IMG/VR virus record: IMGVR_UViG_3300009609_000428
Location: 1-42,019 of that record
Origin: a virus
Strand: one strand, 5' to 3'
DNA: 42,019 bases
How positions within the stretch are numbered: position 1 is the first letter of the stretch; each line of letters starts with the position of its first letter. The notes under the pieces are model-generated. The model had not been told where the DNA came from. It saw only the letters and a list, made by a program, of their open reading frames with translations, and did not search any database. This document shows, piece by piece, positions 1-42,019 of this stretch. A program made the position numbers and the translations under genes.

Positions 1-20
1 AACAGTGCGCGGGGGATTTA

Positions 21-836
21 ATGGCTGGTTTTGCGGACAAGAGGCAGTGGGGGCCGACGCCTAGGTATGATCGGGTACGCGCGTATGAGCCCAAACAAAA
101 AGACTTTATCGTAATTGCTGGGCCTTGCTCGGTAGAGTCCGAAACACAAATCAACTACGTCGCTAACGCCGTCGCAAGCGCTGGGGCCACACACCTGCGG
201 GGGGGTTTGTTTCGCGCTGGTACTTATCCAAACGATAACTATGGAATCGTTTCACAAGATCTATTTAAAGCATTTAAATATGCCGCCGGTGTTTATCAAC
301 TAAAGACCGTGATTGAGGTTCTAGACGCCCACTCTCTAGATTTTGTTTTACCTTATGCAGACTGCCTTCAGGTCGGATGCAGGCAGATGCAAAACTATTC
401 TTTGCTGACGCGTCTCTCTAGAACCAACAAGACTGTTTTTCTGAAGCGCAGCCCTGGAGCAACAATCGATGAGTTCTTGGGCTCTGCTGAATATTTATTA
501 AAGGGTGGGGCATGTACACCGGTTCTGATTGAGCGTGGCTCGGCAACCCAGGCAACGCATGTCCGGTGGGATCTTTCCATCAGCATGATTCCTGCGATTA
601 AAAGCATTAGTCAAATTCCGGTGGTGGTTGATGCTGCTCACGGAACCGGTAGGCGTGATCTCGTTGTGCCTATGACTCTTGCGGGGGTTGCTGCGGGTGC
701 GGCTGGAATTCTTGTTGAGGTGCATCCCAAGCCAGAACTAAGCCTATCCGATGCAGATCAGGCGATTGATCCAAACAAATTTAAAGAGCTGATGTTTAGT
801 GTTGGGCAAGTAAGAAACGCAATTAGGGGGATATGA
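21..836 (+). CDS. DAHP-synthase-like aldolase (3-deoxy-ulosonate synthase family)
   Basis: The 271-residue product matches the class I-beta DAHP synthase fold, which condenses phosphoenolpyruvate with an aldose phosphate. The AGPCSVES motif holds C36; [11 protein letters not shown] holds H208; LVEVHP holds E234; LSDADQ holds D245. These are the four expected metal ligands. The substrate loop is diverged: where DAHP synthases carry KPRT/S and KDO8P synthases KANR, this protein reads [11 protein letters not shown] (residues 61-71). The usual ERGIRT loop is also altered to ERGSAT (172-177). I infer a true aldolase with a changed aldose acceptor, though a plain DAHP synthase is possible. The ATG follows GGGGGATTTA. 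The stop overlaps the next gene by 4 bp, so the two are probably co-translated. Confidence 0.85.
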
Positions 837-2194
837 TGACGGATTTCGGGGACTTCGCGTGTGTGGTTTGCGGAACAAAGGGCAATTGGAAAAATGTAGA
901 TGAGTTTCGATTCAAGGCGTCTGGCATGAATCTGTGCATGACCTGTGGTTTTGTAACGTATCCAAAGATCTGTATGAAGACGGATGACCTGACGAATCAT
1001 TATCGGCACGATTACCGAGAGGCGCCGACCGTCAACAATCTCTTTTCTGGAGAGCGCAAGCTGCACTATCACGGCCAGTTCTTGGCCCCGCTCTTTGAAG
1101 AGTGGAAAGCCAAAGGGAAGAAGAAACCCAAAATCGTAGAGATCGGCGCCGCCTTCGGAATGGCGATGAAATGGTTTAATAATTTCGTACCGGATGCAGA
1201 GCTTTACGGAACAGAGCTCACGCTTTCGTTTCGTCGTGAGGCTTATTGGATGTATGGATTCAATCTCACCGAGCAGCCAGACTTTACCAAGAAGTATGAT
1301 TTGATCATGTCCTACAAGGTCGCTGAGCACATTCCGGGTGTGGATAAAGATCTCAGGCAATACGCAGAGGCCTTGACCGAAGACGGGTTGCTTTACATCA
1401 GCGTACCGACTTGGTTCACCGAGCTTACGAACTTTGGTTTCAATGGATTTGATTTAGAGACCTATTACGACACTAATCATGTCAACGTCTGGAGCAGGAA
1501 CCTATTCGAACAGCTTCTGAAAAAGTCGGGGTTAAAAGTTGTACGCGATAATCATACTTTCTACGGCAACACTTATTTATGTGTTCGTGATGACTCACTG
1601 ATGCAAGAAGCACTCACTTTTGACGACCCACAAAAGAGGTTAGATGACCTGAAAAAAGTATTTGAGGTGGGTAAACTTGCGATGCAGGGCAGGTTCGAAG
1701 AGGCGCTTACGATCTGGCCCAACTACCCAGAGGCCCATATCAATCGCTATGAGATGGCGCGCAGTAAGCTGCATCAATTGGGTTATGAGCAAATCCAAAA
1801 GCAGTTTCTCGACCACGCCATCGCTTGCTGTCCTAACTCAGCTCATGTCGCGAACTTTGCGGCCGATCTTTCGCTTCGCTATGAGAAGTTTGACAAGGCC
1901 GTGACGTATTTCCAAAAGTCTTTAGACATGAAGCCGAACGACCCACAGACTCTTACGGGCCTAGGGCATTGCTTTATTCAGATGTCTGAGAAAGCGCCAG
2001 ATCTCAGCGACAAACTCAAGCTCAAACAAGAGGCAAGGCAGGTGTTTGCGTTCTTGGATAAAACATCCAAGCAATGCAGCAACGACGCAATTACATGGAT
2101 CATGCAGATTAATGCCGGTCTGCCCATGCCAACGGAGGGGAGCCCAACCACTATGACAGCGCAGAAAGAAAACCCAGCATCTACAGCCTCTTGA
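833..2194 (+). CDS. Zinc-ribbon class I SAM methyltransferase with TPR-like C-terminus
   Basis: The 453-residue product has three visible parts. An N-terminal zinc ribbon has two CxxC pairs (CVVCG near residue 10, CMTCG near 35). A class I S-adenosylmethionine methyltransferase core follows, with glycine-rich motif [11 protein letters not shown] near residue 105 and a typical late [15 protein letters not shown] strand. After residue 270 come helical repeats of TPR type (for example the block around [18 protein letters not shown]). Zinc-ribbon methyltransferases of this layout occur in sugar and surface-polysaccharide clusters, so a sugar or glycan substrate is a reasonable inference; the sequence does not prove it. 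The start is ATGATG directly after GGGGGAT and overlaps the upstream stop, implying coupling to the DAHP-synthase-like gene. Confidence 0.75.
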
Positions 2195-2451
2195 TTCCCA
2201 AAGAATTAATTGAACGCCTGGTCTTACGCGCGTGTGCGTGCGGGTGCGGGTTTGTCTTTCGTGTGCTTCCAGAGAGCGTTTCTTTCTATGCATCAATAAC
2301 GCACGACGCCAAGAATGGTGTGTTTGATGTGAATACCTGGGCCAAGACGCAGGACAAAGATCGGAAAAAGCCTGTTAGAATTATATTTGAGACCACGGGG
2401 TGCGAGCGGCTAAGCGAGATACGGGAGTCCATCAAGTATGATCTTGAGTGA
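2191..2451 (+). CDS. Hypothetical small protein
   Basis: I do not recognise this 86-residue product. It contains a short Cys-rich stretch (ACACGCGF near residue 14) followed by a mixed alpha/beta-looking sequence ending in ESIKYDLE. The only in-frame start near the upstream gene is TTG, which overlaps the methyltransferase stop (TTGA), so translation would depend on coupling. The 3' end overlaps the next gene by 14 bp. Both overlaps fit the compact plus-strand operon, which is the main reason to call it real. Confidence 0.5.
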   Translation: MIPKELIERLVLRACACGCGFVFRVLPESVSFYASITHDAKNGVFDVNTWAKTQDKDRKKPVRIIFETTGCERLSEIRESIKYDLE

Positions 2452-2695
2452 TAAATCCTCTGTCCCCATTGGCTGGATGTTTACCTTTATTTCTGTTTCG
2501 GCGATCTGCGTTTCGGTTGCGCTCGGCATAGGCCTTTATGTTTCTAAGATTGAATATAAGGCCGATAACACTGAGCTTAGAACCATCGTCAACGAAGCGG
2601 AAATAAAGAAAACCCGTGAAGATTTTGGAAACAAGCTTGATGAAATCAAGGATCTCTTGATCAATTTGGACAAGAGAATATCACGGATCGAATGA
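2438..2695 (+). CDS. Small membrane protein with coiled coil, lysis region (inner-spanin or holin candidate)
   Basis: The 85-residue product has one hydrophobic segment (about residues 11-35). A charged, heptad-like helix follows to the C-terminus, with ELRTIVNEAEIKKTREDF and DLLINLDKRISRIE segments. An N-terminal anchor followed by a periplasmic coiled coil is the topology of phage inner-membrane spanins, and also of some single-span holins. It lies about 0.9 kb upstream of the endolysin and 0.7 kb upstream of a lipoprotein, which supports a lysis role. The call rests on topology and position only, because small lysis proteins are poorly conserved. Confidence 0.5.
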   Translation: MILSDKSSVPIGWMFTFISVSAICVSVALGIGLYVSKIEYKADNTELRTIVNEAEIKKTREDFGNKLDEIKDLLINLDKRISRIE

Positions 2696-2713
2696 TCCTT
2701 TTTGGGGGGAAGC

Positions 2714-2962
2714 ATGGCACTGAAACAATTGGAAGTTGCTAAAGAATTGGATGATTGCTTTTTGGCGATCAAACAATTGGTCGCCGACATGAAGGCAAAG
2801 AAGTCACTTGCTGAAATCGTGGCATCAAGCCTACCTGCTTTGATGGCTGCAAGCGAGGGCTTGAGCCTTGTCGATGACGAACTGAAACAAGATCCAGTCG
2901 CATTTGCTGGAACTGTTGGCTATCGCGCGGGCGAGCTCGCTGCGATTCTTCTAAAGAAGTAA
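2714..2962 (+). CDS. Hypothetical small helical protein, lysis region
   Basis: The product is 82 residues from the ATG at 2714. I chose this start over an upstream TTG because GGGGGGAAGC lies directly before it. The protein is Ala/Leu/Lys rich and predicted largely helical, with a moderately hydrophobic centre (AEIVASSLPALMAASEGLSL) and an AGELAAILLKK end. No signal peptide or clear membrane span is visible. It sits between two small membrane proteins of the lysis region. I do not recognise the family. Confidence 0.65.
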   Translation: MALKQLEVAKELDDCFLAIKQLVADMKAKKSLAEIVASSLPALMAASEGLSLVDDELKQDPVAFAGTVGYRAGELAAILLKK

Positions 2963-2966
2963 GCCG

Positions 2967-3167
2967 ATGTTTGGTTGGATTACGGGGCTGTTCGTTTTAT
3001 TACGCTCAGTCCCGGACTTTCTTAAGCTTGCGCGAGAGATCTTCTCGATTCTTCACGGAGTGATTGATTACTTCGAGCGGCGTCAAAAACTTCAACAACT
3101 CAAGGATGGGTTAAAAGATGCGCGTGAAACAGGCGATACTTCTAAGCTTGAGTCTATTTTTAAATAG
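2967..3167 (+). CDS. Small hydrophobic/amphipathic protein, lysis region
   Basis: The 66-residue product starts with a hydrophobic stretch (WITGLFVLLRSVPDFLKLA) and continues as an amphipathic helix rich in Lys, Glu and Gln. It begins 4 bp after the previous stop. Its last 50 bp overlap the start of a lipoprotein gene in another frame. A membrane protein overlapped by a lipoprotein gene is the classic Rz/Rz1 arrangement, so this could be the inner spanin or a holin. It is short for a spanin, and the assignment is tentative. Confidence 0.55.
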   Translation: MFGWITGLFVLLRSVPDFLKLAREIFSILHGVIDYFERRQKLQQLKDGLKDARETGDTSKLESIFK

Positions 3168-3372
3168 CTGTGCGGCCATGCCCAAATGGAATGGACACCT
3201 TTGGGCTGGATCTGCTGATCTTGCGGGCGTGAAGCGAGCTCAAGACGGGGCTTTCATTTCCTGCAACCAACAAGACTTCTCGGAGATGGTCTGCATGTCT
3301 TATGACGATTTCTCTAGTTTCTATCAGACCTATATCTTAGGCTGCCAGGTCTGGAGACCGAGTGGGAAATGA
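3118..3372 (+). CDS. Small lipoprotein, outer-spanin candidate
   Basis: The 84-residue product opens with MRVK, a hydrophobic stretch and a lipobox L15-N16-S17-C18, so the mature lipoprotein would start at C18. The mature part (about 67 residues) is neutral and aromatic, with four further cysteines. It lacks the proline-rich character of lambda Rz1. The gene overlaps the upstream membrane-protein gene by 50 bp and the endolysin start by 4 bp. Position and lipobox suggest the outer-membrane half of a spanin pair. A different surface lipoprotein remains possible. Confidence 0.6.
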   Translation: MRVKQAILLSLSLFLNSCAAMPKWNGHLWAGSADLAGVKRAQDGAFISCNQQDFSEMVCMSYDDFSSFYQTYILGCQVWRPSGK

Positions 3373-3737
3373 AATTTAAAGAAGATAAATTCGAAGAGCA
3401 GTTGAAGAAGACACCAATCTTTTTGCAGAACCTCGTACGCGAGCTCGATCTCTTTACGAGAATGTATTTTGGAATTGAGATCACAGTAACCCGCGTATCC
3501 GACCCACTTCCTGGCGAGTCCGGTGTTCATACGGAAGGACGCGCCGTGGATTTGAGAGATGAGCACGATCACAAGTTCACGTTCACCCAAGAGCAGCGTG
3601 ATTGTATAGTTAATCTAGTCAACGCGAGATACCCAAGGAACGACGGAAAGAAGACCTGTATCCATCACCGCGCCTCAGAAACAAGTGTGATGCATTTCCA
3701 CATTCAGCTCGCAGCCGACATGAAGACCTATGTCTAA
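3369..3737 (+). CDS. Endolysin, peptidase M15 family
   Basis: The 122-residue product carries the M15 zinc-peptidase signature: SGVHTEGRAVDLRD with H54 and D61, and a C-terminal MHFHIQL with H109 and H111. Members cleave peptide cross-links or stem peptides of peptidoglycan (D-Ala-D-Ala carboxypeptidase or L-Ala-D-Glu endopeptidase types). The single-domain length fits a Gram-negative phage endolysin. No signal peptide is visible, so export should depend on a holin. It overlaps the lipoprotein upstream and the RusA gene downstream by a few bases. Confidence 0.85.
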   Translation: MKFKEDKFEEQLKKTPIFLQNLVRELDLFTRMYFGIEITVTRVSDPLPGESGVHTEGRAVDLRDEHDHKFTFTQEQRDCIVNLVNARYPRNDGKKTCIHHRASETSVMHFHIQLAADMKTYV

Positions 3738-4179
3738 TGGTCTTTTGCTTTCTGGACTTCCGATTCCGCCCTCTGAGAATGCTGCTTATGCAACGAACTT
3801 TAGAACCAAGCGGCGGTTTAGAACCAACGATCTTTCGCGTTTTCAGATGCTCATGCTCTCCTATCGGCAAGCCAACCTTCAGAAGTGCAAACTCTTCGAA
3901 TCAACGATCTCGGAGTGGATTCAAGCCAATCGCGAGCTCATGATTACCTGCGTTTATTACTTACATCCCACGCGCGTCTATACCAAAGATGGGCGGCTGA
4001 AGAAAAAGGATGTCAGTAACCTCAACAAAGCGATGCACGATTCCATTGGGGACATCCTGGGGTTTGATGATCGCCACATTAAGGTCATGACCTCCATCCG
4101 AGAGGTACATGAGAACGAATCCGCTTCGGTGATTATCGAGGGATATTCACGCGACGCGATGCCTTTGCTTATTTCCTAA
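3730..4179 (+). CDS. rusA: RusA-family Holliday junction resolvase
   Basis: The 149-residue product has the RusA pattern: PIPPSENAAYA near the N-terminus, then KKDVSNLNKAMHDSIGD and LGFDDRHI. The acidic residues are D94, D104 and D113/D114, spaced as in RusA where they bind catalytic magnesium. RusA-type enzymes resolve branched DNA during phage recombination and before packaging. The start overlaps the endolysin stop by 8 bp. The 3' end overlaps a convergent lipoprotein gene by 11 bp. A resolvase fits with the Sak4-like recombinase encoded at 11.8 kb. Confidence 0.85.
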   Translation: MSNGLLLSGLPIPPSENAAYATNFRTKRRFRTNDLSRFQMLMLSYRQANLQKCKLFESTISEWIQANRELMITCVYYLHPTRVYTKDGRLKKKDVSNLNKAMHDSIGDILGFDDRHIKVMTSIREVHENESASVIIEGYSRDAMPLLIS

Positions 4180-4387
4180 CGCAAGAAATTCCATACGAGT
4201 TGTAAATGAAACAGGTTTCATCTTCGTAATCACAGCGGACAATCGTGGTCCAGCTTGGACTTGGCATATATAAACAGCCTTTGTTGTGACCAACAATTGT
4301 TCCTGGTGTTGCGCTTGTCTCTTGGGTTGCTTGCGACTTAGAGCACGCAGAAATTCCAATCAATAAGATCAGCCATAAAAATTTCAT
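4169..4387 (-). CDS. Small lipoprotein with CF...SCVR C-terminus
   Basis: The 72-residue product has a short hydrophobic leader and lipobox I12-S13-A14-C15. The mature protein ends in TCFIYNSYGISCVRK, probably with a disulphide between the two last cysteines. The ATG is preceded by GGGGGAAC, the site type used across this genome, so the gene is credible. The lipoprotein at 14035-14199 ends in a similar CF...SCVR motif. Phage lipoproteins of this size (for example T5 Llp) can block receptors against superinfection. That role is only a possibility here. Confidence 0.7.
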   Translation of the reverse strand: MKFLWLILLIGISACSKSQATQETSATPGTIVGHNKGCLYMPSPSWTTIVRCDYEDETCFIYNSYGISCVRK

Positions 4388-4415
4388 TTTTTGTTCCCCC
4401 AGATTTCTTTTGCCC

Positions 4416-4421
4416 TACAAT
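4416..4421 (+). promoter_or_regulatory. Possible -10 box for the collagen-like gene
   Basis: TACAAT lies in the 84-bp gap between the divergent lipoprotein and collagen-like genes, about 50 bp before the collagen-like start. The only -35-like sequence is a poor TTGTTC at 4391 with a 19-bp spacer, so this is a weak prediction. Confidence 0.25.
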
Positions 4422-4471
4422 AAAACATGAATTGCATCAGAAGACTAATCTCAAAATTTTGGGGGACCAAC

Positions 4472-5665
4472 ATGAAAAAGAAAAACAGCTGCAACAAAAT
4501 TGATCAGGGCTCTGGAGACGACAAAGTCGAGATCAATAATTATTTTGCAAAAGGTCCTCAAGGCCCCCCAGGACCCCAGGGCCCACAGGGTGTGCAGGGC
4601 CCAGCCGGACCATCAGGTCCAGCGGGAGCACAGGGTGAAATCGGTCCCCAGGGCGCGATTGGACCTATTGGTCCCCAGGGCTCACAGGGATTACCAGGTG
4701 AGATGGGGCCCCAGGGCGAAACGGGTCCTCAGGGAGAACCTGGTCCAATGGGACCAATTGGCCCGCAGGGAGAACCTGGTGTCGCCGGCCCACAGGGGTT
4801 ACAGGGTGAGTCCGGTCCACAGGGTGAAGTTGGTCCACAAGGTCCCCAAGGCGAGATGGGATTAGCTGGACCACAAGGTGAGATAGGACCTCAAGGTGCG
4901 CAGGGGTTACAAGGTGACATCGGACCAACCGGCCCGCAGGGGTTACAAGGTGACATCGGACCAGTAGGTCCACAAGGCGTGCAAGGAATTCAGGGTGAGA
5001 TGGGTCTCCAAGGAGAACCCGGTCTTCAGGGGATTCAAGGCCTTCAGGGGGAAATGGGATTGCAGGGTGAGCCTGGGCTACAGGGCCCCCAAGGATTGCA
5101 GGGGATTCAGGGCGATGCGGGTCCGATGGGACCACAGGGTCCCGAGGGTCCGGTCGGTCCACAGGGATCTCAGGGAGAAGCGGGCCCCCAGGGTACGCAA
5201 GGAATTCAAGGTGAGCAAGGCATCGCTGGGCCCGAAGGTCCAACTGGTCTAACCGGTCCCGAAGGCCCACAAGGCGTTGCTGGGCCGGTTGGTCCTGAAG
5301 GACCGCAAGGACTCCAAGGTCCAGCAGGGATTGAGGGCCCCATTGGTCCTCAGGGCCCCCAAGGCGAAGCTGGTCCTCAAGGGGTTGAGGGTCCGATGGG
5401 ACCGCAAGGACCGGTTGGCGCAACCGGTCCCGAAGGCCCAGTAGGACCCGCTGGCCCAGATGGTATACAAGGTGTTCAAGGACCTGTCGGTCCCGAGGGT
5501 CAACAAGGGATTCCTGGGCCTGCTTATCCGATTCTGGCTTTAGATCCTTCGAATCCGGCGGATGGTGAAGCATGGTATCTTTTGACTCCAGGATCACCGG
5601 ATACACTGCAGCTATGCATGAAGCAACAGGCGGGAATCTTCCGTTTGCTCTTTACGCTCAGCTAA
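4472..5665 (+). CDS. Collagen-like fibre protein
   Basis: The product is 397 residues from the ATG at 4472, chosen because GGGGGACCAAC precedes it; an in-frame ATG at 4427 lacks such a site. A 27-residue polar head is followed by 108 uninterrupted Gly-X-Y triplets (DNA 4553-5524), dominated by GPQ, GLQ, GPE and GPV. A 47-residue tail domain contains [11 protein letters not shown], a motif seen in phage fibre ends. The triplet stretch has Glu and Asp but no Lys or Arg, so the predicted triple helix is strongly acidic. Collagen-like stretches are known in phage tail fibres. The gene lies outside the main virion module, next to other unusual surface-directed genes. Confidence 0.85.
4553..5524 (+). 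repeat. Gly-X-Y coding repeat, 108 triplets
   Basis: This is a 9-bp-periodic, low-complexity coding repeat (GGN at every ninth base). It keeps several false reading frames open on both strands, which should not be annotated as genes. Confidence 0.95.
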
Positions 5666-5668
5666 TGG

Positions 5669-7660
5669 TTACAGCCAAGATTTAAAGCTATCGTAATGGC
5701 TGAAGTATCCATTTCGGTTGGCTTCAACCGCTTCGTTGAGTTTTGTCTTTACAGCGCCCAACACGAAAGCTTCATTTGGAGAGCCTGGGTTGGCAAGCGC
5801 AAGAGACACCCAGCCAGCCCACCATGGAATACCAATGCCTCCAGTCACATAGGTTGCGCCCTGATCCGTCAGCTTGAGATAGGTCTTGGGCTGTCCGTCG
5901 GGCAAGAAGTATTTGGGCGCGTCCGTTAAATATCTCAGATCCGGCGCGTCTTGCGTCGCTTCAAACTCCATATGAAACCCGGTCTGCCATCCAACTATCG
6001 CTATGTTTGGATTAGCGGGCGGGAGAGGACACCAAGCCCCATTTACTACGCGTGGATCGCACGCATCAAAGGGGGCTGCGGCTGCAATCCCGTAACCGGC
6101 AATGTTGGCGCTCACGTCTTGGAAATAATAAGTTCTCTTCTGTTGGATTCTGGCCCTGAGCTCTTGGGATTCTGCGCTTCCGTGGAAGAGCTCGGTTAGT
6201 GCTAATGCGTCCTTCATGGTGCGCGTGGCTCGCTCTGCCTCAATGTGGGTGAGCCATTTGGTGAAGAAGTTCCAGTGGGCAATCGTGATGTAATAGCGAC
6301 AAATGTCGCCCAAGTACTCATCTCCTGTGAGCTCATACATGGCTCTGAGGTGTGTGTTGCTCCAGTGCTGATTGTCCATTCCTCCCCATCCGCCGTGTCC
6401 AGTGAAGAAAATCCCTACGCGGTTGTTCCATTCTGGGTAATTAGGATTCCATGAACGATCAAAATGAGGGCGGCCACTCCAAAAGAAGAGCTCAATAAAG
6501 TCTGTGCTTCTCGGGCGCGTGTGGTTTGGGAGCCAAAAGAAAGAGGGCCTCCAGCACTCGCGCATCACGCCAGCAAAGACGCGAGAGAGAACCGATTGCG
6601 AATAGGCCTGCATTCCTTTTTGAATGTCGACCGGAACTGTGGAAGCAAAATCGGGCTGAGCGCCTGTGTTGGGTGGGTTGAGATTAATGAAGCCAAGGTT
6701 GTCTTTCGCTTGGGCGAGTGGATGCGCTTTGTATTGATTCTCAAGCTGCGTGCGCACGGTTAGCGTGTCTGAAAAAACAAATCTAGGGTTGGGAATTACT
6801 GCGTGCGAGAGCATGGCCTGCGTCGATTGGTGCTCATTATAAGCTTGAAGCCCAATGAATTGAGCCTGTCCCTTGGCTCTTAGGGTGCTGTTAAAAATCT
6901 CTACAGATGGGTCGGTGTTGACGTAGACCTTAAAGGCAAGCGTCTGGCCATCGCCCAAGAGCGCGCTCATATTTCCAAAGCTTGCTCTCTGATAGATCTC
7001 AAATGGCTTGGCGCACTCGACCGTAATGTTGTTGAGCTGCACCCCGTTGCCTGATGCAACGTCTCGCTGGTCGTTTCCAATGACGAAAGTGAATTCAATA
7101 ATTGGGCTGTGCGATTCTACTTTTCCATAGGTGGTGAGGGTGATTTGTCGATCCTGTGCGGGAAATCCTGTCTTAAAGAGTCTACGCGTTCTGGCGCAAA
7201 GACTATGTGCTCCGTCGTGCATGAGCTCGGCTACATAATCAGAAACTGGATCGGCATAAATTGCCTCTCCATTAAATTCTGCTCGGATGCGAATTCCGTG
7301 GGCTCCTAAGAAATCCATCACCGCTGGGTGCCATTGTTTGCTGAGCGGAAAAGGTGTCTTTAATTCCTCAAGAACAGAAATTCCCATCTCGCCCGGTTGA
7401 AGCAAATAGGCCGCCTTCACTTGAGCGATCGCAACAGAACCATCGGGGTAGTGCTTGATGGGTTTCATTTCAAAGGGGCGATCATTTAAGCCAAGCCCAC
7501 TCAGATCAAAGCGCTCTCCCTTGGCAAATGTAACGGCGGTGGGAATCCATCCAAGAAAGGCGTGGTCAGTGCTGTTCTGAACCACGAATGATTTGGTGAT
7601 GACATCGCTTGAAAATGCTTGGGCAGAGAACGGTTTTGTCGGCTTAAGTTGATCGATCAT
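5669..7660 (-). CDS. Putative polysaccharide lyase/depolymerase-like protein (PcRGLX-like)
   Basis: The 663-residue product has an N-terminal beta domain with FLGWIPTAVTFAKGERFD and KHYPDGSVAIAQ. This resembles the PFxKG ... WPDGS pattern of exo-rhamnogalacturonan-lyase-type (PcRGLX/YetA) first domains. The second half is helical and aromatic (FTGHGGWGGMDNQHW, HWNFFTKWLTHIEAERA) and looks like an alpha/alpha-toroid catalytic region. No signal peptide is visible. It could be a virion-bound depolymerase. The ATG follows GGGGGACTC. The gene is at the far end of the minus-strand operon and converges with the collagen-like gene, with only 3 bp between the stops. The family assignment is from memory of motifs and is moderate. 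Confidence 0.5.
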   Translation of the reverse strand: MIDQLKPTKPFSAQAFSSDVITKSFVVQNSTDHAFLGWIPTAVTFAKGERFDLSGLGLNDRPFEMKPIKHYPDGSVAIAQVKAAYLLQPGEMGISVLEELKTPFPLSKQWHPAVMDFLGAHGIRIRAEFNGEAIYADPVSDYVAELMHDGAHSLCARTRRLFKTGFPAQDRQITLTTYGKVESHSPIIEFTFVIGNDQRDVASGNGVQLNNITVECAKPFEIYQRASFGNMSALLGDGQTLAFKVYVNTDPSVEIFNSTLRAKGQAQFIGLQAYNEHQSTQAMLSHAVIPNPRFVFSDTLTVRTQLENQYKAHPLAQAKDNLGFINLNPPNTGAQPDFASTVPVDIQKGMQAYSQSVLSRVFAGVMRECWRPSFFWLPNHTRPRSTDFIELFFWSGRPHFDRSWNPNYPEWNNRVGIFFTGHGGWGGMDNQHWSNTHLRAMYELTGDEYLGDICRYYITIAHWNFFTKWLTHIEAERATRTMKDALALTELFHGSAESQELRARIQQKRTYYFQDVSANIAGYGIAAAAPFDACDPRVVNGAWCPLPPANPNIAIVGWQTGFHMEFEATQDAPDLRYLTDAPKYFLPDGQPKTYLKLTDQGATYVTGGIGIPWWAGWVSLALANPGSPNEAFVLGAVKTKLNEAVEANRNGYFSHYDSFKSWL

Positions 7661-7748
7661 GAGTCCCCCTTTTCGGTGAGACTCAGAGTACAGGCGCTCC
7701 TAAGCAATTTCCATTTTTTGTTTTATGTCTAAACCGTCTTAATTAAGA

Positions 7749-8180
7749 TTACAGTCCGCTGATGACTGAATGAGAAACGGTGCTCATGCAGAGCGCGTGC
7801 GCGCGTGCGAGGTGGTTGTTAGCTTGCCCAGATGTATTCACGCACTCACACCGCATGGTGTTGTTCTCTGGAAGCTGGATCTTAATGCGCCCGGCGTAGC
7901 TGGGGTGATCTAGGCACTCGCATCCGCCGCCAGTTAAAATTTCATTTGTTCCGCAGCTTGCGATTGAAACCAGTGGGTCTGAGCTGGCTGTGATCTTGGC
8001 CACAGAAATTGAAACCAGTGCATTCACTGAGGTTGGGTTCAGGGCCGACCCACCTGGGTTCACTGGCTGGTTTGCGCTGTTGTCAGACAATGAGTGTGTC
8101 TCGGTTGGCCCAGGCCCGCTGGGTTGATTGCAACCGATTAACAATCCGACTACCACCAAGATTAAATTTACGTTCTTCAT
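7749..8180 (-). CDS. Lipoprotein with Cys-rich TGGGC domain
   Basis: The 143-residue product has a hydrophobic leader and lipobox L14-I15-G16-C17. A Pro/Ser/Asn-rich linker follows (about residues 18-50). The C-terminal domain has CGTNEILTGGGCEC, then CECVN and a final HALCMS, a spacing seen in disulphide-rich domains at the ends of phage fibres and secreted proteins. The product is therefore probably anchored in a membrane with a cysteine-rich head. It lies upstream of the lyase-like gene on the same strand. The exact function is unknown. Confidence 0.65.
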   Translation of the reverse strand: MKNVNLILVVVGLLIGCNQPSGPGPTETHSLSDNSANQPVNPGGSALNPTSVNALVSISVAKITASSDPLVSIASCGTNEILTGGGCECLDHPSYAGRIKIQLPENNTMRCECVNTSGQANNHLARAHALCMSTVSHSVISGL

Positions 8181-8193
8181 GGTTCCAGATTAA

Positions 8194-8205
8194 CAACAAT
8201 TGTTG
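8194..8205. repeat. 12-bp palindrome upstream of lipoprotein gene
   Basis: CAACAATTGTTG is a perfect palindrome 14 bp upstream of the lipoprotein ATG at 8180. It lies where an operator or a 5' mRNA hairpin could act. Its core AACAATTGTT recurs at 4292-4301 inside the other minus-strand lipoprotein gene. Confidence 0.35.
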
Positions 8206-8219
8206 ATAAATATAATGTG

Positions 8220-8396
8220 TCATTTTATACACAGATCTTCTTTTGCTTTTTGCAGCGCAGTCTCAAGCGCAGCCATCGCGGATTTTAAACTTGTATAAAC
8301 CCATTGGTTAAAATCAGACGTTATGATGAATCCATTTTCCACTGGCTTAATTGTGATAGTTTTCCCATAAGTAGTCTCAAACATATCTGTTGCCAT
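8220..8396 (-). CDS. Hypothetical 58-residue protein
   Basis: The ATG at 8396 follows a good ribosome site (GGGGAGAGAG). The product begins MATDMFETTYGK, has a short beta-like segment (ITIKPVENGFIITSDF), and ends in a helix SLKSAMAALETALQKAKEDL. The alternating beta then helical pattern and small size are typical of phage accessory proteins in early operons. I do not recognise a family. Confidence 0.65.
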   Translation of the reverse strand: MATDMFETTYGKTITIKPVENGFIITSDFNQWVYTSLKSAMAALETALQKAKEDLCIK

Positions 8397-8408
8397 CTCT
8401 CTCCCCTT

Positions 8409-8624
8409 TCAAAAATCGGCGGGCTGGATCTGTCGTCTCCGTCGAGACGCTGTATTCTCAATTAAGCCAACCCTCATATGGCACCCGCCATCTTCGTCTC
8501 GTGCGGCCCGGCTTGATACGGGCTCGCCATTATCTATGCATATAACGGCGTCTCGCATACACCCTCCGCGTCGGCATAGGTTGCGGAAAGTCTTCGACTT
8601 CAATACGTCCTTCCGTAATGCCAC
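8409..8624 (-). CDS. Hypothetical small Cys-containing protein
   Basis: The frame gives 71 residues from a GTG at 8624, with cysteines in LCRRGGC and VICID and an Arg-rich end (ASRRRRQIQPADF). No good ribosome site precedes the GTG. An internal ATG (residue 23) has GGAGGG only 3 bases before it. The gene fits between its same-strand neighbours (stop at 8635 upstream, start at 8396 downstream), which is the main support. The start and the reality of the gene are uncertain. Confidence 0.4.
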   Translation of the reverse strand: MALRKDVLKSKTFRNLCRRGGCMRDAVICIDNGEPVSSRAARDEDGGCHMRVGLIENTASRRRRQIQPADF

Positions 8625-8634
8625 GAGACAAACT

Positions 8635-8799
8635 TTAATGAACGCTATGAACCCATTCTGGAAACTGCGTCTTATAAAATTCCGGATTGGACTGAATCAT
8701 CTCCACGAGTGCCTTATGGCCCTTTTCCGTGAGCTGATAATTATCCTCGTTGGTTTTGATTGCGTATCCGCGTTCGATAAACTCTTTAACTAGATCCAT
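8635..8799 (-). CDS. Small winged-helix-like protein
   Basis: The 54-residue product starts at an ATG with a canonical GGAGGAGA site. MDLVKEFIERGYAIKTNED followed by NYQLTEKGHKALVEMI resembles the recognition-helix-plus-wing end of winged-helix regulators, where YxLTxKGxxAL is common. It is much shorter than a full regulator. It may be a DNA-binding fragment or a partner-binding protein. It belongs to the minus-strand early operon. Confidence 0.65.
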   Translation of the reverse strand: MDLVKEFIERGYAIKTNEDNYQLTEKGHKALVEMIQSNPEFYKTQFPEWVHSVH

Positions 8800-8832
8800 T
8801 CTTTCTCTCCTCCGTTCCGCCCGTGGGCGGGG

Positions 8833-9093
8833 TTATTTAAATCCGGCGAGGGCCTCGTTGCAAAGCTGACGATTTCCTGTGGCCGTATTAGGTTCCCCTT
8901 CGTATCCCGTGATCCACGAGAGACTTTTAAGCGCCTCCCTCAACCGCTCCCGATCCGCAATGAGCCGATCTCGTTCGGTTAGAAGACGGGAAAATTCAAT
9001 GGGATCGATGGAGATGTCTATGCGGTCCCCCATGCGATCACTGAGGTCTTGCGTTTCCTTTTTCCATTTCGCGATCTGCTCGTCGGTGATCAT
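8833..9093 (-). CDS. Small coiled-coil phage protein
   Basis: The 86-residue product begins MITDEQIAKWKKETQDL and has a strong helical, coiled-coil-like stretch (FSRLLTERDRLIADRERL). Such proteins are common in phage early operons, with no fixed function. The ATG has GGAG 6-7 bases upstream and overlaps the upstream gene stop (ATGA), indicating coupled translation. Confidence 0.7.
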   Translation of the reverse strand: MITDEQIAKWKKETQDLSDRMGDRIDISIDPIEFSRLLTERDRLIADRERLREALKSLSWITGYEGEPNTATGNRQLCNEALAGFK

Positions 9094-9281
9094 TTGAACT
9101 CCAGCCTTCGCTTACAGGTTTTGCATTTACCCGCGAGCGCCTCGCGCGCTTCAAATACAGCGTTGCGGCCAATAGCAGACCAATCTCGCATCTCTTCTTT
9201 GAGTCCTTTCCCCATGCATGCGATTTTAAAAAGCGCTTGTAATAACTCTCGCTCACGTTTTGTTTTTCCTGGCTTAATCAT
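9090..9281 (-). CDS. Hypothetical small protein with CKTC motif
   Basis: The product is 63 residues from the ATG at 9281. This start is preferred because GGAGGGTGAGGGG precedes it and it lies 4 bp after the upstream stop; an upstream ATG at 9314 would overlap that gene. Lys/Arg/Glu-rich helices (KTKRERELLQALFKIACMG) lead to a C-terminal KCKTCKRRLEF, a half zinc-ribbon. The stop overlaps the next start (ATGA). Confidence 0.65.
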   Translation of the reverse strand: MIKPGKTKRERELLQALFKIACMGKGLKEEMRDWSAIGRNAVFEAREALAGKCKTCKRRLEFK

Positions 9282-9285
9282 CCCC

Positions 9286-9459
9286 TCACCCTCCACTCTC
9301 GCGTTTAGCTTCATGCTCAGCCTTCGCGTCTTTCCACGCCATATAAATCACCACGACGACTCCGCTCAGAATCCAAAGCCACCAGTCGGGCTGGGCTGCG
9401 ATCATTGCCGTGACTCCTGAGCCGATACACATTCCACATATAAAGCTGGGTGTGTTCAT
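9286..9459 (-). CDS. Small two-span membrane protein
   Basis: The product is 57 residues from the ATG at 9459, whose ATGA overlaps the upstream stop. Two hydrophobic segments are visible (about residues 5-24 and 27-44, the second rich in Trp and Val), followed by a charged tail KDAKAEHEAKRE. It is probably an inner-membrane protein. A role in superinfection exclusion or host membrane change is possible but not shown. Confidence 0.65.
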   Translation of the reverse strand: MNTPSFICGMCIGSGVTAMIAAQPDWWLWILSGVVVVIYMAWKDAKAEHEAKRESGG

Positions 9460-9770
9460 TCTTCGCATCCACACTCGCGCTTGAATTGGGCGAGGGCTGC
9501 GCGAATCTTCGAAAGCACTTCAGATCCAGCTGTATCTGGCTTTTCAATTGGACCAAACATTTGCAGTATTGTTGTAGATGCATCCAATAAATCGCGCACC
9601 GCCTTCGACGTGAGCGCTGCTCTAAAGCCTTTCGCATAAATTTGATCATAAATAGATTGCACAGTCTCTGGTGTGGACGGTTTTCCAGGTGCGGTAATCG
9701 CCTCTCTTGCGGCGAACAACTGATCGACGAACCTCTCCACCGCCTCATCGCGCTCAGTTGAATTAGTCAT
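9456..9770 (-). CDS. Hypothetical helical protein
   Basis: The 104-residue product is predicted almost fully helical (ERDEAVERFVDQLFAAREAI, then AVRDLLDASTTILQMFG) and ends in CGCEE. It overlaps the upstream zinc-finger gene by 3 codons and the downstream membrane gene by 4 bp. No clear ribosome site precedes the ATG, so translation is probably coupled. I do not recognise the family. Confidence 0.6.
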   Translation of the reverse strand: MTNSTERDEAVERFVDQLFAAREAITAPGKPSTPETVQSIYDQIYAKGFRAALTSKAVRDLLDASTTILQMFGPIEKPDTAGSEVLSKIRAALAQFKRECGCEE

Positions 9771-9894
9771 AAAAATCTATATCCACTTCCGTCGCGTCTG
9801 GTGTCCGTTTGGGGCAATCATCGTTATGGTCGTCTTGCCAAATAATAACTCCGCAAAATTCGCATTTGTCATTGCGCTCGTTGAGGTTACTCAT
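9763..9894 (-). CDS. Mini zinc-finger protein, 43 residues
   Basis: The gene is short but well framed. Its ATG overlaps the upstream stop (ATGA) and its stop overlaps the downstream gene. C11, C14, H23 and C27 (CEFC ... HNDDC) form a plausible C2HC zinc site. The C-terminus is acidic (EVDIDFYD). Such mini-proteins often bind host or phage enzymes. The function here is unknown. Confidence 0.65.
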   Translation of the reverse strand: MSNLNERNDKCEFCGVIIWQDDHNDDCPKRTPDATEVDIDFYD

Positions 9895-10151
9895 ATGCTG
9901 TACTCAAAATCGTTAGAATGAATCGGAATAAAAACCGATTCAAAATATTGGATAGAAAAACGTGACTTATTAATTTTTTCGACAATGGTTCTGTTGGTAT
10001 TGCATTGAGGGCTGGTCCCTTTATAAAATAACAAACAGTCGTCTTTAACTAACCAATAGCGATTTGTATAATTGTAGAACAGCCCATTGACTGGGCTTAG
10101 TGCTTTTTTAATTGGATATTTCTTATAGTTGCTCTCTTTGGGTTCACTCAT
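9891..10151 (-). CDS. Hypothetical protein
   Basis: The product is 86 residues from the ATG at 10151, which has GAGGGC 4 bases upstream and is preferred over an in-frame ATG at 10211. The protein is basic and aromatic, with SPVNGLFYNYTNRYWLVKDD and FSIQYFESVFIPIH segments suggesting beta strands. The stop overlaps the zinc-finger gene start. No family recognised. Confidence 0.6.
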   Translation of the reverse strand: MSEPKESNYKKYPIKKALSPVNGLFYNYTNRYWLVKDDCLLFYKGTSPQCNTNRTIVEKINKSRFSIQYFESVFIPIHSNDFEYSI

Positions 10152-10195
10152 CTTTGCCCTCGCGAAGAATGCGTCGTACTGCAACCTTGCAATCG

Positions 10196-10312
10196 TTAAA
10201 CCCTGTCCCATAAATACAGCCGGTCCGCAGGGTTCGCCCTCTCACCGCCGTCTTCGTTCATTACCCATTTCCGGTGTTTTTCGAGAATTGTTTTTAGTGT
10301 TTGTTGATCCAT
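10196..10312 (-). CDS. Truncated pentapeptide-repeat-type N-terminus
   Basis: The ATG at 10312 has AAGGA upstream. The 38-residue product contains TLKTILEKHRKWVMNEDGGE followed by RAN. This resembles the leader (LxxHxxWL...GGxRADL) that precedes the A(D/N)LxX repeats of pentapeptide-repeat proteins, but here the frame ends after 38 residues with no repeats. The same DNA in another frame encodes YGTGFNDCKVAVRRILREG just downstream, a plausible protein end. The locus may be a deletion or frameshift remnant. Confidence 0.4.
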   Translation of the reverse strand: MDQQTLKTILEKHRKWVMNEDGGERANPADRLYLWDRV

Positions 10313-10313
10313 A

Positions 10314-10367
10314 TTATTTTTCCTTTTCTACTGCCGCCTCCCGCGCGCGGGTTTGGAAGTCGGTCAT
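10314..10367 (-). CDS. Possible 17-residue peptide
   Basis: A tiny frame (MTDFQTRAREAAVEKEK) starts in an ATGA overlap with the Ala-rich gene stop and ends 1 bp before the next ATG. It fits the operon spacing perfectly. It may be only a translation relay or a remnant of a deleted gene. Confidence 0.25.
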   Translation of the reverse strand: MTDFQTRAREAAVEKEK

Positions 10368-11080
10368 TTACACTTCCTCAGAATCTTCAAAAGCTCCTCT
10401 GCAAAATAATCAAACTTTGCGGTGCGAGCATCAGCAGCAGCATAAGCAGCATAAGCAGCAGCAGCAGCAGCATCAGCATCAGCAGCAGCATAAGCAGCAG
10501 CAGCAGCAGCATCAGCAGCAGCATCAGCAGCAGCATAAGTAGCATAAGCAGCAGCAGCAGCAGCATCAGCAGCAGCATCAGCATCAGCAGCAGCAGCAGC
10601 ATAAGCAGCATAAGCAGCAGCAGCATCAGCAGCAGCAGCAGCAGCACGCCATTCTTTGGTGCCAATGTCTTTGCGTTTCCATAATGCAATTATGGCTTGA
10701 ATGGATTCAGCTACCTTTGGGTTTTTGTTGTGATCAAAACTCGTGAGTGCGGACTCCAGAACGCAAATCAGAAATGGGGCTTTTGCTTGTTCAAGATCAA
10801 CGCCAGGCTTGATTGCCTTTAGAAATCTGGCTGGCCATTCTTTAGCTTTCTCGTTCGACATACCCTCAAACAATCGGTCCTCAACTCGAGCCAGCCACGT
10901 CGGAATGCCAAGCTCTGTTTCATATCTTGAATGCTCCGATCCATGGATGGTACAACCCACCGCACAGCCCTTACCCTTGTTCCAATATTTGCCTTTGATT
11001 ATCTCGTCGGCTTTCTGGTGAGCCAGAACACGAGCGAGATATTTTTCTTTGATTTCTTGTTTGCCGTGAAACGCGATCAT
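10364..11080 (-). CDS. Conserved phage protein with long Ala-rich repeat
   Basis: The 238-residue product has a globular N-terminal domain (about 1-145) with KGKGCAVGCTIHG, an H-rich YETELGIPTWLARVED stretch and WPARFLKAIKPG. This pattern recurs in unnamed proteins of many tailed phages. From about 148 to 220 the sequence is nearly all Ala with spaced Asp and Tyr (AAYAAYAAAAADAD type). It ends in a short KFDYFAEELLKILRK helix. The Ala stretch should form a long helix and is encoded by (GCN)n triplets prone to slippage. The molecular role is unknown. The start overlaps the upstream stop (ATGA). Confidence 0.7.
   Translation of the reverse strand: MIAFHGKQEIKEKYLARVLAHQKADEIIKGKYWNKGKGCAVGCTIHGSEHSRYETELGIPTWLARVEDRLFEGMSNEKAKEWPARFLKAIKPGVDLEQAKAPFLICVLESALTSFDHNKNPKVAESIQAIIALWKRKDIGTKEWRAAAAAADAAAAYAAYAAAAADADAAADAAAAAAYATYAAADAAADAAAAAAYAAADADAAAAAAYAAYAAADARTAKFDYFAEELLKILRKCK
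10428..10647. repeat. GCA/GCT-type trinucleotide repeat
   Basis: About 220 bp are built from CAG, CAT and TAAG-interrupted triplets, reading GCT/GCA-type Ala codons on the minus strand. It is a microsatellite-like tract inside the coding sequence above. It keeps false poly-Ser and poly-Leu frames open in other registers. Confidence 0.95.
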
Positions 11081-11802
11081 AGATCCCTCATTTGGTTTAT
11101 GTTCTCAGGAAAAACAATTTGTGGGGGTCTAATGTCCTTATCCCAATGCGCGCGATAGCAAAAGTTCTCGTACATCATACAATCAAGAGATCCGGTCTGT
11201 AGGCCCAGTCGCTTGAGCTCTTTAATCAACGCCTGCATGTCTTCAAGTTGTTCTCCTCCGAAACCGGGTTTACCTTCGTGCGACCGTGCCACAATCAGTC
11301 GTTCGCCGTATTTCTTAATAACAGAATCAAGGTGTCTCGCGTGCGCATCTAAAAGTACTTCAATAAAATATTCTAGTTCGACCTCTCTGTTTGACCTCAA
11401 CACACAGTCTTTGCCAAGAATTGCCTTCAAAAGATTTGACTGTGTATCAAGCGCAATTGGGTCGTCTTCACAGCCAAACCGATCGAAATATGCCGCATAA
11501 AGTCTCATCTTGTAAAATTTACGCAAATGATCTGTGGTCTTTGGAAGCAGGTTGCAGACAAGAAAAAAGGGCGTTCGATCTAGCCGCTGATATTTCTTAA
11601 GCGAGTCCTTAAGCTCTTTTAGGTCTTGAGATCCGTCTGGGTTGGTCTTTATTCTTAAACAGACAAAGATTGCTTCACATTTCGACATGTCTTCGTTGCC
11701 GTGAATCGTTGGCGGGCTATAGACAACGTGATGGCCGCGCCCTGTGTATTCAACTTCAAACCGATCCCTGCGCTCTTGGTGCGTGATCAGTCCTAGGTTC
11801 AT
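11077..11802 (-). CDS. Hypothetical 241-residue protein
   Basis: I do not recognise this protein. It has an alternating alpha/beta look (EAIFVCLRIKTNPDG, TPFFLVCNLLPKT), a helix-rich middle with ELEYFIEVLLDAHARHLDS, and ends DIRPPQIVFPENINQ. Four or more Cys and several His are scattered without a metal-site spacing. It sits between the Sak4-like ATPase and the Ala-rich protein with 4-bp overlaps on both sides. It is thus probably expressed with the recombinase and may act in DNA metabolism. Confidence 0.65.
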   Translation of the reverse strand: MNLGLITHQERRDRFEVEYTGRGHHVVYSPPTIHGNEDMSKCEAIFVCLRIKTNPDGSQDLKELKDSLKKYQRLDRTPFFLVCNLLPKTTDHLRKFYKMRLYAAYFDRFGCEDDPIALDTQSNLLKAILGKDCVLRSNREVELEYFIEVLLDAHARHLDSVIKKYGERLIVARSHEGKPGFGGEQLEDMQALIKELKRLGLQTGSLDCMMYENFCYRAHWDKDIRPPQIVFPENINQMRDL

Positions 11803-12737
11803 TTGTACGCACCTGGATTCAGATATCTATCTGCATAATCGAAGCACTCTTGAACAATGGGTGGGATGCTTTTTCCGCTAGACTGATATTCTCTATCTAG
11901 TCCATTGAGCGCAGCAATCAGGCCTTCTCTTGGAATCTCATTTAATTTCATCCCATTGTAAGTCTTGCCAAACATGATTCGGTAATCTCCTGGACTCGCT
12001 GGGGGTGTGTTAATCGCTACTGATCCAGTCGTGTGGGCTGGTGCAACCCCAGCGCTCAACCAGCCTAACAACAACTTGCCGGTCTCTTCGTCCGGTATGA
12101 ATTGCCTGCCATCAAACAATCCTGTGCGGTCTTTTGAAACCTCTGCCACATGGTTCATTGCTAGATCAAACACAACCGTGAATTCGTACTCCATGCCTTC
12201 GCGCTGAATTGGGGCCAGGCCGACCTTCTTGGGAACCTGCTTGCCCTTTCCGTCATCGACCAACATGTAGTCTTGTTTTGACCGAACAGCACAGATCATG
12301 TGAATTGGGGCAGCAAGAATCCCAGCGCGGAAAGCTTCGTCTTGTTTCGAGATTGTGGCCCAGTTCGTATAGGAGTTGCCCCTACCGGCTTTGTCGATCG
12401 CTTCTTTCTGTTCAAGCAGCCCTCCCTTGCCCGCCCATGCGTGTGTGAGAGAGTCCAGAATCAGCACGTCGTACTTCTCGGCAACCGCTGCGTTAATGGC
12501 GTCTGTGTATTTATTAATCGTATATGGAGCGGCAACATCTATAACGTCGAATGCAGGGATTCCTTTGTTGCCAGAATAAAGGGATGCAGATCCGTTCTCT
12601 GTGTCAAGAAAAGCAATTTTCTTTCCAAAGGCCTTGGCAATTAAAAGGGATGTGTATGTTTTGCCACTCCCAGATGGCCCAGAAATTAATAGCTTTAGCT
12701 TGGCCTGCTTGCGCTCGGCTGCTTTAAATAGGCTCAT
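11799..12737 (-). CDS. Sak4-like RecA-family ATPase (AAA_24)
   Basis: The 312-residue product has Walker A GPSGSGKT at residues 20-27, KKIAFLDTENGSAS after it, and Walker B YDVLILDSLTHAW near residue 90. The layout matches phage Sak4/AAA_24 proteins, short RecA/Rad51 relatives that support single-strand annealing recombination, often with an SSB. No SSB or annealase was seen nearby. It is the first gene of the minus-strand operon, with GGAGACACTAAA before its ATG. RusA at 3.7 kb would complete a recombination set. Confidence 0.85.
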   Translation of the reverse strand: MSLFKAAERKQAKLKLLISGPSGSGKTYTSLLIAKAFGKKIAFLDTENGSASLYSGNKGIPAFDVIDVAAPYTINKYTDAINAAVAEKYDVLILDSLTHAWAGKGGLLEQKEAIDKAGRGNSYTNWATISKQDEAFRAGILAAPIHMICAVRSKQDYMLVDDGKGKQVPKKVGLAPIQREGMEYEFTVVFDLAMNHVAEVSKDRTGLFDGRQFIPDEETGKLLLGWLSAGVAPAHTTGSVAINTPPASPGDYRIMFGKTYNGMKLNEIPREGLIAALNGLDREYQSSGKSIPPIVQECFDYADRYLNPGAYK

Positions 12738-12777
12738 TTTAGTGTCTCCGCGTATTGGTTATCAACCCTCACCAAAT

Positions 12778-12806
12778 TGTCTATTTTGTTTCACAATGAT
12801 TGTCAA
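12778..12806 (-). promoter_or_regulatory. Leftward early promoter (-35 TTGACA)
   Basis: On the minus strand TTGACA (12806-12801) is followed after 17 bp by TAGACA (12783-12778). The -35 is perfect and the -10 weak. It would drive the Sak4 operon with a leader of about 35 nt. Confidence 0.5.
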
Positions 12807-12835
12807 CGAATTTTGACATATAAATTGTTGACAAT
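12799..12835. promoter_or_regulatory. Inverted-repeat operator between divergent promoters
   Basis: ATTGTCAAC (12799-12807) and GTTGACAAT (12827-12835) are perfect inverted 9-bp arms separated by 19 bp. Each arm contains the -35 box of one outward-facing promoter. A dimeric regulator bound here could control both operons at once. Confidence 0.6.
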
Positions 12836-12856
12836 ATTGGCGTCATTAGTTATTCT
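12828..12856 (+). promoter_or_regulatory. Rightward early promoter, leaderless
   Basis: TTGACA (12828-12833) is followed after exactly 17 bp by TATTCT (12851-12856). The expected transcription start is at about 12863, which is the A of the ATG of the first rightward gene. No Shine-Dalgarno precedes it, so a leaderless mRNA is predicted. Confidence 0.65.
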
Positions 12857-12862
12857 TGATCT

Positions 12863-13066
12863 ATGGACACGATTACTAGAACAAAGAAGACTCTGGAAGT
12901 AATCAAAGCAAAGATCTGCAAGAAGTGTGGTTTGATCCATACCTACATTCCGGTTGCAGCCAGAGAGCAGAATATTGGAGATGCCTTTGACGGCTTTTAT
13001 TTTGAGTGTGTTATTTGCAGAAGCACTCTGTTTTTTACACACAAAGAAACAAAAGAGGCTTGTTAA
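12863..13066 (+). CDS. Zinc-ribbon protein, probably leaderless
   Basis: The 67-residue product has CKKCG (C19, C22) and CVIC (C50, C53), a four-Cys zinc ribbon. Between the pairs are the aromatic segments LIHTYIPVA and FDGFYFECV. It is the first gene of the rightward early operon, and its ATG coincides with the predicted transcription start. The position suggests a regulator or an early host-directed protein, but no DNA-binding helix is evident. Confidence 0.65.
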   Translation: MDTITRTKKTLEVIKAKICKKCGLIHTYIPVAAREQNIGDAFDGFYFECVICRSTLFFTHKETKEAC

Positions 13067-13116
13067 TAAATGTTTATTCTATTTGTTTTTGTTTCGTTTT
13101 TAACCGCGGAGCTGAT

Positions 13117-13287
13117 GTGGGAAAACTAAAAGACGCAACGCTAACGGCGCTTGAGATTCAGAACGCAGAGGATGACGCAGCAAATGAATGGGTGGATCAG
13201 TACCTGGACGTTAGAAAATATTTGAAAGATCGAAAAGAAGACGATGAGAAAGAGCGGAAGTATTATGAAGACATGGAAGGCAATTGA
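13117..13287 (+). CDS. Small acidic helical protein
   Basis: The product is 56 residues from the GTG at 13117, chosen because GCGGAG lies 5 bases upstream; an upstream in-frame ATG at 13006 lies inside the previous gene. The sequence is highly charged and helical (LEIQNAEDDAANEWVDQYL, then KDRKEDDEKERKYYEDM). Its 3' end overlaps the next gene by 23 bp. No family recognised. Confidence 0.6.
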   Translation: MGKLKDATLTALEIQNAEDDAANEWVDQYLDVRKYLKDRKEDDEKERKYYEDMEGN

Positions 13288-13486
13288 GGTGGACTACTTT
13301 GAGGCTGCAAAACATATTCTGCGCAAGCATGCAGAGCCATGCACAACGGCTTCCGACTTAATGACTCATGTTCGGACCTGTGAGCCCTGTAGGACAAAGA
13401 TCATTAACTTTGTTAAGACATGGGACGAATTTAAAAAGATTACAGATGGAATTACAACAACCGCACAAGACTGGGAGCATGCGTAA
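13265..13486 (+). CDS. Small zinc-finger protein, anti-sigma (zf-HC2) like
   Basis: The product is 73 residues from the ATG at 13265, with GGAAG 5 bases upstream. The core LMTHVRTCEPC has the HxxxCxxC motif of zf-HC2/ZAS anti-sigma factors, preceded by a Cys (AEPC) that could be the fourth ligand. In that family the zinc domain binds and inhibits a sigma factor. Here it is followed by a helix (NFVKTWDEFKKITDG) and no membrane span. A fusion protein with sigma region 4 is encoded 1.2 kb downstream. The functional reading is inference. Confidence 0.6.
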   Translation: MKTWKAIEVDYFEAAKHILRKHAEPCTTASDLMTHVRTCEPCRTKIINFVKTWDEFKKITDGITTTAQDWEHA

Positions 13487-13716
13487 TGAAGAGTCCGTTA
13501 GAATATTTGCCCGAACAAAAAGATGAGCGCCGCATTGGCTTTCGTATGGATGAGAGCTTAGCTAAGCAAATGGACCACGCGATTGAAAAGGCAAAGGCCT
13601 CTGGAAAAGCAAACGTATCGATGGCCTCCTTTATCGCCTCTGCAATTGAATTTTATTTAGATGCATTAAAGACTAACCACGGAAAGAGAAAGACAAATGC
13701 ATTCGAGAAATATTAG
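13486..13716 (+). CDS. Ribbon-helix-helix type DNA-binding protein
   Basis: The 76-residue product has ERRIGFRMDESLAKQMDHAI and SMASFIASAIEFYLDAL, fitting the strand, helix, turn, helix pattern of CopG/MetJ-like repressors: a basic beta strand for DNA contact and two helices for dimerisation. The ATG overlaps the upstream TAA. A dimeric repressor encoded by the rightward operon is a good candidate for binding the inverted repeat at 12.8 kb, though nothing here shows the target. Confidence 0.7.
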   Translation: MKSPLEYLPEQKDERRIGFRMDESLAKQMDHAIEKAKASGKANVSMASFIASAIEFYLDALKTNHGKRKTNAFEKY

Positions 13717-13786
13717 TCCAGAAAGATTAGCCGCAGCGATTCTCTGTTTGTTGGCTGGAATCTTTCTCTACTATTCGACCCATTGA
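13697..13786 (+). CDS. Possible 29-residue membrane peptide
   Basis: The ATG at 13697 overlaps the end of the ribbon-helix-helix gene. The peptide is MHSRNISPER followed by a hydrophobic LAAAILCLLAGIFLYYS and a short end. One membrane span fills most of it. Purine-rich GGAAAGAGAAAGA lies upstream. It is short enough to occur by chance. Confidence 0.35.
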   Translation: MHSRNISPERLAAAILCLLAGIFLYYSTH

Positions 13787-13807
13787 ATCGTCATAAGGAG
13801 GTTTATT

Positions 13808-14035
13808 ATGGCGCGGTATGAAGAAAAGGGCGGACGTTGTTTAGAGTGCAGCGAAAATGTTGTACTCAAGCGCAAAGAGCGACAACCCCTGATGCATTTG
13901 TTTCTAACGCTTTCCACTGGCGGGCTCTGGCTCTTTGTGTGGCTCTATCTCATGTTTAGAACCACGGGATGGTTTTGCTCTCTCTGTGGATCAAAGGAAG
14001 TGGTTTCAAAGCGTTTACGTGAGAGGGCGGCCTGA
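13808..14035 (+). CDS. Zinc-ribbon membrane protein
   Basis: The 75-residue product has CLEC near residue 11 and CSLCG near 57, enough for a split zinc ribbon. Between them is a hydrophobic segment HLFLTLSTGGLWLFVWLYLM. It probably inserts in the membrane with both Cys pairs on one side if the segment hairpins. A canonical AAGGAGG lies 7 bases before the ATG, the strongest classical site in the window. The stop overlaps the next ATG (TGATG). Confidence 0.7.
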   Translation: MARYEEKGGRCLECSENVVLKRKERQPLMHLFLTLSTGGLWLFVWLYLMFRTTGWFCSLCGSKEVVSKRLRERAA

Positions 14036-14199
14036 TGAGATATTTAATTTTAGCTCTTTTTGTTTTAACTGGCTGTGCTGAAGCCAAATCAGGATCAAGG
14101 GCGGCTGTGATTATTCCCAGCCCAATGAACGGCTACGTTTGTTTTGGAGTACAAAATGACTCAGGAGAAATTGTTGGTGGGTCATGTGTCCGCGACTAG
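14035..14199 (+). CDS. Small lipoprotein with CF...SCVR C-terminus
   Basis: The 54-residue product has lipobox L11-T12-G13-C14 after a hydrophobic leader. The mature part is only about 40 residues and ends VCFGVQNDSGEIVGGSCVRD. The CF...SCVR ending matches the lipoprotein at 4169-4387. Its ATG overlaps the upstream stop. Its last 44 bp overlap the HNH endonuclease gene in another frame. Confidence 0.65.
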   Translation: MRYLILALFVLTGCAEAKSGSRAAVIIPSPMNGYVCFGVQNDSGEIVGGSCVRD

Positions 14200-14665
14200 T
14201 GTGTTGCCGTTTAAACGAATTAGAGTTGGGTCGAAGCGATACGCATTGGTTGATTTAGATGATTTTGAAAACATTTCAAAACACAGGTGGTACCTGCATA
14301 GCGCTGGTTATGCTTGTTCAAACATAAAAAACAAACCAGTATACATGCATAGGGTTATATTGTCGCCAAAGGCTGGTATATGCGTTGACCACATTAACGG
14401 AAAAAGGCTCGATAACAGAAAAAACAATCTAAGGGCCTGCACCAGGGGGCAGAATCTTTTTAATACACATTTTGTCTGTGGCACTTCAAAATATTTTGGC
14501 GTTTACAAACACAGAAACAAATGGGCAGCAAGCATTTCGCACAAAAACAAGCACATTCATGTCGGTGTTTTTAAAACAGAAAAACAGGCGGCTCTGGCTA
14601 GAGATCGGGTCGCAAAAAAACTTCGTGGGGTATTTGCAAAATTAAATTTTAGGCACCCATTGTGA
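14156..14665 (+). CDS. HNH-AP2 homing endonuclease
   Basis: The product is 169 residues from the ATG at 14156, with GGAG 6 bases upstream. The HNH nuclease motif is VDHINGKRLDNRKNNLR with CTRGQNLFN after it. An AP2-type DNA-binding domain follows (SKYFGVYKHRNKWAAS, then HVGVFKTEKQAALARD). This two-domain layout is typical of free-standing homing endonucleases that move between phage genomes. Its start lies inside the small lipoprotein gene and its stop overlaps the next start, suggesting insertion or later compaction in the operon. Confidence 0.85.
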   Translation: MTQEKLLVGHVSATSVLPFKRIRVGSKRYALVDLDDFENISKHRWYLHSAGYACSNIKNKPVYMHRVILSPKAGICVDHINGKRLDNRKNNLRACTRGQNLFNTHFVCGTSKYFGVYKHRNKWAASISHKNKHIHVGVFKTEKQAALARDRVAKKLRGVFAKLNFRHPL

Positions 14666-15258
14666 AGGATTTAAGACTAATCATAAAAGTAAAAAATAAC
14701 CGGCTCGTGCGAGCCAGAGAAAGGCTTGGTTTAAATCAAACACAAATGGCCGACCTTTGTGGAGTAGATCACACTAAATATGGTGACATAGAGAATCTAA
14801 AGTGGTTTCCGATTACGAAAAGTGGTTGGTCTATTCAAGCTTCAAAAATAAGTTCTGTCGTTGGTATTTGCGAAGAAGAATTGTTTCCAGAGGCTTTTAA
14901 AAAAATAAAATCTTCTGTGGTTCAACGTGAAGTTTCTATAAATGAGCTTCCAGGATACGAGCGTCAATTATTAGAATCTCCGGATTCTGTTTTTGAAACA
15001 AAAGAACTGTGTTCGCAACTGGATAAAGCCATGGTTGGTATTGATAATGGCGAACATTCTGTGTGTGGTTTAACTGAGAGAGAAAGATTCGTTATAGATA
15101 AGCGGTTTGGTTTAACGGGCGATGAAATGACACGCGAAGATGTTGGTCAGCTTCTTTACGTAACTCCTGAGCGCGTTCAAATAATAGAAAAAAAAGCACT
15201 TAGTAAGCTTCGATATCCTACTCGCGCAAAATTACTGATGTCTTTCGCTGATTGGTGA
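14662..15258 (+). CDS. XRE helix-turn-helix / sigma-70 region 4 fusion regulator
   Basis: The product is 198 residues from a GTG coupled to the endonuclease stop. Residues about 12-70 form an XRE-type helix-turn-helix (RLVRARERLGLNQTQMADLC). Residues about 134-190 match sigma-70 region 4 (LTERERFVIDKRFGL, then TPERVQIIEKKALSKLRYP), the part that binds the -35 element and the RNA polymerase flap. No region 2 is present, so it is not a complete sigma factor. It could act as an activator, an appropriator or a competitor at -35 boxes. A zf-HC2-like protein is encoded in the same operon. Confidence 0.8.
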   Translation: MKDLRLIIKVKNNRLVRARERLGLNQTQMADLCGVDHTKYGDIENLKWFPITKSGWSIQASKISSVVGICEEELFPEAFKKIKSSVVQREVSINELPGYERQLLESPDSVFETKELCSQLDKAMVGIDNGEHSVCGLTERERFVIDKRFGLTGDEMTREDVGQLLYVTPERVQIIEKKALSKLRYPTRAKLLMSFADW

Positions 15259-15270
15259 TACGAACATGTG

Positions 15271-16653
15271 ATGAAGAAACTCATCCCGTTTTTGTTTTTA
15301 ACCGCTTGCTACACCGGCCCCATTCAGCCCACTCCTCCAGATCCAATCACACCGGATCTAATTTTACTCAAGGGTGAAACCTCTGAAATCCGTGTTGCGT
15401 CTGGCTGTCCAACCCTCACCCCGCCAGCTGGGCTTTCGATTGAGCTATTTGAATATAAATCAGTCACAACAACGCATCCGTCGTACATCGGCGCCACAAT
15501 TGGTGCACAAAAAGATGCGCTTGTTCCGTGCGTAATTGGTTTAGAGGGGGCTTGGATTGATGTGACTGCGGCAAGAGACGCTACGCCTGGAGTGTACAAG
15601 CTTGGGGCCTACAACGTGCTCGTGCTCAACGCAGCGTTGCCCACACAACCAACGATGCCGTTTTACGGGGAAATTGTATCAGCCACTGTTTGGCAGCTCG
15701 AAAACATTCCGGACGATGGTCAACACAATATGCAAAAAGCACAGGCGATTAAAGACTGGAGCACGTTTCTTCGGAAGCACCGAATTGAGCCCATTAAGCA
15801 GTGGATTAAAACCTATTCCCCATCAAATCTTGAATCTGACCCTGCACCCGGCGCAGACTTTCTTTCGGTAATAGTAAAGGACGCGATCGCACCGCCCATG
15901 CTGGTTCGCTATGAGTCCACATCAACACCTTCGGTGGCAAGCCTTCAAGCCCTCGAAGCAGCAATTCAATCCGGAAAGATTCCATCCAGCGCCTGGGGAT
16001 ACGTGCGCGACGAAGGACAGCTGGGTCCGGATGGAAAAACCAGTCAACCGAACCTAGCTGCACTTCTCCAGAAATCGGCGCTCTATCGCCAATACGCGCC
16101 CTCGATGAAGCAATATTCGACCTGGGTTGAAATTCCGGAGCTGGCCCCACTTGATGGAACGTGGCCCGTCGCCGAGTGGTTTCTAGATCCGCGATTCACT
16201 GTGCCCTACACAAAGCCATATGGTCTGTATGTGGGCTGCATGAGCCAGGGCAGATGCGCGCCAGGACCAGCGAGCAATCCAACGGGAACCCCACTCATGG
16301 TTTTAGATTCTCCAGAGATTCACCAGATGATTTTCCCTGTGATGGCTTATGCCTTAGGCGCCCAGCGCGCGATGTACTATCGCCTCGACAAAAAGATCAA
16401 AACTGCATTTCAACTCGACGGTCAGTACGACGAGGGGGGGCACGGCGATGGAACAATGCTTTATTATCAAGGCGGCCCACAGGCGAGTGCTCGTCTTAAG
16501 GCGATTCGCTACGGGTCTAACAGTGTTGAATATTTGAAACTCCTTGGTGAGGACGGTCATGACTTAGTGCAAGACACCAGACACTGGATCAAAGATAAAA
16601 CATTGTTAAATAATCTTAGGAATAAATTAGCAAAAAAATTAGGTGCTATTTAA
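15271..16653 (+). CDS. Lipoprotein with GH123/DUF4091-like fold
   Basis: The product is 460 residues from the ATG at 15271; a GTG 3 bases earlier is possible. It has lipobox L10-T11-A12-C13. A beta-rich N-terminal part ends with DATPGVYKLGAYNV, reminiscent of the accessory domain of GH123 enzymes. The C-terminal part ends DGTMLYYQGG, SARLKAIRYGSNSVEYLKLL, as in DUF4091/GH123, whose members act on N-acetylgalactosaminides. Whether the catalytic acids are kept cannot be judged by eye. As a lipoprotein it would work at the host envelope, perhaps changing surface sugars during infection. Confidence 0.6.
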   Translation: MKKLIPFLFLTACYTGPIQPTPPDPITPDLILLKGETSEIRVASGCPTLTPPAGLSIELFEYKSVTTTHPSYIGATIGAQKDALVPCVIGLEGAWIDVTAARDATPGVYKLGAYNVLVLNAALPTQPTMPFYGEIVSATVWQLENIPDDGQHNMQKAQAIKDWSTFLRKHRIEPIKQWIKTYSPSNLESDPAPGADFLSVIVKDAIAPPMLVRYESTSTPSVASLQALEAAIQSGKIPSSAWGYVRDEGQLGPDGKTSQPNLAALLQKSALYRQYAPSMKQYSTWVEIPELAPLDGTWPVAEWFLDPRFTVPYTKPYGLYVGCMSQGRCAPGPASNPTGTPLMVLDSPEIHQMIFPVMAYALGAQRAMYYRLDKKIKTAFQLDGQYDEGGHGDGTMLYYQGGPQASARLKAIRYGSNSVEYLKLLGEDGHDLVQDTRHWIKDKTLLNNLRNKLAKKLGAI

Positions 16654-16676
16654 TAAATCTGAAACAATTTGTGTAG

Positions 16677-17678
16677 ATGGAACGTGAACGGACGCACGAA
16701 CTTCTATCAAAAATAAAGGCTCTGGCCTCTGAGATGCAGAGAACGCCTACGCGCGAAGAGTTTCTCGATCACTACGGCTTTACTAAACATCTTTTAGACA
16801 CTCTGTTTGGTGGCTGGACACCCCTCTTACAGGCGTCTGGGCTCCCACAACCAGAACATTACAAAGCAAAAAGACTAAAGGCCTCTGAGCTTTTTTATGC
16901 TCCTGTTGTTGAGAAGGCACCAGACCTATGTAGCGTAAGTAACATTTTGCCGTTCTATGATTGGCCTTGGTACTTCGCATATGGAGACACGCATCTTCCG
17001 TGGGTTCACGTTGATAAGCTGACGCTGGCTCATTTGCTTCTTGAGCGTCATTACAAAAGATGGATTCATGAGGGAAAACGAGGCGTTTTTTACGTTTTTC
17101 AGTTGGGCGATCTTTACGATATGTATGCCGCAAAGAAATTTCCTGGCAGCGTTCAAATCTATAACGCCTTTGAAGAATACGCGTTGGGCAGACAAATGGC
17201 CGAGAAGTTTTGGCTCTCGGTTCAACGAATGGCTCCGCTTGCAAAATGTGTTCAGCTCTTGGGTAATCATGATGTCCGTCCATACAAACGCGTAATCGAG
17301 GCCGCTCCGAATGCAGAACCCTTCTTTAAGTTTCACGACGCCTTTAAGTTCGAAGGCGTAGAAACTGTTTTTGATTCCCGACAGGAATACAAATTCGGAC
17401 GCATGCTGGCCCACCATGGCTGGCTGGGTAAGCTTGGCGATCATCGGGAATACTTTAATGCAAACTTTTTGGGCGCACACACCCATAGGGGTGGGGTGGT
17501 TGCTAAGAACAAATACGATGTACAAACCCGGACCGAATACACAATCGTTGAAGTAAATGCGGGTTATTTAGGAGATCCCGCCGTAAAGGTTCTTGGATAC
17601 ACCCCGACAAAGATCTCACATTGGACTCATGGGGTTTCACAGGGAGATGATCTTGGGCCACAGTTTGTGCCTCTTTGA
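16677..17678 (+). CDS. Calcineurin-like metallophosphoesterase with N-terminal HNH-repeat-like domain
   Basis: The 333-residue product has the phosphoesterase metal motifs in order: YGDTH near residue 102, LGDLYD near 143, LLGNHDVR near 197, MLAHHGW near 241 and GAHTHRGG near 267. The first 60 residues (LASEMQRTPTREEFLDHYG, then LFGGWTPLLQASGLP) resemble the small helical repeat often attached to HNH nucleases and phage DNA-binding proteins. Substrates of this family range from nucleotides to DNA ends, so it could be a nuclease. No clear Shine-Dalgarno precedes the ATG. Confidence 0.8.
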   Translation: MERERTHELLSKIKALASEMQRTPTREEFLDHYGFTKHLLDTLFGGWTPLLQASGLPQPEHYKAKRLKASELFYAPVVEKAPDLCSVSNILPFYDWPWYFAYGDTHLPWVHVDKLTLAHLLLERHYKRWIHEGKRGVFYVFQLGDLYDMYAAKKFPGSVQIYNAFEEYALGRQMAEKFWLSVQRMAPLAKCVQLLGNHDVRPYKRVIEAAPNAEPFFKFHDAFKFEGVETVFDSRQEYKFGRMLAHHGWLGKLGDHREYFNANFLGAHTHRGGVVAKNKYDVQTRTEYTIVEVNAGYLGDPAVKVLGYTPTKISHWTHGVSQGDDLGPQFVPL

Positions 17679-17694
17679 CGAAACGCAATAAAAC

Positions 17695-17759
17695 CAATAA
17701 AAAACCCGTACTTGACTTGCGCCGAGTACGGGCTTAACTTCCGGAGCACTTTTATTATA
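17695..17759 (-). ncRNA. Candidate small antisense RNA upstream of the replication gene
   Basis: On the minus strand a perfect TATAAT (17759-17754) is followed about 15 bp later by a hairpin CCCGTACT ... AGTACGGG (17732-17725 and 17712-17705) and then TTTTTTATT. This is a -10 box plus an intrinsic terminator enclosing about 50 nt, with no minus-strand gene to serve. No good -35 box is visible. The RNA would be complementary to the leader of the replication initiator mRNA. Unproven. Confidence 0.4.
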
Positions 17760-17784
17760 GCGCCCTCGGTAGTACCACGCAGGC

Positions 17785-17794
17785 GCATCGATGC
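17785..17794. repeat. 10-bp palindrome in the leader of the replication gene
   Basis: GCATCGATGC is a perfect palindrome 24 bp before the replication initiator start. A GCGCC/GGCGC inverted pair (17760-17764, 17782-17786) lies beside it. It could be an operator or initiator-binding site. Confidence 0.35.
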
Positions 17795-17818
17795 AAGCGG
17801 TTTTACTGGGGGAGTTTA

Positions 17819-18631
17819 GTGGCTCGAATCAATGTAGAAGACTCGTGGTGGACAGACCCGAGAAGATTTCAATTGGCAGAACGACTTGGTTCTCGCCGCC
17901 TCGCAGATGGTCTTGCTGTTGAAGCATGGCACCTTTCTCAAGTTTATTGGGCTAATGGTCGGAAGAAAGTTCCTGAGTTTGCCTTTAAAGAAATACCAAA
18001 TTGGGAGGATTTAGTTGCGGTTGATCTTGCGATCAAACATGGGCATTTCTTTTATGTGCGCGGAACACGCCAGTTGCACGAGTGGATAGCACTTCTGAAG
18101 GAGTCTGGATCTAAGGGTGGGAAATCAAAAGCAAAACACCTCAAGCAAATCGCTAGCAAATCGCTAGCAAACGCCTACCCTCTTATCTCTTCTCTCTCTT
18201 CTCTCTTCTCTAAAGAAGAAAATACAAATACAGCAAAACACTCCGCACCCGCTAAAGCGGGTTTGGTTTTACCTCTGGACAAGATCTATCAAGAATACCC
18301 ACGGAAAATGGGAAAGGCGGCGGGGCTCAAACGATTGGCCAAAGAGATCCAATCGGAAAACGATTTGAGCCAATGCCTAGTTGCCACACAAAACTTCGTG
18401 CGGTATCACGCGGAGCGTAAGACCGAAGAGCAATATCTACCCTACTTCTCGACCTTCGTGTCCACTTGGCGAGACTGGCTTGATCCCGCTTATGGAAGAC
18501 TCGACAGCAAAAGCTACGTCGACCCCAGAACCAAGGAACTCTTAGCTCTGCTCGAAAAAGAAGAAAGGGAAAAAAATGGAAAATCAGAATCCAGTGACCC
18601 AGGTTCCGAATACGAATCCAACCTCGGTTGA
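17819..18631 (+). CDS. Putative replication initiator (lambda O-like layout)
   Basis: The product is 270 residues from a GTG preceded by GGGGGAGTTTA. The N-terminal domain (1-95) looks like a winged helix (RRFQLAERLGSRRLADGLAV, then FFYVRGTRQLHEWI). A low-complexity Ser/Lys/Ala linker (about 97-145) follows. The C-terminal domain (YPRKMGKAAGLKRLAKEI, then YFSTFVSTWRDWLDP) matches the end region of many phage replication proteins. The linker DNA carries tandem repeats and a pyrimidine tract, as in lambda O where the origin lies in the gene. The stop overlaps the next gene. Confidence 0.7.
   Translation: MARINVEDSWWTDPRRFQLAERLGSRRLADGLAVEAWHLSQVYWANGRKKVPEFAFKEIPNWEDLVAVDLAIKHGHFFYVRGTRQLHEWIALLKESGSKGGKSKAKHLKQIASKSLANAYPLISSLSSLFSKEENTNTAKHSAPAKAGLVLPLDKIYQEYPRKMGKAAGLKRLAKEIQSENDLSQCLVATQNFVRYHAERKTEEQYLPYFSTFVSTWRDWLDPAYGRLDSKSYVDPRTKELLALLEKEEREKNGKSESSDPGSEYESNLG
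18145..18262. other. Candidate replication origin inside the initiator gene
   Basis: Two perfect 11-bp direct repeats GCAAATCGCTA (18145-18155, 18156-18166) are followed by a degenerate third (GCAAACGCCTA, 18167-18177). Next comes a 30-bp CT-only-like tract (about 18183-18213), an A-rich stretch, and a hairpin ACCCGCT-AA-AGCGGGT (18247-18262). Iterons plus an easily melted tract in the initiator gene resemble lambdoid origins. Confidence 0.5.
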
Positions 18632-19058
18632 GCAGCAACTGCACTCAGCATGGGTAAAGAATCAAATCACGGACCACGAATATTTCGATAACAATGCGGT
18701 GCTAATCGCGGCGAAGGCGAATCTCTATCAGCCACTGCATTATCCCACGATGTCTGACGCCATTCACAAATATTTATACGACCGCAAAACCTCATCTCTG
18801 CCCTACAACGAAACACTGTCTAAAAAAACGGCGGAATGGGTGAGTGAGTCCAACAACAACAAACAAGAGAACGATAGTAATTTAAAAACACTGCTGTGGG
18901 CTAGGGGCCGGTGCCTCGCCCAAGGACTAACGCAAGAGGTGGCGATCTTAGATCGCGCAATTGAACGCTTGACTAAGTTGCGGTTTCCAATCCAGTTTAG
19001 AAACGCGGTGATTGTAGTTCAGAAAGACTCAAACGAATCCGAGGGGAAAAAGAAATGA
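18576..19058 (+). CDS. Hypothetical protein following the replication initiator
   Basis: The 160-residue product starts 56 bp inside the initiator gene in another frame, with GAAAGGG before the ATG. The N-terminus is Asn/Pro/Gln rich and probably disordered (first 20 residues). The middle has HYPTMSDAIHKYLYDRK, and the C-terminal third is helical then beta (AILDRAIERLTKLRF, AVIVVQK). By position it could be a helicase loader partner of the initiator, as lambda P is of O, but no sequence match supports that. Confidence 0.6.
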   Translation: MENQNPVTQVPNTNPTSVEQQLHSAWVKNQITDHEYFDNNAVLIAAKANLYQPLHYPTMSDAIHKYLYDRKTSSLPYNETLSKKTAEWVSESNNNKQENDSNLKTLLWARGRCLAQGLTQEVAILDRAIERLTKLRFPIQFRNAVIVVQKDSNESEGKKK

Positions 19059-19504
19059 GCACAATGTCTGAGTGGGAAAAAGAACAATCAAAAAACGATT
19101 ATTTGAGGAGCGTTGCAATTATCTCATTGAGCCTGTTAATTATATTTTTGATTGTTGGCGGCGCTTGGGGGTGTCCGACATACAACGTTTGGGAGCAGGA
19201 GCTGGTTGGAACCGCAGAACTTAAACGAGCAGAACAGAACCGAAAAATAAAAGTACAAGAAGCGATGGCTCAAGAAGAAGCATCAAAGTCCCTAGCGCAA
19301 GCCGAGATCATTCGCGCAAGAGGCGTCGCAGAAGCAAATGCAATTATCGGAAAATCCCTGGAGGGAAACGAATCCTATCTGCGCTATCTATGGATTCATA
19401 ATTTGGAAGTTGCCGAAAAATCTGGCTCACAAGTGATCTACGTACCAACAGAAGGAAACCTGCCCATTCTTGAGGCAGGCAAAAGAAAAGACCAAAGCAA
19501 ATGA
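19055..19504 (+). CDS. Mini-SPFH (prohibitin/band 7-like) membrane protein
   Basis: The 149-residue product has an N-terminal membrane span (about residues 20-38). A CPTYNVWEQELVG piece is followed by a long charged helix typical of the SPFH C-terminal coiled coil (AQAEIIRARGVAEANAII). It ends with YLWIHNLEVAEKSGSQVIYVP and NLPIL, as in prohibitins. Most of the SPFH head domain is missing. Full-length relatives scaffold inner-membrane proteases such as FtsH. A short version could mimic or disturb that complex. The stop overlaps the next ATG by 4 bp. Confidence 0.7.
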   Translation: MSTMSEWEKEQSKNDYLRSVAIISLSLLIIFLIVGGAWGCPTYNVWEQELVGTAELKRAEQNRKIKVQEAMAQEEASKSLAQAEIIRARGVAEANAIIGKSLEGNESYLRYLWIHNLEVAEKSGSQVIYVPTEGNLPILEAGKRKDQSK

Positions 19505-20082
19505 AAAATATTCTGGTTGTCGTTCCCACTTACGAAATGCTGGGCGCATTTTTCAGAGAGGTTCCAATATGCATGACCGGATTCGGATCAATCAATACGG
19601 CGCTTTATTTAACGCGCGCAATTCAACAATCGATTCATAAGCCAGATTTAATTCTTCACTTCGGTTGGGCAGCCTCCGAAGAAGTTCAGAGAGACACGAT
19701 CGTGTTCACACGAAAGGCCAAAACACTAGACGAACACGACGCGCCAAATCCAACTGAAGACAAGCTGTTCGAGGAATCCACTGAGCTTCTTCGGAAGAAC
19801 TATCCCTCCGACGCGTTCACTTGGGCAAAGGTGGTCCACGTAGAACACTCATTCGGCTCACCCCCAATTAAACGCTCCGAGCCACAGCACGCACCGATTC
19901 TTTTTGACTCAGGCGAAACATTGGCCGTTGCACGCACCTGCATCGCGCATGAGATTCCAATCCTGAGCTTTCAATTGGTCGGACCGATCCTGCACAAGAC
20001 AGATCCAAGCCTAAGATCAAAGGCGTATGAATTTTATCGGATATACGAAAACATCGCCTCCGACGAAGAGGTGATGGGATGA
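19501..20082 (+). CDS. Nucleoside phosphorylase/MTAN-like protein
   Basis: The 193-residue product resembles the phosphorylase/hydrolase superfamily. CMTGFGSINTALYLTRAI corresponds to the GxGxxNAA segment, and DLILHFGWAAS to the strand before the GxAG motif. FDSGETLAVARTCIAHEIPI corresponds to the MEAAAVAxxA active-site helix, where the usual Glu context is altered. Family members cleave nucleosides or 5'-methylthioadenosine/SAH. A role in recycling SAH from the phage methyltransferase or in degrading a signal nucleotide is possible. The family call is moderate and the substrate unknown. Confidence 0.6.
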   Translation: MKNILVVVPTYEMLGAFFREVPICMTGFGSINTALYLTRAIQQSIHKPDLILHFGWAASEEVQRDTIVFTRKAKTLDEHDAPNPTEDKLFEESTELLRKNYPSDAFTWAKVVHVEHSFGSPPIKRSEPQHAPILFDSGETLAVARTCIAHEIPILSFQLVGPILHKTDPSLRSKAYEFYRIYENIASDEEVMG

Positions 20083-20161
20083 TTAAAGTCGCATTAGACC
20101 GATTCTTTGGGGGGTAGGATGAAAAATAGACGTTTGTTTGGACTGAGGGTAATCTAAACCC

Positions 20162-20365
20162 ATGCCAGCGAAGAAACCCAAAGTCACATTCGAATTCATT
20201 TCAGGCAAGAAGATTACTTTTTCACTCAGAGAATTTAATCAATTTGAGTCGGATATTGAGGGTAGGGTTCAGAGAGGTGAGGCAATCAAAATGCCAAACC
20301 CGCAAACGGGCGAGGTTCTGATTGTGAACTTGAAATGCGTTGAGAGAATTAGGATCGAGCAATAA
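20162..20365 (+). CDS. Hypothetical small protein before terminase
   Basis: The 67-residue product is basic and beta-rich (KVTFEFISGKKITFSL, then GEVLIVNLKCVERIRI). The pattern suggests a small barrel or SH3-like fold. It ends directly before the small terminase start. Between 20083 and 20161 only two 12-codon frames were seen. No family recognised. Confidence 0.6.
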   Translation: MPAKKPKVTFEFISGKKITFSLREFNQFESDIEGRVQRGEAIKMPNPQTGEVLIVNLKCVERIRIEQ

Positions 20366-20770
20366 ATGGCTTTCGGTCGACCCACCAAATACGATCCAAA
20401 ATACTGTGAAGAACTGATTGAGTTCATGTCTCAGGGCTTTAGCTATGAAGCCTTCGCTGGTCATCTCACCGTTGCCATTTCTACCCTTTATGAATGGGAA
20501 GGCGCGAACCCAGACTTTTCAGAAGCCAAAAAGCTAGCCTTCGCAAAGAACCGAATCTTTTGGGAAGCTAAGGGCGTAGAAGGACTGAAGAATGAATCCG
20601 GTCCTGGCGCCGTCAATTTAAATTCTACAGTGTGGATATTTAATATGAAAAATCGGTTTGGATGGCGCGACAGAACCGAACACTCTGGGGAAGTTAAGGG
20701 TGGGATTACGGCACAAGACATTGCAGATCTCATGAAAAAGAAAAATGGATCTGAGCCAGAACAAGAATGA
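20366..20770 (+). CDS. terS: Terminase small subunit
   Basis: The 134-residue product opens with GRPTKYDPKYCEELIEFMSQ and a helix-turn-helix (YEAFAGHLTVAISTLYEWE), the DNA-recognition domain of small terminases. The middle has FNMKNRFGWRDR, a frequent motif in this family. It recognises the packaging site and hands DNA to the large subunit encoded next. The genes overlap by 26 bp. Confidence 0.9.
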   Translation: MAFGRPTKYDPKYCEELIEFMSQGFSYEAFAGHLTVAISTLYEWEGANPDFSEAKKLAFAKNRIFWEAKGVEGLKNESGPGAVNLNSTVWIFNMKNRFGWRDRTEHSGEVKGGITAQDIADLMKKKNGSEPEQE

Positions 20771-22223
20771 GATTAAAAGGCTCATCGAAGACGACGCATA
20801 CCGGTTAAGAACGCTCTACAAAATTACCACCAAGGGCGGAAAACTTTCTAGCCTCGTTCCCAATTCAATCCAGCAAAAGATTAATCAGTGCGCTGCACGA
20901 CGAAAGATGATCTTGAAGGCCCGGCAATTCGGAGTCACCACACAAGAGGTCGTAAAGATGCTCGATTACACTCTCTGGAACGAGAATCGTACCGCGTGCA
21001 TCCTTGCGCACGAACAAGATGCGATCAAAAAGATATTCAAAATTTGTAGACTCGCCCATTCAAAATTGCCCCGCCCATTTAACCTTGAACTTGATCGCGG
21101 CCACGGATCTCAATACGAAATGCGATTCCCCTACATGAACTCTAAGATCTATTGCGATCTAGAATCAAGAGGCGACACCATTCACCACCTCCACGTCTCT
21201 GAGGCGGCCTTTGTTCAAAACCCAGACAAGGTCATCTCAACCATGCAAGCCGTTCCACAGGACGGGATCATCACGCTTGAGAGCACCCCCAATGGAATGG
21301 GCAACTACTTTTACGATATGTGGATGGACCCCAGTCAGAATTTCGAGAAGCTATTTTTCCCTTGGTTTCTCTTTGAAGAGTACCAAACCGAGTCTGGAAA
21401 GATCAGGCTCACAGACGAAGAAAAAGAATTCACCCAAAAGGTTAAGACAAAATGGAAGCTCGAAATAACCAAGGAGCAGATTGCCTATCGAAGATCTAAA
21501 CAATCAGAGCTGAAGCACCTCTTCAAACAGGAATATCCAGAGGACGATCAGTCCTGTTTCCTTTCTTCCGGCAATGCGGCCATGGATCTCGTGCGCGTGA
21601 AGGAGCTTTACGACGCGGCTCCCTCACCCATTCACGAAACAGACATTTTAAAAATCTATCGCCGCAGGGACAGAGCCAACCGCTATGTGATCGGATGCGA
21701 TACCTCAGAGGGTGTGCGTGGGGACTTTAGCGTTGCTCAGGTGCTTGAAGTAGAAACCAGAAAACAAGTCGCGATTCTACGCGGGCAATTTAAGCCTTTC
21801 GAATTTGCGCATCATATTTTAGAACTCTCAAAAGAGTATATCCAACGTGGAAATCAATACCCACTTGTAGCTGTCGAACGTAACAATCACGGACATGCGG
21901 TCCTTCAGGAGCTCCATGAGCACATTCGATACCAAAATCTCTATGTCCATACTGACGATCGCCTCGGTTGGTTAACGGATCGTGTCACTCGACCCATTAT
22001 GCTCGATACTCTGATAGATGGGGTTGAAAACGGGTCAGTGCAACTTCAGGATCGCACAACTCTGCAAGAATGTTTGACCCTAGTTCAAGAGAATGGAAAA
22101 ATAGAAGCAGGGACAGGAAAGCATGACGACTGCGTGATTGCCTCGGCGATTGCAGTGCAAATGTGTATCAAAGAAGGATCACTGAGCCTTTATGACAACA
22201 TCGGCAAAATGATTCGAATTTAG
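20745..22223 (+). CDS. terL: Terminase large subunit
   Basis: The 492-residue product has an N-terminal packaging ATPase with a Walker A variant ILKARQFGVTT (about residues 56-66), a Walker B-like LHVSEAAF, and coupling motif ESTPNGMG (about 178-185). The C-terminal RNase H-like nuclease shows VIGCDTSEG with its first Asp and KHDDCVIA with the last acidic pair. Length and motif order are standard. It cuts concatemers and drives DNA into the prohead through the portal encoded next, 10 bp downstream. Confidence 0.95.
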   Translation: MDLSQNKNEIKRLIEDDAYRLRTLYKITTKGGKLSSLVPNSIQQKINQCAARRKMILKARQFGVTTQEVVKMLDYTLWNENRTACILAHEQDAIKKIFKICRLAHSKLPRPFNLELDRGHGSQYEMRFPYMNSKIYCDLESRGDTIHHLHVSEAAFVQNPDKVISTMQAVPQDGIITLESTPNGMGNYFYDMWMDPSQNFEKLFFPWFLFEEYQTESGKIRLTDEEKEFTQKVKTKWKLEITKEQIAYRRSKQSELKHLFKQEYPEDDQSCFLSSGNAAMDLVRVKELYDAAPSPIHETDILKIYRRRDRANRYVIGCDTSEGVRGDFSVAQVLEVETRKQVAILRGQFKPFEFAHHILELSKEYIQRGNQYPLVAVERNNHGHAVLQELHEHIRYQNLYVHTDDRLGWLTDRVTRPIMLDTLIDGVENGSVQLQDRTTLQECLTLVQENGKIEAGTGKHDDCVIASAIAVQMCIKEGSLSLYDNIGKMIRI

Positions 22224-22233
22224 GGGGATCTCT

Positions 22234-24465
22234 ATGGCTGAATACGAAGATGTTGGGGATACGCCAGGAAACAAGCGGGCGCAGCCAAGAGCCGAGTTAT
22301 CGAATAACCCAGTCGTGAATCTCATCGAGAAATCCTTTTCTGATTCGAGCTATTGGGAAGCCTCCCAAATCAAGCCCTACAACCCAGACGACCTCGTTCA
22401 ACAGGATTTCGATTATCGAACCTATGAGGACATGACCCACGACGATCAGATCAGCGTCTGTCTTCAGCTCAAGAAGGACCTAGTTCTTGCCTCGGGCTTT
22501 GACATCATTTCCGAAGGCGATCAAGAATCTGACGCAGAGATGAAGGAATATCTTGAGGTCGCCCTTTGTGAAGATCCACACATTCCATTCCTGGAATCGC
22601 TCGAAGAAGTTTTGACAGCCTATGAGTACGGCTTCTCGGTGAGCGAAAAGATCTTCAAACTCAAAGAAGACGGGTTGCTTTCGCTTAAGTGCATCAAGCC
22701 ACGACATCCAGTGACCTGGCTCTTGCATACAGACACGCATGGGAACATGGTCCGTTATGAACAACGTGGACCCAGGGGCTCACTCGACATTGATCCCTCT
22801 GCCCTGATCCACTACGTTAACAATAGACGATTCTCAAATCCTTATGGCACCTCTGACCTTCGGGTTGCTTACGATGCTTGGTTTATTAAACGTCAAATTA
22901 TAAAGTTCTATGCAATCTACCTTGAGAAGGCGGCGTCACCAACGCCAGTTGGAAGATACGACCAGAACGCACCGGAAGCAGCGGTAGATAAGCTTTTCGA
23001 AGCGCTTAAAAAGCTTCAAACCAAGTCCGCATTGGTTCTCCCAAAAGAAATTGAGATGGAATTTCTTGAGGCCAAGAGCGACGGCGAGGCGTACATCAAG
23101 GGGATCAACCTCTTTAATATGTTTATTGGCCGAGCGCTCATGATCCCAGATCTCTTGGGCTTCCAGGGCTCTGAAACATCCGGCGGATCTTACTCGCTAG
23201 GCAAAGACCAGATGGCCGTCTTTTTTAAACACATTGGCAAACGCCGCTCTCAGATAGAGGACATCGTCAATAAAGAAATCATCAAACCGATTGTTCGATA
23301 CAACTTTGGAGAAGTGGATAAATACCCGAAGTTTAAATTGAGACCCATCAGCGACGAAGACGCCATGGAATTGGCGAAGCTCTGGATAGAGGGCGTGAAG
23401 GGCAAGTTCTACACCCCATCGGAAGAAGAGATTAATCACTTTAGAAAGCTTGCAAAGTTCCCAGAGGGTTCGGTCGAGTATCCTGAAGCGCCAACCCAAG
23501 GAATGGTCCTTCCGATTGAGGACGCGGAAGAAGAAGCTAATCCCCAGGATTCAAAAGAAGCAGAGCCACAACAAGAAAAAGAACCCCAAGCGTCAGATAG
23601 TCAATCGGATTCTGGCTCGTCTTCATCCTCCGATAAAAAAGAGTTCAAGCGCATCTTCAATGATACGCCAGGGGAATATTCTAAGAAGACTAATTTTAAA
23701 CTGATTGAGAATAATATGAATTCGCTGAAGGACGCGGTGATCACCGAAGCGAACCCAGTGATTCAAGACATCTATGATGATCTAATTAAACAGATCAAAC
23801 AGAAGAAGATTTTGCAGACGCAAGATCTCGACAAGATCGATAAGATCAAGATTAAATTTGGATCAAAGCTGAAGCAAATTCTTAAATCTAAATTTAGAGA
23901 GGCGCACAAGGCGGCCAAGTCACAAGCTCAGTCGGAACTGCTTAAGGGTAACTTCGCGCTCCCACTTGAGAACGAAGACTTCTTAGAGTTCTTAGAGAAG
24001 GAAACGTTTCAATACATCGGCGACTTCGAATATCAGATCAAAAAGAATGTTAGGCTAAAGCTGGTTCAAGCCATTAAAGACGGGCTTCCGCTGAGTGAGA
24101 TTGCAGGAATCCTGAGTAAAGAAGGAATTGAGTTGAGCGAGATCTCACTTGAGCGTTACGCACGCACGAAGTTTACCGAAGTCATGAATCGAGGACGGCA
24201 TGAATTCTTTGAGGAGTCTGGTGTTGTTGCAGCTTATCAATATTCTGCGATCCTTGATGACCGGACGACGGAGATCTGCGATGGCCTTCATGGCAAGATC
24301 TTTGCCAAGGGAGATGAGCCGATACCTCCATTGCATTTTAATTGTCGCTCTCTACTAATTCCGATCACCAAATACGAAGACTGGAAAGCCGACAAATCGG
24401 TTGGCGGAAAGAACATCGATAAGTTTATTGAAGACGAGTCTGGCGAGGGGTTCAGTAAACAATGA
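22234..24465 (+). CDS. Portal protein fused to Mu gpF-like head morphogenesis domain
   Basis: The 743-residue product is long for a portal. Residues about 1-430 match DUF935/Mu gp29-type portals (NPYGTSDLRVAYDAWFIKRQ, LEKAASPTPVGRYD). An acidic, Ser-rich linker (about 430-470) follows. The C-terminal part (about 620-725) matches the Mu gpF/SPP1 gp7 minor head domain (ILDDRTTEICDGLHGKIF, PPLHFNCRS). In Mu these are separate genes; here they form one chain, so each portal subunit would carry an internal head-morphogenesis domain. The ATG follows GGGGGATCTCT. Confidence 0.9.
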   Translation: MAEYEDVGDTPGNKRAQPRAELSNNPVVNLIEKSFSDSSYWEASQIKPYNPDDLVQQDFDYRTYEDMTHDDQISVCLQLKKDLVLASGFDIISEGDQESDAEMKEYLEVALCEDPHIPFLESLEEVLTAYEYGFSVSEKIFKLKEDGLLSLKCIKPRHPVTWLLHTDTHGNMVRYEQRGPRGSLDIDPSALIHYVNNRRFSNPYGTSDLRVAYDAWFIKRQIIKFYAIYLEKAASPTPVGRYDQNAPEAAVDKLFEALKKLQTKSALVLPKEIEMEFLEAKSDGEAYIKGINLFNMFIGRALMIPDLLGFQGSETSGGSYSLGKDQMAVFFKHIGKRRSQIEDIVNKEIIKPIVRYNFGEVDKYPKFKLRPISDEDAMELAKLWIEGVKGKFYTPSEEEINHFRKLAKFPEGSVEYPEAPTQGMVLPIEDAEEEANPQDSKEAEPQQEKEPQASDSQSDSGSSSSSDKKEFKRIFNDTPGEYSKKTNFKLIENNMNSLKDAVITEANPVIQDIYDDLIKQIKQKKILQTQDLDKIDKIKIKFGSKLKQILKSKFREAHKAAKSQAQSELLKGNFALPLENEDFLEFLEKETFQYIGDFEYQIKKNVRLKLVQAIKDGLPLSEIAGILSKEGIELSEISLERYARTKFTEVMNRGRHEFFEESGVVAAYQYSAILDDRTTEICDGLHGKIFAKGDEPIPPLHFNCRSLLIPITKYEDWKADKSVGGKNIDKFIEDESGEGFSKQ

Positions 24466-25733
24466 GGTTCTTTGGTGGAGTATCTTCAGACACGCTTCCT
24501 GTGGCAGCAGTAGCTGATAGCATTGTGTCGGTGTACTTTGATCCTTATAGTGGACTGCACATTGGCATAGACGGCGGCGCGGCTGAGCCTCTTTCCTTAC
24601 TGCTTGGACAAACGACCACAGCAGGGTCTCTTTCCGTTGTCTTGGCTTCAGACGCAACCCTTCCACTGCCAACTGGCGCGGCAACAGGAGCAAAACAGGA
24701 TACAACGAATTCTTATCTTGCGACCATGGGAGGACAGATCGCCTCATTGGTCACCCAGTCTGCAACGACCAACGCATACCTCTCTACAATTTCTGGATAT
24801 TACGCAGCACTTGCCACCGGGGCGAAGCAAGACACCACAAATGCGTATCTAGCCACAATGGGCGGACAGCTTGCAACGCTAGTGACGCAATCAGCGACCA
24901 CGAACGCATATCTCGCCACAATCGGATCATTGCTTTCAAACATTGTCGCAGGAATTCCAGACGCTTTAGGCCAGACTACGATGGCTGGATCTGTGTCTAT
25001 GGTCATCGCGTCTAATCAAAGCACGGTCCCAGTGAATCAGACCACAACACAGGTGGGCTATTTTAAGCTGCGCGATGATTCTGGTATTTATAACGTGAAC
25101 GCCACGATCGTTGGGGTGGGCGGCGCCCTTGGGCTTTTCCCGGTCCTTGCTGTAGATACGGCATTTGAGTTTGCAAACTATAATAACGACGGAAGCTTTC
25201 CTGTTACTGGCAACGTCGCGCACGACTCTCCAGACACACTGGGGGCAGTAAAGATTGGCGGTAAGGCGGTATCAGCAGAGCCCACCGCAGTTGCATCGGG
25301 CGATCGTGTAGACGCATATTTTGATCTCAAGGGTTATCAGCAGATTATTAATCGTGGATATATAGAAGCCGGGTCCACAATTACTGGCATCTGCGTTTCT
25401 TACACAACAAGTGCCAGCACCAACGGGGCAGATGTCACCATACCAACAGGATCTAGATCCGCAGACTTCGTTGTCACCGTAGCCAAGACCGGAACGCCAA
25501 CCGACATTCAGTTCTTTATGCAGGCCAAGGATGGAACCAGCTATTTCACAATGAAGAATGGATTCCTGGGTAAGTTCATCTTTGATGACACAGCGGTTGC
25601 TACTGCACAGGATTTACATGTTACGTTTCCATGTCCAAAGACAGGAACCATGCGCGTGCGCGTAACTACAACGGGCTGTACAACGGCAAATTTCTTTACT
25701 GTGAGCAACGCCAAACTGTTCTTTGGAAGCTAA
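24462..25733 (+). CDS. Repeat-containing virion (fibre-like) protein
   Basis: The 423-residue product has two near-identical internal repeats (each starting ATGAKQDTTN and containing SLVTQ or TLVTQ, about residues 74-150), each Thr/Ala/Ser rich. Before and after come LGQTT.AGSxSVVxAS segments. This style is common in phage surface fibres. The C-terminal half is a beta-rich domain. It lies directly after the portal, in a place where head genes are expected, so a head fibre is possible. The start overlaps the portal stop. Confidence 0.65.
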   Translation: MRFFGGVSSDTLPVAAVADSIVSVYFDPYSGLHIGIDGGAAEPLSLLLGQTTTAGSLSVVLASDATLPLPTGAATGAKQDTTNSYLATMGGQIASLVTQSATTNAYLSTISGYYAALATGAKQDTTNAYLATMGGQLATLVTQSATTNAYLATIGSLLSNIVAGIPDALGQTTMAGSVSMVIASNQSTVPVNQTTTQVGYFKLRDDSGIYNVNATIVGVGGALGLFPVLAVDTAFEFANYNNDGSFPVTGNVAHDSPDTLGAVKIGGKAVSAEPTAVASGDRVDAYFDLKGYQQIINRGYIEAGSTITGICVSYTTSASTNGADVTIPTGSRSADFVVTVAKTGTPTDIQFFMQAKDGTSYFTMKNGFLGKFIFDDTAVATAQDLHVTFPCPKTGTMRVRVTTTGCTTANFFTVSNAKLFFGS

Positions 25734-26452
25734 TGGCCAACTCAATTTCCTTCATTATAGAGAGCAAAGTCCTAAAAACATTTGCACTGGACGCCGGGGA
25801 AGACATCACCGGTGTTTGTATAGATGGCCCCTATCTTTGGGTCACAAAATCGCCGGGCACCGTTGAGCAGCATTATTTAACCAACGAGGGGACGCTAACT
25901 AAGGTATCAGAATTAGACCTAACAGGGTTTGGCTACAACTCCATTCACGGCATAACCAGAGACGATACAGATCTATATGTGTCTGTGCTTCTTTCGGACG
26001 AAGACCCGCCAATCACAGGGATAATTAAAATATCAAAACAGGGTCACGCGCTGAAAACAATACTTCAAAAATCAGCATCAGCTTCTGGCGCAAATGGATA
26101 TATAGACCTAGAGTTTGATGGCTTATATCTTTGGGCTCTTTTTGATGACGGCATATCTTCGGGGAATTTACCGGTCGTTGAACAAATAGACATAATGGCG
26201 GGTGTGATTGTGCAATCATTTGCTCCGTCAGTATCAGATCCGATCGTGGCACTTACATTCAATGGGGTTAATCTGCAGCTTATGTCCAGCGCTGATTTTT
26301 TTCATGTGGACAGAGATGGAAATATTTTGGCCCTAGAATCTACAACTGGCATTGTTCCAAGTGGGCTTGCGTTTGCAAACCCAGATCTAAATTTACAAGC
26401 TGGATTTTTAGATTCCTTTGATGGAATATTATATGTGGTAGCACACATATGA
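25733..26452 (+). CDS. Beta-propeller-like virion protein
   Basis: The product is 239 residues from the ATG at 25733, whose A is the last base of the upstream stop. Recurrent blades can be seen: ITGVCIDGPYLWV, IHGITRDDTDLYVSV, YIDLEFDGLYLWALF, IVALTFNGVNLQLM, PSGLAFANPD and DSFDGILYVV. The spacing of about 40-45 residues suggests a six-bladed propeller. No catalytic residues are evident. It probably binds a sugar or protein at the virion surface. Confidence 0.6.
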   Translation: MANSISFIIESKVLKTFALDAGEDITGVCIDGPYLWVTKSPGTVEQHYLTNEGTLTKVSELDLTGFGYNSIHGITRDDTDLYVSVLLSDEDPPITGIIKISKQGHALKTILQKSASASGANGYIDLEFDGLYLWALFDDGISSGNLPVVEQIDIMAGVIVQSFAPSVSDPIVALTFNGVNLQLMSSADFFHVDRDGNILALESTTGIVPSGLAFANPDLNLQAGFLDSFDGILYVVAHI

Positions 26453-26796
26453 GCGTAAAGAGAACACAGAGGGTTACGATCACAGTTACGAAACAAATGG
26501 TGTTCAACAATCTTGTGAACCCAAACATTCCCAGCTTATCTGCGGCAGACATTACTGGCATTGGCATAGCCGAGGACTCGAGCTTTGCTTTTATTAGTTT
26601 CTTGGCGTCTACCCAGGTTATTAATCCAAGTGTGAGTAAGAGCACCGAAGTTACGGCGTGGGTATCCAAGCAAGCGATACTCACAGACATGAGTTCTCTT
26701 GCAAGCGAGTTCTCTCCAGAACAGCTCATTAAGATTGCACAAAACGGACCCGATCCAACGCGGATTGACTTCGTTTTTTCTAGAACAATCGGATAA
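26449..26796 (+). CDS. Hypothetical protein in head module
   Basis: The 115-residue product begins with a beta-rich, Thr/Val-rich segment (RTQRVTITVTKQMVFNNL) and ends IDFVFSRTIG. It overlaps the propeller gene by 4 bp, so it is probably made with it and may be a partner or chaperone. No family recognised. Confidence 0.6.
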   Translation: MSVKRTQRVTITVTKQMVFNNLVNPNIPSLSAADITGIGIAEDSSFAFISFLASTQVINPSVSKSTEVTAWVSKQAILTDMSSLASEFSPEQLIKIAQNGPDPTRIDFVFSRTIG

Positions 26797-26802
26797 GGAC
26801 AT

Positions 26803-27009
26803 ATGGCAGCGACACTTCAAAGGGTATTGACTGGGCCACAAATCATTCGAAGACTTCAGCAAATGATTTTGCTCATGGTCGCATCTAACGAACCAGTTGA
26901 TAAGGCGGGCATTGTTTCTCGACTTCGTGGTTCTGGGTTTTCCTTAAACGATGTAAACACTGCAATTGCAAACCTAATTACAGAAGGCAAGATTCAAGAA
27001 AACCCTTAG
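26803..27009 (+). CDS. Small winged-helix-like protein
   Basis: The 68-residue product (IIRRLQQMILLMVASNEPVD, then IVSRLRGSGFSLNDVNTAI and NLITEGKIQE) has the three-helix then wing pattern of small winged-helix domains. It sits among virion genes, so it may be structural and not regulatory. GGATAAGGACAT precedes the ATG. A terminator hairpin overlaps its 3' end. Confidence 0.55.
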   Translation: MAATLQRVLTGPQIIRRLQQMILLMVASNEPVDKAGIVSRLRGSGFSLNDVNTAIANLITEGKIQENP

Positions 27010-27023
27010 ATCTTGATTTTTTT
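26994..27023 (+). terminator. Weak intrinsic terminator before the protease gene
   Basis: TCAAGA (26994-26999) and TCTTGA (27011-27016) form a 6-bp stem followed by seven T. The stem is AT-rich and overlaps the stop of the upstream gene, so only partial termination is likely. Confidence 0.4.
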
Positions 27024-27046
27024 GGATTTGCCTCTACCATTTTTAG

Positions 27047-28078
27047 GTGCCGGAACTCATCGAAGACAAAAAAATAGAACTCAAAGACATCCAAGGCGTA
27101 GAGATCTTTTCCGCAGGTGTTTGGAACGGCGATCGCTATACAAACGACGACCTAGACGAAATGGTTCGAGCATTCAACGCCAACAAAGAAACCCTTAAAC
27201 CCTCTCTGAAGTTGGGGCATGACGATGGTCAGGGTATTCTGCAAAAAGACGGCTATCCCGCTGCGGGTTGGATTTCTAATCTCTATCGCAAGGGCTCAAA
27301 GCTTTTAGCGGACTTTATCGACATTCCTGAAAAGGTTTACGAACTCATCAAGCGCGGAGCGTACCGAAAAGTCTCGGCTGAGATCTATTGGGACACGCGC
27401 ATCAACGACAAAGTTTATGGTCGCATGCTTGCAGCGGTCGCACTTCTTGGTGCCGATATGCCAGCCGTGTCAAATCTTTCCGATATGTTGGCGCTGTATG
27501 GATTGAGTATTGATTCAAGAAAAAGCTATGCAGATCCAAAAACGGTCTCTACCATTAAGTCATATCTTTTTTCTAAGGGGGGCTTTTCGATGGATGAATT
27601 GAAAGAAGCGCAAGCGAAAATCGCGGCACTAGAAGAACAAATGAAGGCGCAAGCCGCCAGCAAAGAAGAGCTAGAAAAGCTCACAAAATATAAAGAAGAC
27701 GCTGAAAAGCGCATCGTTGAACTTGAGAAATCCAGCAAGGAAGCGGAACTCAATGCATCAGTCGATCTCTTGGTTGCCGAAAAGGCAATTAGCCCAAGCA
27801 TGAAGGAATATGCCAAATTATTTTTGGGCGAAGAAAAGAAAGAATATTCAATCAACGAGAAAAAAGTTTCTAAGCTTGAAGCCCTCAAGGGGATGTTTGG
27901 ACTTCACGCCGAGATGCTCAAGGTAAACACCAAAGAGAACACCATCGAAGGCGAGAAGATCGAACAAGGGATCACTGAGGTTCAGGAATTAGACAAGCTT
28001 ATCGCTGAAGGCAAAACACGAAAAGAAGCGTTTCGAATCGTGGACGCCAAGCGCAATAAGAATAAGAAATCCGCATAA
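27047..28078 (+). CDS. Mu-like prohead protease with C-terminal scaffold
   Basis: The 343-residue product starts at GTG, because a TAG directly precedes it in frame. The N-terminal half matches Mu gpI-type prohead proteases (GVWNGDRYTNDDLDEMV, SLKLGHDDGQ, YRKVSAEIYW). After a linker, residues 182-260 form a coiled coil (LKEAQAKIAALEEQMK) typical of internal scaffolds. The GTG has no good ribosome site, while an internal in-frame ATG at 27590 has a strong one. The protein should cleave scaffold and head proteins during prohead maturation. Confidence 0.85.
   Translation: MPELIEDKKIELKDIQGVEIFSAGVWNGDRYTNDDLDEMVRAFNANKETLKPSLKLGHDDGQGILQKDGYPAAGWISNLYRKGSKLLADFIDIPEKVYELIKRGAYRKVSAEIYWDTRINDKVYGRMLAAVALLGADMPAVSNLSDMLALYGLSIDSRKSYADPKTVSTIKSYLFSKGGFSMDELKEAQAKIAALEEQMKAQAASKEELEKLTKYKEDAEKRIVELEKSSKEAELNASVDLLVAEKAISPSMKEYAKLFLGEEKKEYSINEKKVSKLEALKGMFGLHAEMLKVNTKENTIEGEKIEQGITEVQELDKLIAEGKTRKEAFRIVDAKRNKNKKSA
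27590..28078 (+). CDS. Nested scaffold protein from internal start
   Basis: GGGGGG at 27577-27582 lies 7 bases before an in-frame ATG at 27590, the same site type used for capsid genes here. Translation would give a 162-residue scaffold (MDELKEAQAKIAALEEQ onward) sharing the C-terminus of the protease. Lambda C/Nu3 and Mu I/Z use the same nested design to make much more scaffold than protease. Confidence 0.75.
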   Translation: MDELKEAQAKIAALEEQMKAQAASKEELEKLTKYKEDAEKRIVELEKSSKEAELNASVDLLVAEKAISPSMKEYAKLFLGEEKKEYSINEKKVSKLEALKGMFGLHAEMLKVNTKENTIEGEKIEQGITEVQELDKLIAEGKTRKEAFRIVDAKRNKNKKSA

Positions 28079-28093
28079 GAGGGGGATTTAAAA

Positions 28094-28474
28094 ATGAGTC
28101 ATATTTCACCGGTTTCTTTTGGGGTTCTAACAACTTTGTTGGCATACCGCATTGTTGCGGCAAACACGGCTGGATCTGACGCCGTCGTTTATCCTTCGGC
28201 TGCGACTGTCCCGCCCATTGGCGTGACCGCTGACACCGTTAAGGACACCACTGGCGCGATTCCAGTTTATGTTTCTGGCATTGCTCGCGTGTTCTTCAAT
28301 GACACGATGTCGAGCGGCGGACTCGTTGCTGCGGATTCCTCGGGTCGAGGCGTTCCGCATGCGAATACGACTGCGGGAAGCTATGTTATTGGAACGCTGA
28401 TCGGACCTGCAGTGGCCATCACTGGAACCATTGCTGACGTTTTGATCAATCCGTTCTTTAAGAGCATTCCTTAA
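28094..28474 (+). CDS. Head decoration/capsid cement protein (DUF2190-like)
   Basis: The 126-residue product is small, neutral and Ala/Val/Thr/Gly rich. Motifs such as LAYRIVAANTAGSDAVV, IGVTADTVKDTTGAIPVYVSG and AADSSGRGVPHA resemble DUF2190-type decoration proteins. It lies between the scaffold and the major capsid gene, the usual place for a cement protein that stabilises the expanded head. GGGGGATTTAAAA precedes the ATG. Confidence 0.8.
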   Translation: MSHISPVSFGVLTTLLAYRIVAANTAGSDAVVYPSAATVPPIGVTADTVKDTTGAIPVYVSGIARVFFNDTMSSGGLVAADSSGRGVPHANTTAGSYVIGTLIGPAVAITGTIADVLINPFFKSIP

Positions 28475-28500
28475 TTAACGGAATATAGGGGGGATTAAAA

Positions 28501-29403
28501 ATGCCTTTTGAAAATCAATTACACATAGACCAGCTGCTCAGTTCAATTTCGGCTAAATACCGAAACCAAAACTATGTGGCCATGGAACTTTTCCCAGAGG
28601 TTGCTGTTAAGAAGAGCTCGGATCTTTACCGGATCTATCAGCGCAACTTCCGAATTCCTCAAACACTGCGCTCGCATAAAGGCGTCGCCCGTGAATGGGA
28701 CTTCGAAGTCAGCACCGCCTCTTATAACCTCGCGCGACATGCGTTGAAGGGATACGTGGCAGACAACGATGCAGACAATTATGACATCAGCGATCTGCGT
28801 CAGGACATGACCGATGAGTTGTCGGATCGAATCTTAGCTCGCCTCGAAAAGAGCGTTTCGAGCTTGATCACCACGACATCCTGGTCGCTCAACCTGAGCT
28901 TAACCTCTACCGCCGCATGGAATGCGACGACCACTGTTGATCCCGTGTCACACTTCGACACCGGAACCGCAACGGTGGTTAATAACAGCGGCCTTTCCCC
29001 AAACATTGCTGGGATGGGTCTTGCTGCATGGCAAGCTCTTAAAAACAATGCCCAGATCTTGGATCGCGTTAAATACACGAGCCAGGAAGTTGGCATGAAT
29101 ATCGTTGCCAAGCTCATCGGCGCAGAAAAACTTGTGGTTGCGATGATGTCAGAAGACACTTCGGCACTCGGAGCCGCAGAGTCCATCTCTGCTCTTTGGA
29201 CCGATCGTGTGTTCTGGGCGTATCGACCAGCAGCCCCTGGCCCATTAAAGCCATCGGCTGGATATGTTTTCCGCAAAGCGCTTCCAATGGTTAAACGCTA
29301 TCGCGTTGAAGAGCGCGAATCTGACGCCATCGAAGTCAATATGGAATTCCAGGTTAAGGTGGTTGCTTCCTTGTCTGGGTTCATCATTGCGGACGTTACT
29401 TAA
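28501..29403 (+). CDS. Major capsid protein
   Basis: The 300-residue product begins HIDQLLSSISAKYRNQNYVA and has FPEVAVKKSSDLYRIYQRNF, ending with YRVEERESDAIEVNMEFQVKV in shorter segments. This is typical of the Mu-type/HK97-fold capsid family that follows gpI-like proteases. No long N-terminal delta domain is visible, in line with a separate scaffold. GGGGGGATTAAAA precedes the ATG, and a strong terminator follows the stop. Confidence 0.9.
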   Translation: MPFENQLHIDQLLSSISAKYRNQNYVAMELFPEVAVKKSSDLYRIYQRNFRIPQTLRSHKGVAREWDFEVSTASYNLARHALKGYVADNDADNYDISDLRQDMTDELSDRILARLEKSVSSLITTTSWSLNLSLTSTAAWNATTTVDPVSHFDTGTATVVNNSGLSPNIAGMGLAAWQALKNNAQILDRVKYTSQEVGMNIVAKLIGAEKLVVAMMSEDTSALGAAESISALWTDRVFWAYRPAAPGPLKPSAGYVFRKALPMVKRYRVEERESDAIEVNMEFQVKVVASLSGFIIADVT

Positions 29404-29445
29404 AGAGTGTGCCTCTAGAAACACAGCCGCGCATACCTCGGAGAC

Positions 29446-29478
29446 GGGCTAGGGGTAACACTCTAGCCCTTTCTTTTT
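29446..29478 (+). terminator. Strong intrinsic terminator after the major capsid gene
   Basis: GGGCTAG (29446-29452) and CTAGCCC (29463-29469) form a 7-bp stem with a 10-nt loop, followed by TTTCTTTTT. It lies in the 114-bp gap after the capsid stop, so head transcripts probably end here, with read-through for the tail genes. Confidence 0.85.
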
Positions 29479-29517
29479 AAAGAAATCTGGTAGAGGATCT
29501 GAGGCATAGGGGGACAT

Positions 29518-29823
29518 ATGGAACAAACGACAGTGCGCAAGGGCCCGGGGCGTCCAAGCAAGGCAGCCGAGGTTGATACCACACCATTTCACGAACACCG
29601 CTTAGAGCAGGCCGAAAAACAAAAGATTCAAGAGCCAGTTAAAGACACTTGGTATGAATGGGTCCGCAGGCCGGATTACGATCCAGAGCGCGGAAAAAAA
29701 TTAATTCGTGTACAGCTTACTGCCACAGGAACCACTTCGGAGTGGATTGGCTGGGAAAAGAAAATTGATAAAGCGTTTCTGGAAAGCATTAGGGGCCAGA
29801 TCCGCGATAAGAAGGTTGATTAA
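29518..29823 (+). CDS. Hypothetical protein with AT-hook-like N-terminus
   Basis: The 101-residue product begins with KGPGRPSK, an AT-hook-like GRP core that could touch the minor groove. A charged linker follows, and then a compact C-terminal part (WYEWVRRPDYDP, RVQLTATGTTSEWIGWEKK). It is the first gene after the capsid terminator, in the head-tail joining region. GGGGGACAT precedes the ATG. It may be a head completion protein or a DNA-binding internal protein. The function is not known. Confidence 0.6.
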   Translation: MEQTTVRKGPGRPSKAAEVDTTPFHEHRLEQAEKQKIQEPVKDTWYEWVRRPDYDPERGKKLIRVQLTATGTTSEWIGWEKKIDKAFLESIRGQIRDKKVD

Positions 29824-29838
29824 TAGGGGGGCATTTCT

Positions 29839-30324
29839 GTGTATCTGACCACTACCACGTTAGATACAAGGATGGTTGGGTTGACCTTCGATTCGGTCAC
29901 AACCGCTCTTGCTACAGAAATGATTTCGGACGCAGAGGCAGAGGTCAACAAATGGCTTTCTCGCCGCTACGATCTCTCCTCTGCATATTTCCAAACCACC
30001 ACAGGAACTCCTCCCATTGTTCGTTCTTTGGCCACACGCTTGGCCGAGGGCTACATGTGGCGGGCAAACTCACGCGGATCTAAAGAGTCCCTCACACGCG
30101 CGAAGTCTTTCATAGACGACGTGATGAACAATTTAAAAAACATCGCGGGATACAAAGTCGATCTCACCGATACGACAGGGGCCTTGATTCCAGACAAGAG
30201 CAACACAGCGTATCGCGTGCTGAGTAATACAACCGACTACGCAAACACCTTTAACGAAGACGACAGTCTGAATTGGGCCGTTGATCCCGATAAGCTCGAC
30301 GACATCTCTACGGAGCGAGAGTAA
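29839..30324 (+). CDS. Head-tail connector (Mu gp36/DUF1320-like)
   Basis: The product is 161 residues from GTG, with GGGGGGCATTTCT upstream. The N-terminal half (MISDAEAEVNKWLSRRYDL, then RSLATRLAEGYMW) follows the helical pattern of gp36/DUF1320 and related adaptors that dock under the portal. The C-terminus is acidic. Position before a gpG-like gene supports the call. The stop overlaps the next ATG. Confidence 0.75.
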   Translation: MYLTTTTLDTRMVGLTFDSVTTALATEMISDAEAEVNKWLSRRYDLSSAYFQTTTGTPPIVRSLATRLAEGYMWRANSRGSKESLTRAKSFIDDVMNNLKNIAGYKVDLTDTTGALIPDKSNTAYRVLSNTTDYANTFNEDDSLNWAVDPDKLDDISTERE

Positions 30325-30800
30325 TGGCGGATAATGTCCAGGCGATCTTTGAGGGTAAAGACGCCGAAGAATTTTTAAAAGGGATTAAAAAAAGATTTGG
30401 CTCGGCTGCACAGGGGTCTCGCGAAATGGGCGGGATCATTTCGGCGACAGTATTTCAGGACATCATTCGTCATTTTAATAACCAAGAGGGACCGGACGGA
30501 GCCTGGACCGCGTGGTCTGACGTGTATGAAGAGCACATGCAGAGGATCGGAAAGTCAGGCAATCGAATCCTTCAAGATACTGGCCGATTAAGGCAGGGCG
30601 TGAAGCCTGGCAATTATCGTGCTGTATCCGGTGGTGTTTTATTCTTTAATGAAGCCAAGACAAAGACTGGATTCCCGTACGCTGGCGCGCACGACGTGGG
30701 TGGGCCTAAGCTACCGCAGCGTAAATTCATGTGGCTGAGCAATGCGGCAATGGAAAGCATTTCACAGCAGGTTTTAAGATGGGTTAAAGATGGCGCTTGA
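30324..30800 (+). CDS. Virion morphogenesis/tail completion protein (Mu gpG-like)
   Basis: The 158-residue product shows ATVFQDIIRHFNNQEGPDG, WTAWSDVYEEHMQR, ILQDTGRLRQGV and HDVGGPKLPQRKFMWLS. These are the recurring features of phage virion morphogenesis (gpG) proteins: a residue-rich loop, the LxDTGxLRxS-type motif and a P(Q/A)R(P/K)F end. It joins head and tail. It overlaps the next gene by 11 bp. Confidence 0.85.
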   Translation: MADNVQAIFEGKDAEEFLKGIKKRFGSAAQGSREMGGIISATVFQDIIRHFNNQEGPDGAWTAWSDVYEEHMQRIGKSGNRILQDTGRLRQGVKPGNYRAVSGGVLFFNEAKTKTGFPYAGAHDVGGPKLPQRKFMWLSNAAMESISQQVLRWVKDGA

Positions 30801-31284
30801 TCTTAATAATGTCAAAGAACAGGTCCAAAGCATTCTTGAAGCAGCCAACACAACGACCGCATCTGTAGACCTGTCCTCTGGTTTAGAAACCCGAGTACAG
30901 CGCATTCTTAAGGTGAATCCAGGTCGTATTCCTGTTCAAGCATCTTGGTATCCATTCGTTACGGTCTTCATTGATCGCAAATCCATGAGTCATCAAGATA
31001 TCGCGGCAACGCAATCGAATGCCAAACGCAGAGCCGAGGTTGATCTTAAAATTATTGGAGCCGTCTGGAATTCTACCATTTCAAATGACGAAGAAGATCC
31101 TGCGGACGAAGACTGCGAACAGTTGATGGAGTCCATTGAGCAGGTTATTAGAAATGCAGCAACCCTGAATGGCACAGTCCTCTGGACCACACCAACGGAC
31201 GTGACCTATCACAATGCAAATTTAGATGAAGAAACACATGTGCGCGTGGGGATACTAAACATAAGAACGTCTATGTTCTACTGA
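30790..31284 (+). CDS. Tail terminator-like protein
   Basis: The 164-residue product has an N-terminal helix (VKEQVQSILEAAN) and a central strand region (WYPFVTVFIDRKSM, RAEVDLKIIGAVWN). The helix EDCEQLMESIEQVIRNAA then precedes the end VGILNIRTSMFY. This layout fits tail terminator/minor tail proteins that cap the tail tube at the head end. Gene order (connector, gpG, terminator, tube) supports it. Sequence evidence alone is moderate. Confidence 0.7.
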   Translation: MALDLNNVKEQVQSILEAANTTTASVDLSSGLETRVQRILKVNPGRIPVQASWYPFVTVFIDRKSMSHQDIAATQSNAKRRAEVDLKIIGAVWNSTISNDEEDPADEDCEQLMESIEQVIRNAATLNGTVLWTTPTDVTYHNANLDEETHVRVGILNIRTSMFY

Positions 31285-31291
31285 GGGGGAT

Positions 31292-32293
31292 ATGGCTGGT
31301 TTAACGACGGAACAAATTCGGAATCAATCACTAACGGCGTTGCGACAATGGGAAACTATTTGGCGAAAGCACGCAGAGAACGCCTCTAAATATCAAATGA
31401 AGAGCTTTGCAGACTTCGAGGGCACAGGTGCGGGTAGGGCGTGTCTTCTTGTGGCTAATGGATGGAGCTTTGAAAAAGAACTCGAGACGATTAAAAAACA
31501 CCAAGGCAACGTCGATATCTTCGCCTGCGACAAAACGCTGGGACACCTCTTACAGAACGGGATTAAGCCCACGTACTGCGTGGTCTGTGATGCCAACGTT
31601 GATTACGAAAAGTATATGGAGAAATGGAAAGACCAACTCCAAGACACGATCCTGATTCAGAATGTGTGCGCCAATCCTAAATGGGTTGATAACGGGAACT
31701 GGAAGGATCGCTATTTCTTCGTTGTGAAGGATGCCATTCAAAGCGAGCAGATTTTTCAGGGGCTTTCGAAGTGCCCGAACACCATCGCCGCAGGCACCAA
31801 TGTTTCTAATTCCATGGTCATCTTTATGACCCAATGTGACAACGAACACCGCAGGAATTTCTTTGGATACGATAAATATCTACTCATTGGATTCGATTAC
31901 TGTTGGACAGTAAAGGGCAGTTATTATGCTTTTGATTTCGAGGGCAAGGGCAAGCGCTATTACATGCGCCATGTCTATGGAAAGACCTTGGGTGGGGACC
32001 TTTGTTACACCTCAAACAACCTCGCATTTAGCGTCCAATGGCTTCAGAAATATATCGAGGCATTTAAATTACCGGTGCTGAATTGCTCTAAATATTCAGT
32101 GCTCGCCGTGCCTGGCCAAAAGAAGGTCGCTAAGCTCGAAGAGCAGATGCAATACAAGGGATCTGTCGATCCTGTGAAGTTGGGTTATGCCGCTAAAAAA
32201 AGACGTGAGTTATTGGATTTGAAGCGTAAAATCGAAGAAGAATTAAATGAGATGCGAACTAGGCAATTCTTTGACTACCTCGCATCCGTGTAA
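31292..32293 (+). CDS. DUF115/Maf-like protein (possible glycosyltransferase)
   Basis: The 333-residue product resembles DUF115/MptE-like proteins. CLLVANGWSFEKELETIKK (about residues 50-68) corresponds to the GPSL region. FACDKTLGHLLQNGIKP and VVCDANVDYEKY follow, then AAGTNVSNSMVIFM and YLLIGFDYCW for the conserved GGSV and GxDxxW segments. The family includes Maf proteins, which attach nonulosonic acids to flagellin, and pterin pyrophosphokinases. Here the gene sits between the tail terminator and tail tube genes, so a tail protein may be the acceptor. That last step is inference. TGAGGGGGAT precedes the ATG. Confidence 0.7.
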   Translation: MAGLTTEQIRNQSLTALRQWETIWRKHAENASKYQMKSFADFEGTGAGRACLLVANGWSFEKELETIKKHQGNVDIFACDKTLGHLLQNGIKPTYCVVCDANVDYEKYMEKWKDQLQDTILIQNVCANPKWVDNGNWKDRYFFVVKDAIQSEQIFQGLSKCPNTIAAGTNVSNSMVIFMTQCDNEHRRNFFGYDKYLLIGFDYCWTVKGSYYAFDFEGKGKRYYMRHVYGKTLGGDLCYTSNNLAFSVQWLQKYIEAFKLPVLNCSKYSVLAVPGQKKVAKLEEQMQYKGSVDPVKLGYAAKKRRELLDLKRKIEEELNEMRTRQFFDYLASV

Positions 32294-32306
32294 GGGGGGA
32301 TAAACT

Positions 32307-33368
32307 ATGGCCGTTGGACAAGGTGGGTTAATCTCGGGTTTATCCTATTTCGCGTTAGGTCGCGAAACAGCCTTCGCAACATACAACACATGCACGTCGG
32401 GACTGGATTTCCTCTCGTGCTCACTTAAGACGCTCAAAGAAAATAAGATCCTTGAGCAGGTCCAAAGGGCTCGCACTTATTCAAACCGAATCGCGCTGGG
32501 AAAAGTCGTTGAGGGCGAAGTCGAGTACTACTACCAACCCCGACTTGATGCCTGCAATTTTATCCTGCAAAACTTCTTCGGCGGAACTGTAACCAGCGCA
32601 ACAGCTACCGGCGAAACCACCGGCGCTGGAGCAGCCTCTGCCATCACGCACACATTTAACATCGGCAACATGGATCAAAGCTATCCTTCGCTTTGCATCA
32701 ACGTGCGCAAGGGCCCGTCTACTGGTGGATATGTATTTCAATACAGCGGTGTTCGAGTCGATGAACTCATGTTCACCGCAGAACTTAACGAACCATTAAT
32801 GGTTAAGGCAGCACTCGTTTGTGTTGACTCAACCCAGGTTTCAAATGATGTTGAGTCGGCTTCGGTTGTTCCTACGACTTCGGTTCTGTCTTTTGAGGCT
32901 GGCCGATTGTCTGTTGAGGGAACATTTGCATCATTAACCTCGACCTCGTTCTGGCATGTCGTCAGTGCTGAATTCGGTTGGGCAAACGGGCTTAAAAAAG
33001 ATGACGACTCTCGCCGCATTGGTTCTGATCTTCTCGTTGTACTGCCTCCAGGAATGGCGCAGTTCACGCTGAATTGTAAGATCCGATTCGATACAACCAC
33101 GGCTTATTCTGCAATGATGAATGCGACCCAGCTCGCATGTCAGCTCGAATTCTTAGGCCCCACCCTGCCAGGTGGGTCTGCAATCCGCCAGGGTGTTAAG
33201 TTTAACTTCCCGAAAGTCTTCATCTCGGATGCTGGCGATCCTGAAATCGGCGGCCCAGATGAGCTCCTGATGAGCGAAGTTGTGTTCAATGTGCTGAGAG
33301 ACGAATCCAGCACCGGTGGCTACGCTGTGCAGGCTCTGGTTACGAACCAAAAAGCGAACTACGCGTAA
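32307..33368 (+). CDS. Major tail tube protein
   Basis: The 353-residue product starts MAVGQGGLISGLSYFALGRE, typical for siphophage tube proteins. Long beta-rich segments and an ELNEPLMVKAALV motif of the tube fold follow. A Thr/Gly/Ala-rich loop (GGTVTSATATGETTGAGAAS, about 93-112) lies in the N-terminal half and could be exposed and rich in O-glycosylation-type residues. TAAGGGGGGATAAACT precedes the ATG. It directly precedes the frameshifted chaperone genes, as expected. Confidence 0.8.
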   Translation: MAVGQGGLISGLSYFALGRETAFATYNTCTSGLDFLSCSLKTLKENKILEQVQRARTYSNRIALGKVVEGEVEYYYQPRLDACNFILQNFFGGTVTSATATGETTGAGAASAITHTFNIGNMDQSYPSLCINVRKGPSTGGYVFQYSGVRVDELMFTAELNEPLMVKAALVCVDSTQVSNDVESASVVPTTSVLSFEAGRLSVEGTFASLTSTSFWHVVSAEFGWANGLKKDDDSRRIGSDLLVVLPPGMAQFTLNCKIRFDTTTAYSAMMNATQLACQLEFLGPTLPGGSAIRQGVKFNFPKVFISDAGDPEIGGPDELLMSEVVFNVLRDESSTGGYAVQALVTNQKANYA

Positions 33369-33814
33369 TGGGTTTATTGAATTGGCTTTATTCGGGTCGT
33401 GCCTTTACCAAAGCGCTTAATCCTGAAAAGGTAGTAAAGATTAACGGCATTTACTTTACCATCCGAAAGCTAAATCCATTGCACTATCTCGCGGGTGCGC
33501 AGGTCTTGAAGAAGGTCCATGATATTTATCAGCGTCCAGACAAACAAGAGACGCCGATTGATCAGGCCATGATTTCAAAGATTGAATCCCATTATAAAGA
33601 AGTTTTTATGATGGGCATCGCCTCTGTGCGTCTGCATGGCGTAGAATTACAGCTCAGCCGCAAGCCAATCACCGAAGAAGAAAAGGGCTCAAAGCTTCCG
33701 GTTGAACACCTGATGACCGACTGGTTTTTAGCCGAAGAGCTCTATGCGGCCATTCTAGAGTTCACCTACGGTAAAAAAAAAATCAAACAATCCCTCTTGC
33801 GAAAGACCGCCTAG
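33368..33814 (+). CDS. Tail assembly chaperone G
   Basis: The 148-residue zero-frame product (NPEKVVKINGIYFTIRKL, then LHGVELQLSRKPITEEEKG) lies between tube and tape measure genes. It ends 11 codons after a run of ten A. The ATG overlaps the tube stop. In lambda-like phages G coats the tape measure during tail assembly and is made in large excess over the frameshifted GT form. Confidence 0.8.
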   Translation: MGLLNWLYSGRAFTKALNPEKVVKINGIYFTIRKLNPLHYLAGAQVLKKVHDIYQRPDKQETPIDQAMISKIESHYKEVFMMGIASVRLHGVELQLSRKPITEEEKGSKLPVEHLMTDWFLAEELYAAILEFTYGKKKIKQSLLRKTA

Positions 33815-33987
33815 TAGAACTCGATTTTCTTGCGCGGCGTTACGCCTCTCTCCCATCTGATTTTCTTTGTCAGACCGCAGAGGAATTTACCTTTAATCTT
33901 TTAGTTGCAAGCCTTGGGGCCGAATTTGAATCTAAACAAAACGCCAAACTTGCTGCAAAATTAAGGAAAGGGAGAAGGTCGAAATAA
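33368..33987 (+). CDS. Tail assembly chaperone GT (-1 frameshift product)
   Basis: A -1 shift in the A run (33773-33782) joins 138 residues of G to 68 residues in the other frame (NQTIPLAKDRLVELDFL onward, ending KLRKGRRSK). This gives about 206 residues. The extension has no start of its own, is open to the tape measure start, and ends in TAATG overlap. This matches the G-GT arrangement of long-tailed phages. Confidence 0.85.
33773..33782 (+). promoter_or_regulatory. Slippery A10 site for programmed -1 frameshift
   Basis: Ten consecutive A give A_AAA_AAA in the zero frame (33775-33781). After slipping, the next codon is AAT at 33781. No strong downstream pseudoknot was obvious by eye. Confidence 0.8.
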
Positions 33988-35801
33988 TGGCTGATAAAGA
34001 AGCCTCCCTATTACTGCGGATCAAGCAAGTAGGCGGCGAGACCATCGATAAAATCGGCTCGAGCTTTGCTAAGCTTGGGCAAATTGCAGCCGGTGTGTTT
34101 GCCGGGCTTTCCGCGGTTGTCGCTAAGTCCATTGCCGAATATTCACAGCAAGAAAAAGCCGTTAATTCTTTAAATCAAACCCTGGTTCAACAGGGCATTT
34201 ATACAGCCGATCTTTCTAAAGAATATGAGAACCTAGCGAACGCTCTTTCTAAGAAATCCACATTTGATGATGCTGAAATCATTGCGTCACAGTCTGTCCT
34301 TCAGGGCTATTTGGGCCAAACCAAAGTGACCAAAGAGCTGATTACGGCGACGATGGATCTTGCCGCCGCAAAGGGGATTGATCTTAAATCGGCCTCTGAT
34401 CTGGTGGGTAAATCCATTGGAACGACAACCAATGCGCTAGGCAGACAGGGCATTCAGGTTGATGCCAATGCGAGCAAGACCGAAAAGATGTCACAAGTGA
34501 TCGATGGGCTTAATTCCCGCATGGGCGGGCAAGCGCTTGCTGCCACGCAAGGCATGTCTGGCGCTCTCATCATGTTTGAGAAATCAACGAACGATGTTTT
34601 TAAGGCTCTCGGCGAACGCTTACAGCCGGTTGTAATCGGCGTTACAGAATCCTTCACGAAGATGGCCGAGCAGCTTCAAAACAATGAGGGCTTTCTTGCT
34701 GGAATGACCCAGGCCACTAAGCTTGCCGCTCAATTTGGGGTTGGCCTTTATGGCGTTTTTAAAATCGTTGCGGCTACGCTTTCTGGGACGCTAGCCACTG
34801 CATTGGGCGCTGTTTCACAGCTCATGGAGGGAAACTTTAAACAAGCATACGAAACAGTAACGTCTGGCGCTTCTGGAATGAAAGACGACATTACAAATTC
34901 ATGGGCTGAAATAGGCAAAAACATTGATTCATTAGATGAGATGTTTCTAGCAAAACGCCAAGAAACCAACGTTAAATTATTAGAGCAACAGGCCGCACAC
35001 AATGCTGAGATGATTACTCAGAAGCAAGAACAACAAGCTCTAGACGACGAAGCCTTCAACACAAAGAGTGCAGACGAAATTCTTAAACTTCAAACACAAG
35101 AGGCAATTAAGGCAGACGCAAAGAAATCAGCACAGCTCATTGCCTATAATAACGAGATCGCAAATGCGCAGACACAGACAGCCAGATTAGACGCAGAGAA
35201 CAAGAAGCGTCTTTTCATGGAAGAGGAGATGGATAAGAAGCGTCGTGCCAACATGACGACCATGCAGCAGCTCGAATCCTTTATGAACTCTGAGAAGTTC
35301 AGGGCCGCAGAGCAGACTATGGGTCAGCTCTCTCGCATGCAGGATTCTAAGAATAAAGAGCTTGTGGCCATAGGGAAAGCCGCAGCCATTGCGCAGATCG
35401 GAATCGATACCGCAAAGGGCGTGATCGGGATCTGGGGTTGGGCTGGCGGCATTCCATTTGTGGGACCGGCAATCGCAGCAGGACTCAGTGGAGCGCTCAT
35501 CGCATACGCTGGCGAGCAGATCTCTCGCGTGAACTCTCAGCACATGGCCGAGGGCGGCATTGTTAAAGCACAGTCGGGCGGTATGCTTGCGACCATTGGT
35601 GAGGGCGGAAAAGATGAGGCCGTTATCCCACTTGAAGACGGGCGCATTCCTGGGACTGGCGAGGGGATTACTATTATAGTGAACGGCGGATTACTGGGAG
35701 ACCAGGCATCCGCGCGTGAGCTCGCTCGCGCGCTAGACAGAGAACTTTTAAGGCTAAGACAAGCGAACGAATCACAAGCCTTTGATACGGGGGTCGTGTA
35801 A
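33987..35801 (+). CDS. Tail tape measure protein
   Basis: The 604-residue product has a helical N-terminus, a hydrophobic LGQIAAGVFAGLSAVVA near residue 30, and long helical central regions. A coiled-coil, Glu/Gln/Lys-rich part covers about 320-430. A hydrophobic segment near 470-505 (GIPFVGPAIAAGLSGALIA) precedes the end AMAEGG-like HMAEGGIVKAQSGG and EAVIPLEDG, a frequent tape measure finish. At about 1.5 angstrom per residue the tail would be near 90 nm. It follows the chaperone pair, as usual. Confidence 0.9.
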   Translation: MADKEASLLLRIKQVGGETIDKIGSSFAKLGQIAAGVFAGLSAVVAKSIAEYSQQEKAVNSLNQTLVQQGIYTADLSKEYENLANALSKKSTFDDAEIIASQSVLQGYLGQTKVTKELITATMDLAAAKGIDLKSASDLVGKSIGTTTNALGRQGIQVDANASKTEKMSQVIDGLNSRMGGQALAATQGMSGALIMFEKSTNDVFKALGERLQPVVIGVTESFTKMAEQLQNNEGFLAGMTQATKLAAQFGVGLYGVFKIVAATLSGTLATALGAVSQLMEGNFKQAYETVTSGASGMKDDITNSWAEIGKNIDSLDEMFLAKRQETNVKLLEQQAAHNAEMITQKQEQQALDDEAFNTKSADEILKLQTQEAIKADAKKSAQLIAYNNEIANAQTQTARLDAENKKRLFMEEEMDKKRRANMTTMQQLESFMNSEKFRAAEQTMGQLSRMQDSKNKELVAIGKAAAIAQIGIDTAKGVIGIWGWAGGIPFVGPAIAAGLSGALIAYAGEQISRVNSQHMAEGGIVKAQSGGMLATIGEGGKDEAVIPLEDGRIPGTGEGITIIVNGGLLGDQASARELARALDRELLRLRQANESQAFDTGVV

Positions 35802-36577
35802 TGGACATCCTCAAAGCAAACTATATCGATACCACGACCTCAATCGTTGTTGGGTCCGCAACAGACACCGCTCTGTATCTTTTCGATCGAGATCCCAGCT
35901 TTCAATATGTCACCGCTGGTTTTAATAATGATCTCACCACCGCATCAATCCGAATTAACTTCAGCGAAACAATGACGGTAAGCCGCATTGCACTCGTAGA
36001 ACACAATCTAAAAGCATTCACTCTATTTTATAATGGGACCACAGCCAGCACATTCGCGCTTTCTACCTCTTCCTCAACGATCTCAAGCGCATTCACAACC
36101 AACAGCGAAACCGCCCAGTACTTAGAAGTAACCCCAGTTTTTTGTACAAGCGTCACGCTTGATATGAAGTCAACACAGACAGCAGACCAAGAGAAGGCTG
36201 TTGGTTACATGGTCATCTCTGACATTCATATTGCGTTCAGCCGCCCGCCATCCGCCAAGGGCTACAAGATTAAGCTCGATCCATTTGATGTTCAGCACAA
36301 GCTTTCAGATGGTGGGGTGCGCATTCAAAACATTGCAGATAATTACATGGTCACGCTTGATTATGATTTCTTAAGCGAATCCACGCGCAATACTCTTTAC
36401 GACATATTTAAGTTGCACCGTGAACTGGTCTTCTGTCCTTTCGGAACGACAACCAGCTGGGACAAGGTAATCTTTCCGTGCGTTTGGTCAGGAAACTTTG
36501 AGTTCTTTGAGTTCTCAGACAATGCGGCTGGGGCCGGATTCAGCGGTAAAATCACTCTCTCGGAGACACCCAGATAA
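35801..36577 (+). CDS. Distal tail protein-like
   Basis: The 258-residue product has an N-terminal discoidin-like beta sandwich (ASIRINFSETMTVSRIAL, then FTLFYNGTTAS). A C-terminal part with YKIKLDPFDVQHKL and TLDYDFLSESTRNTLYDIF follows, and it ends with SGKITLSE. This layout fits tail-tip ring proteins directly after the tape measure. The sandwich may bind sugars. The ATG overlaps the tape measure stop by 1 bp. Confidence 0.65.
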   Translation: MDILKANYIDTTTSIVVGSATDTALYLFDRDPSFQYVTAGFNNDLTTASIRINFSETMTVSRIALVEHNLKAFTLFYNGTTASTFALSTSSSTISSAFTTNSETAQYLEVTPVFCTSVTLDMKSTQTADQEKAVGYMVISDIHIAFSRPPSAKGYKIKLDPFDVQHKLSDGGVRIQNIADNYMVTLDYDFLSESTRNTLYDIFKLHRELVFCPFGTTTSWDKVIFPCVWSGNFEFFEFSDNAAGAGFSGKITLSETPR

Positions 36578-37923
36578 TGCCATCGATACTGTCCAAGATT
36601 AAAGACCCGCACTCAAGAATATTTAGGCGCGCTCACATGAAGCGAAAGAGTGCAACCACCGGGCTCTTTGAATCGACATGGCAGCAATTCACAAATGACA
36701 TCGAATCGTGGGGTCGTGTCAGGCGCGAGATCGATTCTCAGCGATACTCAAAAATTAAGTTCAGCGACATCATGATGAAGCTCGACAATACCTCGGGTAG
36801 GTATAACCCAAGCGATGATGAGGCGAGCCTATGGTTTGGATATGGATCTCAGCAGCGCTCGCTCATTAAGATCGAAGCCGGGTTTGTGCATCAAACGCTT
36901 GGATCAAACAGAATCTGGACCAACATAGAATATCCATCTACGCCTAGCGTGTTCTACGGGATTATTTCTGGAGACATTTATCTCTCTGGAGAGAGCAAAA
37001 TAACCATTCCCATTAAACCATTGCTACAGGTGTTCCGGGATTATCCGGCCAGGAACCTCACTGGGTTCACCTCTGGCGGTATGACCGCAAGTCAATTCAT
37101 GACCATGATTCGGGATCAAACGGACGGGTCTGCAAACTTCATTTTTAGACCCTTCTTTGGAGACACATCAACAAACTGGAATATCGCTTCAACTTCTAAT
37201 GTTTATTCAAACCTAGACACCTCTACCGCAAAGGATGTGTATGACAAGACGGTTTGGGATATTATGGAGAAGCTTTCTGAGGCCGAGGATCTGGTCATCT
37301 ACGTTAAAAACGATGGCACATTTAATTTTACTTCTCGAAGTACTAACACTACTGGCTCTCAGTATTCTTTTATTGGGACTGGGTATGTGGATAATCAGTA
37401 TGGCCACACGATAAAAAAGATCTCTCGGTTTGGTAAAAAGACCAGCGACTATTATTCTCGTGTTGAGGTGAAATGGATTGATTCAAACACCTTCACCGCA
37501 ATTCGCGTTAAAGAAACCGCATTTACTGTTACGGGCAGCAACGACCCATGGAATCTTGGTCACCGGACCTTTAAGTTTGAGAACTTTTGGATTCCAACGA
37601 TCACTGTCGCAGATACGATTCTGAATAATATCTTCACCAACGTGACCAGCCTCAAGGATCAGATCGACTTCTCTGCGACCTTTGTTCCACACCTAGAGCT
37701 CTTAGATCGGGTTTCCATAAGCTATGACGCAGCTGCTGCTGATCTTGGGTCTCGGTGGGACCGCGCCAATTGGGCTGCGGACGACACTTCCACTGTGGAT
37801 GATTTGATCTGGGATAAGTCCGGCGGTGACGCAATCAACCTCAATGCGGACGAATTTAAAATCCTTTCGATTGAACTGGATTTAGATAAACTAGAAACGA
37901 AGATATCAGGGATTAGGACGTAG
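36577..37923 (+). CDS. Tail tip/baseplate hub-like protein
   Basis: The 448-residue product is beta-rich with many aromatic residues. The SKIKFSDIMMKLDNTSGRYN and VFYGIISGDIYLSGE segments are in the style of hub and tail-tip proteins. The C-terminal part has LNADEFKILSIELDLDKLE, a phrase often ending hub proteins. No enzymatic domain is visible. It is translated in tight series with the distal tail gene. The precise tail-tip role is uncertain. Confidence 0.6.
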   Translation: MPSILSKIKDPHSRIFRRAHMKRKSATTGLFESTWQQFTNDIESWGRVRREIDSQRYSKIKFSDIMMKLDNTSGRYNPSDDEASLWFGYGSQQRSLIKIEAGFVHQTLGSNRIWTNIEYPSTPSVFYGIISGDIYLSGESKITIPIKPLLQVFRDYPARNLTGFTSGGMTASQFMTMIRDQTDGSANFIFRPFFGDTSTNWNIASTSNVYSNLDTSTAKDVYDKTVWDIMEKLSEAEDLVIYVKNDGTFNFTSRSTNTTGSQYSFIGTGYVDNQYGHTIKKISRFGKKTSDYYSRVEVKWIDSNTFTAIRVKETAFTVTGSNDPWNLGHRTFKFENFWIPTITVADTILNNIFTNVTSLKDQIDFSATFVPHLELLDRVSISYDAAAADLGSRWDRANWAADDTSTVDDLIWDKSGGDAINLNADEFKILSIELDLDKLETKISGIRT

Positions 37924-37932
37924 GGGGATCAG

Positions 37933-38652
37933 ATGCCAGCAACAACTACAGTCACAAGCTTTTTCACCTTTGTTGCGGGGACTAAGGCAAGAGCAAGCCA
38001 AGTCAACACGAACTTCGAGAATTATCGTGGGCACATTCTTCCAATCAACACAGATACGGCAACAGCATCACATCAAACGCACGACTTAGGGTCTTCAGAT
38101 CATTCTTGGAATCGTGTCTATTTAAAAACAGCTCCGTTCGTGAATGGGGCACAGCTGGGAAAGCTTCCGATTCAAATTCTTATGGATGGGAGCACTCCGA
38201 CGGAACTCATTGAAGACGCCAGTTGGTTAACGCGCACATCTTTTATCTATGACGAGACTACTGGGGTGGTATTTCAATTCGTTGTTCCAGATGAATATGC
38301 CACAGGAAACAGAATCAGCATTAGCTTGCGTGGCTACTGTGATACGGGCGGAACCCATTTCACAATGGAGTCTGGCTCTGCTCTTTACAAAGATAACGTC
38401 ACCAATGCCACGCTGACCGCTCCATCCAACGTGCTGACATCAACCTCAAACATTCTTCCGCCCACAACGACTGGGCTGATGTTTACGAATACAAGCTTAA
38501 GAATAACGGATTCATCCGGACGCATTAACAGCATCACAGTCACCGCAGGCGATGTCATTGCGTGTTATTTAAAGCGCACCGGAACCGCAACGGCTGACAC
38601 AAACACGGGCTATTTTCACTTGACGAATGTCTTTATCGACATGAATAACTAA
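37933..38652 (+). CDS. Tail fibre/receptor-region protein
   Basis: The 239-residue product has an N-terminal FTFVAGTKARASQVNTNFEN motif followed by LPINTDTATA and THDLGSSDHSWNRVYLK, a recognised attachment region of phage fibres. The rest is a beta-rich C-terminal head (residues about 75-239). It probably forms a short fibre at the tail tip. GGGGGATCAG precedes the ATG. Confidence 0.7.
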   Translation: MPATTTVTSFFTFVAGTKARASQVNTNFENYRGHILPINTDTATASHQTHDLGSSDHSWNRVYLKTAPFVNGAQLGKLPIQILMDGSTPTELIEDASWLTRTSFIYDETTGVVFQFVVPDEYATGNRISISLRGYCDTGGTHFTMESGSALYKDNVTNATLTAPSNVLTSTSNILPPTTTGLMFTNTSLRITDSSGRINSITVTAGDVIACYLKRTGTATADTNTGYFHLTNVFIDMNN

Positions 38653-38665
38653 AGAGGGGGCTCTT

Positions 38666-39130
38666 ATGTCTGTTCTCGTTCCATCTGCAAGAAACACATT
38701 AGAGGTTGGGGGCCGCGTCTTCACTGATCTCGTAAACATAAAAGTGTTGTGGGCCAGGGTAACGTCTACAAATTATACCACCATGCGAAGATCTTCTGGC
38801 AGCGCTGGCTACCAGGTTACTGCGGGAAAGACGCTTAGAGTTTCGGGTGTTGATCTGTGGCAAAACGTATCCACAACCACCGCTGCAGAGGCTGCAATCA
38901 TCGGCTACGCGGATAATGATTTGGGTGTAAATGGTGCATCAACACCAACCAATCCAATCTATCCCGGTAACGATGGCGGAGAATTGGGTAAGATCGGCTT
39001 AGCGCGAACGCCAGTTGGGCGATATGGGGTTCCACTGGAGTGGGACATTCCAGCCGCTAAATATCCATTTCTAAGAGGCACTAACGCCTTCATTGATTGC
39101 AGTGGTCGATTCTTTGGCTATGAAATCTAA
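38666..39130 (+). CDS. Small virion-associated protein
   Basis: The 154-residue product is beta-rich with Thr, Ser and Gly (ARVTSTNYTTMRRSSGSAGY, then AGKTLRVSGVDLWQNVS) and ends with IDCSGRFFGYEI. Such proteins often sit at fibre tips or act as fibre chaperones. It follows the fibre gene, and GGGGGCTCTT precedes the ATG. Its last 11 bp overlap the radical SAM gene. Confidence 0.55.
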   Translation: MSVLVPSARNTLEVGGRVFTDLVNIKVLWARVTSTNYTTMRRSSGSAGYQVTAGKTLRVSGVDLWQNVSTTTAAEAAIIGYADNDLGVNGASTPTNPIYPGNDGGELGKIGLARTPVGRYGVPLEWDIPAAKYPFLRGTNAFIDCSGRFFGYEI

Positions 39131-40079
39131 ACTCGATCACCTCCTGTATCGATTGAAATATCGATATGGCAAATGGCTTCCGCTCGAAGTTCCGGTAGAT
39201 ATCAGCCTTGAGCTTTCTTCCCGGTGCAACATGGCATGTTCGTATTGCTATCACAGCAAGGATAACGAGCCGAATCTCCCATTCAAAAAAGGAATGATGG
39301 ATCGACTTCTAGCCATTGGAATCATTCAAGAGGCGGCGGTCCTTGGCGTTCACTCTTTAAAGTTTAATTACCGGGGGGAATCTACCGTTCACCCACACTT
39401 TAAAGAAATCACTGGCGCGGCAAAGAAGCTCGCAGGCGGCCGCGTGTTCATTGATCGGATCACGAATTCCAATTTCAAGTTTCGATCGGATCGAGAAGAT
39501 ATTTTTGAGGGCCTATGCAATCAAACCAAGGTGAAAGTGTCCTATGACTCCTTTAGCAAAGCAGTTTTTGAATCGCAGCGTAAGGGTGGTGATCATGCTC
39601 TTACGACTCGTAATATTGATTTGTTTTATAATCATGCTTTACGAAAAAACACGGAGCTCGTTCTCCAAGCGGTACGAACGTCTCTTAACCGACACGAAGA
39701 TATCGAGGGCGAAGTAAAGAAACGATGGCCATCAGCAACCCTGAGCATTCGAGAGGTTGTCGATGGGCGAAAACAGCAGAGCATTGGCGATCTTGCAAAT
39801 AAACACAGAGATTTCTCAAACCGTCAAAGCTGCCTACAGGCACACGTCAGATTGATCATCACGCACGAGGGTAAGTGCATTCCTTGCTGCCCAGACATTA
39901 AAGAGGACCTCGTTTTGGGTGATGTCCGCTTTGAATCGCTTCGTAAGATATTCTCTGGTCCAATAGCAAAGCAATTAAGAAAAGACCTAATTTCCAAAAA
40001 AGCATTTGAGAATAGTCCATGTTCAACCTGTCCTGCGCACGAGAGCTATAGGGGATATAAGCCTGTATGGACAAGCTAA
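39120..40079 (+). CDS. Radical SAM enzyme with SPASM-like domain
   Basis: The product is 319 residues from the ATG at 39120; an in-frame upstream codon at 39093 lies inside the previous gene. CNMACSYC (C36, C40, C43) is the radical SAM cluster motif. The C-terminus has CLQAH, GKCIPCC and SPCSTCP, the Cys pattern of SPASM/twitch auxiliary clusters, and a typical VLGDVRFESLRKIF hinge. Members modify peptides, proteins or sugars. The neighbour is a sugar-nucleotide/glycosyltransferase gene, which favours a sugar or glycoprotein substrate, but that is inferred. Confidence 0.85.
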   Translation: MKSKLDHLLYRLKYRYGKWLPLEVPVDISLELSSRCNMACSYCYHSKDNEPNLPFKKGMMDRLLAIGIIQEAAVLGVHSLKFNYRGESTVHPHFKEITGAAKKLAGGRVFIDRITNSNFKFRSDREDIFEGLCNQTKVKVSYDSFSKAVFESQRKGGDHALTTRNIDLFYNHALRKNTELVLQAVRTSLNRHEDIEGEVKKRWPSATLSIREVVDGRKQQSIGDLANKHRDFSNRQSCLQAHVRLIITHEGKCIPCCPDIKEDLVLGDVRFESLRKIFSGPIAKQLRKDLISKKAFENSPCSTCPAHESYRGYKPVWTS

Positions 40080-41407
40080 ATTATGGGTTCGTGATCTGTT
40101 CAAGATCCGGATCTAGGCGCGTCCCCAATAAGGCGCTGCAGCCCATCAACGGAGTGCCCATGATTCAACACCTCATTGGGCGCTGTCTTAAGTCCGGATA
40201 TCCAGTGATTCTTGCGATTCCTAACAAGGACTATGAACAATATAAATTTCTAAACAAGGTCTTTGGGCATGAGGGTCTAACCATTCACATGGGACAACCC
40301 GACGATCCGCTTCAAAGGATGTATCAGGCTGCAAAGATGCATAAACTAGATGCCATATTTAGGGTGACGCATGACAAATTATTTATCGAAGAAGCGGCGG
40401 TTCGAATGTTTGTTGATCATTACGAGCGCTATTCTCCTGATTATTTATATAGCTCTTCTTCTGTGGACGGCGCCAGCTTCGAGCTGATTCGGTTCGAGGC
40501 GCTCGAAAAAGCTGCTCAGAAATTTAAAGACATAGAATATATCGGATACGCAATTCGTTGCTTGACCGATAAAATAAAAGACCTTTACTTGGGTGGGGTC
40601 TGGCAATCAGATCATCGATTGCTTTTAGATTATCCAGAGGATCTGGCCGTTCTCAATCTCACGCTTCAAAACCTAGGTAACGATTGCTCGCTCACCGAGG
40701 CGATCCGATTCTTGGATAAGAACGAATGGCTCTCGCGCTCTAACCGAATGCCAAAGGTGACAGTCTACACCTGTGCATATAACGCCGAGAAATGGCTCAC
40801 TAAAGCCATGGGTTCCGTGTCTCAACAAATCGGGTTTAAAGACATGGAATATATTTTGATCGACGATTGTTCTACGGATCGAACCGGATTAATCATGAGC
40901 AAGTTTTGTGACGTTTATAAGAATGCGCGATGGATTAAAAATGATACAAATCTTGGGTTGGCTAGTTCTTCTAATGTGGCTCTGCTATCTACTCGAGGAA
41001 GATATCTTATTAGGCTTGATGCTGATGATTACTTTGTGGACTCTAATGCGATTGAGTCGTTGCTAGAAAACGCGGGCTCCCAAAAGGTAGACGTTGTTTA
41101 CCCAGATAACTTCTTTGGTTCCTTTAAAAAAATACAGCCTGGCGCTGAAGCCCATCATGTGGGCGGGGCGCTGTTTAGAACGCGTGCCGCTAACCATGTG
41201 AAGTTCACCGATGGCTTAAGGGGCTACGAGGGGCTCGACTTCTTCGCGCGGGCGCGCGAGCAGCTTAAGATCGGATATCTCAAGAAGCCCATTTTCTTTT
41301 ATCGTCAACACGAGGGCTCTCTAACCAAAACAAACCAAGAAGACCGTGAGCAGATTCGATCCGACATCTTAAGGAAATACGGCAATGTCTATAAAATTCA
41401 ATCCTAA
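40067..41407 (+). CDS. SpsF-like cytidylyltransferase fused to GT2 glycosyltransferase
   Basis: The 446-residue product is bifunctional in appearance. Residues 1-225 match SpsF/CMP-sugar synthetase-type nucleotidyltransferases (ICSRSGSRRVPNKALQPI, then PDDPLQRMYQAAKMH). Residues 228-446 match family 2 glycosyltransferases (VTVYTCAYNAEKWL, LIDDCSTDRTG, and RLDADDYF near 318 as the DxD). One chain could thus activate a sugar and transfer a sugar. The acceptor is unknown. The start overlaps the radical SAM stop by 13 bp, implying one operon. Confidence 0.85.
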   Translation: MDKLNYGFVICSRSGSRRVPNKALQPINGVPMIQHLIGRCLKSGYPVILAIPNKDYEQYKFLNKVFGHEGLTIHMGQPDDPLQRMYQAAKMHKLDAIFRVTHDKLFIEEAAVRMFVDHYERYSPDYLYSSSSVDGASFELIRFEALEKAAQKFKDIEYIGYAIRCLTDKIKDLYLGGVWQSDHRLLLDYPEDLAVLNLTLQNLGNDCSLTEAIRFLDKNEWLSRSNRMPKVTVYTCAYNAEKWLTKAMGSVSQQIGFKDMEYILIDDCSTDRTGLIMSKFCDVYKNARWIKNDTNLGLASSSNVALLSTRGRYLIRLDADDYFVDSNAIESLLENAGSQKVDVVYPDNFFGSFKKIQPGAEAHHVGGALFRTRAANHVKFTDGLRGYEGLDFFARAREQLKIGYLKKPIFFYRQHEGSLTKTNQEDREQIRSDILRKYGNVYKIQS

Positions 41408-41648
41408 GGATTTAGTTCCGGCCAGTCCACAGGTAGACGCAATGAAGATCTTGCAGCGTGCAGACGTTGTGTGGTCTCGCATCAAACTAGAACCGGGTGA
41501 GTATCTCTTGGTGAAGATCGGAAAGCACATGGGCTCTCAGGCCAATGAGATTCAGAAAATGATCGACTCGGTATTTAAGAGAGAGAGCGATCGCGTATTA
41601 ATCTATACAGAGGGTGATCTAGAAATCAGTAAGGTTGTTTATGAGTAA
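41385..41648 (+). CDS. Hypothetical small protein
   Basis: The 87-residue product has alternating alpha/beta character (AMKILQRADVVWSRIKL, GEYLLVKIGKHMGS, DRVLIYTEGDLEISKVV), perhaps a small alpha/beta fold. It overlaps the glycosyltransferase gene by 23 bp and the next gene by 8 bp. No family recognised. Confidence 0.6.
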   Translation: MSIKFNPKDLVPASPQVDAMKILQRADVVWSRIKLEPGEYLLVKIGKHMGSQANEIQKMIDSVFKRESDRVLIYTEGDLEISKVVYE

Positions 41649-42019
41649 ATGGCCAGCGCTCGACCTGCTTAAAATCAAGGCCCACTGGGGACACGCTGAC
41701 TGGAAAACCTGTCTTAAAAAGTGCGTTCATGAAATGGATCTGCACAAGATCGGAACCATTCGCTATGGCCTTCAGCGAGGCATGACAGAGCTTGCAAAAA
41801 AGAAAATCAACGATGAGAAGACATGTGAGTTCTTTGCGATGCTACAGCGGCAAACCGAAGAGGCCGCTCGGTGGGTCATTCGTAAACGGCACGAGAATAA
41901 TCCATACGTTAGTCAAAATGTTGCCAACAACCTAGAAGCGACGCGTCTAAACATTCTGTTCGCGCGCGCTGATAAAAAGCAAATGGAGGTAGACTTTCAG
42001 TCTTGGAAGCATAAATATA
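41641..42019 (+). CDS. Partial gene cut by the window end
   Basis: An ATG overlapping the upstream stop opens a frame that stays open to the last base (126 residues visible). The sequence is helical and rich in Lys, Arg, Ala and Gln (LKIKAHWGHADWKTCLKK, then CEFFAMLQRQTEEAARWVI). No domain recognised. If the window were circular, the frame would run without a stop into the DAHP-synthase-like gene at 21. Confidence 0.65.
   Translation, partial: MSKWPALDLLKIKAHWGHADWKTCLKKCVHEMDLHKIGTIRYGLQRGMTELAKKKINDEKTCEFFAMLQRQTEEAARWVIRKRHENNPYVSQNVANNLEATRLNILFARADKKQMEVDFQSWKHKY

Follow-up and report, generated by a model that had tools for sequence, protein, structure and literature searches.

The 42,019-nucleotide stretch analysed here (the window), from the virus record IMGVR_UViG_3300009609_000428, raises the question of whether a phage may encode its own system for making, activating and transferring an acidic sugar, and whether such a sugar would be placed on the virion or on a structure of the host. 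Five genes had been proposed to act together in this way, namely those for a Maf-type transferase, a radical SAM/SPASM enzyme, an SpsF-GT2 fusion, a PEP-dependent ulosonate synthase and a zinc-ribbon methyltransferase, and all five are present in the window (Table 1).

Table 1 Features of the window that bear on the proposed sugar system.
Feature	Position	Strand	Evidence or proposed role
DAHP-synthase-family variant, proposed 3-deoxy-ulosonate synthase	21..836	+	PF00793 2e-46; altered acceptor-sugar site
Zinc-ribbon SAM methyltransferase with C-terminal TPR region	833..2194	+	Methyltransf_23 6e-12, TPR matches
Maf-family glycosyltransferase, PF01973	31292..32293	+	proposed transfer of CMP-activated sugar to virion Ser/Thr
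Tail tube protein, proposed acceptor	32307..33368	+	PF18906 Phage_tube_2 4e-17
Radical SAM/SPASM (twitch-type) enzyme	39120..40079	+	proposed sugar-modifying, dehydrogenase-like step
SpsF-like CMP-sugar transferase fused to GT2	40067..41407	+	CTP_transf_3 6e-15, Glycos_transf_2 2e-22
Small ORF, 87 aa	41385..41648	+	tblastn: only in the window and the near-identical contig G018
gEnd, small all-helical protein	41641..42019	+	between SpsF-GT2 and synthase, kept in the main clade

Four of these genes lie at opposite ends of the window, and the initial annotation had them form a single cluster only if the genome ends adjoin. The ends do adjoin, as the gene order was the same in all relatives spanning the join, namely radical SAM enzyme, SpsF-GT2 (then, where present, a small helical gene), synthase and methyltransferase, and in the relative G025 the contig ends fall within the synthase gene. 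No terminal repeat was found in the window. The window ends before the last ORF, gEnd, reaches a stop codon, so that the join probably lacks a few bases. A second contig, near-identical with 2 mismatches in 17.4 kb, stops at the same base as the window.

Absence of co-occurrence in relatives would have refuted a common system, and the full set was instead found in 32 of 32 records covering the region, counted as distinct IMG/VR or genome records, six of which were fetched by capsid similarity alone. Outgroup phages, with a capsid protein 31–39% identical, carry neither Maf nor this type of tube, and their whole records lacked the radical SAM and SpsF-GT2 genes in 10 of 11 cases, with one partial exception for the cassette. 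No Maf homologue was found among 50,697 phage records, and the phage collection held no cultured relatives for Maf or the tail tube and only ~27% identical relatives of the MCP. Within the open-licence literature, no published description of a Maf or ulosonate module in phages was found. A single, weak MAG association is the only indication of the host.

The gene at the left end had been annotated as a diverged 3-deoxy-ulosonate synthase. A PEP-dependent synthase gene is indeed present, but both scores and motif place it in the DAHP synthase (DAHPS) family and not with KDO8P synthases: the score against TIGR01361 (DAHP-synthase type) was 248.4 bits, just below the cut-off of 267.75, and KDO8P synthase identity was rejected with 62 bits versus a cut-off of 314, in addition to the motif. 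Residues C36, K142, R143, R172, H207, E233 and D244, the metal and PEP residues of the family, are retained in 22 of 22 phage-lineage copies. All 22 copies have R-A-G-T-Y in place of the erythrose-4-phosphate motif K-P-R-T-S, and thus A-G at the P-R position of KPR(T/S), while K-P-R occurs in 28 of 28 cellular sequences. The best PDB matches, the type I-beta DAHP synthases of Pyrococcus furiosus (1zco) and Thermotoga (1rzm), share with the phage variant the fold family, the metal ligands and the PEP-binding residues; the variant differs from them by this motif change, by lacking an N-terminal regulatory domain and by forming a separate clade in the tree (support 100/100). Of the best 80 cellular loci among the matches listed, all but one either were canonical or lacked the motif of the variant; the exception is a contig of a phage that had been binned into an Endomicrobiia MAG. 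A motif scan of 931 genomes from three phyla retrieved this contig alone. Among the matches listed, a cellular origin of the variant is unsupported, and it is possibly a virus-specific branch of the DAHP-synthase superfamily.

Over the 32 records, the synthase slot is occupied by the DAHPS variant in 20, by NeuB, of the sialic acid synthase family, in 10 and by both in 2. The NeuB proteins of the sister phages scored 47 to 118 bits against PF03102 (cut-off 22.1, full-length proteins scanned), and the Mn-binding His pair (SxH and EKH) is kept in 7 of 8 aligned sequences; both of these His were lost, together with the catalytic Glu, from the NeuB copy of G026, which has both synthases. The exchange of DAHPS variant and NeuB in one slot is the best evidence for an ulosonic acid as its product.

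The phage NeuB proteins are about 225–255 aa long and end after the barrel, so that the C-terminal antifreeze-like (SAF) domain is missing. An arginine of the C-terminal domain is essential in Caulobacter NeuB (PMC7591256), and the absence of the domain carrying it was counted against a glycosylation function.

The membership of the synthase in the DAHPS family, and the listing of DAHP aldolase by PHROGs as a phage accessory gene, would also suit genes of separate purposes, in which case the synthase would boost the shikimate pathway of the host, other tasks would fall to the methyltransferase and the radical SAM enzyme, and Maf would be an unrelated tail factor. This explanation is strongly disfavoured, because the KPRTS motif is lost in 22 of 22 copies, NeuB occupies the same slot, all 32 records carry the genes together, and no further shikimate gene was present among the window proteins scanned. 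The loss of the motif and the replacement by NeuB also led to the rejection of a shikimate-boosting accessory gene as such.

The enzymes proposed to activate and tailor the sugar were recognised as anticipated at both ends of the window. Pfam matches of the radical SAM/SPASM enzyme were to SPASM (5.7e-10; 39.8 bits, cut-off 21.5) and Radical_SAM (1.5e-4). Its ORF spans 39093–40079 with a TTG at 39093, while the ATG at 39120, the start given by the initial annotation, best fits the relatives. The CxxxCxxC motif (C45, C49, C52) and C247, C265, C266, C310 and C313, numbered from the TTG, are invariant in 12 phages. Profile searches gave as top PDB match BtrN (1e-14), a twitch/SPASM dehydrogenase of an aminocyclitol, which has the radical SAM motif and the SPASM/twitch cysteines in common with the phage enzyme; the well-aligned stretch is, however, only ~75 residues of the auxiliary domain, viperin-like enzymes are a better match for the radical SAM part, and the phage substrate is unknown. 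Both Pfam domains of the SpsF-GT2 fusion were matched in one ORF, the SpsF domain with 56 bits against PF02348 (cut-off 22.6). Its nucleotide loop RxxSxRxPxK (R13, S16, R18, P20, K22) is invariant in 11 phages, nearly all of which have the DxD-type 'DADD'; in the relative G035 the CTP-transferase and GT2 domains are encoded by separate adjacent genes. C10, C13, C35 and C38 of the zinc-ribbon methyltransferase are likewise invariant in 11 phages. The cassette enzymes showed no obvious membrane segment, which fits a modification in the cytoplasm.

Radical SAM, methyltransferase and glycosyltransferase genes are also found in phage DNA hypermodification systems, and on this general ground the cassette might decorate phage DNA or another nucleic acid and not protein. 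This is highly improbable, since no role in such systems is known for an ulosonate synthase, a CMP-transferase or Maf, and no base-activating enzyme (e.g. a hydroxymethylase) occurred in the gene calls examined, which did not include every gene of the window.

The DUF115/Maf-like protein had been located within the tail genes, and its place can be given more exactly, as in 104 of 104 loci the next gene downstream is that of the tail tube. Maf scored 67 bits against PF01973 (DUF115; cut-off 34.6, E 2e-18) and the neighbouring tube protein 63.2 bits against PF18906 (cut-off 27). A Ser/Thr-rich stretch of the tube protein, TSATATGET, is conserved. The AF2 model of Maf (pLDDT 87) retrieved Magnetospirillum Maf (5mu5) as the top of 350,542 chains (E 6e-11, TM 0.58 by query length), followed by MptE and then by CMP-sialic-acid transferases. 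The phage protein has 333 aa, with PF01973 at residues 27–206, versus 632 aa in 5mu5, and it consists of the central domain only; the three-domain architecture of bacterial Maf, with its N-terminal Rossmann-like and C-terminal helical domains, is missing, and for this reason it is named Maf-like and not a full Maf; this reduction, too, counts against a glycosylation function. Archaeal MptE/HPPK ranks second among the fold matches and gives the Pfam family its name, which could point to a pterin diphosphokinase in place of a glycosyltransferase, but this is hardly credible given that 5mu5 matches better by sequence and by fold, that CMP-sugar genes co-occur and that the gene sits among tail genes.

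Phages are known to change the surface sugars of their hosts, and the cassette could act on a surface glycan (LPS, capsule) or the flagellin of the host in order to block superinfection, with Maf modifying a host protein. The GT2 domains do weakly match phage O-antigen-conversion families, and in G035 similar genes are found within a large sugar cluster resembling those for polysaccharide synthesis. Characterised Mafs use CMP-nonulosonates, accept also CMP-Kdo, and in bacteria modify flagellin (PMC11339370). A host target is nonetheless considered unlikely, as in every locus the Maf gene belongs to the tail operon and immediately precedes the tube gene. Moreover, the cassette is without a flippase or obvious membrane segment, in which it differs from gtr-type conversion modules. 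The tail tube, and not a structure of the host, is thus inferred to be the probable acceptor, which the gene adjacency suggests but cannot prove.

The main reading, to which we give a probability of about 0.62, is that the genes constitute one phage-encoded nonulosonic-acid (sialic-acid-like) system that glycosylates a protein of the virion, with the tail tube as the likeliest acceptor. It is based on the observed gene identities, co-occurrence, synthase swap and Maf-tube adjacency, and on a Maf fold that is predicted; every reaction, the sequence of the steps and the identity of both sugar and acceptor are inferred. The PEP-dependent synthase (DAHPS variant, or NeuB in sister phages) would condense PEP with a host-supplied aldose into a 3-deoxy-2-ulosonic acid, which the SpsF domain would couple to CMP. 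Tailoring of the sugar would fall to the radical SAM enzyme and the methyltransferase, and the GT2 domain might extend it. In its activated form it would be passed by Maf to Ser/Thr residues of a virion protein synthesised in the same cytoplasm, for which the tail tube is the best candidate. It counts against this reading that genes for the aldose substrate and for the greater part of a classical NeuNAc/pseudaminate pathway are absent, so that the host must supply the precursors. A more specific version, in which the lineage encodes an ulosonic-acid pathway dedicated to the tail tube, with a NeuB-interchangeable DAHPS branch whose acceptor sugar has changed (probably to an unphosphorylated aldose), is put forward only tentatively, at somewhat less than even odds.

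Two small genes at the right end remain outside this scheme. The 87-aa ORF had no family match in profile searches. gEnd gave an alignment of 20 sequences and an AF2 model (pLDDT 91) with five helices, for which the fold search found no match at E<=0.001; a hint of RecX was weak and is not believed. gEnd is thus conserved yet unexplained, and this too was counted against the glycosylation reading.

The closest known counterpart is Maf-dependent flagellin glycosylation with CMP-nonulosonic acids in Campylobacter, Aeromonas, Clostridium and Magnetospirillum, which has in common with the phage system a PEP-dependent ulosonate synthase, a CMP-transferase and Maf; flagellin Maf acts on the subunit of a polymeric tube, and the phage Maf gene adjoins the gene of such a subunit. 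The phage system differs in being phage-encoded, in a transferase cut down to the PF01973 domain, in a synthase of either the variant DAHPS or the short NeuB type, in the fusion of the CMP-transferase to GT2, and in the addition of a radical SAM enzyme and a Zn-ribbon methyltransferase, while upstream aldose-making genes were not recognised in the cassette. Flagellin glycosylation by FlmG/NeuB in Caulobacter similarly uses a NeuB-type sugar for the cytoplasmic O-glycosylation of a tube-forming protein, as proposed for the phage, but with FlmG and not Maf as transferase; the TPR region is fused in the phage to the methyltransferase instead (PMC7591256). Among phages, the glycosyltransferases of mycobacteriophages Che8 and Rita act on virion proteins (Freeman et al. 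2023, as cited in PMC11256854). The glycans are there on the major capsid protein and not on the tail tube as proposed here, and that source describes no ulosonate synthase, CMP or Maf module.

Phage virion glycosylation is known from few cases, and the lineage described here is an uncultured, widespread and large phage family. The swap of DAHPS variant and NeuB would illustrate the conversion of an enzyme from aromatic amino acid synthesis into a sugar-acid synthase. If the main reading is true, an undescribed acidic sugar could result, the conserved module for synthesis, activation and transfer beside the tube gene would be a built-in trait of the whole lineage, and Maf chemistry would extend from flagella to phage tails as a viral counterpart of flagellin glycosylation.

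All five genes that the initial annotation had assigned to a putative sugar synthesis, activation and transfer system were found in the window, which comprises all 42,019 bases of an IMG/VR virus record.

Coordinates of the genes of the proposed sugar system and of two further genes in the window
Feature	Position	Remark
Radical SAM/SPASM protein	39120-40079	upstream TTG at 39093 likewise open
SpsF-GT2 fusion	40067-41407	
gEnd, small helical protein	41641-42019	predicted five-helix bundle
DAHP-synthase-family protein	21-836	
Zinc-ribbon methyltransferase	833-2194	with TPR
DUF115/Maf protein	31292-32293	
Collagen-like Gly-Pro-Gln repeat protein	4427-5665	412 aa; possible virion fibre

Relatives were first sought with single proteins; later searches used Maf, synthase and major-capsid-protein profiles. 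Maf occurred together with the cassette (radical SAM, SpsF-GT2, a synthase and methyltransferase) in all 32 distinct records covering the region, and the absence of co-occurrence that would have refuted a joint system was thus not encountered. This count is biased, as most records were retrieved via one of the counted genes; the full set was also present in each of the six records (G055, G056, G057, G060, G061 and G062) retrieved by capsid similarity alone. Records without it are fragments that end ahead of the cassette. In L192, a contig of the same phage family, the cassette is located between the terminase and portal genes and Maf is still with the tail tube gene, so that the linkage is more than frozen gene order. 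The single, weak hint to the host is the binning of L192 with an Endomicrobiia genome (MAG Yes70-21).

Phages with 31-39% identity in the capsid protein, also reached by the capsid profile, formed the control group. They lack this tail tube type and Maf, which was not found in any of the 11 whole records searched, and distant radical SAM and SpsF homologues occurred in only one of the 11, G044. There, the phage's own radical SAM gene, an ATP-grasp-ligase-like gene and an SpsF-like gene (L348:370-3703) are arranged differently, just upstream of the terminase and without Maf. As the outgroup lacks Maf and, save these homologues, radical SAM and SpsF, it was deduced that Maf and the cassette were gained or lost jointly.

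No terminal repeat was found in the window. That its ends adjoin, a condition in the initial annotation, was settled by the gene order of relatives spanning the join, namely radical SAM, SpsF-GT2, gEnd (main clade), synthase and methyltransferase; the synthase gene itself is split between the two contig ends in G025, another relative. The last window ORF, gEnd, breaks off without a stop codon at the position of the relatives' last codon and gains none by direct joining of the ends, hence the join probably lacks a few bases. The near-identical contig G018 (L004, position 17456) and the window (42019) break off at one and the same base, where the gEnd stop codon is expected; either an assembly break common to both or a physical end of the genome could account for this, the latter not being excluded. 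The gene is kept between SpsF-GT2 and synthase across the main clade and is absent or unrecognised in distant members. A fold search with gEnd gave no match, and it has no known function.

The window synthase belongs to the DAHP synthase family, its best PDB relatives being the Pyrococcus and Thermotoga enzymes. Comparison of 22 phage-lineage with 28 cellular sequences disclosed retention of the metal-binding cysteine, histidine, glutamate and aspartate and of the PEP-binding lysine and arginines. The K-P-R-T-S motif, the erythrose-4-phosphate site, is R-A-G-T-Y in the phage lineage (A-G in 22/22), and the lost arginine hints, by inference, at an acceptor other than a sugar phosphate. The phage variants form one clade with full support, though the cellular sample was not exhaustive. 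A NeuB-family gene replaces the variant in 10 records, and two (G015 and G026) contain both. In the G026 NeuB (L160:12286-12972), which adjoins the variant, neither the catalytic Glu nor the two metal-binding His remain (IANIG, KDK, EKN); this NeuB gene apparently decayed after functional replacement, the pattern expected if the variant took over. From PEP and hexoses, NeuB enzymes form sialic-acid-type sugars by condensation (PMC7591256), and this swap is the strongest sign that the product is an ulosonic acid, the reaction itself being inferred.

The nearest solved relative of the radical SAM protein is BtrN, an aminocyclitol dehydrogenase, and sugar oxidation is a guess. The four zinc-ribbon cysteines of the methyltransferase are invariant. 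The 57-kb record G035, probably a large phage, contains many sugar genes, and its radical SAM, DAHP synthase variant, SpsF and GT2 are four separate consecutive genes; the fusion in the window's family hence unites partners that travel together elsewhere. Around them, the G035 cluster (L184:1494-10755) includes heptose-type kinase/nucleotidyltransferase genes, epimerases and many glycosyltransferases. No obvious membrane segment was detected in any cassette enzyme, the most hydrophobic stretch lying in the DAHP synthase barrel (2.1, Kyte-Doolittle scale).

The Maf protein matched PF01973 (2e-18), and its AlphaFold2 model (pLDDT 87) resembled best Magnetospirillum Maf (6e-11), then archaeal MptE and, more weakly, sialyltransferases; similarity of this domain to the sialyltransferase Cst-II has been described (PMC11339370). 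Characterised Mafs, for which CMP-Kdo is a further accepted donor, transfer CMP-nonulosonates to flagellin Ser/Thr residues (PMC11339370), and Maf-dependent glycosylation is reported to precede flagellin export (PMC4065374). Directly after Maf lies a gene for a tail tube protein (PF18906, 4e-17), a neighbourhood observed in 104/104 loci with sufficient upstream sequence. A search of 50,697 phage records yielded no homologue of Maf or tube. Tube alignments contain a conserved Ser/Thr-rich stretch, TSATATGET, speculatively a glycosylation site.

In the inferred order of reactions, the synthase would condense PEP with a host aldose to an ulosonic acid, which SpsF would convert to the CMP-ulosonate; the radical SAM protein and methyltransferase would tailor the activated sugar, with extension by GT2 possible, and Maf would move it in the cytoplasm onto a virion protein, with the tail tube as the probable acceptor. 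Sugar and acceptor are likewise inferred, whereas the gene content, the linkage, the synthase swap and the predicted Maf fold were directly established. No comparable phage system is described in the open-licence papers searched, subscription literature not being covered. The single parts are of known kinds; what looks new is how they are combined, their occurrence in a phage and the altered synthase.
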